DNA of 42,971 bases from an uncultured Erysipelotrichaceae bacterium (GTDB lineage Bacteria > Bacillota_I > Bacilli_A > RF39 > UBA660). The DNA lies in the NCBI GenBank assembly GCA_902797265.1, contig CADBSF010000045.1, positions 1 through 42,971 of the forward strand, given 5' to 3'. Position numbers and translations under genes: made by a program. Every line of letters starts with the position of its first letter. Within the stretch, counting starts at the first letter, position 1. Positions 1 through 42,971 of the stretch are shown here, in pieces. The notes below the pieces were generated by a model. That model worked only from the letters and a program-made list of their open reading frames with translations. It had not been told where the DNA came from and did no database searches.

Positions 1-214
1 ATTATCTGATAATTATATAGGTAGTTCCAATTGGGAATGTTGGAGATTAAGATCAAGATTTGATAATGATGAATGTATAAAATGTCCTAGTGTTATTTCA
101 TGTGGTGGTGGATGTGCAACTGGTTCATATAATATGAATGGTTCCATATTTGATATTGATAAGAATAATTGTGAATACACAAAGAAATTATTTAAAAAAA
201 TACATAATATTTAA
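1..214 (+). CDS. Radical SAM/SPASM-domain enzyme, C-terminal fragment (cut by window edge)
   Basis: The frame is open from base 2 and ends in TAA at 212-214, leaving 70 residues. Cysteines at 25, 28, 34 and 38 of the fragment are spaced CX2CX5CX3C, followed by another Cys at 57; this is the auxiliary Fe-S cluster signature of SPASM domains, with the usual Gly-rich CGGGC centre. A further Cys (13) may belong to the upstream part of the motif. SPASM proteins use radical S-adenosylmethionine chemistry, often to modify ribosomal peptides or to activate sulfatases. The radical SAM core (CX3CX2C) lies outside the window, so the substrate cannot be read here. No convincing precursor peptide gene follows it. 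Confidence 0.85.
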   Translation, partial: LSDNYIGSSNWECWRLRSRFDNDECIKCPSVISCGGGCATGSYNMNGSIFDIDKNNCEYTKKLFKKIHNI

Positions 215-609
215 AGAATATTGCTAATAATTCTAATTTTAAAATATATTAAAATATTATTACTATTAAATAAAACTAAAAAAATATTACTATAGATAAA
301 AATGAAAAAAAATTCACATTTGAAAAATGCAGAAGATTATTAAATATAAAAAGAAAAAGTAAAACAGTTTACTTAATCCTAAATCAGCTAATATTTTATC
401 GCCTACATTAGAAAGCGGCAGTATATAGAATCGACCATGTATCGACGGAGTGGTACAAGTTGCAATTAAAGATAATATAAAAAAGAAAACAACTAACGAA
501 TCTAAATAATTATAATTAAGACTAGTGTAATCTAGCCTTTTATATTAAATGAAATTACTACAAATGATATAAATTTAATAGATTAATTAAAATGTAAAGG
601 AGTTATTTT
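215..609. other. Gene-poor stretch with possible decayed coding traces
   Basis: About 395 bases without a gene I can support. Around 370-509 the base composition is a little less AT-rich and one frame is open apart from an internal TAG near 435, which suggests a decayed gene; I do not recognise it. A weak hairpin with CTAG arms followed by TTTTATATT (about 520-545) could be a terminator. A ribosome binding site AAGGAG sits at about 598-603, in front of the next gene. Confidence 0.4.
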
Positions 610-1500
610 ATGAAAAATATTAAAATTATATTTTTGATTATTATAGCTATATTAATTACTGGATGTAGTAATGAACAAAAGAAAAATAATAAAGTTACAG
701 AATATTCTCTTGATTCAGTTCATGAAGTAAATGGTAGACAAGGTATTGCGACAGATGGTAAATATTATTGGGTAAGTGGTTCAACTACTTTAACTAAATA
801 TGATAAGGATTGGAACATTGTTAAAGAGAATACTAATCCTTTTAAAGGATATGAATTAGAAGTAAATCATATCGGAGATATTGATGTGTATAATAATGAA
901 TTATATTTAGGCGTTGAATATTTTATGGATGGAGTAGGAAAAAATATACAAGTAGCAGTATATGATGGTGATACATTAGAACTAAAAAGAACATTTGAAT
1001 TTAGTGATGAAACTGGACAATTAGAATGTTCTGGAATAACAGTGGATCCAGACGGTGGATATGTTTATATGGTATCTTGGATTGATGATGAATCTAGTGA
1101 TAATATTTATATGTATGATTTAGATAGAGAAAAATATTTAGGTAAGATATTAATGGATTTTCCACCTAAATGGATTCAAGGCATAGCATATTATGATAAA
1201 AACCTATATGTTACTGCAGATGATGGGGATGCTGATGAAGATGAACCAGATAATATGTATAAAATAGAATTAGCTGAAAATATGAATACAGGTAAAGTAA
1301 CAAAAGAATATACTTTTGATGATGTAAAAAAACAAGGAGAAATAGAAGGATTAAGCTTTGATAAAAAGAATAATAAATTCTTATTACTATATAACAGAGG
1401 TGCAAGAATAGTATTAGGTATGCCAAAAGGCTTTTATGATGGATATACAGAAGAAATACATGAAGTGTATATATATAATATAGAGAACAAAAGAAACTAG
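610..1500 (+). CDS. Lipoprotein, probable beta-propeller
   Basis: 296 residues. The N-terminus is a lipoprotein signal: Lys-rich start, hydrophobic stretch, then lipobox LITGC with the modified Cys at 19. The mature part is a series of beta-rich units with recurring patterns such as GIATDGKYYWV, IDVYNNELYLGV, GITVDPDGGYVYMV, GIAYYDKNLYVT and GLSFDKKNNKFLLL, spaced 40-60 residues apart, as in six-bladed propellers that track a ligand or bind a partner outside the membrane. An acidic loop (about 202-213) could bind a cation. The ATG follows AAAGGAGTTATTTT, a good ribosome binding site. It is separated from the SPASM gene by about 395 bases and followed by an IS remnant. No enzyme motif was recognised; the propeller call is inference from the repeats. 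Confidence 0.75.
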   Translation: MKNIKIIFLIIIAILITGCSNEQKKNNKVTEYSLDSVHEVNGRQGIATDGKYYWVSGSTTLTKYDKDWNIVKENTNPFKGYELEVNHIGDIDVYNNELYLGVEYFMDGVGKNIQVAVYDGDTLELKRTFEFSDETGQLECSGITVDPDGGYVYMVSWIDDESSDNIYMYDLDREKYLGKILMDFPPKWIQGIAYYDKNLYVTADDGDADEDEPDNMYKIELAENMNTGKVTKEYTFDDVKKQGEIEGLSFDKKNNKFLLLYNRGARIVLGMPKGFYDGYTEEIHEVYIYNIENKRN

Positions 1501-1797
1501 AAGTATTATAATTCTATTCCTTTTCTTATAGTAAGAAGTAGAATTCATATGAATACAACCAATAGAGGTAATTAAAGTTCTTTCTCTAGTTTCTTTTATA
1601 TTATAAGTTTCTTTTCGATATTTAGATTTTTTAAATTTATCATCAATATAATTTAAAAAATGCTCATATAGTTTTAAAGTAAACTTATCTTCAATATGTC
1701 TAATTTTACTTTCTAAATTGAATGGGGTTAAATTTTCTTTAAAAGTTTCATTGAAAGTATTAATAGCTTTGTCAATTAATAGTATAATTTCATATGG
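1501..1797 (-). pseudogene. ISLre2-family transposase, 5' remnant
   Basis: Reading the minus strand from about 1797 down to 1501 gives roughly 99 uninterrupted codons. Residues include KYRKETYNIKETRERTLIT and then a tyrosine pair followed by basic residues, which resembles the N-terminal part of ISLre2/UPF0236 transposases (pattern DKxxYRxKxxRxRTIxTxxGxIxxxRxYY). There is no good start codon: a TAA precedes the frame at 1800-1798. The frame runs into the end of the neighbouring lipoprotein gene and loses similarity there, so the catalytic part of the transposase is missing. It is the only minus-strand coding trace in the window. The family call comes from memory of the pattern. Confidence 0.6.
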
Positions 1798-1862
1798 TTA
1801 AAACCTTGCTTTCGATTATTTTTGACGATTTAATTATAAAGCATTTTTTAGGTTTTAACCAT
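1794..1862. repeat. 12-bp perfect inverted repeat with inner stem next to the IS remnant
   Basis: ATGGTTAAAACC at 1794-1805 is the exact reverse complement of GGTTTTAACCAT at 1851-1862. Inside it GCTTT (1808-1812) pairs with AAAGC (1838-1842). It sits where the transposase remnant would begin, so it may be an IS end, a small structured RNA or a cruciform. The 3' arm is followed by TTTTT, so it could also stop transcription. Confidence 0.6.
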
Positions 1863-1934
1863 TTTTATTGATTTAAAAAGAAATTGTTTATAAATCTCCC
1901 TACTTTGGAAACACTTTCGATTAGACTTTTATTC

Positions 1935-1963
1935 TTGAAAAAAAGCGATTTATTTGTTATAAT
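1935..1963 (+). promoter_or_regulatory. SigA-type promoter for the ABC operon
   Basis: TTGAAA (1935-1940), 17-base spacer, TATAAT (1958-1963). A ribosome binding site AAGGGGGTG lies just before the ATG at 1990. Confidence 0.75.
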
Positions 1964-1989
1964 ATATAACTGTTTAAGGGGGTGAAGAT

Positions 1990-2691
1990 ATGGCGTATAT
2001 TGAGTTTAAAAAAGTAGATAAAATCTACCAAATGGGTGAAGTTGAAATTAAAGCTTTGGATAATGCAACATTCTCAATTGATAAAGGTGAACTTGTAGTA
2101 ATAATTGGTCCTTCAGGAGCAGGTAAAACAACTTGTTTAAATATTCTTGGAGGAATGGATAATGCAACAAATGGAACAGTAATAATTGGAAATGAAACGA
2201 TTACTGATTATAATGAAAAACAACTTATTCAATATAGAAGACACGATATAGGCTTTGTCTTCCAATTTTATAATTTAATCCAAAATTTGACAGCCTTAGA
2301 AAATGTAGAACTTGCAGTACAACTTTGTAAAGACCATTTGGATCCATCAATAATATTAGATGAAGTTGGATTAAAAAACAGAAAAGATAATTTTCCTTCT
2401 CAATTATCTGGAGGAGAACAACAAAGAGTTGCAATTGCAAGAGCCATTGCTAAAAATCCAAAATTACTATTATGTGATGAGCCTACAGGAGCATTAGATT
2501 ACAAGACAGGAAAGAGCATATTAAAATTACTTGAAGAAACATCAAGAAAAGATAAAATGACAGTAATAATAATAACTCATAATTCTGCTTTAGCACCAAT
2601 GGCCGACAAAGTAATTAAGTTCAAAAATGGAAGCGTTGAAGATATCGTTATAAACAAGAATCCAGTGAGTATAGATAGAATAGAATGGTAG
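1990..2691 (+). CDS. ABC transporter ATP-binding protein (LolD/MacB type)
   Basis: 233 residues, the normal length for the ATPase partner of FtsX-like permeases. Walker A GPSGAGKT at 40-47, Q-loop around FVFQFYNL (89-96), signature LSGGEQQR at 139-146, Walker B LLLCDE at 159-164 followed by the D-loop GALD, and the H-loop His 197. All catalytic residues are present. It should hydrolyse ATP on the cytoplasmic face and drive the large permease encoded one base downstream. Proteins of this group power mechanotransmission, lipoprotein or peptide export, or antimicrobial-peptide resistance. No two-component system is next to it, unlike classic Bce modules. The pair has its own strong promoter. Confidence 0.95.
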
Positions 2692-2692
2692 T

Positions 2693-5600
2693 GTGAAGAA
2701 TAGATTACTAACAATAAGTTTTAGAGAAATTAGAAAAAGTATTAAAAGATTTATTTCTCTACTTATTATGAGTTTCTTAGGTGTAGCCGTATTTGTAGGA
2801 TTAAGAAATACACCAGGTACAATGCTTAGATCTTTAGATAAATATTATGATGTTACTAATCATTATGATATTAAATTAGTATCTACTTTAGGTTTAACAG
2901 AAGAAGATGTAAAATCTCTAAATAAACTAGGCATTATATCATATGGCTTACATTCTAAAGATGTTATAACAAACTTCAAAAAAGGTTCTAATGTCACAAA
3001 AATAATTGGAATAAATAATAATATAAATAAATTATTCTTAAACGAAGGAACTTTTCCTAAAAATGATAATGAAATAGTTGTAGAAAAAAATATATTAACT
3101 AAAGAAGAGTTAAAAATAGGGGACTATATAGAAATAGAAAAAGATGAGTCTCTTAAATTAAATAAATTTAAAATAGTAGGTGTAGTAACAAGTCCATTAT
3201 ACTTATTTATTGGTGGAAACTCTATGACAAGAGGAAATACAAATATAGGAAATGGAAAAGTAGAATATTACTCATATGTAAATGATTCTGCATTTAAAAT
3301 GGATTATTACACAGAAATAAATATTGATATTAAAAATAATTTTATAACTTCTTCTAAAGATTATATTAACTTAGTAAATGAAAAAAGAAAGTTAATAGAA
3401 TCCATTAAAAGTGAAAGAGAAAAATCAAGATATAAAGAAATTTATGAAAAATATGATATTGAAATAAAAGAAAAAGAAGAAATTGGAAGAAGTGAATTAT
3501 CAAAAGTAGAGGATACATTAAATGAATCTAAAAATTTATTAGATAATGGATATTTAAAATTACAATCTAGTAAAGAATTATTAGATGATAAGAAGTATCA
3601 GTTAGATTATGCTCTTATTACTTTAAATAATTCAAAATTAGAAATACAAGAAAAAGAAAAATTATTAGAAAACTCTAAAATAGAGTTAGAAAAAGGAGAA
3701 AATGAACTTAAAGAACTATTAAGTTCCTATGGATTAACTCTTGATGATATAGAAACAATAAAAGATATTTTAAATGATCAAATTGTATCTAAAGAAAGAT
3801 TAAAACATATTTTTACTAATTCAGAATATAAAGATCAAATATATCAATTAATAGATGATTTCTATGATACAGATTTCTTAAATTGTTTAAAAGAATATAT
3901 AGAAACTAAAACAAAAGAATCTAAAGAAAAATTAATTGATTGTATTCCTAAAGATATAGATAATTATGATGAAATAGTTAATGATATAGAATTTTTTAGC
4001 AAGGATACATTAAGAGAAGAAATTTATTCGTCTATTCTAAGTAATGCTTATAATATTGATGATGTTAAAAATAATATTCCTGAATGCCTTTGTTGCTACG
4101 ATAATATCATTAATTTACTAGATAATTATGCTAATACAGTTATTAAAATAAAAGAATTATTTGATGCAGTCGATAAAATTAAGCAAGGTAAAGAAGAAAT
4201 CATAAACGGAGAAAGACTATTAAATGAAGGAAAAGAAAAACTAGAACAAGGATATAAAGAATATTATAATTATTTAAATCAGTATAATGATGGTTTAAGG
4301 AAATATTATGATGGATACAATGATTATAAAAATGGTCTTGCTCGATATGAGTCTGGTTATGAAGAGTACTTAAAAAATAAAGCTGATTTTGAAAATAAAA
4401 TAGAAGAGTCAAAGAAAAAATTAAGTGAAATTGAAATGACTAAATGGTTTATATATGTTCGTGGTGATGATTCAGAATATTCAAGTTTTATAGATAACTC
4501 TGATAGTGTAAAAAACCTAGCAAGTGCATTTCCAACAGTTTTCTTCTTAGTATCGATATTTATGTGTATCATGAGTATGTCAAGAATGGCTCTTGAAGAT
4601 AGAGGAGAAATAGGTATACTAAAATCTTTAGGCTTTTCTAATAAACACATTATTTTAAAATATGTAATATATTCTATATTAGCTACAATTCTAGGTAGTA
4701 TACTAGGAGGATTATTTGGATTCTATTTCTTGACATGGTTTATTTTTAAAATATATGGAATGTTATATTTTATACCATTCTTTGTATACCAATATAATAT
4801 AGGTCCATTTATAGTAGGAACAATAATTGCAATCGTTTGTATTACTGGACCATCTATATTAACAGTTAAAATAATAGTAAATGAAAAACCATTAAGTCTA
4901 TTAAGACCTCTAGCTCCAAGTAAAGGGAAAAAAATATTGATTGAATATATACCAATATGGAAAAAAATAAGTTTTTCAAATAAGATAACAATAAGAAATA
5001 TTGTTAGATACAAAAAAAGAGTTATCATGACAGTATTAGGTATTGCTGGATGTACTATATTGTTATTAACAGGTTATGGAATAAAAGATTCAATCATGAC
5101 AATTTCCGATAAACAATTTGGAGAAGTATATATAGTTGATGAAGTAGTTTATTTTGATTCTAAAGAAAAAAATATCAGTAAAATTTTAAATAATAAGTAT
5201 ATTAAAAATTATGAAGAAATTAACATACAAACGGTAAAAGTTAATAATTTTACGGCTGACTTACGTGCATTAAAAAATGATTTTAATTATGATGTTATTA
5301 ACTTAACAGATTATAAAACTCATGAAAAATTATATTTAGAAAATAATAAAGTAATAATCACAGATAAACTATCTACTGAGAACAATTACAAAGTTGGAGA
5401 TAAGATTAAGTTTATTGATACAAATAATAAAATATATAAAATAGAAATAAGTGGTGTTGCAACTAATTATGTAGGAGCTAATATCTTTATGAATATAGAA
5501 ACATATGAAAAATTATTTGAAGAATATAAACCAAATGTTGCATATATTAATTTAAATAATATTGAAGAAGAAGAAAAAGTAGCGAAAGAATTAATGAAGA

Positions 5601-6070
5601 ATGAACATATACTAAGTGTTATTTCAAAAAATTCAGCGAAAAAAAATGTAGAAGTAATTTTACAATCCTTAAACAATGTTGTATTAATTCTAGTAGTATT
5701 ATCAGGTATTTTATCATTTGTAGTTTTATATAATTTATCATATATTAATATCAGTGAAAGAAAAAGAGAAATAGCAACTCTAAAAGTATTAGGTTTTACT
5801 AATAGTGAAGTAGATAATTATATTATTAAAGAAAACTTCCTTATAACAATAATAGGTATACTAATTGGTTTAATGTTTGCAAAACCATTTGTAGATTATA
5901 TTGTTAATACAGTAGAAATAGAGTTAGTTAGATTTATTCATATCATTAATATATCAAGTTATTTATATACGTTTACATATATGATATTATTTACTTGTAT
6001 AGTAACTGTTGTTATTCATTTTACATTAAAGAAAATAAATATGAGTGAATCCTTAAAAACAGTAGAATAA
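2693..6070 (+). CDS. Giant FtsX-type ABC permease with coiled-coil ectodomain
   Basis: 1125 residues. Start is GTG, one base after the ATPase stop; there is no clear ribosome binding site, so translation is probably coupled. One TM helix near 20-38 is followed by a large extracytoplasmic part (about 40-610). Residues about 225-345 and 490-590 are Lys/Glu/Leu-rich heptad-like stretches expected to form a long coiled coil; between them is a short CLCC cysteine cluster. A first FtsX unit (about 613-720) carries GEIGILKSLGF and a second one near the C-terminus carries REIATLKVLGF, the cytoplasmic coupling motif of this family, so the protein is a double-FtsX permease of about 8 TM helices. It likely uses ATP-driven conformational change to move or act on a substrate outside the membrane; the substrate is unknown. 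Confidence 0.92.
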   Translation: MKNRLLTISFREIRKSIKRFISLLIMSFLGVAVFVGLRNTPGTMLRSLDKYYDVTNHYDIKLVSTLGLTEEDVKSLNKLGIISYGLHSKDVITNFKKGSNVTKIIGINNNINKLFLNEGTFPKNDNEIVVEKNILTKEELKIGDYIEIEKDESLKLNKFKIVGVVTSPLYLFIGGNSMTRGNTNIGNGKVEYYSYVNDSAFKMDYYTEINIDIKNNFITSSKDYINLVNEKRKLIESIKSEREKSRYKEIYEKYDIEIKEKEEIGRSELSKVEDTLNESKNLLDNGYLKLQSSKELLDDKKYQLDYALITLNNSKLEIQEKEKLLENSKIELEKGENELKELLSSYGLTLDDIETIKDILNDQIVSKERLKHIFTNSEYKDQIYQLIDDFYDTDFLNCLKEYIETKTKESKEKLIDCIPKDIDNYDEIVNDIEFFSKDTLREEIYSSILSNAYNIDDVKNNIPECLCCYDNIINLLDNYANTVIKIKELFDAVDKIKQGKEEIINGERLLNEGKEKLEQGYKEYYNYLNQYNDGLRKYYDGYNDYKNGLARYESGYEEYLKNKADFENKIEESKKKLSEIEMTKWFIYVRGDDSEYSSFIDNSDSVKNLASAFPTVFFLVSIFMCIMSMSRMALEDRGEIGILKSLGFSNKHIILKYVIYSILATILGSILGGLFGFYFLTWFIFKIYGMLYFIPFFVYQYNIGPFIVGTIIAIVCITGPSILTVKIIVNEKPLSLLRPLAPSKGKKILIEYIPIWKKISFSNKITIRNIVRYKKRVIMTVLGIAGCTILLLTGYGIKDSIMTISDKQFGEVYIVDEVVYFDSKEKNISKILNNKYIKNYEEINIQTVKVNNFTADLRALKNDFNYDVINLTDYKTHEKLYLENNKVIITDKLSTENNYKVGDKIKFIDTNNKIYKIEISGVATNYVGANIFMNIETYEKLFEEYKPNVAYINLNNIEEEEKVAKELMKNEHILSVISKNSAKKNVEVILQSLNNVVLILVVLSGILSFVVLYNLSYINISERKREIATLKVLGFTNSEVDNYIIKENFLITIIGILIGLMFAKPFVDYIVNTVEIELVRFIHIINISSYLYTFTYMILFTCIVTVVIHFTLKKINMSESLKTVE

Positions 6071-6145
6071 TAAATGAATCTAATTATAGAATAGTAGCAA
6101 TTATAATACCTGTATTATTGAATATAAAAAACGATATAGAAAATG

Positions 6146-6173
6146 AAACTAGGTTATCCTAGTTTTTTCTTTT
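6146..6173 (+). terminator. Rho-independent terminator after the FtsX permease
   Basis: AAACTAGG / TTAT loop / CCTAGTTT followed by TTTCTTTT. It lies about 75 bases after the stop codon and is one of the CTAG-stem terminators typical of this window. Confidence 0.85.
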
Positions 6174-6449
6174 ACAAGATATCGGGAATTCTTGAGATTT
6201 AATTTTAACGAATGATAAATAATAATTCCTCACAAACATTGTTGTAATTATACTTTATGACCACAAATATTTGCTTTGATGTAAGTTACTATCAAAAAAA
6301 ATATTAAGTAAAAGAACAAGGAAAAGCAGCAAAACTTCAATTAAGGAAAAACAATAAAAAGAGATTTAACGAATAAAGAGATTAGATAATAATAAATGAT
6401 ACATTTTTTAAATAATATGATATAATAATATTGAAAGGAAAAAAAAGCG
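6174..6449. other. Intergenic stretch without a recognisable gene
   Basis: Very AT-rich. A short open frame (about 6310-6376, Lys/Gln/Asn-rich, no start) may be a relic. I see no RNA gene. The promoter of the next unit lies at its end. Confidence 0.4.
6418..6426 (+). promoter_or_regulatory. Extended -10 promoter for the DUF3592 operon
   Basis: TGATATAAT at 6418-6426, 23 bases before the ATG at 6450, with ribosome binding site GAAAGGAA between. No good -35 box. Confidence 0.65.
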
Positions 6450-6926
6450 ATGAATAAAACATTTTCATTTATGCGAGAATCTAGTACAGCAAGATTTTTT
6501 ATTCCTGCTGGTATTATTCTTATTATTTTTGGTATATTTATGTTTGTTATTAATATGAATAACCAAAATTATATTAAGACTAAGGCTACTGTTACTGATG
6601 TAGAAGAAAAACAAGAAACAACAGAAGGTAGTGAAGGAACGGAAACTACAACTATTTACAACGTGACTTTAACATATACAGTAAACGGTAAAGAGTATAC
6701 AGGAACACTTGACAATGTATCGAAGCATAAAGTAGGGGACAAAATGGACATTTTTTATGATCCAAAAGATCCTAAGAAAATCACTCAAACGAAAAGTTTG
6801 ATACTTCCTATTAGTATTATAGCGGTAGGGGTTGCCTCATTAGTAGGTGGAATCATAAGTGCAGTTAATGCGGTAAAAAAACATAATAAAATGAAAGAAC
6901 AAGAAAGGAGTTGGGCAAATGAATAA
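6450..6926 (+). CDS. DUF3592 membrane protein
   Basis: 158 residues. TM helix about 16-36, an extracytoplasmic beta-rich domain with the pattern YNVTLTYTVNGKEYTGTL and GDKMDIFYDPKDPKKI (about 68-113), then a second TM helix (about 116-138) and a charged C-terminal tail. This arrangement matches DUF3592, a widespread family without an assigned activity. It is the first gene of a three-gene cluster and overlaps the next gene by 8 bases, which implies coupled expression. The acidic Thr/Glu stretch at about 50-60 is a linker. Confidence 0.85.
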   Translation: MNKTFSFMRESSTARFFIPAGIILIIFGIFMFVINMNNQNYIKTKATVTDVEEKQETTEGSEGTETTTIYNVTLTYTVNGKEYTGTLDNVSKHKVGDKMDIFYDPKDPKKITQTKSLILPISIIAVGVASLVGGIISAVNAVKKHNKMKEQERSWANE

Positions 6927-7428
6927 ATATCTATTAAAACCAAAATTAGCTACTGTAAAACAAGCTTTCTATTTAGAAGATGAAACTGGCAATATGGTAT
7001 ACGAAGGGAAAATGACTAAATTTTCACTATTTGGAGCATCACCATTTGAAATGATTAATCATATTACGAATAAGACGGAAGAACATAAAATTGGAAAAAC
7101 CATTACGATTGAACAAGGTGGGAATGATTTGATTAGTTTTATGTCTAAAAGATCTTATTTTAAGTATGATAACCAAAAGATATGGGATTATTTACATGAT
7201 TTGGGAATTAGAATTGATTCCAAACCATCAAGTGAAAAAATTGGTATGACATATGACATTTCCTTTGAAGGAAAGCCACTCGCAACAATTGCGACTAGTA
7301 GTCCAAAAGGAAAATCCCTTATTACAACAGATTTATATTATGATGTTATTTGCGAAGAAAAAGATCTTGATTTAGTATTCTTAGTTGCTTTTTCAATTGC
7401 AAAAACAGAACAAACTTTTTATAATTAA
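6919..7428 (+). CDS. LURP-one/tubby-like fold protein
   Basis: 169 residues, no signal peptide or TM helix, so probably cytoplasmic or peripheral. The pattern FYLEDETGNMVYEGK near the N-terminus (one-stranded ID tag of a substrate-like barrel), the middle FEGKPLATI, and the C-terminal YYDVICEEKDLDLVFLVAFSIAK resemble LURP-one-related proteins, where the last segment is the buried hydrophobic helix of a tubby-like barrel. The residues here are given in three short patches and the call rests on pattern memory. Start ATG follows AAAGGAGTTGGGCAA and overlaps the DUF3592 gene. Function unknown; phosphoinositide or membrane binding is known only for eukaryotic relatives. Confidence 0.55.
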   Translation: MNKYLLKPKLATVKQAFYLEDETGNMVYEGKMTKFSLFGASPFEMINHITNKTEEHKIGKTITIEQGGNDLISFMSKRSYFKYDNQKIWDYLHDLGIRIDSKPSSEKIGMTYDISFEGKPLATIATSSPKGKSLITTDLYYDVICEEKDLDLVFLVAFSIAKTEQTFYN

Positions 7429-7448
7429 TCAAAAAAGGAGAAATTTAA

Positions 7449-8306
7449 ATGAAAAAAAAGATTATTGCTGTAGCAATCATACTTGTTATTATGATAGGGG
7501 TTACGGGATGTAGTAAAAATAATACTAAGTTGGAGGAAATAGCCAAAAGTATTAATAATTGTAAAACAGTAAAAAGTTATAAAGAATATAATTATGATTT
7601 AAAAGCATCTGTTTCCAAAGATACTTTAACTATCACAACAAAAATGAATGATACTAATTCTAAAGTTAAATTTGAATTAAAGGGAGACATTTTAAGTAAT
7701 GAAAAATTAACTACCAAAGATTTAACAACAATCCTTTTATTAATCAATGGAGTAGGAATAACAAATGGATATGAAGATGGTGAACTATCACAAAATATTA
7801 ATTCATTTTTTGAAGAGTATAAAAACTACACACTTGATAAGGAGGGTTTAGAGATTATAATTGATGAGAATAAATTATCTTTAAAGATTGATTTATCAAA
7901 GAAAATACCATTAATTGATGTTAATAAATTTTATTTAAAAGCGGATGATTTAGATATGATTCAAGAATTTATTGATAATAAAAAATATGGAAATCAAAAT
8001 GGTAAAATGGGAAATATTGCGTATAATGTCTTTGTAGGAGAAGAAGAAAGTACTATTGAAATTGGTCAAGATGAAAAATTATCAGATAGTGCATATAAAT
8101 CAATTATTACAGCATTAGAAGTAATGTATGGAGAAGAAGTTGCGAAAAAATTCCAAGAATTATATCCAAATTTTGTAGAAGAAAAAACTACAGTTGATGC
8201 ATTTACTATTGAAAAAGATTATCAACCAGAAGATAAAGATGAAAGTGTATTTAAAGATACAGAAATCGTATTAGTAACAATTAATAACAATAGTTTAAAT
8301 TCATAA
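7449..8306 (+). CDS. Lipoprotein of unknown function
   Basis: 285 residues. Signal with lipobox GVTGC, Cys at 21. The mature protein is rich in Lys, Asp and Asn, has no other Cys apart from one near residue 38, and shows alternating beta-like segments; I recognise no domain. The ATG follows AAAAAAGGAGAAATTTAA, and the gene is 20 bases after the LURP-like gene, so it closes the three-gene unit beginning at 6450. A strong terminator follows directly. Confidence 0.8.
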   Translation: MKKKIIAVAIILVIMIGVTGCSKNNTKLEEIAKSINNCKTVKSYKEYNYDLKASVSKDTLTITTKMNDTNSKVKFELKGDILSNEKLTTKDLTTILLLINGVGITNGYEDGELSQNINSFFEEYKNYTLDKEGLEIIIDENKLSLKIDLSKKIPLIDVNKFYLKADDLDMIQEFIDNKKYGNQNGKMGNIAYNVFVGEEESTIEIGQDEKLSDSAYKSIITALEVMYGEEVAKKFQELYPNFVEEKTTVDAFTIEKDYQPEDKDESVFKDTEIVLVTINNNSLNS

Positions 8307-8311
8307 TTTAG

Positions 8312-8339
8312 AAAAAGAGACTTAGTTCTCTTTTTTTTT
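8312..8339 (+). terminator. Rho-independent terminator
   Basis: AAAAAGAGA / CTTAGT / TCTCTTTTT plus extra T residues, 6 bases after the lipoprotein stop. Confidence 0.9.
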
Positions 8340-8357
8340 CTAAAAAGAATAAAAGTA

Positions 8358-8366
8358 TGTTATAAT
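8358..8366 (+). promoter_or_regulatory. Extended -10 promoter for the lipase-like gene
   Basis: TGTTATAAT, about 20 bases upstream of the start. Confidence 0.6.
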
Positions 8367-8385
8367 GATGATAATAAGGAAATGA

Positions 8386-10638
8386 GTGATTGAAATGAAA
8401 AAAGGTTCTCTATTATTAATAATAATTCTAATGGTTATACCAATTTATGTTAATGCTGAAACTGTTCAAACAGGTAAATTTAAATATATGCCTGCTTTTG
8501 AAGAAGAAACAGAAGAAGTCTATTATTATAGTGATGATTATTTTAAGAATAGTGGTAAAACATATAATGAACATTTAATGGGAATGTCTTTTAATCTAGC
8601 TATTTCTACGTTTGAAATAAGAGGTTATTCCTATTCCAAAAAGTTATTAGAAGATATTGGATTTTCGAATTTTAAAGCCTATGATATGGAAGAAAAACCA
8701 ACGATAGATACCATTGGAATGGTTATTGCTCATAAAAAAGTAGATGGTAAAAATTTAATCGCAATAGCTGTTCGTGGAGAAAAGTATGATTCTGAATGGG
8801 GAAATAACTTTATTGTAGGAGAAAGTGGAGATGCCAAAGGATTTCATGATTCTAGTATTAAGGTAATGAAAAGAATAAAAGAATATATTTCAACTAATCA
8901 CTTAAAAAAAAATAAGATATGGATGGTAGGATATTCAAGAGCAGGAACGATTACGAATTTAACAGGTGTATATATGAATCAACATTTGAATGAATTTTCT
9001 GCAACAGAAGATAATCTATATTTCTATACTTTCGAATCTCCTTCAGCATCAATCGATAATACAATTTATGAAAACATTTATACCATTAGAAGTAGAAATG
9101 ATTTGATTCCTCATGTATATCCGGAAGAATGGGGTTTTTATACTAATGGTCAAGTAATAGAGATGGGAACAAGTAAAAAAATAATGACCTATAAAGGATT
9201 GGAAGTTCAAGAAGAATATGAAGAAGTAGAATTAAATGAATTTTATAATCAATTCTTCAGTTGGTTAACTTCTCGTCTTGATAGAAAAACATATTCTAAA
9301 TTTTTAGAAGGTCCTGTTAGTAAGATGTTTGATATCTATTTTTCGAAATCTCCAGACGATCGTGAAAAATTAAAAAATTTCTTTGTAGAAGATTTAAAAG
9401 CAGAAATCATGGATAACAAAGAGAATTTTAATCGAATTAAACCTTATGTATGGGCAGTCATGGGACATAACTCTGATTATTTATATCATAAAATAGTAGA
9501 TAATATAATAGATATTATGAATCAAATTCGAAATACTCCTAATTGTCAAGTTTTAACCAATGAAGAATATAATTTTCTAGTAGAATCCTTATATCCTGTT
9601 ATTCGAGTACTTGGACCTATTATAAATGATGATACAAACTATTTTGATGGGATTCAATATGAAGAAGATTATCCTAAGATAGCGGAAGATTATCTATTAA
9701 CAGATGAAGAAATGGGGACGAAATATGGTCAAGAGGATGGACGTGATATAGGTTATGATGCTGGCTTTAATGGAGAAGAGAAAAATGAAAATTCTTATGT
9801 AATACGTGATGATTATGGACCAGATTATGAAACAGCATTTGTGAATGCCTATGTAGCAACTTATAGTGAATATTATGATTTAGGTGTTTATCATAAAGAA
9901 AATTTAGGGGTAAAAGGAGAATACGATGCTAAAAAAGTAGCTTATAACTATGGATTTGATGTTGGTAGTTATGGAGAAGAACCTGACCTTGAAGATACTT
10001 ATCTATATGTTCAAGATTGGATGAATGATGATTATATTAATGCCTATAATAATACTTATATGAATGAGTATCTAAGAGGATATGCAGCTGGATTGGAAAA
10101 TCCTTTCCAAGGAGAGGAAAATATCTTTGATGCAGATTTTAAACAATTGTATCATGTATTCTCCTTAGTAAAAAATGCCAGTGAAATTATGAAACAACAT
10201 TACCCTCAAGAAAATTTGAAATTGATTCGTGAATTAGACTCCTATTATGCTCCATATGATTTAACAGAAGGTGCTAATCAAACAATTATTGTTAATGATA
10301 CTAATACTTTAACATTTAAAACAAGTGGACATTTAGAAAAACTAATAAAAGTAGAAGTAGATGGTACAGAATTAAATGAAACTGAATATGATGCAAAAAC
10401 AGGTAGTACTGTTATTACTTTAAAAAATCAATATTTAAAATCATTAAGTACTGGTTCTCATACAATGAAAATGATCTATATTGATCATGAAATAGAAACA
10501 TCTTTTATGGTAGAAAATCATACTTCAAACATTATCAATCCTAATACAAATGATGATATTGGAAATTATGTCATGATGGTAATAGTAAGTATCCTATGTT
10601 TGATAGGAACAATTATTAATCGAAAAAGACTTATCTAG
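8386..10638 (+). CDS. Secreted lipase-like alpha/beta hydrolase with tandem repeats, X2-like domain and NPNTN anchor
   Basis: 750 residues from GTG 8386 (5 bases after AAGGA); ATG 8395 is an alternative start with a 14-base gap. Signal peptide about 4-24. The hydrolase domain (about 60-380) has nucleophile elbow GYSRAG (Ser 184), NDLIPHV (Asp 239) and GHNSDYLYH (His 361), in the order expected of a lipase-3-type triad. Residues 447-507 and 519-571 form two tandem repeats sharing G(F/S)xGEE...DY..A(F/Y).N.Y..TY..EYY..G. Residues about 632-710 are an Ig-like X2 domain, followed by NPNTN (718-722), a hydrophobic helix and a basic tail, so it is probably linked to or held in the envelope. Own promoter and terminator. 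Substrate unknown. Confidence 0.85.
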   Translation: MIEMKKGSLLLIIILMVIPIYVNAETVQTGKFKYMPAFEEETEEVYYYSDDYFKNSGKTYNEHLMGMSFNLAISTFEIRGYSYSKKLLEDIGFSNFKAYDMEEKPTIDTIGMVIAHKKVDGKNLIAIAVRGEKYDSEWGNNFIVGESGDAKGFHDSSIKVMKRIKEYISTNHLKKNKIWMVGYSRAGTITNLTGVYMNQHLNEFSATEDNLYFYTFESPSASIDNTIYENIYTIRSRNDLIPHVYPEEWGFYTNGQVIEMGTSKKIMTYKGLEVQEEYEEVELNEFYNQFFSWLTSRLDRKTYSKFLEGPVSKMFDIYFSKSPDDREKLKNFFVEDLKAEIMDNKENFNRIKPYVWAVMGHNSDYLYHKIVDNIIDIMNQIRNTPNCQVLTNEEYNFLVESLYPVIRVLGPIINDDTNYFDGIQYEEDYPKIAEDYLLTDEEMGTKYGQEDGRDIGYDAGFNGEEKNENSYVIRDDYGPDYETAFVNAYVATYSEYYDLGVYHKENLGVKGEYDAKKVAYNYGFDVGSYGEEPDLEDTYLYVQDWMNDDYINAYNNTYMNEYLRGYAAGLENPFQGEENIFDADFKQLYHVFSLVKNASEIMKQHYPQENLKLIRELDSYYAPYDLTEGANQTIIVNDTNTLTFKTSGHLEKLIKVEVDGTELNETEYDAKTGSTVITLKNQYLKSLSTGSHTMKMIYIDHEIETSFMVENHTSNIINPNTNDDIGNYVMMVIVSILCLIGTIINRKRLI

Positions 10639-10660
10639 GAGTAATTCCTAGTTTTCTTTT
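10635..10660 (+). terminator. Terminator containing the stop codon
   Basis: CTAGGA / GTAAT / TCCTAG then TTTTCTTTT. The TAG stop at 10636-10638 is part of the 5' arm. Confidence 0.8.
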
Positions 10661-10692
10661 ATTAAAATTTAAAACGATTATCAACCAGTCCA

Positions 10693-10701
10693 TGATATAA
10701 T
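10693..10701 (+). promoter_or_regulatory. Extended -10 promoter for the CDF transporter
   Basis: TGATATAAT, 20 bases upstream of the ATG at 10721; ribosome binding site GAGGTG. Confidence 0.65.
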
Positions 10702-10720
10702 AAGATTGTGAGGTGTAAAA

Positions 10721-11833
10721 ATGAATCAAAATCGTGAAATAGTAGTGATTAAAACAAGTATAATCAGTATCCTTTCAAATATTCTTTTAGCGGGCTTTAA
10801 AGCATTTGTAGGATTATTAGCGAATTCTATCGCAATTATTTCGGATGCTGTAAATAATCTAAGTGATGCTTTATCAAGTATTATTACGATAGTAGGAACA
10901 AAACTAGCAGGAAAAGCACCTGATAAAAAACATCCATATGGATATGGAAGAATTGAATATATGACTTCTATGATTGTATCTGTTATCGTTTTATATGCAG
11001 GTATTACAGCATTTATCGAATCGTTTAAAAAAATCATTCATCCTGAAGTTTCTGATTATAGCATGTTAACATTAATTGTATTAATTGCTGGTATTATCAT
11101 TAAATTTACTTTAGGTATTTATGTTAAGAAAAAAGGAAAAGAAGTTAATTCTGACTCTTTAGTAGCAAGTGGTTCTGATGCGTTTAATGATGCCATCTTA
11201 TCAATTTCTGTTTTGGCTTCTGCCATAATTTATATGGTATTTCATCTAAGTTTAGAAGCCTATGTTGGTGTATTATTATCCATCTTTATTATGAAAGCTG
11301 GTTTAGAACTAATCAGAGAATCGATTGATAATATGCTCGGAGTTAGAGTAGAAAGTCATCTTGCTAGATCAATAAAAAATGAGATTGTGAAAGAAAAAGA
11401 AGTACAGGGGGCTTATGATTTAATATTAAATGATTATGGACCAGATACATATTTAGGTTCCGTTCATATTGAAGTAGCTGATACTTTATCCGTAGCTGAT
11501 ATCGATCGAATATCAAGAAATATCACAGATAATATCTTAGAAAAATATGGAGTAGTTCTACATACAATAGGAGTTTATTCCATTAATACAAAAGATAAAA
11601 AAATAATGGAAGTCAAAAAAGAAATTACGAAAATAATATTTACTCATGAAGGAATATTACAGATGCATGGTTTTTATTTTAATGAAAAAGATAAAAGAAT
11701 TAGTTTTGATATCATTATTGATTTTAAAATAAAAAACCGAGAAGAAGTCTATCAAGAAATATATGATGAAATACAAAGAAAATATAAAGGTTATCAAATA
11801 GAAATAAAATTAGATATAGATGTAAGTGATTAG
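10721..11833 (+). CDS. Cation diffusion facilitator metal exporter, Mn-type site likely
   Basis: 370 residues with six TM helices in the first two thirds and a cytoplasmic ferredoxin-like C-terminal domain. Signature near residues 35-52 (IAIISDAVNNLSDALS), then KKHPYGYGRIEYM, which is typical of the family. The metal site in TM2 reads NxxxD (DAVNNLSD) where zinc exporters have HxxxD, and in TM5 it reads DxxxD (SDAFND). An Asn/Asp set of this sort is associated with manganese exporters such as streptococcal MntE, so Mn2+ export driven by protons is my best guess; Zn, Co or Fe are not excluded. The glutathione peroxidase gene follows after 11 bases, probably in one transcript, which would fit a metal and oxidative-stress unit. 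Confidence 0.9.
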   Translation: MNQNREIVVIKTSIISILSNILLAGFKAFVGLLANSIAIISDAVNNLSDALSSIITIVGTKLAGKAPDKKHPYGYGRIEYMTSMIVSVIVLYAGITAFIESFKKIIHPEVSDYSMLTLIVLIAGIIIKFTLGIYVKKKGKEVNSDSLVASGSDAFNDAILSISVLASAIIYMVFHLSLEAYVGVLLSIFIMKAGLELIRESIDNMLGVRVESHLARSIKNEIVKEKEVQGAYDLILNDYGPDTYLGSVHIEVADTLSVADIDRISRNITDNILEKYGVVLHTIGVYSINTKDKKIMEVKKEITKIIFTHEGILQMHGFYFNEKDKRISFDIIIDFKIKNREEVYQEIYDEIQRKYKGYQIEIKLDIDVSD

Positions 11834-11844
11834 GAGGAATTAGT

Positions 11845-12393
11845 ATGTCAATATATGATTATTCGTTAGTAGATCGAAATGGAACAAGCATAAACTTAAT
11901 AAATTATAAAGGTAAAACTTTGATTATTGTAAATACCGCAACAGGTTGTGGTTTTACTCCTCAGTATGAAGGATTAGAAGACTTATATAAAAAATATCAT
12001 GAGAAAGGATTAGAAATCATTGATATTCCTTGCAATCAATTTGGAAAACAAGCTCCAGGTAGTGATGATGAAATCCATGAATTTTGTATTTTGAAATATA
12101 ACACATCTTTTGATCAATTTAGAAAAGCAGATGTGAATGGAGAAGAAGAACTTCCTTTATTTACTTATTTAAAAGAACAAATAAAAGAAGATAAAATAAA
12201 TGGAATGAAAAATAAGATGGCTATGAAAGCAATTGAAAAAATAAGTAAAACTGCTAAAAAAGAAGGAGATATTAAATGGAATTTTACTAAATTTTTAGTA
12301 GATAGAGAAGGAAATGTAGTTGAAAGATATTCTCCAACCTATAAACCAGAAGATATGGAAGAGAAATTGAAAGAATTAATAGAAAAAGAATGA
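11845..12393 (+). CDS. Glutathione peroxidase-family thiol peroxidase
   Basis: 182 residues with a thioredoxin fold. Catalytic tetrad: Cys 35 in TATGCGFT (Cys instead of selenocysteine), Gln 69 in CNQFGKQAPG, Trp 145 and Asn 146 in IKWNF. Cys 81 in EIHEFC is a candidate resolving cysteine and Cys 63 is the other conserved one. Bacterial members of this kind usually take electrons from thioredoxin, and a thioredoxin plus reductase is encoded at 28439-29654. There is an insertion rich in Lys and Met (about 112-140) before the WN motif. Cytoplasmic; ATG follows AGGAGGAATTAGT. It shares a transcript with the CDF exporter and ends at a terminator. Confidence 0.93.
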   Translation: MSIYDYSLVDRNGTSINLINYKGKTLIIVNTATGCGFTPQYEGLEDLYKKYHEKGLEIIDIPCNQFGKQAPGSDDEIHEFCILKYNTSFDQFRKADVNGEEELPLFTYLKEQIKEDKINGMKNKMAMKAIEKISKTAKKEGDIKWNFTKFLVDREGNVVERYSPTYKPEDMEEKLKELIEKE

Positions 12394-12419
12394 AAGATTA
12401 GAGAATTCTAGTCTTTTTT
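12393..12419 (+). terminator. Rho-independent terminator
   Basis: AAAGATTAGA / GAAT / TCTAGTCTTT (one G-U pair) followed by TTTT, directly after the peroxidase stop TGA. Confidence 0.85.
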
Positions 12420-12436
12420 AGTATAAGAAAAAAATA

Positions 12437-12465
12437 TTGACTTATTTTTTCTTATCAAGTAGAAT
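12437..12465 (+). promoter_or_regulatory. SigA-type promoter for the GH3 gene
   Basis: TTGACT (12437-12442), 17 bases, TAGAAT (12460-12465). Transcription would start about 50 bases before the ATG at 12524. Confidence 0.7.
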
Positions 12466-12523
12466 AAAATTTAAATGTTGTTATTGGATAACAGGATTAA
12501 AATTATTCAGAGGGAGAAATAAT

Positions 12524-14797
12524 ATGAAGAAAATATTAATTTTTACATCTATATTCATTTTTGCATTCTTATTTTCTATTATTAATGTTTTTGCTGAAGA
12601 AGATAATATAGATGAAATAATTGCAACGATGAGTAATGAAGAAAAAATTGCTCAAATGATTATGCCAGCATTTAGAACTTATAAAGTGGGAGATAAAACG
12701 AATGTTATTAATACGGATAATATTCAAGAAATTCTTTCCGCTTATAGTTTTGGTGGAGTTATCTTATTTGCTGAGAATACAACAACTATTGAAGATACCA
12801 TGAGATTAGTGGATTTGTTACAAGAGACAAATAAACAAAATAACGGACCACAATTACTAATTTCGATTGATCAAGAAGGTGGATATGTAACTAGATTAGG
12901 AATTGGTACAGAACTACCTGGTAATATGGGACTAGCTGCAACAGATGACCCAGAGAATGCTTATGAGGCTGGAAAAATAATTGGAGAAGAATTAAGTCTT
13001 CAAGGAATTAATACCAATTTAGCTCCAGTAGTGGATGTAAATAGTAATCCAAATAATTCAGCTGATGGACTAAGAAGTTTTTCAGATGATCCTGAAGTGG
13101 TTGCTGAATATGGAGAAAAATTTATGGAAGGGTTACAAGATGAAGGAATTATTACAGCATTAAAGCATTTTCCAGGAGAAGGGGATGCTGAAGATGATCC
13201 TCATTCAGGATTAGCAACCATTAATAAAACTTATGAAGAATTAAAAAATAGTGATTTGATTCCTTTTCAAGAATTAATTAATAATGGAACAGATATGATT
13301 ATGGCTTCTCATGTACAATATCCTAATATAACAGAAGAAACTTACGTTTCAAAAAAAGATGGACAAACCTATACGGTACCTACCTCTTTATCAAAAACAT
13401 TTTTAACAGATATCATAAGAGAAGAAATGAATTTTGAAGGTGTTATTGTAACGGATGCTTTTGATATGAAAGCTATTACTGAACAATTTGAAAAAGAAGA
13501 GGCAACAATTAGAGCTATCAATGCGGGAGCTAATATAATTCTTATGCCATTTATTTATGACTATGAAAAAGAAGAACTATTGGCTTATATTCAATCTTTA
13601 GCAGCAAAGATAGGAACAGAAATAGATGAAGCTAAAGTAAATGATTCTGTCAAAAGAATTTTAACTTTAAAACAAAAAAAAGGACTATTAGAATCATACG
13701 ATGGTTCTAATATAGAAGAAAGAATCACTCAAGCAAAGAATTTAGTAAGCTCTAGAGAAAATCATGAGAAAGAATTTGAAATTACCAAAGAAGCAGTTAC
13801 GATGATTAAAAATGAGAATAATGTGTTACCATTAAATCCAGAAGAAAAAACAATTATTTTCTATGAATATGCTTCTCATTTAGCTGCTCTTGATAATGCG
13901 ATTACCTATTTACAAAGAGATGGAACTGTTATGTATCCAGAAAATATTACTATGTATAATTTCTATGATAATACAGGTCTTCCATTAGAAAAATTAGAAG
14001 AACAATTAGAAGGTTATGATAATGTAGTAATGATTCGTGCTCAATATCATAACTATGATTTAAAAGATCCAGATTTAGATAAGATGGTTGAGTTAATCAA
14101 ATATGCTCAAGGAAAAGGAAAGAAAGTAGTATTTATAGAAAGTCATTTACCTTATGAAATCATTAAATTTACAGATGCAGATGCTTTACTATTAACTTAT
14201 CTTGCTAATGGTATTCGTTTTATGATAGATGATTATGAGTCAGAAATACCAAAATATGGACCTAGTATTATTGCTGGTCTATATATGTTATTTTCTGACA
14301 AGACTAATATGAATGGAATATTACCAGTAAACATTTATAATATCGATGAGAATGAAGAATTTACAGATGAAGTAGTTTATCCGAGAGGATTTGGATTACA
14401 TTATATACAGGAATATCATATTGTAAGTGGAGATAACCAAGATTTTGATAATAATAATGATTTAGTTATTGTAGCAGATGGAAATATCGATGATTTATTG
14501 ATGATAACAATTGATGGAAATGAATTAGATGCATCAAATTATGCATTAACATCTGAAAATACCACTGTTACTTTATTCGCTAGTTATTTATCATCTCTTA
14601 ATATTGGAAGTCATACTTTAATTTTTGTTTATAAAGATGGTTCTGTTGATGCAACATTTAGTATAAAAGATTTATCAACAAATACTTCTAATCCTGCAAC
14701 AGGAGATAGGATTAATAATTATCTCATGATGTTAATCCTTAGTATAATTACTTTTATGGGAATTGGATTGTTTTTCAAAAAAAATAGAATAGACTAG
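12524..14797 (+). CDS. Surface-anchored glycoside hydrolase family 3 (beta-N-acetylhexosaminidase-like)
   Basis: 757 residues from ATG 12524, chosen because AGGGAGAAATAAT precedes it and a signal peptide (1-24, ending FAEE) follows; the longer frame from 12437 would overlap its promoter. GH3 barrel (about 28-390): SIDQEGG (114-120), LAPVVDV (166-172), KHFPGEGDAEDDPH (214-227) with His 227 as the acid/base partner, and nucleophile Asp 311 in VTDAFDM, all as in NagZ-type enzymes. The usual GHG of this motif is GEG here. A C-terminal GH3 alpha/beta part (about 415-605) follows, then an X2-like Ig domain (about 633-716) and NPATG (723-727), a TM helix and FKKNR. NagZ is often cytoplasmic; this one is exported, so it probably trims cell-wall or host N-acetylglucosamine glycans. 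Confidence 0.9.
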   Translation: MKKILIFTSIFIFAFLFSIINVFAEEDNIDEIIATMSNEEKIAQMIMPAFRTYKVGDKTNVINTDNIQEILSAYSFGGVILFAENTTTIEDTMRLVDLLQETNKQNNGPQLLISIDQEGGYVTRLGIGTELPGNMGLAATDDPENAYEAGKIIGEELSLQGINTNLAPVVDVNSNPNNSADGLRSFSDDPEVVAEYGEKFMEGLQDEGIITALKHFPGEGDAEDDPHSGLATINKTYEELKNSDLIPFQELINNGTDMIMASHVQYPNITEETYVSKKDGQTYTVPTSLSKTFLTDIIREEMNFEGVIVTDAFDMKAITEQFEKEEATIRAINAGANIILMPFIYDYEKEELLAYIQSLAAKIGTEIDEAKVNDSVKRILTLKQKKGLLESYDGSNIEERITQAKNLVSSRENHEKEFEITKEAVTMIKNENNVLPLNPEEKTIIFYEYASHLAALDNAITYLQRDGTVMYPENITMYNFYDNTGLPLEKLEEQLEGYDNVVMIRAQYHNYDLKDPDLDKMVELIKYAQGKGKKVVFIESHLPYEIIKFTDADALLLTYLANGIRFMIDDYESEIPKYGPSIIAGLYMLFSDKTNMNGILPVNIYNIDENEEFTDEVVYPRGFGLHYIQEYHIVSGDNQDFDNNNDLVIVADGNIDDLLMITIDGNELDASNYALTSENTTVTLFASYLSSLNIGSHTLIFVYKDGSVDATFSIKDLSTNTSNPATGDRINNYLMMLILSIITFMGIGLFFKKNRID

Positions 14798-14817
14798 GAG
14801 ACTCTCCTAGTTTTTTT
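14793..14817 (+). terminator. Terminator containing the stop codon
   Basis: ACTAGGAG / ACT / CTCCTAGT followed by TTTTTT. The TAG stop (14795-14797) lies in the 5' arm. Confidence 0.9.
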
Positions 14818-14838
14818 GTATTATAATCAATCAAAATA

Positions 14839-14847
14839 TGATATAAT
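14839..14847 (+). promoter_or_regulatory. Extended -10 promoter for the small lipoprotein
   Basis: TGATATAAT, 42 bases upstream of the ATG at 14890. Confidence 0.6.
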
Positions 14848-14889
14848 GAAAAAGATGATATTATATTACGAAAGACTAGGAGAAATTTT

Positions 14890-15378
14890 ATGAAAAAATA
14901 TTTATTATTATTATTAGTTGTGTTATTAGTAATATCAGGATGTAGTAAAGAAGTTAAAACAGAAGATAATAAAACATTGTTTACTTGTACCAAAAAGGGA
15001 GTAAAAGAAAGTAGTAAAGTAACAGATGATACCTATACAAAAGATATCAAATATCAAGCTAAGTTAGATGATGATGGGAAATTATTACATTATACAACAG
15101 ATTTTATCTATTATTATGAATCAGTAGATAGATGTAATTACTATTGTGATTTAAAAACTGAATGGACTAACGATATTAATAAAAAAAATTATTCTGGATT
15201 TAAGAGAATTGTTAATTGTAATTGTAGTAAAGAAAAGAAAGTACAAGAAACAAGTGAATATGATATCAATAATCTAGATTCTTTCTTAAGAGATGATATT
15301 CAAAAAATGAATAGTGATAATACTTTTAGACTAGATGAATGGTTAGAAAAATATGAAAAAGCAGATTATAATTGCTAA
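14890..15378 (+). CDS. Small Cys-rich lipoprotein, paralogue of the one at 31340
   Basis: 162 residues. Lipobox VISGC, Cys at 18, after a Leu-rich signal. The mature part has about nine cysteines, including CNYYC and NCNC clusters, suggesting disulfides or metal binding outside the cell. It shares its plan with the lipoprotein at 31340-31846: a TC near the start of the mature part, a run of beta-like strands, FRLDEWLEKY near the end and a last residue Cys (ADYNC), against FDLDAWKEYF and HYDCDF there. ATG follows CTAGGAGAAATTTT. The next gene overlaps or abuts its end. No known domain. Confidence 0.8.
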   Translation: MKKYLLLLLVVLLVISGCSKEVKTEDNKTLFTCTKKGVKESSKVTDDTYTKDIKYQAKLDDDGKLLHYTTDFIYYYESVDRCNYYCDLKTEWTNDINKKNYSGFKRIVNCNCSKEKKVQETSEYDINNLDSFLRDDIQKMNSDNTFRLDEWLEKYEKADYNC

Positions 15379-15391
15379 AATAGGTGAATAT

Positions 15392-15892
15392 ATGAAGTAT
15401 ATAAAAGAAAACTTTAATTATTTATTATTTTCTTTTTTTCTAATATCCATCTTTTTTTGGTTTGTAGAGATAGGATATTCATTAATTATTAGACATAAAT
15501 TAGTTTTTCCAGGTGCTTGGTATGGGCCTTATTGTCCCATTTATGGATTTACATTCTTCATTATATATCTAGTATTTAGAAAAGAAGATCATATTCTTAT
15601 TAATATCATTAGAATTGCGATTACGGTAACAGTAATGGAATACATAATATCTTTTATTTCTGACACATTCTATCATCATATTATTTGGGATTATTCTAAT
15701 AAATTTATGAATTTAAATGGAAGAGTTTGCTTAGAAATGTCTACTATTTTTACCATTACAGGAATTCTATCAATGTATACAATTGTTCCTGTTACGAAAT
15801 ATCTTTATCAAAAATTAGAAAAAAACGTTACTTATATTAATATTATTTTAAGTATTTTTATGGCAATTGATATGATTATTACTTTAACCTAA
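15392..15892 (+). CDS. CmpB-type membrane protein (putative ABC-transporter type IV family)
   Basis: 166 residues from ATG 15392, preceded by TAGGTGAATAT; a start at 15353 would overlap the upstream gene by 26 bases and lengthen a charged tail. About five TM helices. The motifs GAWYGPYCPIYGF after the first helix and IWDYS...NGRVCLE near residue 110 are those of the CmpB/DUF1113 family (Pfam ABC_trans_CmpB), integral proteins whose ABC-transporter label is not backed by biochemistry. It follows the lipoprotein after 13 bases and probably shares its transcript. Confidence 0.85.
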   Translation: MKYIKENFNYLLFSFFLISIFFWFVEIGYSLIIRHKLVFPGAWYGPYCPIYGFTFFIIYLVFRKEDHILINIIRIAITVTVMEYIISFISDTFYHHIIWDYSNKFMNLNGRVCLEMSTIFTITGILSMYTIVPVTKYLYQKLEKNVTYINIILSIFMAIDMIITLT

Positions 15893-15981
15893 TAGGAAAT
15901 CTTTTCTTACTGTTAAAAATCATTGCTTGAGGCAACGACATGTTTCTAGTAAAGTGATTTAGTGAAAGGAGAATGAATTCT
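15893..15981 (+). promoter_or_regulatory. Regulatory gap before the XRE gene with TTGC..GCAA palindrome
   Basis: TTGCTTGAGGCAA at about 15924-15936 is an imperfect palindrome that could be the operator of the XRE regulator encoded just downstream. I see no clear -10 box. AAAGGAG (15964-15970) is 11 bases from ATG 15982 and only 2 from ATG 15973, so 15982 is the better start. Confidence 0.35.
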
Positions 15982-16500
15982 ATGTTAAAAGATAATTTAA
16001 AAACATTAAGAAAAAAGAAAGGACTTTCTCAAGAAGAATTAAGTAATCAATTACATGTTGTTAGACAAACAATTTCAAAATGGGAATCTGGATTATCTGT
16101 TCCAGATGCAGAAATGTTAATCATGATATCAAATTTTTTTGAAACACCAGTAAGTACGATTCTAGGAGAGAACATAGAAGAGAAGGATGAAAATGATTTA
16201 AAGATATTATCGGAAAAATTAGAAAGATTGAATGAACAATTATCCATTTATCAAAAGAAAAAGAGAACTAAAGTGATTTTATTATTAGTGATAATAGATT
16301 TTTGTTTATTATTATCACTTATCTTATTAGGACTATTAGGCAGTCCTTATCAATCATGGAATAATCAAGATTCAGAATGGATGGTTATTAAAACTTTATG
16401 GCATTCCTTTGAATGGATTTATTTTAAAGTTGCTCCAATTTTTATTATTGGAATTACAGTCATATTAGGTATCTTTTGTATTAGAAAGAATAGATTATGA
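15982..16500 (+). CDS. XRE-family regulator with two C-terminal TM helices
   Basis: 172 residues from ATG 15982 (see the spacing argument for this start; 15973 is the alternative). N-terminal helix-turn-helix (about 5-62): LRKKKGLSQEELSNQL, then VRQTISKWESG and PDAEMLIMISNFF, the standard Cro/CI fold. A charged, probably coiled linker (about 64-90) leads to two TM helices (about 93-113 and 144-165). Such membrane-tethered XRE proteins are common in Firmicutes and may sense membrane or envelope state. Its stop codon TGA is part of the next gene's -10 box, so the two units are adjacent but separately started. Confidence 0.88.
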   Translation: MLKDNLKTLRKKKGLSQEELSNQLHVVRQTISKWESGLSVPDAEMLIMISNFFETPVSTILGENIEEKDENDLKILSEKLERLNEQLSIYQKKKRTKVILLLVIIDFCLLLSLILLGLLGSPYQSWNNQDSEWMVIKTLWHSFEWIYFKVAPIFIIGITVILGIFCIRKNRL

Positions 16501-16506
16501 TATAAT
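16498..16506 (+). promoter_or_regulatory. Extended -10 promoter overlapping the XRE stop codon
   Basis: TGATATAAT; its first three bases are the TGA stop of the XRE gene. Confidence 0.6.
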
Positions 16507-16524
16507 AGAAACAGGGAGTTTAAA

Positions 16525-17145
16525 TTGAGTATGGAACAATTAGAAAAAAGAATTCAAATAAATGATAATCGTATCTTAATTTATAATATTTCTAAAGGAT
16601 ATGCAAAAGATACTTATACGATTATGGAAGGATTTCTAGACAAGGGAGATGTCATAAAGACTTATACGTTATCTCAATGGGATGATTATGGTTTCAATGG
16701 ATGGGTAAATCAAGAAAAAGGGATGAATAGAATCTCTTTTGAATTTGATAAGAACCATCCCTTATACTTACCTTTCTTTCATTTATTAAATTATGATAAA
16801 GAACTATTAATAGAAGATGATGATACAATAGAAGATGATATTAATTATTTATTAGTTTATAGAAAAAATCAAAAAATATATATGGATTTCATTGATAATA
16901 TAGAAGATAATTCTTATAAAATGGAAAAATTTTATGTATTTATCAAAAATATTGGAATAGATGGTAGAAGTAAAATTGATCAGAAACAAAAAGATACCAA
17001 AAGAAGATTATTTACTTTTTTTCATGAAGTATATGAAGAATTGATGAATGATTATCAGCAGATAAGTATGGAGAGTTATTTATTAGATAATAATACGGAT
17101 GATAATTATAAAGAAATGCAAAAAGTTTTTAAAAGAAAAATTTAA
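16525..17145 (+). CDS. Unknown cytoplasmic protein
   Basis: 206 residues from TTG 16525, which has AGGGAG 6 bases upstream; ATG 16531 (204 residues) is possible but 12 bases away. No signal peptide or TM helix. Acidic, with a run of Asp/Glu near 97-105 and a Lys-rich, Asp/Lys-Gln-Lys segment near 158-168; the C-terminus is likely helical. I recognise no domain. It has its own promoter and is followed by another independent unit, so context says little. Confidence 0.7.
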   Translation: MSMEQLEKRIQINDNRILIYNISKGYAKDTYTIMEGFLDKGDVIKTYTLSQWDDYGFNGWVNQEKGMNRISFEFDKNHPLYLPFFHLLNYDKELLIEDDDTIEDDINYLLVYRKNQKIYMDFIDNIEDNSYKMEKFYVFIKNIGIDGRSKIDQKQKDTKRRLFTFFHEVYEELMNDYQQISMESYLLDNNTDDNYKEMQKVFKRKI

Positions 17146-17175
17146 ATAAAATAGATATAGAAATACGATAAGATA

Positions 17176-17184
17176 TGTTATAAT
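17176..17184 (+). promoter_or_regulatory. Extended -10 promoter
   Basis: TGTTATAAT, 42 bases before the start of the next gene. Confidence 0.6.
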
Positions 17185-17226
17185 ATATTTGTTAGTAAAT
17201 ATAAGATAGAAGAAGGAGGAATGATT

Positions 17227-17964
17227 ATGGAAAATAATCAAACTAACATGGGAACGAATGAAAAGAAAAAATCTAATATTGGTCTTATTATCATTATTAT
17301 CATTTTAATATTACTCTTATTATGTACACTATGGTTTTTCTTATTGAGAGGAAAAGATAATGCAAATACCAATAATGGAAACAGTAATACGAATAGTTCC
17401 GAAAAAGCAGAGAAAAAGGATGATAAAACTACAACAAGTACAGGATATGAATATGATTACAAAGAGGGAGTATTAACTCAAATTGTAGATGAGGAAGGAA
17501 ATCCAAAACAAACAGACTTTGTCATTGATGGAATAATCCTTGTAGGTAATAGACATAATTATGCTGGTCTAGAAGCTGAATCAGAAGGAATCATAGAAAA
17601 AATAGTTTCACAAGGATATAAAAAAGAAGGTATTAATTCATCTTTCTATTTAAATGAATGGATTGAATTCTATATTGATACTAAATATAGTGGATCTGTT
17701 GATGATGTTAAGATTTTAGTTACACCACATAAAACAGTAGAAGAATTAGAAAAAATGTCTTTATCAAAATTAGAAGAATTAGCTAATGATAACGGAGGAT
17801 TTGTATTAGATTATAAGACTCCTGAAGTAGATAATTATAAATATGTGGGTAATGGATATGTAAATATGGATTATCCAGAAGGTAAATACGATATCTTGTT
17901 TACTTATAAAGGTAAATTAGCTTATTTCATAAATATAGCAGAAACAAAAGAACCTACTGAATGA
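17227..17964 (+). CDS. Single-pass membrane protein with extracytoplasmic domain, unknown
   Basis: 245 residues from ATG 17227; the AGGAGG at 17214-17219 is 7 bases from it but too close to ATG 17221. Short cytoplasmic N-terminus with a Lys patch, an Ile/Leu TM helix (about 17-42), a Ser/Asn/Lys linker (about 45-75), then a folded outer domain (about 80-245) with no Cys. A type II topology is expected. I recognise no family. A terminator follows at once. Confidence 0.78.
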   Translation: MENNQTNMGTNEKKKSNIGLIIIIIILILLLLCTLWFFLLRGKDNANTNNGNSNTNSSEKAEKKDDKTTTSTGYEYDYKEGVLTQIVDEEGNPKQTDFVIDGIILVGNRHNYAGLEAESEGIIEKIVSQGYKKEGINSSFYLNEWIEFYIDTKYSGSVDDVKILVTPHKTVEELEKMSLSKLEELANDNGGFVLDYKTPEVDNYKYVGNGYVNMDYPEGKYDILFTYKGKLAYFINIAETKEPTE

Positions 17965-17970
17965 TAAGAG

Positions 17971-18000
17971 AAACTAGAGAATTCTAGTTTTTTCTTTTTT
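17971..18000 (+). terminator. Rho-independent terminator
   Basis: AAACTAGA / GAAT / TCTAGTTT followed by TTTCTTTTTT. Confidence 0.92.
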
Positions 18001-18044
18001 TGAATGTTTATCAAGATGCTAAGATAAAGCATAATTTTTCATAG

Positions 18045-18230
18045 GAAAGAAGAGAACTAATTACGAAGATTATAGAATATTTAGAAACTGTTATAGATAA
18101 TCAAGCAATTAGTAATCATATGGAAAATGAAGAACAAATAAAAGAAGAAAAAATAATATCTATCAACCAATTACGTAAAATTAAAAAAATAGATAGTTAT
18201 TTTTTATTGTATGATATAATAGATTTATAA
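18045..18230 (+). pseudogene. Possible decayed reading frame
   Basis: 61 codons open between two stops, Glu/Lys/Ile-rich, with no start at its beginning (an internal ATG at 18120 would give about 36 residues and has no ribosome binding site). Its end contains the -10 box of the next gene. I take it as a remnant; similarity unknown. Confidence 0.3.
18212..18220 (+). promoter_or_regulatory. Extended -10 promoter
   Basis: TGATATAAT, 33 bases before the ATG at 18254; ribosome binding site AGAGGAGAG. Confidence 0.6.
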
Positions 18231-18253
18231 GTAAAATTAGAGGAGAGAATGAA

Positions 18254-19222
18254 ATGAAAAAAAGAATTTTTTATGGAATGGTAATTATGATAATTACTTT
18301 ATTTAGTATCATGCCAAAAATTGTTAATGCTGAGACAAAAGATGTATGGATTGATAATACCGTTGATAATAGTACAACGGAAGTAACTGGATTATTAATA
18401 GTTAAAAATTTGATAACAGGAGAAGAAACAACTACTACTTTATATGATGAAGTAGCAGCTTCAACTTATTCTGAAGCATCTAATCCTTCCATTTTGGTTA
18501 TGATAGATGAAGCAAAAACAACTTTAGCAACAAAAGCAAGAGAATATCAAGAAGAATTTGATGTCACAACTATTATAGTAACGGAATCTACAGGAAAAGT
18601 ATGGGATAATCGAGTATATGAAACAATTGAAGATAATGATGCTGTTTTAATTGGTGATGCTGATTATATCGGTGGTTCATATGGAGTAAGTGATCCTAAA
18701 GCAAGAACTCATATTGCATCTGGAGATTATGGAAAACAACATTTTTATCGAGTAGAAGCTTACGTTGAAATTACTGGAGAAGAGGAAAACAAACTAGAAA
18801 TATTGGAAGGAAATAAAACTTATATAAAAGGAAGCAATACCGATGTTGTTTTAATAGCTAGTGGTAGTTTAGCTGATTTAAAAGGAATTGAAATTGATAA
18901 TGGAAATCCTATTCCAGAAGAAAACATGACTTTAGCTGAAGGAAGTACTATTTTGACATTAAAAGCTGCTTTCTTAGAAGCAAGTAGTCTTGGAGAACAT
19001 ACTATTACCTTTAAATATGAAAATGGGGAAGTTGAAACAAAATTAACAATTGTTGAAAAAGAAGAAGAAAAACCAAATAATGAAGTAATAGTAGAAAACA
19101 ATACAAATAATCCTAATACAGGGGATATCATTAATCAAAATTTATTAATGTTAGGTATTAGTATCTTAGGATTTATATCATTAGGTATTTTATTAAGAAG
19201 AAAAAAGATTAGTACAATCTAA
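18254..19222 (+). CDS. Secreted surface protein with X2-like domain and NPNTG anchor
   Basis: 322 residues. Signal peptide 1-26 (ends VNAET). Residues about 27-178 are an unknown domain with many Thr and Asp and motifs such as VLIGDADYIGGSYG; I see no catalytic signature. Residues about 181-268 are an Ig-like X2 domain (pattern SGSLADLKGIEIDNG, then STILTLKAAFL, then LGEHTITFKYENGEV). An Asn/Glu-rich linker leads to NPNTG (286-290), a hydrophobic helix and RRKK. The same C-terminal plan occurs at 8386 and 12524. It should be exported and retained at the surface by a sortase or by its helix. The terminator overlaps its last codons. Confidence 0.82.
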   Translation: MKKRIFYGMVIMIITLFSIMPKIVNAETKDVWIDNTVDNSTTEVTGLLIVKNLITGEETTTTLYDEVAASTYSEASNPSILVMIDEAKTTLATKAREYQEEFDVTTIIVTESTGKVWDNRVYETIEDNDAVLIGDADYIGGSYGVSDPKARTHIASGDYGKQHFYRVEAYVEITGEEENKLEILEGNKTYIKGSNTDVVLIASGSLADLKGIEIDNGNPIPEENMTLAEGSTILTLKAAFLEASSLGEHTITFKYENGEVETKLTIVEKEEEKPNNEVIVENNTNNPNTGDIINQNLLMLGISILGFISLGILLRRKKISTI

Positions 19223-19231
19223 TCTTTTTTT
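19201..19231 (+). terminator. Terminator overlapping the end of the gene
   Basis: AAAAAAGATTAG / TACAAT / CTAATCTTTTTT, a 12-bp stem whose 5' arm encodes the last Lys-Lys-Ile-Ser residues. Confidence 0.92.
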
Positions 19232-19301
19232 GATAAAACTATTTGTTTTTTCTTAATAATTGATATAATAGAAGTAACGAGGATTTTATATGAAAAAATA
19301 T
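19227..19301 (+). repeat. Copy 1 of a 75-bp direct repeat (promoter plus gene start)
   Basis: The first 51 bases are identical to 21015-21065 and the following 24 have two mismatches. It covers the promoter TGATATAAT (19261-19269), the ribosome binding site and the first four codons (MKKY) of the gene at 19290. Confidence 0.95.
19261..19269 (+). promoter_or_regulatory. Extended -10 promoter
   Basis: TGATATAAT, 20 bases before ATG 19290. Confidence 0.65.
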
Positions 19302-20072
19302 ATTATTATTTTAACTTTATTTGTTCTTATGTTATTACCTATAAGGGTATTTGCATTAGAAAATGATTCGGAGAGTCAATCAAAATTTAAAATTTCAATT
19401 TCAACTGAATTGAATACTACTGATGTTGATATGTCATCATATCATTTTGATGATAGTACATCAAGATTATCAGAATCTATATCAAAAATAAGTGAATATT
19501 TGAAAAATAGTAAGATTGCAAATAACTCATTATTCAAAGATTGTGATATTGAGAATAAACTAGGAAAAGATATACCTGTTACTAGTAGTTTTGATATAAG
19601 TAGTCTTGTTACGGAAACTAATTCAGCTAAGTTTAATTTTGATGCAAACATTTCTAAAGATTCTTACAATAAACCAGTTATTGATTATGATATAAAGGGA
19701 GAAATACTATCTACGATTACAAATGATAAAAATTTATATCAAAATGCAAATTTAGACTTAAATAATGATCAACTTGGATTGGAAAATACTTTTAATAGGG
19801 TAACTACTAGTTTAGCAGGTTTCACATTTCAAGTAGATTCTAATAACAATAATAAATTCAATATCTTAACGGGATATTCCGATAGTAATAGTCATGTTTT
19901 ATTCATAGAAGATATTGATACAACATTAAATTATGGTTATTCTAATTCTCATAGAATTGCAAATCTTATTACTTATCAAGATAAATTAAATAGAAGAACG
20001 ATTTATTCTGGAGAAGATAATTTATTTTTAAATTGTATTGACAATTATCGAACAATATTAAACTATAAATGA
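19290..20072 (+). CDS. Secreted protein of unknown function
   Basis: 260 residues. Signal peptide 1-22 (MKKYIIIL start, ends VFALEND). The mature part is Asn/Ser/Asp-rich with beta-like segments and two Cys (near 84 and 250), perhaps a disulfide. No anchor motif at the C-terminus, so it may be released or held by a partner. The ribosome binding site (CGAGGA) and promoter are part of the duplicated 75-bp block. Ends in TGA. No family recognised. Confidence 0.72.
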   Translation: MKKYIIILTLFVLMLLPIRVFALENDSESQSKFKISISTELNTTDVDMSSYHFDDSTSRLSESISKISEYLKNSKIANNSLFKDCDIENKLGKDIPVTSSFDISSLVTETNSAKFNFDANISKDSYNKPVIDYDIKGEILSTITNDKNLYQNANLDLNNDQLGLENTFNRVTTSLAGFTFQVDSNNNNKFNILTGYSDSNSHVLFIEDIDTTLNYGYSNSHRIANLITYQDKLNRRTIYSGEDNLFLNCIDNYRTILNYK

Positions 20073-20094
20073 AATAACAAATATGCTAATGAAG

Positions 20095-20100
20095 TATAAT
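20095..20100 (+). promoter_or_regulatory. Possible -10 box
   Basis: TATAAT without a TG extension or good -35; 46 bases before the ATG at 20146, which has AAAGGAGATGATTTT. Confidence 0.4.
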
Positions 20101-20145
20101 ATTGTTTAAAAATTTTTAATTTATTAGTTAAAAGGAGATGATTTT

Positions 20146-20928
20146 ATGATACGTTTGGGAGAACAAGAACCACTAATTAAACCGAAAGGAATGAAAGTGG
20201 AAAAAGGACAAGATAAAAATATTCAATTACCTAAAGTAGCTATTGGTGTTTTTTCAAAACATTTATTTCAAGATATCGTAGAAAAATTCAAATGTCGAGA
20301 AGTTGGTTATTTAAGTACCGCTAATCTGAATAAAAAAGTATATATTTTAGAATATAAGAAAAAACTATTTACTTTTTATATGGCAGGTGTAACTTCTCCT
20401 GTTACAGCAGGAGATATTGAAGAATTACATGCTCAAGGAGTAGAAACGGTAGTAATATTTGGAAATTGTGGTGTACTAGATTCTAGTATTGAAGATTGTT
20501 CCATTATCATTCCTAATCTTGCTTATCGAGAAGAAGGAACCAGTTATCATTATGTAGAAGCTAGTGATACCATTGAAGTTAATCCAAAATATAAAGAAGA
20601 TTTTATAAAAATATTAGATAAATATCATTTTGATTATACAATGGGAGCTACTTGGACAACAGACGCTATCTATAGAGAAACAAGAGATAAGATTAAGTAT
20701 TTTAAAAGTCTAAATGTAAAAACAGTAGAAATGGAAGGAGCAACCATTGCTGCGGTATGTAAATATTTGGAAATGGATTACTTTACCTTCTATTATGCAG
20801 GAGATAACCTAGATGGTGTGGAGTGGGATGAGAGAAGTATTAGTGAACTTACTAATATAGATAAGAAAAAAGAAGTAGCTATCTTAGCTTTAGAAATAGC
20901 TCATAAGATTAGTAAAGGAAGAGACTAG
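20146..20928 (+). CDS. Nucleoside phosphorylase (PNP/UDP family)
   Basis: 260 residues. The fold is that of PNP_UDP_1 enzymes: GVTSPVTAGDIEEL (81-94), VVIFGNCGVL (102-111) for the phosphate/base site, and VEMEGAT (194-200) with the Glu that contacts ribose. It cleaves nucleosides with phosphate to free base and sugar-1-phosphate; the sequence looks closest to uridine or purine nucleoside phosphorylases of the hexameric type, but the base is not fixed by what I see. Cytoplasmic. No operon partners of purine salvage next to it; the amidohydrolase at 27148, which acts on adenosine-type nucleosides, is more than 6 kb away. A terminator follows. Confidence 0.9.
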   Translation: MIRLGEQEPLIKPKGMKVEKGQDKNIQLPKVAIGVFSKHLFQDIVEKFKCREVGYLSTANLNKKVYILEYKKKLFTFYMAGVTSPVTAGDIEELHAQGVETVVIFGNCGVLDSSIEDCSIIIPNLAYREEGTSYHYVEASDTIEVNPKYKEDFIKILDKYHFDYTMGATWTTDAIYRETRDKIKYFKSLNVKTVEMEGATIAAVCKYLEMDYFTFYYAGDNLDGVEWDERSISELTNIDKKKEVAILALEIAHKISKGRD

Positions 20929-20950
20929 AATGGTAGTCTTTTCTTTTTTT
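20922..20950 (+). terminator. Terminator containing the stop codon
   Basis: AGACTA / GAATGG / TAGTCT followed by TTTTCTTTTTTT; the TAG stop (20926-20928) closes the 5' arm. Confidence 0.75.
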
Positions 20951-20992
20951 ATTTATAAGGAAAGTGCCTTTGCTTAAAAAAAATAAAAATGG

Positions 20993-21019
20993 GATAGTAT
21001 TTAAACTATCACACTTTTT
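20993..21019 (+). terminator. Hairpin, possible second terminator
   Basis: GATAGT / ATTTAA / ACTATC followed by ACACTTTTT. An outer AAAGTG (20961-20966) could pair with CACTTT (21012-21017). Confidence 0.4.
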
Positions 21020-21089
21020 GATAAAACTATTTGTTTTTTCTTAATAATTGATATAATAGAAGTAAGGAGAATTTTATATGAAAAAATAT
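21015..21089 (+). repeat. Copy 2 of the 75-bp direct repeat
   Basis: Repeats 19227-19301: 51 identical bases, then two mismatches in 24. It contains promoter TGATATAAT (21049-21057), ribosome binding site GGAGA and ATG AAA AAA TAT; then TGA stops the reading frame after MKKY. Confidence 0.95.
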
Positions 21090-21246
21090 TGATATCATGT
21101 TACATCATATGATTGGAGACGAAGAAAAGGATAATGATCTATCTAAAATAGAAGATTATTCTACTTATGCTAGAAAGTATTTATTATCTCTTGGAATGGA
21201 AGAAGAAAATATTACGAAATTAATGAATCATTTATCTACTTTATAG
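21078..21246 (+). pseudogene. Broken gene behind the duplicated promoter
   Basis: ATG 21078 gives only MKKY before TGA. A second frame from ATG 21097 encodes 49 residues (starts MLHHMIGDEEKDND, ends MNHLSTL) and stops at 21244-21246, acidic and helix-like, with no ribosome binding site of its own. Most likely the 5' end of the gene at 19290 was copied next to the tail of another gene. If translated by re-initiation it would be a small cytoplasmic protein; I consider it a relic. Confidence 0.5.
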
Positions 21247-21292
21247 AAATCTAATAAAATCACTACTTTTATCATAAATATTTGAATATCTA

Positions 21293-21306
21293 TGGTATGA
21301 TATATA
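21293..21306 (+). promoter_or_regulatory. Possible extended -10 for the acyltransferase
   Basis: TGGTATGAT and overlapping TGATATATA. Weak. Confidence 0.4.
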
Positions 21307-21333
21307 TGAAATGATGAAATGAAGTGGGGTACT

Positions 21334-22269
21334 ATGGTAAATTTTAAAGAATTAGATAAGAAACAACTAAAGAAGATGAAAGAAAATGAAAGAGTTGAAT
21401 ATCAATTAGAAGCATTAGAGTATTATGGAAATTTAAAAGATCAATTAGCTGACTTTAAAGATAAAGAAAAAATACATTCTTTGCTTTTAAATGTAGCGAG
21501 ATTAAATCCAACGAGAATTCATAAGTTAAATGAAATGACTTTGCCTTTTGATGAAAAAAACTGTATTTTTTCTGCTAATCATTCCAATGCTAATGATTTT
21601 ATGATATTAGCGCAGTTAATTAAAAATCATTTTTTCATTATGGCTGATTATACGATGATTAACGACCCAATCGTTGATAAATTAAATCAATTAAATGGTT
21701 GTATTTATCTCGATAGAAAATCTAAATCAAGTGGAAAGAATGCTATTTCACAAGCAATTGATGGAGTAGACCAAGGATATCATATGTTGATTTTTCCTGA
21801 AAGTACTTGGAACTTGTTTGATAAACGATTGATGTTACCTAGAAAATGGGGAGATATCATAATTGCTCAACAAACAAGCAGACCGATTATTCCTATTGGA
21901 TTGGTATATAATTCAAATAATTGTTTTGTAAAATTTGGAGAACCGTTTTATGTTAGACCAGAAGATGATATTAAGAAGTCATCAGAAGAACTAACTCATA
22001 TAATGGAAAAGTTAAGAAGTGATATTATAAATAGTTCCAAATATCAATTATTATATCAAGAGATTTCTTATGAAGAATGGTTAAAGAAAACAATCAAAAG
22101 TTATAGAAATTTTGATGTTGATTATGAAATGTCTGTTATTCGTAAAACAGATGATATTGATGAAAAAGAATTAGAAAGAATATTAACGATTGGAGAACAA
22201 GTTCATCCAGTAGAAACATTTGAAAAGAAATTGATTTATTCCAAAGTTAATTATAGGTTGAAGAGGTGA
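21334..22269 (+). CDS. PlsC-like 1-acyl-glycerophosphate acyltransferase family protein
   Basis: 311 residues from ATG 21334 (GTGGGG 5 bases upstream); ATG 21319 in the same frame is possible. Acyltransferase motif I HSNAND (His 83, Asp 88, HX4D), motif II-like IYLDRKSKS (124-132), motif III FPEST (154-158; FPEGT in most relatives) and motif [11 protein letters not shown] (about 180-188). It should transfer acyl groups to lysophosphatidate or a related acceptor at the membrane. There are no clear TM helices, a long N-terminal helix precedes the domain, and a C-terminal extension of about 80 residues follows. The histidine kinase gene begins 4 bases after its stop, so they may share a transcript. 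Confidence 0.85.
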
Positions 22270-22273
22270 AACT

Positions 22274-24268
22274 ATGCATCATTTACACTTTACGATTTGT
22301 GCATTATTTATTACCATATTTTTACTTGTAGTATTTTTATCAAAAAAGAAAATGAAAACTATTGATAATTCTATCTTTTTATCCATGTTACTATTAAGTT
22401 TAATGGATACGATACTTATGATTATTATTGTATGTATCGGATATGGATTATTGGGAACAGAAAGTCTTGCTGTTATCTGTAATAAATTAGATTTTACAAC
22501 TTATATTTTTTGGACATCTTTATTATTTATCTATAACTATAATGCGATAAAGAATAGAAATCAAAATATTAATGTAATGATTCATATTGTTACTGCAATT
22601 GATATTCTATCTACTATTATTATGTTTTTTTTGCCAATTCATTTATATAATGAAAATGGAGTTATGTACGCTTATGGGACAGCACCTATTTTTACCTATG
22701 CAATTTGTGCAATGTATGGTTTAGCATTAGTAATTTTAATTATTTTTAATATTAAAAATATTGTTTTAAAAAAAATATATCCTTTATTTGTATTAGTAGC
22801 TTTAATTATTATATCGTTAGTTGCATATAAAATTAATCCTACTATTTTAATATTACCGGCTATTGTTTCTTATTTGAATTTAATCATTTATTTTACAATA
22901 GAGAATCCAGACTTAAAATTATTAAAAGAATCAGAAATTGCTAAGGAGCAAGCTGAAAGAGCTAATCGAGCAAAATCAGATTTCTTATCTAGTATGTCAC
23001 ATGAAATCAGAACTCCTTTAAATGCTATCATTGGATTTAGTGAAGATATTCAAAGACATAAAGAATCAGCTGATTCAGAAATCGTAGAAGATGCTAATTA
23101 TATTTTGGAAGCATCTCAAACATTATTAGAGATTGTTGGTAATATTTTAGATATTAATAAAATTGAAGCAAATAAAATGGAAATTATCGAAGTAAAGTAT
23201 AATTTTGTAGAAGAAATCCAATCACTTGCTAAAATTGATGCTACTAGAATAGGAGAAAAGAATATTAATTTTAAATTAAATTTAGCTCCTGATATTCCCT
23301 ATGAATTAATTGGAGATAAAATTCATTTAAAAGAAATTATTAATAACTTAGTAACAAACGCAATTAAATATACAGAAGAAGGAGATATTGAATTAACCGT
23401 AAATTGTATTAATCAAAAAGATATCTGTAATTTAATGATTAGTGTAAAAGATACTGGTAGAGGAATTAAAGCAGAAAATATAAATAAATTATTTTCTAAA
23501 TTTGAACGATTAGATATTGAAAAGAATACTACAACAGAAGGAACTGGATTAGGATTAGCAATTACAAAAGCATTAGTAGAAATGATGGGTGGAAAGATAA
23601 ATGTTCAATCTCAATTCGGAAAAGGATCCTTATTTTTGGTACAAATTCCTCAAAAAATCAGTATTATGAATCATCCAAATCCAACTTCTAGCATAACTCC
23701 TCTAGAAATCTTAGAAGAAGATAATAAAGAGAATGAAGTGATTTCTACTGATGGAGATATTTCTTCCTTTATGAATAAAAGAATTTTAATCGTTGATGAT
23801 AACAAACTAAATATTAAAGTTGCATATAGGGCATTACAAGACTTTTCATTAGTAATAGATGAGTGTTATGATGGAGAAGAGTGTTTAAGTAAAGTTCAAA
23901 AAGGAGACGAATATGATCTCATATTAATGGATATTATGATGCCTAATATGAGTGGAGAAACGGCCCTTAATAAATTAAAAGAAAATCCTAATTTTCATAT
24001 TCCTACAATAGCTTTAACAGCAGATGCTATTACAGGAGCAAAAGAAAAATACTTAGCCGAAGGATTTGTTGATTATCTTGCAAAACCATTTAATAAAGAT
24101 CAAATAAAAGAAAAATTAGATTATATTTTTAATACGAAAAATGATAAAAAGGAAATAGAAGAGCAAGAAGATGTAAAATCTTCTCTAAAATATAATCCAA
24201 ATGTGGATCGATTTAAAGATGCAACTTCTTATATTATAGGAGAAGAAAAGGAAAATATTTCTGAATAA
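22274..24268 (+). CDS. Hybrid histidine kinase with multi-TM sensor and receiver
   Basis: 664 residues. Seven TM helices at about 5-210 form the sensor. Then HisKA with SHEIRTP (phospho-acceptor His 243), the HATPase with N box [14 protein letters not shown] (357-370), G1 DTGRGI (393-398), G2 GTGLGLA (423-429), and after a linker a receiver with DDN (508-510), phospho-acceptor Asp 553 in LMDIMMP and Lys 604 in AKPF. A 60-residue tail follows. All catalytic residues are kept. It would phosphorylate itself and pass phosphate to its own receiver; no HPt domain or separate DNA-binding regulator is near. Ribosome binding site AGAGGTG. Two GGDEF proteins follow, so it may feed cyclic-di-GMP signalling. 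Confidence 0.95.
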
Positions 24269-24318
24269 AAAGAATTATATTGGGTTATTCCTTCCTTATA
24301 TAAAAAGAAGTAAAATTT

Positions 24319-24350
24319 AGGAAAGAAAAAAGCATTTTCTTTCCTTTTTT
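24319..24350 (+). terminator. Strong terminator after the kinase
   Basis: AGGAAAGAAAA / AAGCA / TTTTCTTTCCT followed by TTTTT. Confidence 0.92.
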
Positions 24351-24372
24351 AGTAGTAAAATGCTTTATTTAC

Positions 24373-24401
24373 TTTACAAAATTCCATATTTATGGTATAA
24401 T
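24373..24401 (+). promoter_or_regulatory. SigA-type promoter with extended -10
   Basis: TTTACA (24373-24378), 17 bases, TATAAT (24396-24401) preceded by TGG. Confidence 0.8.
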
Positions 24402-24433
24402 TAACACGTTTTCAAAAGAGGTGGTTAAATAAA

Positions 24434-25459
24434 ATGACACAAGATAATATATTAAGTCCAGAAATTAAATTAATTCGATCTGATGTATTCTATTTATTCT
24501 ATGAAATGATGATGCAATCGTTAAAAACAGATAATGTAAAAGATGGTTTAAATAAATCATTATTTCTATTAAGAAGACATTTAAGTTCTGGTAATATTGC
24601 TTTATTTCGTAAAAATAATGATGGAAGTTACGTATATAAGATGTCAGATAGTGGTATGACTGAGTTAATACAACCAGTTAGTTGTATTATTAATAAGACA
24701 AGTACTTTAACAAAACAAAAAGAAGTATTTGATTTAGAATTAAATTTATCAACACGATTAAAGAATATGATTTTAATTCATATTAATATAGATGATAAAG
24801 ATGATTGTATCTTATCTATATTAAATACGAAACAAGATAAAGAGTTAGAGCCTCAATTCTGGAATCGATTAAAAGATACTATGTCTATTATTCTAAAAAG
24901 AACTGCAAGTTATGAAAGAAATGTAAGAGCAATTACTACTGATATGTTAACAGGATTGGATAATAGAAATTCTTACGAAATGAGAACTCATTCTATTGAT
25001 GAGAATGATGACAATTTAGTTGTTGGAGTATTTGATTTATTCCAATTAAAACAGATAAATGATAATTATACACATACCAAAGGTGATGAGTATATCAAGA
25101 AAGCTGCTGATATATTACGAAAATATTGGCCAAAAGAAAAAGTGAAACAAGATGAAAATGGCATTGAATCTTTTCAAGAAACTGGTCACTGTGTATATCG
25201 TGTAGGAGGAGATGAATTTGTTCTTCTTACTACCGTTGAAAACTATCAATTAGCTAGTATTAAATCTTCACTAGCAACAGATGAATCACATTTGATTGAT
25301 ATCGGAATAGATGATACGATTCCACTTGGTATTAATTGTGGTATTGTTAAACATAATCCAGGGGATTATTTTAAACAGACATTTATGAGAACAGATGAGA
25401 TCATGCAAAAGGATAAAACATTAATGTATCAAAAATATAATGTTGAAAGAAGACGTTAA
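24434..25459 (+). CDS. GGDEF diguanylate cyclase without inhibitory site
   Basis: 341 residues, no TM helix. N-terminal part (about 15-160) is a GAF-like sensor by length and strand pattern. The cyclase domain starts at TDMLTGLDNR (169-178). Metal-binding Asp 201, D210 in QIND and the active loop GGDEF (258-262) are present; in place of the usual FDIDHFK it has FDLFQLK. The RxxD inhibitory site expected 5 residues before GGDEF is missing (HCVYR there), so product feedback should be weak. It makes c-di-GMP from two GTP if the loop is active. It has its own strong promoter and ends at a terminator, so it is not co-transcribed with the kinase in a simple way. Confidence 0.93.
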   Translation: MTQDNILSPEIKLIRSDVFYLFYEMMMQSLKTDNVKDGLNKSLFLLRRHLSSGNIALFRKNNDGSYVYKMSDSGMTELIQPVSCIINKTSTLTKQKEVFDLELNLSTRLKNMILIHINIDDKDDCILSILNTKQDKELEPQFWNRLKDTMSIILKRTASYERNVRAITTDMLTGLDNRNSYEMRTHSIDENDDNLVVGVFDLFQLKQINDNYTHTKGDEYIKKAADILRKYWPKEKVKQDENGIESFQETGHCVYRVGGDEFVLLTTVENYQLASIKSSLATDESHLIDIGIDDTIPLGINCGIVKHNPGDYFKQTFMRTDEIMQKDKTLMYQKYNVERRR

Positions 25460-25464
25460 TTATT

Positions 25465-25492
25465 ATACTGAGAGAAATCTCAGTATTATTTT
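25465..25492 (+). terminator. Rho-independent terminator
   Basis: ATACTGAGA / GAAA / TCTCAGTAT followed by TATTTTG; GAAA tetraloop. Confidence 0.8.
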
Positions 25493-25557
25493 GTCATCTA
25501 TTATCAATGAAAATATTTGTTTTTTTGCGTTAAAATACAATCGGAGAGATGACGAAG

Positions 25558-25746
25558 AATGAAAATGATTAAGGATATTACATATAATAAGTATACTAGT
25601 AATTAATTATTAGGAATTGAAGGGCAAGTATAGATTATTTAAGTCTTTCCTTTCCTAAGGAATCTTCTTATACAGATTATGAGACAAAAAATACTGTAAT
25701 TGCTAGATGTTTTTATACAAACTATAATTATAATAGAAAAGGATGA
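25558..25746 (+). pseudogene. Decayed reading frame before the second GGDEF gene
   Basis: Short open pieces broken by several stops: 25561-25605 (ATG AAA ATG ATT start) and a later one about 25630-25746 that contains Tyr- and Ser-rich residues. They suggest a small lost gene. I do not recognise a family. Confidence 0.3.
25700..25728 (+). promoter_or_regulatory. Promoter for the second GGDEF gene
   Basis: TTGCTA (25700-25705), 17 bases, TATAAT (25723-25728); another TATAAT at 25729-25734. Confidence 0.55.
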
Positions 25747-25751
25747 TAAAC

Positions 25752-27089
25752 TTGATATCAAATAATGAAGAATTAAATCATGATTTTTTTAATCATATTG
25801 ATAATATTTTAAAAATAATTCAAGCAACTAGTGAACTATTTATATCTGTTCACTTATTTGATTTGAAAGAAAATAAATTAATTCCTATAAAAACAAATGA
25901 AAGAATTAGACAATTATCAGAGAATTTTTCAAGCGCTCAAGAAATTGTTTCCTTTGTAATGGAAAATGTATCTGCACCAGAAACATTAGATTCGATAAAA
26001 GAATTTACTACATTAGAAACACTTCCTGAAAGATTAAAAGATAAAAAAATGTTATCTCAAATGTTTCAAGGAAAGTATCTTGGTTGGTGTAATACTATGT
26101 TTGTAAAACTAGATGAAGAAGTTCCACTTAGATATGTATTATGTATCGTAGAAAATGTTGATAAGGATGTTAAACGAATAAAAGCCTTAAGAAAAACAAA
26201 AAGAGAAAATTCTAAGTTAAATAGTATAGTGGATGCTTTAATGGCTGAATATACAACCGTATGTTCTGTAAATTTAGATAATGAACATGTAGAATTTTTA
26301 AGAACTAGTGAGCGATCAAGCAATGTATTAAACGAAGGAAATATGGAACCTATTTATCATAATTTAATTAATTATTATATTGATAATGGAATCTATCAAA
26401 AAGATAGGAAAGTAACCAAAGAATTCTTTTCAATTGATAATTTAAAAAGTATAAAATCAGGTGCTAGTAAATCCTTAATCTATAGAAATGAATTTAAAGA
26501 ATACGGAGAAACAAAATTAATTCGTACTGGAAAAAAGTATGTACTAATAGGTTTTTCTGAACAGAAGAAAAGAATTGAAGAAATGAAAGAAATAATCTTT
26601 ACCGATTCTTTAACGAAAGTAAAGAATAGAAAGTATTACGATGAAGAATTAGTTGCTCAAAAATGTCAAGGATTAGTGATGGCAGATATTGATTATTTTA
26701 AAACAGTTAATGATACTTATGGTCATCAAGTAGGGGATCAAGTATTAATGATGATTTCTAAAGCATTAAAATCTTGTGTTAGAAAAACAGATGAGATTAT
26801 TAGATATGGTGGAGATGAATTTATTATTTCATTTCAAGAAATAACAAAAGAAGCTTTAGAAACGTTACTAGAAAAGATGAGAGAAAAAGTGGAAAAAATT
26901 AAGATAGAAGAGTATCCAAATATTCAATTAAGTATGAGTTTTGGCGCAGTATTTGGAGATTCTATTGTAGAAAAGATGGTTACAACAGCAGATGAATCAT
27001 TATATGTTTCAAAAGAAAATAGAAATATGGTTACCATTGTACCCTATGAAGAACAAAAAGTATTAAAATACAATTTAGGAAGTAGATAA
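25752..27089 (+). CDS. GGDEF diguanylate cyclase with RxxD inhibitory site
   Basis: 445 residues from TTG 25752, chosen because AAAAGGA ends 8 bases upstream, whereas ATG 25743 would overlap that site. Numbered from ATG 25743 (subtract 3 for the TTG start), residues about 1-275 look like two sensor modules: a GAF-like part (about 20-140) and a PAS-like part (about 165-270, with VCSVNLDNEHVEFLR). The GGDEF domain starts at FTDSLTKVKNR (286-296), with DIDYFKTVNDTYGH (315-328) and GGDEF at 356-360. RKTD at 347-350 sits exactly 5 residues before GGDEF, the RxxD product-inhibition site. So this enzyme should be feedback-controlled by c-di-GMP, unlike its neighbour. Soluble. A terminator follows. 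Confidence 0.93.
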   Translation: MISNNEELNHDFFNHIDNILKIIQATSELFISVHLFDLKENKLIPIKTNERIRQLSENFSSAQEIVSFVMENVSAPETLDSIKEFTTLETLPERLKDKKMLSQMFQGKYLGWCNTMFVKLDEEVPLRYVLCIVENVDKDVKRIKALRKTKRENSKLNSIVDALMAEYTTVCSVNLDNEHVEFLRTSERSSNVLNEGNMEPIYHNLINYYIDNGIYQKDRKVTKEFFSIDNLKSIKSGASKSLIYRNEFKEYGETKLIRTGKKYVLIGFSEQKKRIEEMKEIIFTDSLTKVKNRKYYDEELVAQKCQGLVMADIDYFKTVNDTYGHQVGDQVLMMISKALKSCVRKTDEIIRYGGDEFIISFQEITKEALETLLEKMREKVEKIKIEEYPNIQLSMSFGAVFGDSIVEKMVTTADESLYVSKENRNMVTIVPYEEQKVLKYNLGSR

Positions 27090-27096
27090 TAAGTAT

Positions 27097-27119
27097 AAGA
27101 CTAGATATTCTAGTCTTTT
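27097..27119 (+). terminator. Rho-independent terminator
   Basis: AAGACTAGA / TAT / TCTAGTCTT then TT; 9-bp stem. Confidence 0.85.
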
Positions 27120-27120
27120 A

Positions 27121-27129
27121 TGATACAAT
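27121..27129 (+). promoter_or_regulatory. Extended -10 promoter of the amidohydrolase-Trx operon
   Basis: TGATACAAT starting two bases after the previous terminator; ribosome binding site AGGAGGGG before ATG 27148. Confidence 0.6.
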
Positions 27130-27147
27130 AATATTAGGAGGGGTGTT

Positions 27148-28422
27148 ATGAAAATATGGATTCGAAATGGATATGTAATATCAATGGATGAAAAAAAAGA
27201 AATCATAACCCAAGAAGATATTGTCATTGAAAATGACATAATTCTATTTATAGGAAAAAATTATAAAGGAAGTTATGATAAAATAATAGATGCCAAAGAT
27301 AGGTATGTATTACCAGGATTAATCAATTGTCATACTCACTTAGGAATGAGTATTTTTAAAGGTACCAATGATAATTATCCATTAGACAAATGGTTAAAAG
27401 AATATATTTGGCCAATAGAAGATCAGTTAACTGATGAAGATATGTATGATACAACCTTATTATCTATCATAGAAATGATAAAAACAGGAACTACTTGTTT
27501 TAATGATATGTATTATAATTGGAAAGGAAGTATGAAAGCTTTTTCTGAAACAGGAATACGAGGAGTCTATGGAAGATGCTTAATTGGAGAAAAAGAAGAA
27601 TGGGATAAAAGAGAAAAAGATTTTGAAGAATTGTATCAGTCAAATAAAAATGATTTAATAAAATTATCGATAGGAATTCATTCTCTATATACAACAAATA
27701 TAGATTCTCTTATAAAAGGAGAACATCTTGCTACAAAATATCATTTGCCAATTCATATTCATTTATCAGAAAACAAAGAAGAAGTGAAAACTATTAAGAA
27801 TCGATATCAGATGGAACCAATCCAAGTATTAGAAAAGTATGGTTTATTAAAGCATAAGATGGTAATTGCTCATGGTACTTTTTTAAGTAAAAAGGAAATC
27901 AATTTAATTAAAGGAAAAGATATAAGTATTTGTACGAATCCTATTAGTAATTTAAATTTAGGATGTGGTATTAGTGATATTAGTAGTTATCGTAAAGAAG
28001 GTATTAATGTTTGTTTAGGTACAGATGGAGTAGGTTCTGGAAATACATTGAATCTTTTTTATCATATGAGTATGGTAGATAATTTACAAAAGGGAATCTA
28101 TCAAGATCCAACGATTATGTCAAGTTATGAAGTATTAAAAATGGCAACGATTAATGGAGCAAAAGCTTTAGGTTTAGAGAATTTCATTGGTAGTCTTGAA
28201 GTTGGAAAAAATGCTGATATCATAATACTAGATATAGATGAAATTGATAAATGTACAACAACTAATCCCATTATTCAAATAGTTCACAATGGCTGGAACA
28301 ATTATGTAGATACAACTATTGTGAATGGAAAAATTGTAATGGAAAAGAAAGAATTAAAGATGAATATTGATATCCATAAATTACAAAATAAAATGAAAGA
28401 AATTCAGGAAAGATTAAAATAA
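27148..28422 (+). CDS. mtaD: Amidohydrolase, 5-methylthioadenosine/S-adenosylhomocysteine deaminase type
   Basis: 424 residues, the family's usual length. Metal ligands: His 62 and His 64 in NCHTHLG, His 205 in HIHLSE (with Glu 208 acid/base), His 242 in AHGTF, and Asp 293 in GTDGVGSGN. MTA/SAH deaminases convert the adenine of methylthioadenosine or S-adenosylhomocysteine to the inosine form; relatives act on other aminopurines or chlorinated triazines, so the exact substrate is inferred. It is the first gene of an operon with thioredoxin and thioredoxin reductase. The nucleoside phosphorylase at 20146 could use its inosine-type products, but that link is speculative. Confidence 0.85.
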   Translation: MKIWIRNGYVISMDEKKEIITQEDIVIENDIILFIGKNYKGSYDKIIDAKDRYVLPGLINCHTHLGMSIFKGTNDNYPLDKWLKEYIWPIEDQLTDEDMYDTTLLSIIEMIKTGTTCFNDMYYNWKGSMKAFSETGIRGVYGRCLIGEKEEWDKREKDFEELYQSNKNDLIKLSIGIHSLYTTNIDSLIKGEHLATKYHLPIHIHLSENKEEVKTIKNRYQMEPIQVLEKYGLLKHKMVIAHGTFLSKKEINLIKGKDISICTNPISNLNLGCGISDISSYRKEGINVCLGTDGVGSGNTLNLFYHMSMVDNLQKGIYQDPTIMSSYEVLKMATINGAKALGLENFIGSLEVGKNADIIILDIDEIDKCTTTNPIIQIVHNGWNNYVDTTIVNGKIVMEKKELKMNIDIHKLQNKMKEIQERLK

Positions 28423-28438
28423 GAAAGGAAAGAGATAT

Positions 28439-28744
28439 ATGTTAGAAGGAAAAAAAGATAATTTTCAAAAAGAAGTTTTAGAAAGTGATAAGAGAGTATT
28501 AGTAGATTTTAATGCTGGTTGGTGTGGACCTTGTAGAATGTTAAAACCCATTCTAGAAGAGTTATCAAAAACAAGAGAAGATATCAAAATAGTATCAGTT
28601 GATATTGATGAAGAAGAGGAACTTGCTAGTGAATATCAAGTATCTGCTATTCCTTGCATTGTTCTTATGAAAAATGGAAAAGAAGAAAAAAGAAATGTTG
28701 GTTTCTTGTCACGTGAAGAATTAGAAGAATTTTTAGGAGAATAG
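28439..28744 (+). CDS. trxA: Thioredoxin
   Basis: 101 residues with the redox motif AGWCGPCRM (Cys 29 and 32), cis-Pro in SAIPCIVLM and a Gly-rich end, the complete small thioredoxin fold. An additional Cys sits in the cis-Pro loop (AIPC). It reduces protein disulfides in the cytoplasm, including peroxidases such as the one at 11845. It starts 16 bases after the amidohydrolase and is one base from trxB, so the three genes are one transcript. Confidence 0.95.
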   Translation: MLEGKKDNFQKEVLESDKRVLVDFNAGWCGPCRMLKPILEELSKTREDIKIVSVDIDEEEELASEYQVSAIPCIVLMKNGKEEKRNVGFLSREELEEFLGE

Positions 28745-28745
28745 T

Positions 28746-29654
28746 ATGTACGATATTATTATTATAGGAGCAGGGCCTGCTGGATTAACAGCTGCCATAT
28801 ATGCCTTACGTGCCGCAAAAAAAGTATTAATATTAGAAGCAAAAGGTTATGGAGGACAAATCATAAATACTTTAGATATTGAAAACTATCCAGGAGAAGA
28901 ACATATCTCCGGATTTGATTTTGCAACCAAGTTAATGAATCAAGTAAAAAATCTAGGAGTGGAGATTCAGTATGAAAAAGCTCTAACAATAAAGAAACAA
29001 AATGATTTTTTTGAAGTTGAAACAACGAAACAATCTTATCAAGGAAAAACAGTTATTCTCGCAACAGGAACAAATACCAAAAAGTTAGGACTACCTAGAG
29101 AAGAGGAATTACTAGGAAAAGGAATTTCTTATTGTGCAACTTGTGATGGAGCATTTTATAAAAACAAAATAGTAGCGGTTGTTGGAGGAGGAAATACTGC
29201 CTTAGAAGACGCTTATTACTTATCTGATTTAGCAGAAAAAGTTTATTTAATCCATAGAAGAGATGAATTTAGAGGAGATAGAAAAACATTAGATAGATTA
29301 AAAGGAAAAAATAATGTTGAAATTATCTACCAATCTATTGTTACTAAATTAAATGGTTCATCAAAACTAGAAGGGATAGAATTGATGAATCAAGATAATA
29401 ATACTATTTCCTTAGATGTAGATGGCTTATTTATTGCAATTGGAAGAAATCCAGAAAATGATATTGTTAAAGATATAGTTACATTAGATGAAAATAACTA
29501 TATTGTTGCGGATGAGAATGGAAAAACAAATCAAGATGGAATTTTTGCTGCTGGAGATAATCGACAAAAAGAATTAAGACAATTAGTTACCGCAACAGCT
29601 GATGGAGCAATTGCTGCCGTTGAAGCAATCAAATATATAAATAATAGAAGATAA
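28746..29654 (+). CDS. trxB: Thioredoxin reductase
   Basis: 302 residues, the size of low-molecular-weight flavin reductases. FAD site GAGPAGLTAA (8-17), redox-active CATC (130-133), NAD(P)H site GGGNTALEDA (147-156) and the final FAD motif GIFAAGD near 268. It transfers electrons from NADPH to thioredoxin encoded just upstream. ATG follows TTTTAGGAGAATAGT located inside the trxA end, one base after its stop. A strong terminator lies about 45 bases after the stop. Confidence 0.96.
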   Translation: MYDIIIIGAGPAGLTAAIYALRAAKKVLILEAKGYGGQIINTLDIENYPGEEHISGFDFATKLMNQVKNLGVEIQYEKALTIKKQNDFFEVETTKQSYQGKTVILATGTNTKKLGLPREEELLGKGISYCATCDGAFYKNKIVAVVGGGNTALEDAYYLSDLAEKVYLIHRRDEFRGDRKTLDRLKGKNNVEIIYQSIVTKLNGSSKLEGIELMNQDNNTISLDVDGLFIAIGRNPENDIVKDIVTLDENNYIVADENGKTNQDGIFAAGDNRQKELRQLVTATADGAIAAVEAIKYINNRR

Positions 29655-29699
29655 AAAGAATGATAATCTAAACATTAGATAATTGTTTATATGAAATTT

Positions 29700-29728
29700 A
29701 GAATTTGATATTTATCAAATTCTTTTTT
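29700..29728 (+). terminator. Strong terminator after trxB
   Basis: AGAATTTGAT / ATTT / ATCAAATTCT followed by TTTTT. A smaller hairpin (ATCTAA / ACA / TTAGAT) lies just upstream at about 29665-29680. Confidence 0.9.
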
Positions 29729-29897
29729 AAATATAATTAAAATTCTAAAGTCCAAAATGTCATATTAATGCCTAACAAAACAATAATTAGAAACATGATT
29801 AATAAATAGTAAGAAAAAAAAACAAATATGATTTAAATTAGATTTACGTATATTAAAAATAAATTATTTTGAATTGATGAAAATATTGATAAAAATA

Positions 29898-29911
29898 TGA
29901 TATATTATAAT
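29898..29911 (+). promoter_or_regulatory. -10 region
   Basis: TGATATATT with overlapping TATAAT (29906-29911). Confidence 0.5.
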
Positions 29912-29932
29912 TAAGAAAGGAAGTGTTTATTG

Positions 29933-30538
29933 ATGAGTTTAAAGAAAATTTTTAGTTTAGTAATTCCGGGAATTGCATTTTTATTATTTATTAATACATT
30001 CCTACCATTTTATTCAACATCTTGGGCTAGTGCAAATTTATGGAGAATGTCTAAGAGTATTTCGGTATTCATTTTACTAAGTGCCATTGCAGTTGCTGCC
30101 GTATATATCTTATATTTTTTGGGAATACTAAAAGAAAAATTGGTTAGTTATGGATATTTAGGAATTGGATTCCTTGGTTTATTCCATATCGCATATTTTT
30201 TCGATATTGTTGAAAACGGTTCCATTGGACTATGGTTTGGATTAATCTTATCTTTAGGATTAATTGGTTGTTCAATTGTTTGGAACTTCTTAAGTGATAC
30301 TCCATTACCTGCAAAACCAAAACCGGTTCCTCCTACCCCAATTACTCCTAATGGGATGGTTGCTCCACAACAGCCAGTAAATTCTGCACCTGTAGCTCCA
30401 GCTCCTGTTACACAACCAACTGAACCAGTAGTAACTCCAGAGCCATCTACTCCAGCTCCTGCACCTACACCAACAGTAGAAGCACCAAAAGAAATTGCTG
30501 GATATGATCCTCAAACAGGAGCACCTATTTATAAATAA
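29933..30538 (+). CDS. Four-TM membrane protein with Pro-rich tail
   Basis: 201 residues from ATG 29933; AAAGGA lies upstream, and the TTG at 29930 is an alternative start. Four TM helices in residues about 8-125. The remaining 75 residues are Pro/Ala/Thr-rich, likely unfolded and cytoplasmic by helix count, and end in AGYDPQTGAPIYK. A YDPQTGxPIY tail recurs in Firmicute membrane proteins as far as I remember; its partner is unknown. The gene is alone between a promoter and a long hairpin. Confidence 0.75.
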   Translation: MSLKKIFSLVIPGIAFLLFINTFLPFYSTSWASANLWRMSKSISVFILLSAIAVAAVYILYFLGILKEKLVSYGYLGIGFLGLFHIAYFFDIVENGSIGLWFGLILSLGLIGCSIVWNFLSDTPLPAKPKPVPPTPITPNGMVAPQQPVNSAPVAPAPVTQPTEPVVTPEPSTPAPAPTPTVEAPKEIAGYDPQTGAPIYK

Positions 30539-30551
30539 TCATCAATAGTAA

Positions 30552-30588
30552 TTGAAAAAGGCAAATAAGTAATATTTGTCTTTTTCAA
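30552..30588 (+). terminator. Long hairpin without T tail
   Basis: TTGAAAAAG G CAAATA / AGTAA / TATTTG T CTTTTTCAA, 16 pairs including one G-U. The CTTTTT is inside the arm. It could stop transcription in both directions or be a leader structure for the next gene, which starts 20 bases later. Confidence 0.6.
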
Positions 30589-30608
30589 ATTAAGAAAGAA
30601 GGAATAAA

Positions 30609-31295
30609 ATGAATGAGATAGAAAAAATCTATAAAGAAAATAATCTTCTAGTTAGAGCAATGAATATGCCTTCACTAGGTAGAAATAATAATGAAATAGT
30701 ATATGATTGTACTATTTGGACAAATGAATTTTCTTTTATGAAAAATGAATCTTTTTCTAGTGTTTCTACGACATTAATTATTTCTAATATAGGGATATCT
30801 ACCTATAAAAATATGGGTTATTTAATTGATTCTTCTAAGGCTAATTGTTTTCATATATCGAAAACAGATAGTTCTAGTTCTGGAAATAGATTAGAAGGAA
30901 ATTTTCTTGCTGGTAATCAAGATTTTCAATCAATTGCTGAATTAGCAAATTTTATTATAGAAAATAATTGGAGAGAAATGAATGAAGTTAATGCAGACTT
31001 ATCTTTAAATTCAGTAGTTGGTTTATTTATCAATAAATGTTTCAATCAAGAAAAACTACTAGAAAGAATTCTTATTGCTCAAAAATGCTTAGAAGATATG
31101 TTGGAGATTAAATATCCTATCTATTTATATGATAGTGATAAAGGAACCTTAGAAAAAATAGAATTATCAAAAGAAATTGAAGAGGAAATGATTAATCATA
31201 TGAGAACTACTCAAATGTTTTATTGGCCTGATGAATGTGAATTTCCTATCATAAAAGATATAGGAAATGAAAAAAATAAGTTAACTTTGAAATAA
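30609..31295 (+). CDS. Unknown cytoplasmic protein
   Basis: 228 residues, no signal peptide or TM helix. A beta-rich first half (about 20-100) with a Ser-rich stretch (SSSSG) and a helical second half (about 110-170), Cys at five positions scattered. No family recognised. Ribosome binding site AGAAGGA. The long hairpin directly upstream may control it. Confidence 0.68.
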   Translation: MNEIEKIYKENNLLVRAMNMPSLGRNNNEIVYDCTIWTNEFSFMKNESFSSVSTTLIISNIGISTYKNMGYLIDSSKANCFHISKTDSSSSGNRLEGNFLAGNQDFQSIAELANFIIENNWREMNEVNADLSLNSVVGLFINKCFNQEKLLERILIAQKCLEDMLEIKYPIYLYDSDKGTLEKIELSKEIEEEMINHMRTTQMFYWPDECEFPIIKDIGNEKNKLTLK

Positions 31296-31297
31296 TG

Positions 31298-31306
31298 TGA
31301 TATAAT
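31298..31306 (+). promoter_or_regulatory. Extended -10 promoter
   Basis: TGATATAAT, just after the stop of the previous gene, 33 bases before ATG 31340. Confidence 0.6.
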
Positions 31307-31339
31307 AACAATAGATTAATGAGAAAGAGGAGAAGAAAC

Positions 31340-31846
31340 ATGAAAAAGAAATTATTAATAGTAAGTCTAGTTACTGTATCTATTTTGATGAGTACTGGAT
31401 GTAATAATAATCAAACTAAAAAATACACTTGTAAAAATAATGATTCATCAGATGGAATCCGTTATTTAACTACTTATACGATTGAATTAAATAATAAAAA
31501 GGAACCAATTAAATATATTTTAAAAGATGGATTTGGAAATTATAAGGACAATGAGGAAGCTTATAAAAAATTTTGTGAAGGATTAAAAAAAGCAGAAGAG
31601 AATAATAAAACTAAATATAGTAAAGAGGATTTAACTTATACAGTTACTTGTGATGATAAAAAGAAGGAAGCTTATTATATAGTTACTTATAATCTTTCTA
31701 ATATTAAAGATAAGACTGAATTTAGAAATATTAATACAGAAATAGAAAAATATACTAAAAAAGATGGTACATTTGATTTAGATGCTTGGAAAGAATATTT
31801 TAATACTAGTGAATCAAAAAAAGGACATTATGATTGTGATTTTTAA
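31340..31846 (+). CDS. Small lipoprotein, paralogue of the one at 14890
   Basis: 168 residues from ATG 31340 (AGAGGAGAAGAAAC upstream); the longer frame from 31319 would put Arg-rich residues before the signal. Lipobox LMSTGC, Cys at 21. The mature part starts with YTCKNN and ends with FDLDAWKEYF and HYDCDF, the plan of the 14890 protein (FTCTKK start, FRLDEWLEKY and DYNC end). Probably disulfide-bonded outside the membrane. The next gene follows after 32 bases. Confidence 0.8.
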   Translation: MKKKLLIVSLVTVSILMSTGCNNNQTKKYTCKNNDSSDGIRYLTTYTIELNNKKEPIKYILKDGFGNYKDNEEAYKKFCEGLKKAEENNKTKYSKEDLTYTVTCDDKKKEAYYIVTYNLSNIKDKTEFRNINTEIEKYTKKDGTFDLDAWKEYFNTSESKKGHYDCDF

Positions 31847-31878
31847 TTGTTATTAAATGAATAAAGGGAGAATTATTT

Positions 31879-32622
31879 ATGGATAAGAAAAAGACAAAAA
31901 ACAATAAAAATATAAAGAAAAATATAAGTAGTAAAAATATTAAGAACACTTTCAAATTATTTATAATATTGCTATTGCTAGGGATTTTCCTTATTATTGT
32001 AGGATTCTTAATGAGAGGTAAAATAGATTATAACGCAGTTTATAAAAAAGGAAATATAACAATTAAAACTTATTTAAAAGAAAAAATAATATATTATAAA
32101 GTAGAAGGTAATGGTATTTTTGTAAAAGGAGAATCTATATTAGAAGACAATAAAGTAGCATTAAAAATGATATCTGGAAATACATACTTAATCTTTAAAG
32201 AAGAAAGGATTGTTATCAAAACAGATTCTATTACTCTAAAGTCTGGAAGTTATAAAAAGACAGATGAGTATAATAAGAAAGAATTTATTCAAGATTTCAC
32301 TGGAGAACAAACGTTTTTAAAATCAGATTTTAATGGAATCTATAAAAATGATGAAAAAACTATTTACGGATACCAAAAAACGAAAAATTCAATAAGAATT
32401 CGCTTTACCTATAATAATTTATTAGCGGATTTAGTATTAGAAAAAAAAGAAGATGAAACCTATTATTTAAAACTATATGATGATGAATATACATTAAAAA
32501 TATTAAATAATTCTATGACATTATCAATAAACACAAAAGATTCATATTTAAAAGAATACGAAGATACTTATCAAAAAGAAGATATTATTGATGAAGAATC
32601 AATTGTAAATTATTTTAACTAA
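31879..32622 (+). CDS. Single-pass membrane protein, unknown
   Basis: 247 residues. Very basic first 30 residues (Lys/Asn), one TM helix (about 31-52), then a large outer domain of beta segments, mostly Lys/Glu/Asp-rich. Type II topology is expected. No cysteine, no known domain. Same layout as the gene at 17227. Likely co-transcribed with the lipoprotein upstream. Confidence 0.75.
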   Translation: MDKKKTKNNKNIKKNISSKNIKNTFKLFIILLLLGIFLIIVGFLMRGKIDYNAVYKKGNITIKTYLKEKIIYYKVEGNGIFVKGESILEDNKVALKMISGNTYLIFKEERIVIKTDSITLKSGSYKKTDEYNKKEFIQDFTGEQTFLKSDFNGIYKNDEKTIYGYQKTKNSIRIRFTYNNLLADLVLEKKEDETYYLKLYDDEYTLKILNNSMTLSINTKDSYLKEYEDTYQKEDIIDEESIVNYFN

Positions 32623-32638
32623 AGCAATAAAGACTAAG

Positions 32639-32667
32639 AAACACTTTTATAAGAAAGTGTTTTTTTC
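32639..32667 (+). terminator. Rho-independent terminator
   Basis: AAACACTTT / TATAAG / AAAGTGTTT followed by TTTT. Confidence 0.9.
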
Positions 32668-32678
32668 TATTAAATAAA

Positions 32679-32687
32679 TGATATAAT
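32679..32687 (+). promoter_or_regulatory. Extended -10 promoter for the glycosyltransferase operon
   Basis: TGATATAAT, 19 bases before ATG 32707. Confidence 0.6.
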
Positions 32688-32706
32688 AAGAGAAATGGAG
32701 GAGTTT

Positions 32707-33651
32707 ATGAAATCTTTATTAGCGATCATTATTCCTTGTTATAATGCCAAAAATACTTTATTTACTACCTTAAGTTCTATTAGTATTCAAGAGAATATTA
32801 GTAACTTTAAAGTATATTTAATTAATGATAAATCTGATTATGATTATCAAGAAGAAGTTACTATCTTTCAAGAACACTTTCCGATTGAAGAAATTCAATT
32901 AGATAAGAATTTAGGTCCTGGTGGAGCTAGAAGAGAAGGAATTTTAAAAACAAAAGAACCATATATCATGTTTATTGATAGTGATGATGTATTATATGAT
33001 GTATTTTCATTAAAAAATCTATATGAAAATATAAAAAATTATGATTTATGTATATCGAGTTTCTTATTAGAAAGAGATCATGTTAGAGTAATCAAAAAAT
33101 ATAATACAATATGGTTACATGGAAAAATATATAAACGAGAATTTTTAGAGAAATATCATATTAATTTTAATTGTACTCGTGCTAATGAAGATAATGGATT
33201 TAATCGTTTAATTCTATTATGTAAGCCTAAAATTCATTTTATAGATAATATTACTTATGTTTATAAGGATAATAAAAATTCCATTACGAGAAAAAATAAC
33301 AGAAGTTATAAAATATTTGGTTTAGAAGGATTTGTTGATAATATGATATGGGCTTTGGAAGAAGCTTTAAAAAGAGGAATTGATTCTTCTTTTATACCAC
33401 AATTAGTAACGGGAGTTTTAGTATCTATGTATTATGATTATTTATTATATAGTGATTTAGAAGAGAGTATTTATATTATTCAATATAGTAAAAAAATATA
33501 TCCTTATTATTTAAAATATCCAAAGATTTCTAAAAATGATTTAGAAAATACATTTAAATATAAAGAACAAGTATTCATAGAAGAAAATAAAAACTATGAT
33601 AAAAAGATTTCTTTTGATGAATTTTTAAGAAAGGTTGAAGACTATGATTGA
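32707..33651 (+). CDS. Family 2 glycosyltransferase (first of a tandem pair)
   Basis: 314 residues from ATG 32707; the longer frame from 32695 includes the GGAGGA ribosome binding site. GT-A fold: IIIPCYNAKNTL at the start, NLGPGGARREG (68-78), metal-binding FIDSDD (89-94), then an ED pair in ANEDNGF (around 160) as candidate catalytic base. It has no TM helix and should use an activated sugar to build an envelope polymer or glycolipid; donor and acceptor are unknown. The second copy overlaps it by 8 bases. Confidence 0.9.
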   Translation: MKSLLAIIIPCYNAKNTLFTTLSSISIQENISNFKVYLINDKSDYDYQEEVTIFQEHFPIEEIQLDKNLGPGGARREGILKTKEPYIMFIDSDDVLYDVFSLKNLYENIKNYDLCISSFLLERDHVRVIKKYNTIWLHGKIYKREFLEKYHINFNCTRANEDNGFNRLILLCKPKIHFIDNITYVYKDNKNSITRKNNRSYKIFGLEGFVDNMIWALEEALKRGIDSSFIPQLVTGVLVSMYYDYLLYSDLEESIYIIQYSKKIYPYYLKYPKISKNDLENTFKYKEQVFIEENKNYDKKISFDEFLRKVEDYD

Positions 33652-34435
33652 TATCATTATACCTTGTTATAATTCTCATACTACCATTGAAAAAACTTTA
33701 AATAGTATTATAATTCAAAGCATGAAAGATAAAATTCATGTACTAATAGTAGATGATCATTCCAATCATAATTATGATTCTATATTAGCTAAATATCAAA
33801 AATATCTTCCTATTAATCAAATCTCTCTAGAATTAAACAGTGGTTCTGGGATTGCTAGAGAAAAGGGAATAGAAATAACAAATAATAAATATATCATATT
33901 TTTAGATAGTGATGATACATTTTATGATGTAGATGCGGTAAAAAATTTATATGATAAAATAGAAGAAGGATATGATGTGGTAACTTCTCAAGAATTCGAT
34001 CAAAGAATTGGTCTATTTTTATATCAAAACGGAAACTTACATGGAAAGATATATGGTAGAAGTTATTTAGAAAAAAATGATATTCATTTTAATATTTCGA
34101 GATTTCATGAAGATAATTACTTTCATAATTATGTTAGAATAAGTGGAGCTAATATAACATCTATTTCTGATACTACTTATTTTTATTCTAATAATAAGAA
34201 TTCAATCACTCAAAAGAATTATGATTCTATGAAAAATATGGATTTATATTTATCAAATCTGAAAGAACTTCTTTTAATTGCAGAAGATAGAAATTATGAT
34301 AAAGATATAGTAAGACTATATTTAGAAGAAAAACAAAGATATTTAAATAATACTTATCATAAACTACAAGAGGAAGAAAAAGATTCTTTATTAGAATTAC
34401 TAAAAAAATATAATTTAGAGTTTATTATAGATTAA
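33644..34435 (+). CDS. Family 2 glycosyltransferase (second of a tandem pair)
   Basis: 263 residues from ATG 33644 (AAAGG 9 bases upstream); TTG 33635 is possible. Same architecture as its neighbour: IIIPCYNSHTTIEKTL, NSGSGIAREKG, FLDSDDTFYD, then HEDNYF as candidate base and YSNNKNSIT matching YKDNKNSIT of the first protein, so the pair arose by duplication. It is about 50 residues shorter at the C-terminus. The 8-base overlap implies translational coupling. Confidence 0.9.
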   Translation: MIDIIIPCYNSHTTIEKTLNSIIIQSMKDKIHVLIVDDHSNHNYDSILAKYQKYLPINQISLELNSGSGIAREKGIEITNNKYIIFLDSDDTFYDVDAVKNLYDKIEEGYDVVTSQEFDQRIGLFLYQNGNLHGKIYGRSYLEKNDIHFNISRFHEDNYFHNYVRISGANITSISDTTYFYSNNKNSITQKNYDSMKNMDLYLSNLKELLLIAEDRNYDKDIVRLYLEEKQRYLNNTYHKLQEEEKDSLLELLKKYNLEFIID

Positions 34436-34457
34436 ATAGAAAATAAAGGAGGTATTT

Positions 34458-35300
34458 ATGTTAGGAGATAGAGATATTCAGAATATAATGGCAGGAGGAA
34501 GACATGAGTCTCAAATAGAGGGATTGAATGAAGAAATTCAATCAAAAAACATTGTAAGTTTTTCCTATACAGGAACAGATTTTTATGTAGGAGCAAAGCG
34601 AGAAAAGAATAAAGTAAAAATTATTTGTAATGGTGGAGGAAAATATAATAGAAGAGATGGTAGTTTATTTTCTATTGTCTATGAAACAGAAGATGATTCT
34701 ATTTTTCCTCTTTTGCAACAAGTAATCGATGAAAATCATGAGACAAGAGGAAATGGTCATTGTGTTCATGTAGATGGACTTCCTGGAGGTATAGGAGATC
34801 GATTAGAAGTAGAATATGAATCGGGAGAAAAAATATATAAAAGTTCCAATCAATTTCAAACTGTGATGTTTGAGTCTTCTAAAAAATTCTATGAACTATT
34901 TCATGAATTTGTACTAAAAGAAGGATATGATTTTACAACAGCTGGATCTAATGTAAAATTATTTGATGATGCAGACTATGAATATCTACAAGGAACATGG
35001 AAAGGAACTAGTTTTGGAAGAGAGATTGTTGTTACTTTTACGGGAAATAAGGTAACAATAACGGTAGACGAAACAATAACAGATGAGAATGTAGAATATA
35101 CTATATTTCAAGGGTCAGTTGTTTCAAATCAATTAATAGAAGGAAAAGAAAAAGCAGAATCTTATCATGATTATGAATTGTTCAAAGGGGTATCTACTTT
35201 TTCAAAAAAGAATTGGTTTACTATGACTGGATATCATTTAGGTGATTCTTATTCCTCTTTTGATTTACATAATTTTGATAAAAAGAAGGAAGAAGAATAA
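34458..35300 (+). CDS. Unknown two-domain protein, lipocalin-like C-terminus
   Basis: 280 residues, no signal peptide. The N-terminal region (about 25-170) has Gly- and His-containing patterns such as GNGHCVHVDGLPGG. The C-terminal region (about 172-265) begins LQGTWKGTSFG and has strands EIVVTFTGNKVTITVD, which resembles the GxW start of lipocalin-like barrels. A membrane-free cytoplasmic binding protein is possible. Ribosome binding site AAAGGAGG; it follows the glycosyltransferases after 22 bases. Confidence 0.7.
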   Translation: MLGDRDIQNIMAGGRHESQIEGLNEEIQSKNIVSFSYTGTDFYVGAKREKNKVKIICNGGGKYNRRDGSLFSIVYETEDDSIFPLLQQVIDENHETRGNGHCVHVDGLPGGIGDRLEVEYESGEKIYKSSNQFQTVMFESSKKFYELFHEFVLKEGYDFTTAGSNVKLFDDADYEYLQGTWKGTSFGREIVVTFTGNKVTITVDETITDENVEYTIFQGSVVSNQLIEGKEKAESYHDYELFKGVSTFSKKNWFTMTGYHLGDSYSSFDLHNFDKKKEEE

Positions 35301-35343
35301 ATATCATATTTTTTGAAAATGAATTTACGAGAACTTTAAATAA

Positions 35344-35352
35344 TGATATAAT
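35344..35352 (+). promoter_or_regulatory. Extended -10 promoter
   Basis: TGATATAAT, 14 bases before ATG 35367. Confidence 0.55.
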
Positions 35353-35366
35353 AAGTTAGAGTGGTT

Positions 35367-37550
35367 ATGAAAAAGAATAGTGTGATTAAAAAATTAAATT
35401 TGATAAGAGTAATATCTTGTTTAGCTGTATTATTTTATCATGTTGGTTTATTAAAAGGTGGATATCTTGCTGTATGTACCTTTTTTGTGTTGACAGGTTA
35501 TTTAGCAATCTTATCAAATCATAAGAAAGAAAATTTTTCCTTAAAAGACTATTATCTAAAAAGAATTAAAAAAATCTATTTACCTTTAATTATCGTTCTT
35601 TTTACAACAATAGGAGTATTAACAATTTTACCAAAAATCGAATATTTAAACTATAAACAAGAAGTATTATCCATATTAGGAGGATATAATAATTTTTGGC
35701 AATTAAATGCAAAATTAGATTATTTTGTAAGATATATTTCTTCTCCTTTTATGCATTTATGGTATATTGCCATTATCTTACAGTTCGAATTGTTTTTTCC
35801 AATTATTTATCTTCTTTTTCATAAAATGGAAAGAAAAGTACATAGAACTCTTCCTATCGTTGTAACATTTATGATTAGTGTTATTAGTTATATCGGTTTT
35901 TATAAATTAGTCGGAAGTAATCAATTAATGACTGCATATTATCATACTTTAACTAGATTATTTTCTTTATTTTTAGGGATGTTTATAGGATTGATTCATA
36001 CTTCTTATAAGCCATTTATTATCAAGAGTGAAATACTAGGAAACCTTCTATTCTATATTTATTTAGGAATACTTTTTGTTTTCTTTATTATAATTGACTT
36101 TCAATCTAGTTTCTTTCCTATTAGTATGTTACTTGTAACTATAATTTCTATGAGAATGATATCTTATAGTAGAATAGAAAAGAAAGAAACTTCTACTTTT
36201 GATATTCTAATCAATGAAATATCTAAGATTAGTTATGAAATCTATTTAGTACAATATCCTGTTATCTTCATTTTTCAAAATACTAAATCTATTCTTAAAA
36301 TACCTAGTATTATTGTAGTTACTTTTATTCTTTCTATTATTCTTCATAGAGTTTTTCATAAAACAAAGAAAAATAAAATCATTCAAATTCTATTATGTTT
36401 GATGCTTGTACTTACTACTATATATGGAGGAATCCAATTTATTATTAGTAAAGATAATACAAAAGAAATGAAACAATTAGAAAAAGACTTAGAAAATAAT
36501 CGATTAATTATTGAAAAAAGACAAGAAGAATTTATGAAAAGACAGCAGCAAGAACAAGATGATTGGGAATCTGTATTAAAAGATATAGAAAACAACGAAA
36601 AAGATTTGGAAAATACCGTTAGGAATTTAAATATTGTTGGTATTGGAGATTCCATTATGGAACTGGCAGTCAATGATTTGATTAAAGAATTTCCAAATGG
36701 ATATTTTGATGCAAAAACAAATAGAAGACCTAGTCAAGTAAATGCTTTATTAGAAGAGTTGAAAAGTAAAAATTTACTAAGTAATGTTATTTTATTTAAT
36801 GTAGGAACTAACGGAGAATTTTATCAAAAATATACGGATCAAATCATGGAAACTTTGGGTGATCGAATGGTATTTTGGGTAAATGCAACAAATGCAGATT
36901 ATGATGATTTTAATGATCGTTTATATGCTCTTAAAGAAAAATATTCCAATATTCATATTATTGATTGGGTGAGTGTTGCGAATGCTCATCCAGAGTATTT
37001 GATTTCTGATAAAGTTCATCCTACTGTTTATGGATGTAAAATCTATGCTCAAACGATATTTCAAGCTATTTTAAAAGATTATCAGGATGAATTAGAACGT
37101 CAAAAAGAAATCAAATTAAAAGAACATCAACAAGAAGAAGAAAAGAAGATAACTTTTATTGGAAATGATTTATTACTAGGACTTTATGAATATATGGAAG
37201 AAGATTACCCTAATGCGAAATTTATGATTGATTCTAATTTTTCTTATCAATCATTAAAGAATAAAATGAAAGAGGAAAAAATGAATCATAATCTTGTATT
37301 TGTATTTGATAAAAAGGCTGACTTAACGAGTGAAGATTATTTAAAATTATTAGAATCTTATCAAGACTATAATATTTTTATTATTGATTTAGATAATCGA
37401 ATTAAAATTAAGGAATCTAATATTAAAATTATTTCAATAAAAGAAGTCATTTTAAATGATAAAGATAATACAATTGATGGAATTCATTTAACAGAAAAGG
37501 GAAATCAACTTTTGAAAAAAATAATGAAAGAAGAAATTCCTGGAGAATAA
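35367..37550 (+). CDS. OatA-like acyltransferase-3 with two SGNH domains, second one degenerate
   Basis: 727 residues from ATG 35367 (GTG 35361 is possible; both have weak ribosome sites). Numbers below count from GTG 35361. Residues about 10-360 are an acyltransferase-3 domain of about 10 TM helices; the conserved His is 27 (LFYHVG). A helical Gln/Glu linker follows (about 366-422). SGNH domain 1 has GDS (429-431), NVGTN (480-484) and DKVH (550-553), a full catalytic set. A second linker leads to a shorter copy (about 597-725) with GND instead of GDS (601-603), no NxGxN motif, but DGIH (706-709) kept. This plan fits peptidoglycan or polysaccharide O-acetylation outside the membrane. Confidence 0.9.
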   Translation: MKKNSVIKKLNLIRVISCLAVLFYHVGLLKGGYLAVCTFFVLTGYLAILSNHKKENFSLKDYYLKRIKKIYLPLIIVLFTTIGVLTILPKIEYLNYKQEVLSILGGYNNFWQLNAKLDYFVRYISSPFMHLWYIAIILQFELFFPIIYLLFHKMERKVHRTLPIVVTFMISVISYIGFYKLVGSNQLMTAYYHTLTRLFSLFLGMFIGLIHTSYKPFIIKSEILGNLLFYIYLGILFVFFIIIDFQSSFFPISMLLVTIISMRMISYSRIEKKETSTFDILINEISKISYEIYLVQYPVIFIFQNTKSILKIPSIIVVTFILSIILHRVFHKTKKNKIIQILLCLMLVLTTIYGGIQFIISKDNTKEMKQLEKDLENNRLIIEKRQEEFMKRQQQEQDDWESVLKDIENNEKDLENTVRNLNIVGIGDSIMELAVNDLIKEFPNGYFDAKTNRRPSQVNALLEELKSKNLLSNVILFNVGTNGEFYQKYTDQIMETLGDRMVFWVNATNADYDDFNDRLYALKEKYSNIHIIDWVSVANAHPEYLISDKVHPTVYGCKIYAQTIFQAILKDYQDELERQKEIKLKEHQQEEEKKITFIGNDLLLGLYEYMEEDYPNAKFMIDSNFSYQSLKNKMKEEKMNHNLVFVFDKKADLTSEDYLKLLESYQDYNIFIIDLDNRIKIKESNIKIISIKEVILNDKDNTIDGIHLTEKGNQLLKKIMKEEIPGE

Positions 37551-37555
37551 TTATA

Positions 37556-37564
37556 TGATATAAT
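37556..37564 (+). promoter_or_regulatory. Extended -10 promoter
   Basis: TGATATAAT, 22 bases before ATG 37587. Confidence 0.65.
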
Positions 37565-37586
37565 AAATAAGTAAGGAGGGATAATA

Positions 37587-37736
37587 ATGGAAGAAAAGAA
37601 ATGTAATTGTGGACCAGACTGTACTTGTGGATGTCAGGAAGGAAAAGAATGTACTTGTCAAGATGAAAGTTGTATATGTGGTAATGAGTCAGAAAAGTGT
37701 GAAGACAATTGTACATGTGGATGTCATAATCAATAA
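37587..37736 (+). CDS. Cys-rich metallothionein-like mini-protein
   Basis: 49 residues with 13 cysteines and one C-terminal His, the rest mostly Glu, Asp, Gly, Lys. Cysteines come in CxC and CxCxC groups: KCNCGPDCTCGC, ECTC, SCICG, NCTCGC. This resembles bacterial metallothionein-type metal buffers rather than a membrane or DNA-binding protein; iron-sulfur binding or a modified peptide is possible. No signal peptide, so cytoplasmic. Strong AAGGAGGG ribosome site, an extended -10 promoter and a clean terminator support that it is a real gene. A longer frame on the same strand at 37609-37857 is a shadow. Confidence 0.85.
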   Translation: MEEKKCNCGPDCTCGCQEGKECTCQDESCICGNESEKCEDNCTCGCHNQ

Positions 37737-37737
37737 G

Positions 37738-37762
37738 AAAAGCAGAATTTATCTGCTTTTTT
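37738..37762 (+). terminator. Rho-independent terminator
   Basis: AAAAGCAGA / ATTTA / TCTGCTTTT followed by TT; one base after the mini-gene stop. Confidence 0.93.
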
Positions 37763-37800
37763 CATGGAGAAAAAAATTGAAAAAAGAAGAAAAATCTATA

Positions 37801-37829
37801 TTGTTTAAAAAAGATAACCATGTTATAAT
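37801..37829 (+). promoter_or_regulatory. Promoter with extended -10
   Basis: TTGTTT (37801-37806), 17 bases, TATAAT (37824-37829) with TG before. Confidence 0.65.
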
Positions 37830-37853
37830 GGTAAATAGTAGGAGGAGATTGAG

Positions 37854-38270
37854 ATGAGTAAAAAAGTAGTTTTTCTATTAATTGCTATTGTATGTATTTT
37901 ATTAGCTGGATGCGCAATTTTCTCTTATGATATAGGAAAAATTCCTATTAATAAAACAGATTTTATGATTGGTCGCTGGAAATATGTCAGACAAATTACA
38001 AAAAAAGATAAAGAAGGATATATAAAAGATGCAATCATGGAAATAGATGAGAATGGAAATTGTACCTATTATGGAAAATATACAACTAATCCTGATGGTA
38101 CTGGAACAGAATTAGATTTTAATTATAGTGGGAAATGTTACTTTAATAGGATTCAAACGAAAATTAAAATGGAAAATGATAAAGCTATTATTTTAGATTG
38201 GGTAACTTATCAAAGAAGAAAAAATACAATTGTTATTGGAAATGTAGAATATTATAAAGAAAAAAAATAA
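37854..38270 (+). CDS. Lipoprotein of unknown function
   Basis: 138 residues. Lipobox LLAGC, Cys at 20. The mature part reads FMIGRWKYVRQ (about 44-54) and EIDENGNCTYYGKYT (about 68-82), which recalls lipocalin-like GRW starts of small surface proteins; two more Cys may form a disulfide. Ribosome binding site AGGAGGAGATTGAG. Another membrane protein follows after 13 bases. Confidence 0.8.
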   Translation: MSKKVVFLLIAIVCILLAGCAIFSYDIGKIPINKTDFMIGRWKYVRQITKKDKEGYIKDAIMEIDENGNCTYYGKYTTNPDGTGTELDFNYSGKCYFNRIQTKIKMENDKAIILDWVTYQRRKNTIVIGNVEYYKEKK

Positions 38271-38283
38271 AAGGATTTGTATT

Positions 38284-38640
38284 ATGAAAAGAAAAGTAAT
38301 TATGATTCTATTAGGAATCTTTCTTTGTTTGATTTGCTTATTTCTATTTCTTATTGTAACGAATAAGACTTTTTTGAAAACTGTTTATATTGGTAAGCAA
38401 AATCAAGAAATATTTATTCCTAGATTTTCTTATTTTCAAAAAGAATGTTGTTTTACGGCTGCTACATTCTTTTCGTTGAAATCTAAAAAACAATTACAAA
38501 AAGAAATAGATAACTATCTAAAAGAATTTACTTTTTTTGAGAATAATGAAACTTATGGATATCAAAAAGGAGATTTATTTATTCAAAAATATGAAATAGA
38601 AGAGTATGTTTTTTATCGAAAGATAATTATAACTTATTAA
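38284..38640 (+). CDS. Small membrane-anchored protein, unknown
   Basis: 118 residues. One TM helix (about 5-27), then an outer part with a CC pair (residues 55-56), basic and aromatic. No known family. It follows the lipoprotein in the same transcript and precedes a terminator. Confidence 0.68.
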   Translation: MKRKVIMILLGIFLCLICLFLFLIVTNKTFLKTVYIGKQNQEIFIPRFSYFQKECCFTAATFFSLKSKKQLQKEIDNYLKEFTFFENNETYGYQKGDLFIQKYEIEEYVFYRKIIITY

Positions 38641-38666
38641 AGGGTTACATTTGTAATCTTTTTTTC
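38639..38666 (+). terminator. Terminator with G-U pairs
   Basis: AAAGGGTTACA / TT / TGTAATCTTTT followed by TTT; two wobble pairs; the stop TAA lies at its 5' edge. Confidence 0.7.
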
Positions 38667-38683
38667 TTTGAAATTCATTCTTA

Positions 38684-38692
38684 TGATATAAT
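38684..38692 (+). promoter_or_regulatory. Extended -10 promoter for the ABC-2 operon
   Basis: TGATATAAT, 22 bases before ATG 38715. Confidence 0.65.
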
Positions 38693-38714
38693 AGAAATAA
38701 AGACAGGTGATAGA

Positions 38715-39590
38715 ATGAATCAAACGATACTGGAAGTAAAACATTTAAAAAAATACTATGGAGATAAATTAGGAATAGAGGATGTTTCTTTTTTCCTAAA
38801 AGAAGGCGAAATCTATGGTTTTATAGGACCTAATGGTGCTGGTAAATCAACTACGATTCGTACGATTATGGGGCTTATTCAAAAAACAAAAGGAGAGATT
38901 CTTTTCCTAGGAGAACCATGGACTCAAAATGAAGGACTAAGAAAAGAAAAAATAGGCTATCTTCCTAGTGAAATTCATTTATATGATTCTATGACAGTAA
39001 AAGAAATACTAGATTATCATGAATCCTTTTATAAAAAAGATATTCATAAGAATAGAGAGATGCTTACTAAAAAATTAAAAGTACCAGAAACTAAAAGGAT
39101 TGAAGATTTATCTTTAGGAAATTTAAAAAAAGTTGGAATTATTTTAGCTTTGATGCATGAACCTGAATTAATTATTGTAGATGAACCAACTAGTGGATTG
39201 GATCCTTTAATGCAACAAGTTTTTCATAATTTATTAGTAGAAGAAAAAGAAAAAGGAGCTACTATTTTATATTCTTCTCATGATTTAAATGAAATATCTA
39301 ATATTTCAGATAGAATAGGTTTCATAAAAGATGGGAAAATAATCAAAGAAGATACGATGGATAATATTAAAAAAGATAATTATACCTATTTAACCATTCA
39401 ATCAGAAGATATTCAAAATATCAAGAAAGAATTTGATTTGAAGATTATTAAAGAAGATAATAATACAATTAAATATCTTAATAATATGGATTATAATCTG
39501 ATTATTAAAAAATTAGTAAAGTATAAGATAGAGAAATTATTAATTGAACAAATTAGTTTAGAAGAACTATTTTCTAAATATTATAAGTAG
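38715..39590 (+). CDS. ABC-2 transporter ATP-binding protein
   Basis: 291 residues. Walker A GPNGAGKST (38-46), signature LSLGNLKK (132-139; LSGGQ in most relatives), Walker B LIIVDE (152-157), D-loop SGLDP and H-loop SSHD. The last 70 residues form a regulatory-type C-terminal domain. The group includes bacitracin- and lantibiotic-type exporters and other BcrA-like pumps. The permease partner starts 8 bases downstream. Confidence 0.94.
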   Translation: MNQTILEVKHLKKYYGDKLGIEDVSFFLKEGEIYGFIGPNGAGKSTTIRTIMGLIQKTKGEILFLGEPWTQNEGLRKEKIGYLPSEIHLYDSMTVKEILDYHESFYKKDIHKNREMLTKKLKVPETKRIEDLSLGNLKKVGIILALMHEPELIIVDEPTSGLDPLMQQVFHNLLVEEKEKGATILYSSHDLNEISNISDRIGFIKDGKIIKEDTMDNIKKDNYTYLTIQSEDIQNIKKEFDLKIIKEDNNTIKYLNNMDYNLIIKKLVKYKIEKLLIEQISLEELFSKYYK

Positions 39591-39598
39591 GTGTTATT

Positions 39599-40390
39599 AT
39601 GTTGAAGAAAGAATTTAAAGATAATTTCAAATCATTTCTTATTTGGACTACTGTATTAATTGTTATATTTTTAATTGTATATAGTGTATATCCTTTTATC
39701 ATCACAGATGATACAGTAAAGAATTTAGATGAAATGATGAAAGTATTTCCAAAAGAATTATTAAAATCATTTAATATGGATATTACAACAATTAATACAG
39801 CATATGGTTGGTTAAAGTCTGAAGGTTTTATGTTTGTCTATCTAATTGTTGGATTTTATTCTTCCTTATTAGGTTTACAAATTCTATTAAAAGAAGAAAA
39901 TGATAAAACGATAGAGTATTTAATATCTCTTCCTATCAAAAGAAATATTATAGTAAGAAATAAAATTGTTGTTAGTGTTATCTATATCTTTTCTATGATT
40001 TTCTTATTAGGAGTCTTTAATTATATTGGATTATCGTTAAGTGGAAGTTTTAATCAAAAAGAATTTTTGTTAATTAGTATTACTCCTTTGTTTGTTGCTT
40101 ATCCTTTGTTTGCTTTCAATTTGTTCTTATCTGTATTTTTACATAGAACAAAGAAAACGTTAGGGATTAGTTTAGGACTTGTTTTCTTCTTTTATATCAT
40201 AAATATATTATCAGAATTATCTACCAAAATAGATGGAATCAAATATTTTAGTATATATACATTAGCTGATATCAGAAATGTGATATCAAAATGTTCTATT
40301 AATCCTATTTGTATTGTGATTAGTTGTACGATAACAATATTATTTATTACTTTAACTTATTTATTTTATCAAAAGAAAGAATTAATATAG
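39599..40390 (+). CDS. ABC-2 transporter permease
   Basis: 263 residues, six TM helices (about 16-36, 80-100, 123-143, 160-180, 194-212 and 238-256). ENDKTIEYLISLPIKR (about 100-115) matches the cytoplasmic coupling region of ABC-2 permeases, where an E.gT...LSLPI pattern follows TM2. It forms the channel for the ATPase encoded upstream; the substrate is unknown. Ribosome binding site TAGGTG. Confidence 0.92.
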   Translation: MLKKEFKDNFKSFLIWTTVLIVIFLIVYSVYPFIITDDTVKNLDEMMKVFPKELLKSFNMDITTINTAYGWLKSEGFMFVYLIVGFYSSLLGLQILLKEENDKTIEYLISLPIKRNIIVRNKIVVSVIYIFSMIFLLGVFNYIGLSLSGSFNQKEFLLISITPLFVAYPLFAFNLFLSVFLHRTKKTLGISLGLVFFFYIINILSELSTKIDGIKYFSIYTLADIRNVISKCSINPICIVISCTITILFITLTYLFYQKKELI

Positions 40391-40404
40391 AAAGGAATTA
40401 TTAT

Positions 40405-41313
40405 ATGAATAAAAATAAGAGATATTTATGTGTTGGACATTCTACGTATGATACGACTATACCTGTTAATGAATATCCAAAAGAAAATATTAAACATCGA
40501 GTTGAATACAAAATTGAATGTGGAGGAGGACCTGCTGCAAATGGGGCTTATCTTCTAGCAAAATGGGGAATGGATGTTACGATTTGTTCCATTATTGGAG
40601 ATGATTACTATGGAGAACAAATAACGAAAGAGTTCAAAGAGATAGGTGCTGATGTTACTTATCTAGAAAAAAGAAAAGATTATCATACTTCTAGTAGTTA
40701 TATTATTGCGAATATGAGTAATGGTTCAAGGACGATTCTTACAACAAAGAAAGAAAAGATTAGAAAATTATCAAAAGAAGTTAATGAAAAAGCAGATGTA
40801 ATCTTGATTGATGGTGAACATCCAGAAACTGCTAGCGAAGTATTAGATAAGAATCCAAATGCAATCAGTGTAATTGATGCGGGAAGACTAAATGATGATA
40901 CGAAATATTTAGGAAAAAAAGTAACTTATGTAGTATGTTCAAAAGATTATGCAGAAGAATTTACGAATCAAAAAATTGGAGAAATTAATTTAGATCAATT
41001 AATGAATATTCATAAGCAATTAGAAGACTATTTTCAAACTAATATTATTATTACATTAGAAGGAAATGGAAGCTTTACAAAAATAGATAATATCTATCAA
41101 ATAATTCCAACAATTAAAGTAAGAGCGTTAGATTCTACAGGAGCAGGAGATATTTTCCATGGAGCTTTTACTTACTTTATTGGAAATGATTATTCATTAA
41201 AAGAAGCTATTCGAATGGCATCTATTACGGCTGCTATTTCAGTTACTAGGGTTGGAGCAAGATACTCTATTCCTATGTTATCGGAAGTATTAGGATATGA
41301 TAACGCTATATAG
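40405..41313 (+). CDS. PfkB-family carbohydrate kinase
   Basis: 302 residues from ATG 40405 (AAAGGAA upstream); a frame from 40324 would overlap the permease. N-terminal substrate motif GGGPAANGAYLLAKWG (40-55), ATP/anion-hole motif DSTGAGD (243-249) with catalytic Asp 249. The ribokinase fold is clear but the sugar is not: ribose, fructose, tagatose-phosphate or nucleoside kinases share these motifs. Catalyses phosphoryl transfer from ATP to a sugar hydroxyl. The Smr gene overlaps its end by 17 bases. Confidence 0.92.
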   Translation: MNKNKRYLCVGHSTYDTTIPVNEYPKENIKHRVEYKIECGGGPAANGAYLLAKWGMDVTICSIIGDDYYGEQITKEFKEIGADVTYLEKRKDYHTSSSYIIANMSNGSRTILTTKKEKIRKLSKEVNEKADVILIDGEHPETASEVLDKNPNAISVIDAGRLNDDTKYLGKKVTYVVCSKDYAEEFTNQKIGEINLDQLMNIHKQLEDYFQTNIIITLEGNGSFTKIDNIYQIIPTIKVRALDSTGAGDIFHGAFTYFIGNDYSLKEAIRMASITAAISVTRVGARYSIPMLSEVLGYDNAI

Positions 41314-41551
41314 TAATTTACCAACATTAGATCTTCATGGAATCGATAGAGATTATGCTAAAATATTAATTAATGATTTTATCGAAGATAATTATCGAAT
41401 TAAGAATGAGAAAATAATAATTGTACATGGAAATGGACAAGGAATAATCAAAAAAACAACACAAGAAACATTAAAAAATAATAAATATGTAAAGGAATAT
41501 AAAATTGATAATTTTAATACAGGTATTACAGTCGTTGAACTTAAAAAGTAA
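41297..41551 (+). CDS. Stand-alone Smr-domain protein
   Basis: 84 residues. LDLHGIDRDYAKI (12-24) and VHGNGQGIIKK (43-53) are the two signature motifs of Smr (MutS2 C-terminal) domains; the pattern ITVVEL at the end completes the fold. Smr domains nick or cleave nucleic acid (mRNA near stalled ribosomes or branched DNA). The whole protein is just the domain, without the MutS2 ATPase. Start ATG 41297 overlaps the kinase stop; GGAAG lies 9 bases upstream. Confidence 0.88.
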   Translation: MITLYSNLPTLDLHGIDRDYAKILINDFIEDNYRIKNEKIIIVHGNGQGIIKKTTQETLKNNKYVKEYKIDNFNTGITVVELKK

Positions 41552-41553
41552 CC

Positions 41554-41582
41554 TTGACAAAGAAAAGGTGGAGTGCTAAAAT
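41554..41582 (+). promoter_or_regulatory. Strong SigA promoter
   Basis: TTGACA (41554-41559), 17 bases, TAAAAT (41577-41582). The next gene's ribosome site is TAGGGGGTT. Confidence 0.85.
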
Positions 41583-41611
41583 AATCCTCAAATTCTGTAG
41601 GGGGTTCGTGT

Positions 41612-42121
41612 ATGTATACAGAAGACTTTGAAAAAAGAGGATATTCGATTCGAAATGTTATTTTTAAATTATTGATAGTTGTTATTTTGGCTTGGATAAT
41701 TGCTAAATTATTACCAAGATTTATCGTACCACAATGGAATCAATTAAATGGTAAAGATGATTGCAGGACAAGTAATTGTGATTCTTCTCTTAGCATGCTA
41801 TCATCACAGACTTATGTAGATAATATTGAAAGAATGAAAAATTCAGCTATATCATATTTTACAAGTGATAAATTACCTAAAGAACTAAGTGATTTTTGGA
41901 AAGTAACATTAAAAGATATGATAAATGATCATATTATAGAGGAACTGGTTGATAAAAATAATAAAGTAGTTGATCAAGAAAAAAGTTATGTTAAAATTAC
42001 CAAAATAAGTAATGGATATGTACTAGAAGTATATATAAAAGATTCAGAAAAAAGAGATTATAATATTTTTCATTTAGATCATTATCGTTATTGTAGTGAT
42101 TATTTATGTCAAAAAAGATAA
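41612..42121 (+). CDS. Single-pass membrane protein, unknown
   Basis: 169 residues. A short N-terminal segment MYTEDFEKRGY, one TM helix (about 18-38), then an outer part with four Cys (52, 57, 161 and 166) and a helical middle (VDNIERMKNSAISYF). Type II topology likely. No domain recognised. It has one of the few perfect -35 boxes in the window, so it may be well expressed. Confidence 0.78.
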   Translation: MYTEDFEKRGYSIRNVIFKLLIVVILAWIIAKLLPRFIVPQWNQLNGKDDCRTSNCDSSLSMLSSQTYVDNIERMKNSAISYFTSDKLPKELSDFWKVTLKDMINDHIIEELVDKNNKVVDQEKSYVKITKISNGYVLEVYIKDSEKRDYNIFHLDHYRYCSDYLCQKR

Positions 42122-42212
42122 TAAGTATTTGATAGGGTTCATTATTATTGTTCATTATTACTTAGTATTAACCATATATAGTTAGATTATTTGAAAATAT
42201 AATTTAAAATGA

Positions 42213-42263
42213 TTGACAAAATCCAACAATTGTAGTATAATATGTGTACATTGATGGTATAAT
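42213..42263 (+). promoter_or_regulatory. Two tandem promoters
   Basis: TTGACA (42213-42218), 17 bases, TATAAT (42236-42241), a perfect SigA consensus; a second extended -10 TGGTATAAT at 42255-42263. The gene starts at 42290 with TTAGGGGGTT. Confidence 0.88.
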
Positions 42264-42289
42264 AGGCAACAAGTTTAGGGGGTTGAATT

Positions 42290-42709
42290 ATGAATAATAA
42301 TTATATATTTGAATACTTAGATGAAAATGATTTTAGAAAGAAAGAAAGGTCAGTAAGAAAATATAACATGCTTGCTTATAAGAAGTTAACCTTTACATAT
42401 TATCCAGAATTAAGAAAAGGAACCTTTTTAGGTAAGAAAGTAAAAGAAGATGTAAAAGCAAAAACGGAAAATTATGAATTACAATTACCTACTGATGAAT
42501 TATTTAAAAAAGTTCATGGTCCAATTATTTTACATTATACTGTTTACACAGAAAAGAATATTATCTTACTAACAAATATTACTCCAGAAGGTATATTAGA
42601 TGAAGGACATAGAGCAGAATTGTCTACTTATAAAGGAGTAATGATTTCTAAAACAAATCCAGAAAAGGATATGTTCAAAATTAATTTATTAAATATGTTA
42701 GAAAAATAG
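42290..42709 (+). CDS. Unknown small cytoplasmic protein
   Basis: 139 residues, basic, no TM helix or cysteine. A Lys-rich helix-like start (1-30) followed by an alternating strand region; LHYTVYTEKNIILLTNITPEG (about 84-104, shown here in part) suggests a small beta barrel. I recognise no family. Two promoters and a strong ribosome site suggest high expression. A terminator and two tRNA genes follow. Confidence 0.75.
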   Translation: MNNNYIFEYLDENDFRKKERSVRKYNMLAYKKLTFTYYPELRKGTFLGKKVKEDVKAKTENYELQLPTDELFKKVHGPIILHYTVYTEKNIILLTNITPEGILDEGHRAELSTYKGVMISKTNPEKDMFKINLLNMLEK

Positions 42710-42729
42710 AGGAAAGTCTTCTATTTTTT
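42702..42729 (+). terminator. Rho-independent terminator
   Basis: AAAAATAGAGGA / AAG / TCTTCTATTTTT (one G-U pair) with further T; the stop codon TAG lies inside the 5' arm. Confidence 0.85.
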
Positions 42730-42759
42730 TATTCTTTTTAATATTTTTATTTTTTTCTC

Positions 42760-42788
42760 TTGCAAGAGAATAGAAACTATGATATTAT
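42760..42788 (+). promoter_or_regulatory. Promoter of the tRNA genes
   Basis: TTGCAA (42760-42765), 17 bases, TATTAT (42783-42788) with TG before; transcription would begin within a few bases of the first tRNA. Confidence 0.65.
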
Positions 42789-42802
42789 TATTAAGTAACA
42801 AC

Positions 42803-42879
42803 GGACCCTTAGCTCAGTTGGTTAGAGCTTCCGGCTCATAACCGGGTGGTCACAGGTTCGAGTCCTGTAGGGTCCACCA
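42803..42879 (+). tRNA. tRNA with CAU anticodon, probably tRNA-Ile2 (lysidine type)
   Basis: 77 bases. Acceptor GGACCCT pairs with AGGGTCC, CCA is encoded. D arm TAGCTCAGTTGGTTAGAGC, anticodon loop CTCATAA, T arm ACAGGTTCGAGTCCTGT. It lacks the initiator marks (unpaired first base, three G-C pairs in the anticodon stem). As I recall, the sequence is very close to the Bacillus tRNA-Ile (CAU), in which TilS changes the C to lysidine; elongator tRNA-Met is the alternative. Confidence 0.93.
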
Positions 42880-42887
42880 AAAATAAT

Positions 42888-42971
42888 GCGAGTATGGCGG
42901 AATTGGCAGACGCGCTAGACTTAGGATCTAGTGTCCCAGACGTGCAGGTTCAACTCCTGTTACTCGCACCA
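42888..42971 (+). tRNA. tRNA-Leu (UAG anticodon)
   Basis: 84 bases, ending with encoded CCA exactly at the window edge. Acceptor GCGAGTA pairs with TACTCGC. Anticodon stem CTAGA / loop CTTAGGA / TCTAG gives anticodon TAG, reading CUN codons. The long variable arm (TGTCCCAGACG) is that of a class II tRNA. It lies 8 bases after the previous tRNA and probably belongs to a longer tRNA cluster. Confidence 0.96.

Follow-up and report, generated by a model that had tools for sequence, protein, structure and literature searches.

The short open reading frame considered here raises the question of whether so small and cysteine-rich a frame is a gene at all and, if it is, what its product does for the cell. 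It lies in a 42,971-nucleotide stretch of DNA, the whole of which is here called the window, and translates as MEEKKCNCGPDCTCGCQEGKECTCQDESCICGNESEKCEDNCTCGCHNQ (Table 1). Thirteen of its 49 residues are cysteine, arranged in CxC and CxCxC clusters, a share high enough to meet the criterion of composition for the metallothionein class, and its one histidine is close to the end. When the window (25.7% GC) was shuffled 60 times with its dinucleotides preserved, no open stretch of 49 residues held more than eight cysteines, against 13 in the real frame, a density beyond chance. Together with the conservation described below, the frame, its translation and the shuffles confirm the 49-residue, 13-cysteine gene with CxC and CxCxC clusters that an earlier note on this DNA had claimed, and the gene is real. 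The same note had credited it with a perfect control frame. A ribosome-binding site, an extended -10 element and a hairpin that begins one base past the stop codon are all present, but a promoter scan of the window gene gave no convincing -35 element or consensus match upstream of TGATATAAT, and the terminator is weak. The terminator scanner scored the stem on the minus strand only, because the full 9-bp stem consumes most of the T run; with the plus-strand form GCAGA-ATTTA-TCTGC-TTTTTT, a terminator for the window gene remains plausible but weak as a prediction. The neighbours are as had been stated: a gene for a small lipoprotein follows downstream, and none of the neighbouring genes examined encodes a metal regulator. 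The lipoprotein gene is not conserved beside homologues of the module, and the acyltransferase-3 gene upstream lies outside the module's conserved context. The product of this upstream gene may possibly be a cell-wall O-acetyltransferase.

Table 1. Features of the window gene and its surroundings, and proteins at other loci (L numbers) to which the module is fused.
Feature	Window position or loci	Strand	Basis
Upstream neighbour: acyltransferase-3 with GDSL/SGNH-like C-terminal part	35361..37550	+	Pfam PF01757; weak PF00657
Extended -10 promoter element TGATATAAT	37553..37561 (ends approximate)	+	sequence reading
Strong ribosome-binding site AAGGAGGG, a few bases 5' of the ATG	37573..37580	+	sequence reading
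49-aa, 13-Cys metallothionein-like protein, free-standing form of the CxCxxxCxCGCQEGKxCxC module	37587..37736	+	ORF, homologues, alignment, low pN/pS, shuffles
Near-invariant core CNCGPDCTCGCQEGKECTC, residues 6-24	37602..37658	+	alignment of 21 members; codon comparison
Putative intrinsic terminator hairpin, stem AAAAGCAGA/TCTGCTTTT, then T residues	37738..37760	+	sequence reading; terminator scan
Downstream neighbour: small lipoprotein of no known family, past the hairpin	37854..38270	+	ORF list, family search
Fusion at HisRS C-terminus	L006, L007, L071, L020, L172, L176		
Fusion at GrpE N-terminus, between hrcA-like and dnaK gene	L042, L047, L050, L051, L060, L082		
Fusion at GrpE N-terminus, further loci	L155, L163, L165-L167, L169, L171, L173-L175		
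Fusion to FKBP	L053		
Fusion to ferredoxin	L132, L133		
Fusion to ArsR-type regulator	L170		
Fusion to RNase E/G, module between S1 and catalytic parts	L074		
Fusion to aquaporin	L059		
Fusion to SIMPL	L061; L067 by resemblance		
Fusion to YlbF-like protein	L040, L046		
Fusions to alphaproteobacterial membrane proteins	L037, L056, L057, L069		
Apparently secreted forms	L076-L078, L080		

The window's genus is represented by 39 genomes, six of which (G000, G009, G015, G018, G028 and G060) have free-standing homologues. The module is found in 34 of 386 genomes across the family, representing 21 of 150 genera, and in six of 395 genomes of the class sample. A pattern scan of 84,980 species returned 57 loci, all from uncultured-bacterium records and mostly from ruminant and other animal guts, with labels of Bacilli, Clostridia, Alphaproteobacteria/Rickettsiales, Akkermansia, Cryptobacteroides and Gastranaerophilales. 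Across 21 aligned homologues the core CxCxxxCxCGCQEGKxCxC is nearly invariant, the non-cysteine QEGKE spacer included, and positions C6, C8, C12, C14, G15, C16, G19, K20, C22, T23 and C24 do not vary. A homologue search for conserved cysteine spacing had been proposed as one check that could refute a metallothionein; the spacing is kept in these 21 homologues, and the metallothionein reading is not refuted. Mean pN over 33 core sequences is 0.095, against a pS of 0.76. Most of these 33 loci were found by peptide pattern, which biases the comparison towards protein conservation; five members of the genus that a profile search recovered as well (L032, L033, L039, L054 and L014) give, when compared with the window sequence, pN of 0-0.086 and pS of 0.39-0.76. 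By this codon comparison the homologues are under purifying selection, and low pN/pS is seen in the profile-found genus members as well. No NCBIfam model matches the window protein or the module, and searches of solved structures by sequence and by profile gave no match to the module. Viral-contig, plasmid and phage collections contained no homologue of the module, and carriage by mobile elements is therefore unsupported there.

The metal that such a protein might bind is suggested by gene order in its relatives. A csoR-type repressor gene adjoins the free-standing module gene in eight relatives from three lineages: in five Bacilli (L026, L029, L031, L033 and L039) it immediately precedes the module gene and abuts or overlaps it, and it is the next gene downstream in two Rickettsiales-labelled loci (L058 and L066) and one from Gastranaerophilales (L078). 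It is the one functionally telling gene to recur among the neighbours of free-standing copies, and is absent from the immediate surroundings of most of those inspected (about 26 of 34). Two of the linked repressors match PF02583 at 86-92 bits (cut-off 22.8). Among solved structures the L026 repressor comes closest to two copper CsoRs, 4adz and 4m1p, whose Cys and His-x3-Cys ligands line up with its own, and all eight linked repressors show the C-H-C residues that would hold Cu(I). In CsoR, one Cu(I) is held by two cysteines and one histidine (PMC7558416). With PF02583 matches for the two that were scored and Cys...His-x3-Cys ligands, the linked repressors meet the criteria for CsoR, as judged from their sequences. 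CsoR-operator-like sites usually accompany these genes. The motif ATACCCCC stands ahead of csoR in each of the five Bacilli operons, the CsoR-operator-like site of L026 and L031 being ATATACCCCC; GGGGTA lies in the module gene's own promoter in L045, L052, L058 and L066, and a similar site, CCCTAGGGGGGTG, is present in L078. TA-N5-7-GGGGTA occurs 14 times over 504 kb, ten times within 420 bp upstream of a module gene and four times elsewhere, where about 5% would be expected upstream by area (P about 1e-10). The sites had been inspected before the pattern was refined to this form, two loci are near-copies and some are close relatives, and one of the ten upstream sites (L081) is probably a chance match. 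On this evidence, which includes no binding data, putative operators with an ACCCC/GGGGT core near a promoter are present in relatives. The csoR genes beside eight copies and the operator-like sites point to Cu(I), and so sharpen the earlier suggestion of a metallothionein-like protein that may buffer Zn, Cu or Cd, which is supported and fits all findings. A further CsoR-operator-like site, TAGCCTAGGGGGTA, lies on the minus strand of L033 at 3689, ahead of a TfoX-like gene and near the csoR-module operon. In two genus genomes a CsoR-family gene unlinked to the module (L083 470-760 and L084 196-513) is located directly ahead of an mnmA-like gene.

We consider that the window gene encodes a cytosolic Cu(I)-buffering metallothionein that stands in for a copper pump and is CsoR-switched in several relatives, with a probability of roughly 0.7. 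The gene, its conservation, the csoR linkage, the operator-like sites and the lack of any CopA found alongside the module are observed. The metal and its binding are inferred, as are the steps that would follow. Most likely, the paired-cysteine core would enclose several Cu(I) ions in a thiolate cluster, an inferred structure, and the inferred protective role of this cluster would be to keep free cytosolic copper low, with the metallothionein taking the place of a copper pump in those gut Bacilli without CopA. Regulation is likewise inferred: in several relatives CsoR would probably bind Cu(I) and leave an ACCCCC/GGGGGT operator ahead of the csoR-metallothionein operon, so turning the module on. 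The window copy would probably be made from its own extended -10 promoter, either constitutively or under control that has not been identified. No GGGGTA operator is present at the window copy, and a role for its promoter as a CsoR target is ruled out by this lack; no PF02583 gene was found in the window genome, which is 77% complete.

The window copy, being without csoR and without operator, leaves room for a metallothionein of general or Zn(II)/Cd(II) type, with copper merely one inducer in some relatives. The mixture of cysteine and histidine in the HisRS tails of the genus would suit zinc, a cation-diffusion-facilitator-like gene adjoins the module in L029 and L048, and in L170 the module forms the end of an ArsR-type regulator. 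We regard this as unlikely, if still a serious competitor, since the sole regulator to recur by free-standing copies, in three lineages, is a CsoR whose C-H-C ligands are of copper type, and since the window protein offers only its single histidine. CsoR-family proteins can also sense signals other than copper, including nickel, formaldehyde and persulfide. Sulfide is abundant around gut bacteria and some repressors of the family, such as CstR, are persulfide sensors, and the module might then buffer thiols or persulfides under sulfide or redox stress rather than store metal. This seems improbable, as the linked repressors retain the Cu(I)-binding histidine between two cysteines that persulfide sensors of the family are not known to have, and no persulfide-handling gene was seen to recur among the neighbours. 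Scarcely credible is the idea, raised as the substrate of a modifying enzyme in the earlier note and prompted by a small, cysteine-rich and unannotated protein, of a precursor peptide for a ribosomally made natural product: no maturase or other modifying enzyme, protease or exporter recurs beside homologues, the conserved block starts at residue 6 with no leader-core layout, and the same block is found inside HisRS, GrpE, FKBP and other proteins.

The copper-buffering reading also bears on how copper is handled across the genus. No heavy-metal P1B-ATPase above cut-off, and hence no copper pump, was seen in the 77% complete window genome. Sequence reading narrowed a broader count of heavy-metal ATPases, in 21 of the 39 genus genomes, to copper-type CopA in 16 of the 39; ten CopA sequences read closely show the HMA domain and the CPC motif as well as the transmembrane signatures YN and MxxSS. 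CopA was found in none of the 12 genus genomes that carry the module, whether free-standing or on HisRS, compared with 16 of the 27 others (Fisher P 0.0004); for the six genomes with free-standing copies alone, P is 0.06. This exclusion is uncorrected for kinship and is only suggestive, because it rests on incomplete genomes and because the HisRS tree offers few independent contrasts; the Fisher tests themselves make no use of the tree. It is a reasonable reading that genus members with the module buffer copper rather than export it. Four further loci (L136, L137, L138 and L152) encode proteins of about 725 aa that resemble P1B-type ATPases; no motif of CPC, CPH or SPC type was found in them, and their N-terminal HMA-like part is without the usual CxxC.

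A precedent for such a protein is MymT, a small bacterial copper metallothionein that is, like the present protein, tiny, cysteine-rich and cytosolic, and that binds Cu(I) (PMC7558416). The present module is from a different lineage and is also fused to many housekeeping proteins. MymT is controlled by RicR, a CsoR paralogue, and its cysteine pattern appears to differ from that of the module. SmtA/BmtA resemble the present protein as small, cysteine-rich metal-thiolate proteins, but their family (PF02069) matches neither the window protein nor other members, and neither the zinc-finger part nor its histidine ligands can be recognised. Dipteran metallothionein family 5 (PF02067), the one related model in Pfam, shares a spacing of CxCGxxCxCG type, whereas the present family is bacterial and has the near-invariant QEGKE spacer. 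The PF02067 score of the window protein is 8.3 bits, far under the cut-off of 25; the match is weak in 12 of the 21 members, and exceeds the cut-off in one fused homologue (L081, 31 bits). Convergence on a repetitive cysteine pattern is the likelier source of this resemblance. Csp copper storage proteins likewise hold Cu(I) with many cysteines, but are four-helix bundles folded before they bind copper (PMC7558416), and the present protein is much shorter, with cysteines in every part of the chain.

A small bacterial metallothionein is an already known kind of protein, and bacterial metallothioneins are regarded as rare (PMC7558416). Within the literature searched we found no description of this family, of how it is paired with CsoR in Bacilli, or of its fusions. 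Our search gave no mention of the motif, of a C-terminal metallothionein extension of HisRS, or of rumen metagenome metallothioneins, and publications retrieved for metallothionein, GrpE and fusion were apparently unrelated by their titles and abstracts. Most subscription journals were outside the search, so description elsewhere is possible. The window gene belongs to a family not yet catalogued, made up of tiny, cysteine-rich proteins from animal-gut bacteria that probably bind copper, as inferred from sequence and gene order. The family is unannotated across many gut genomes and of a size small enough for gene callers to miss, and because some copies have a copper sensor next to them its function can be tested directly.

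The same block is fused to unrelated proteins, among them HisRS, GrpE, FKBP, ArsR, ferredoxin, RNase E/G and aquaporin (Table 1); partners were identified by Pfam for one example each, and otherwise by sequence or operon context. N-terminal fusions to GrpE occur in both Bacilli and Clostridia. A module on the GrpE of the window genome itself is ruled out, as this protein has no cysteine, and ten other GrpEs of the genus have no module and 0 or 1 cysteine each. Shared ancestry of the fused modules appears likely where QEGKEC is kept, and for more divergent tails convergence of repetitive cysteine-rich sequence cannot be excluded. Fusion might guard a metal-sensitive enzyme, add metal-binding capacity by way of abundant proteins, or give metal-dependent control; these roles are inferred and none is favoured by the data. 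We offer only tentatively, and would not yet rely on, the wider proposal of a portable metallothionein cassette that, across several phyla of animal-gut bacteria, has many times been attached to proteins that are essential or abundant as a built-in metal guard or metal-responsive switch, with the window gene as a stand-alone form that replaces copper export. If the HisRS and GrpE fusions do act in this way, metal stress would be tied directly to translation and protein folding, for which we know of no precedent. Within the genus, a tail rich in cysteine and histidine (4 to 29 cysteines) is carried by 33 of the 35 HisRS genes with a complete 3' end, and the catalytic bodies are mostly 85-95% identical to one reference. 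The remaining two (L100 and L105) have an acidic tail without cysteine, and the HisRS of the window genome (L109) ends in MEDDEDCCECGCHQEGEHECHCKKEEE. The genus HisRS tails (L087-L116 and L145-L150) are hypervariable, and in several genomes have expanded into metallothionein modules.
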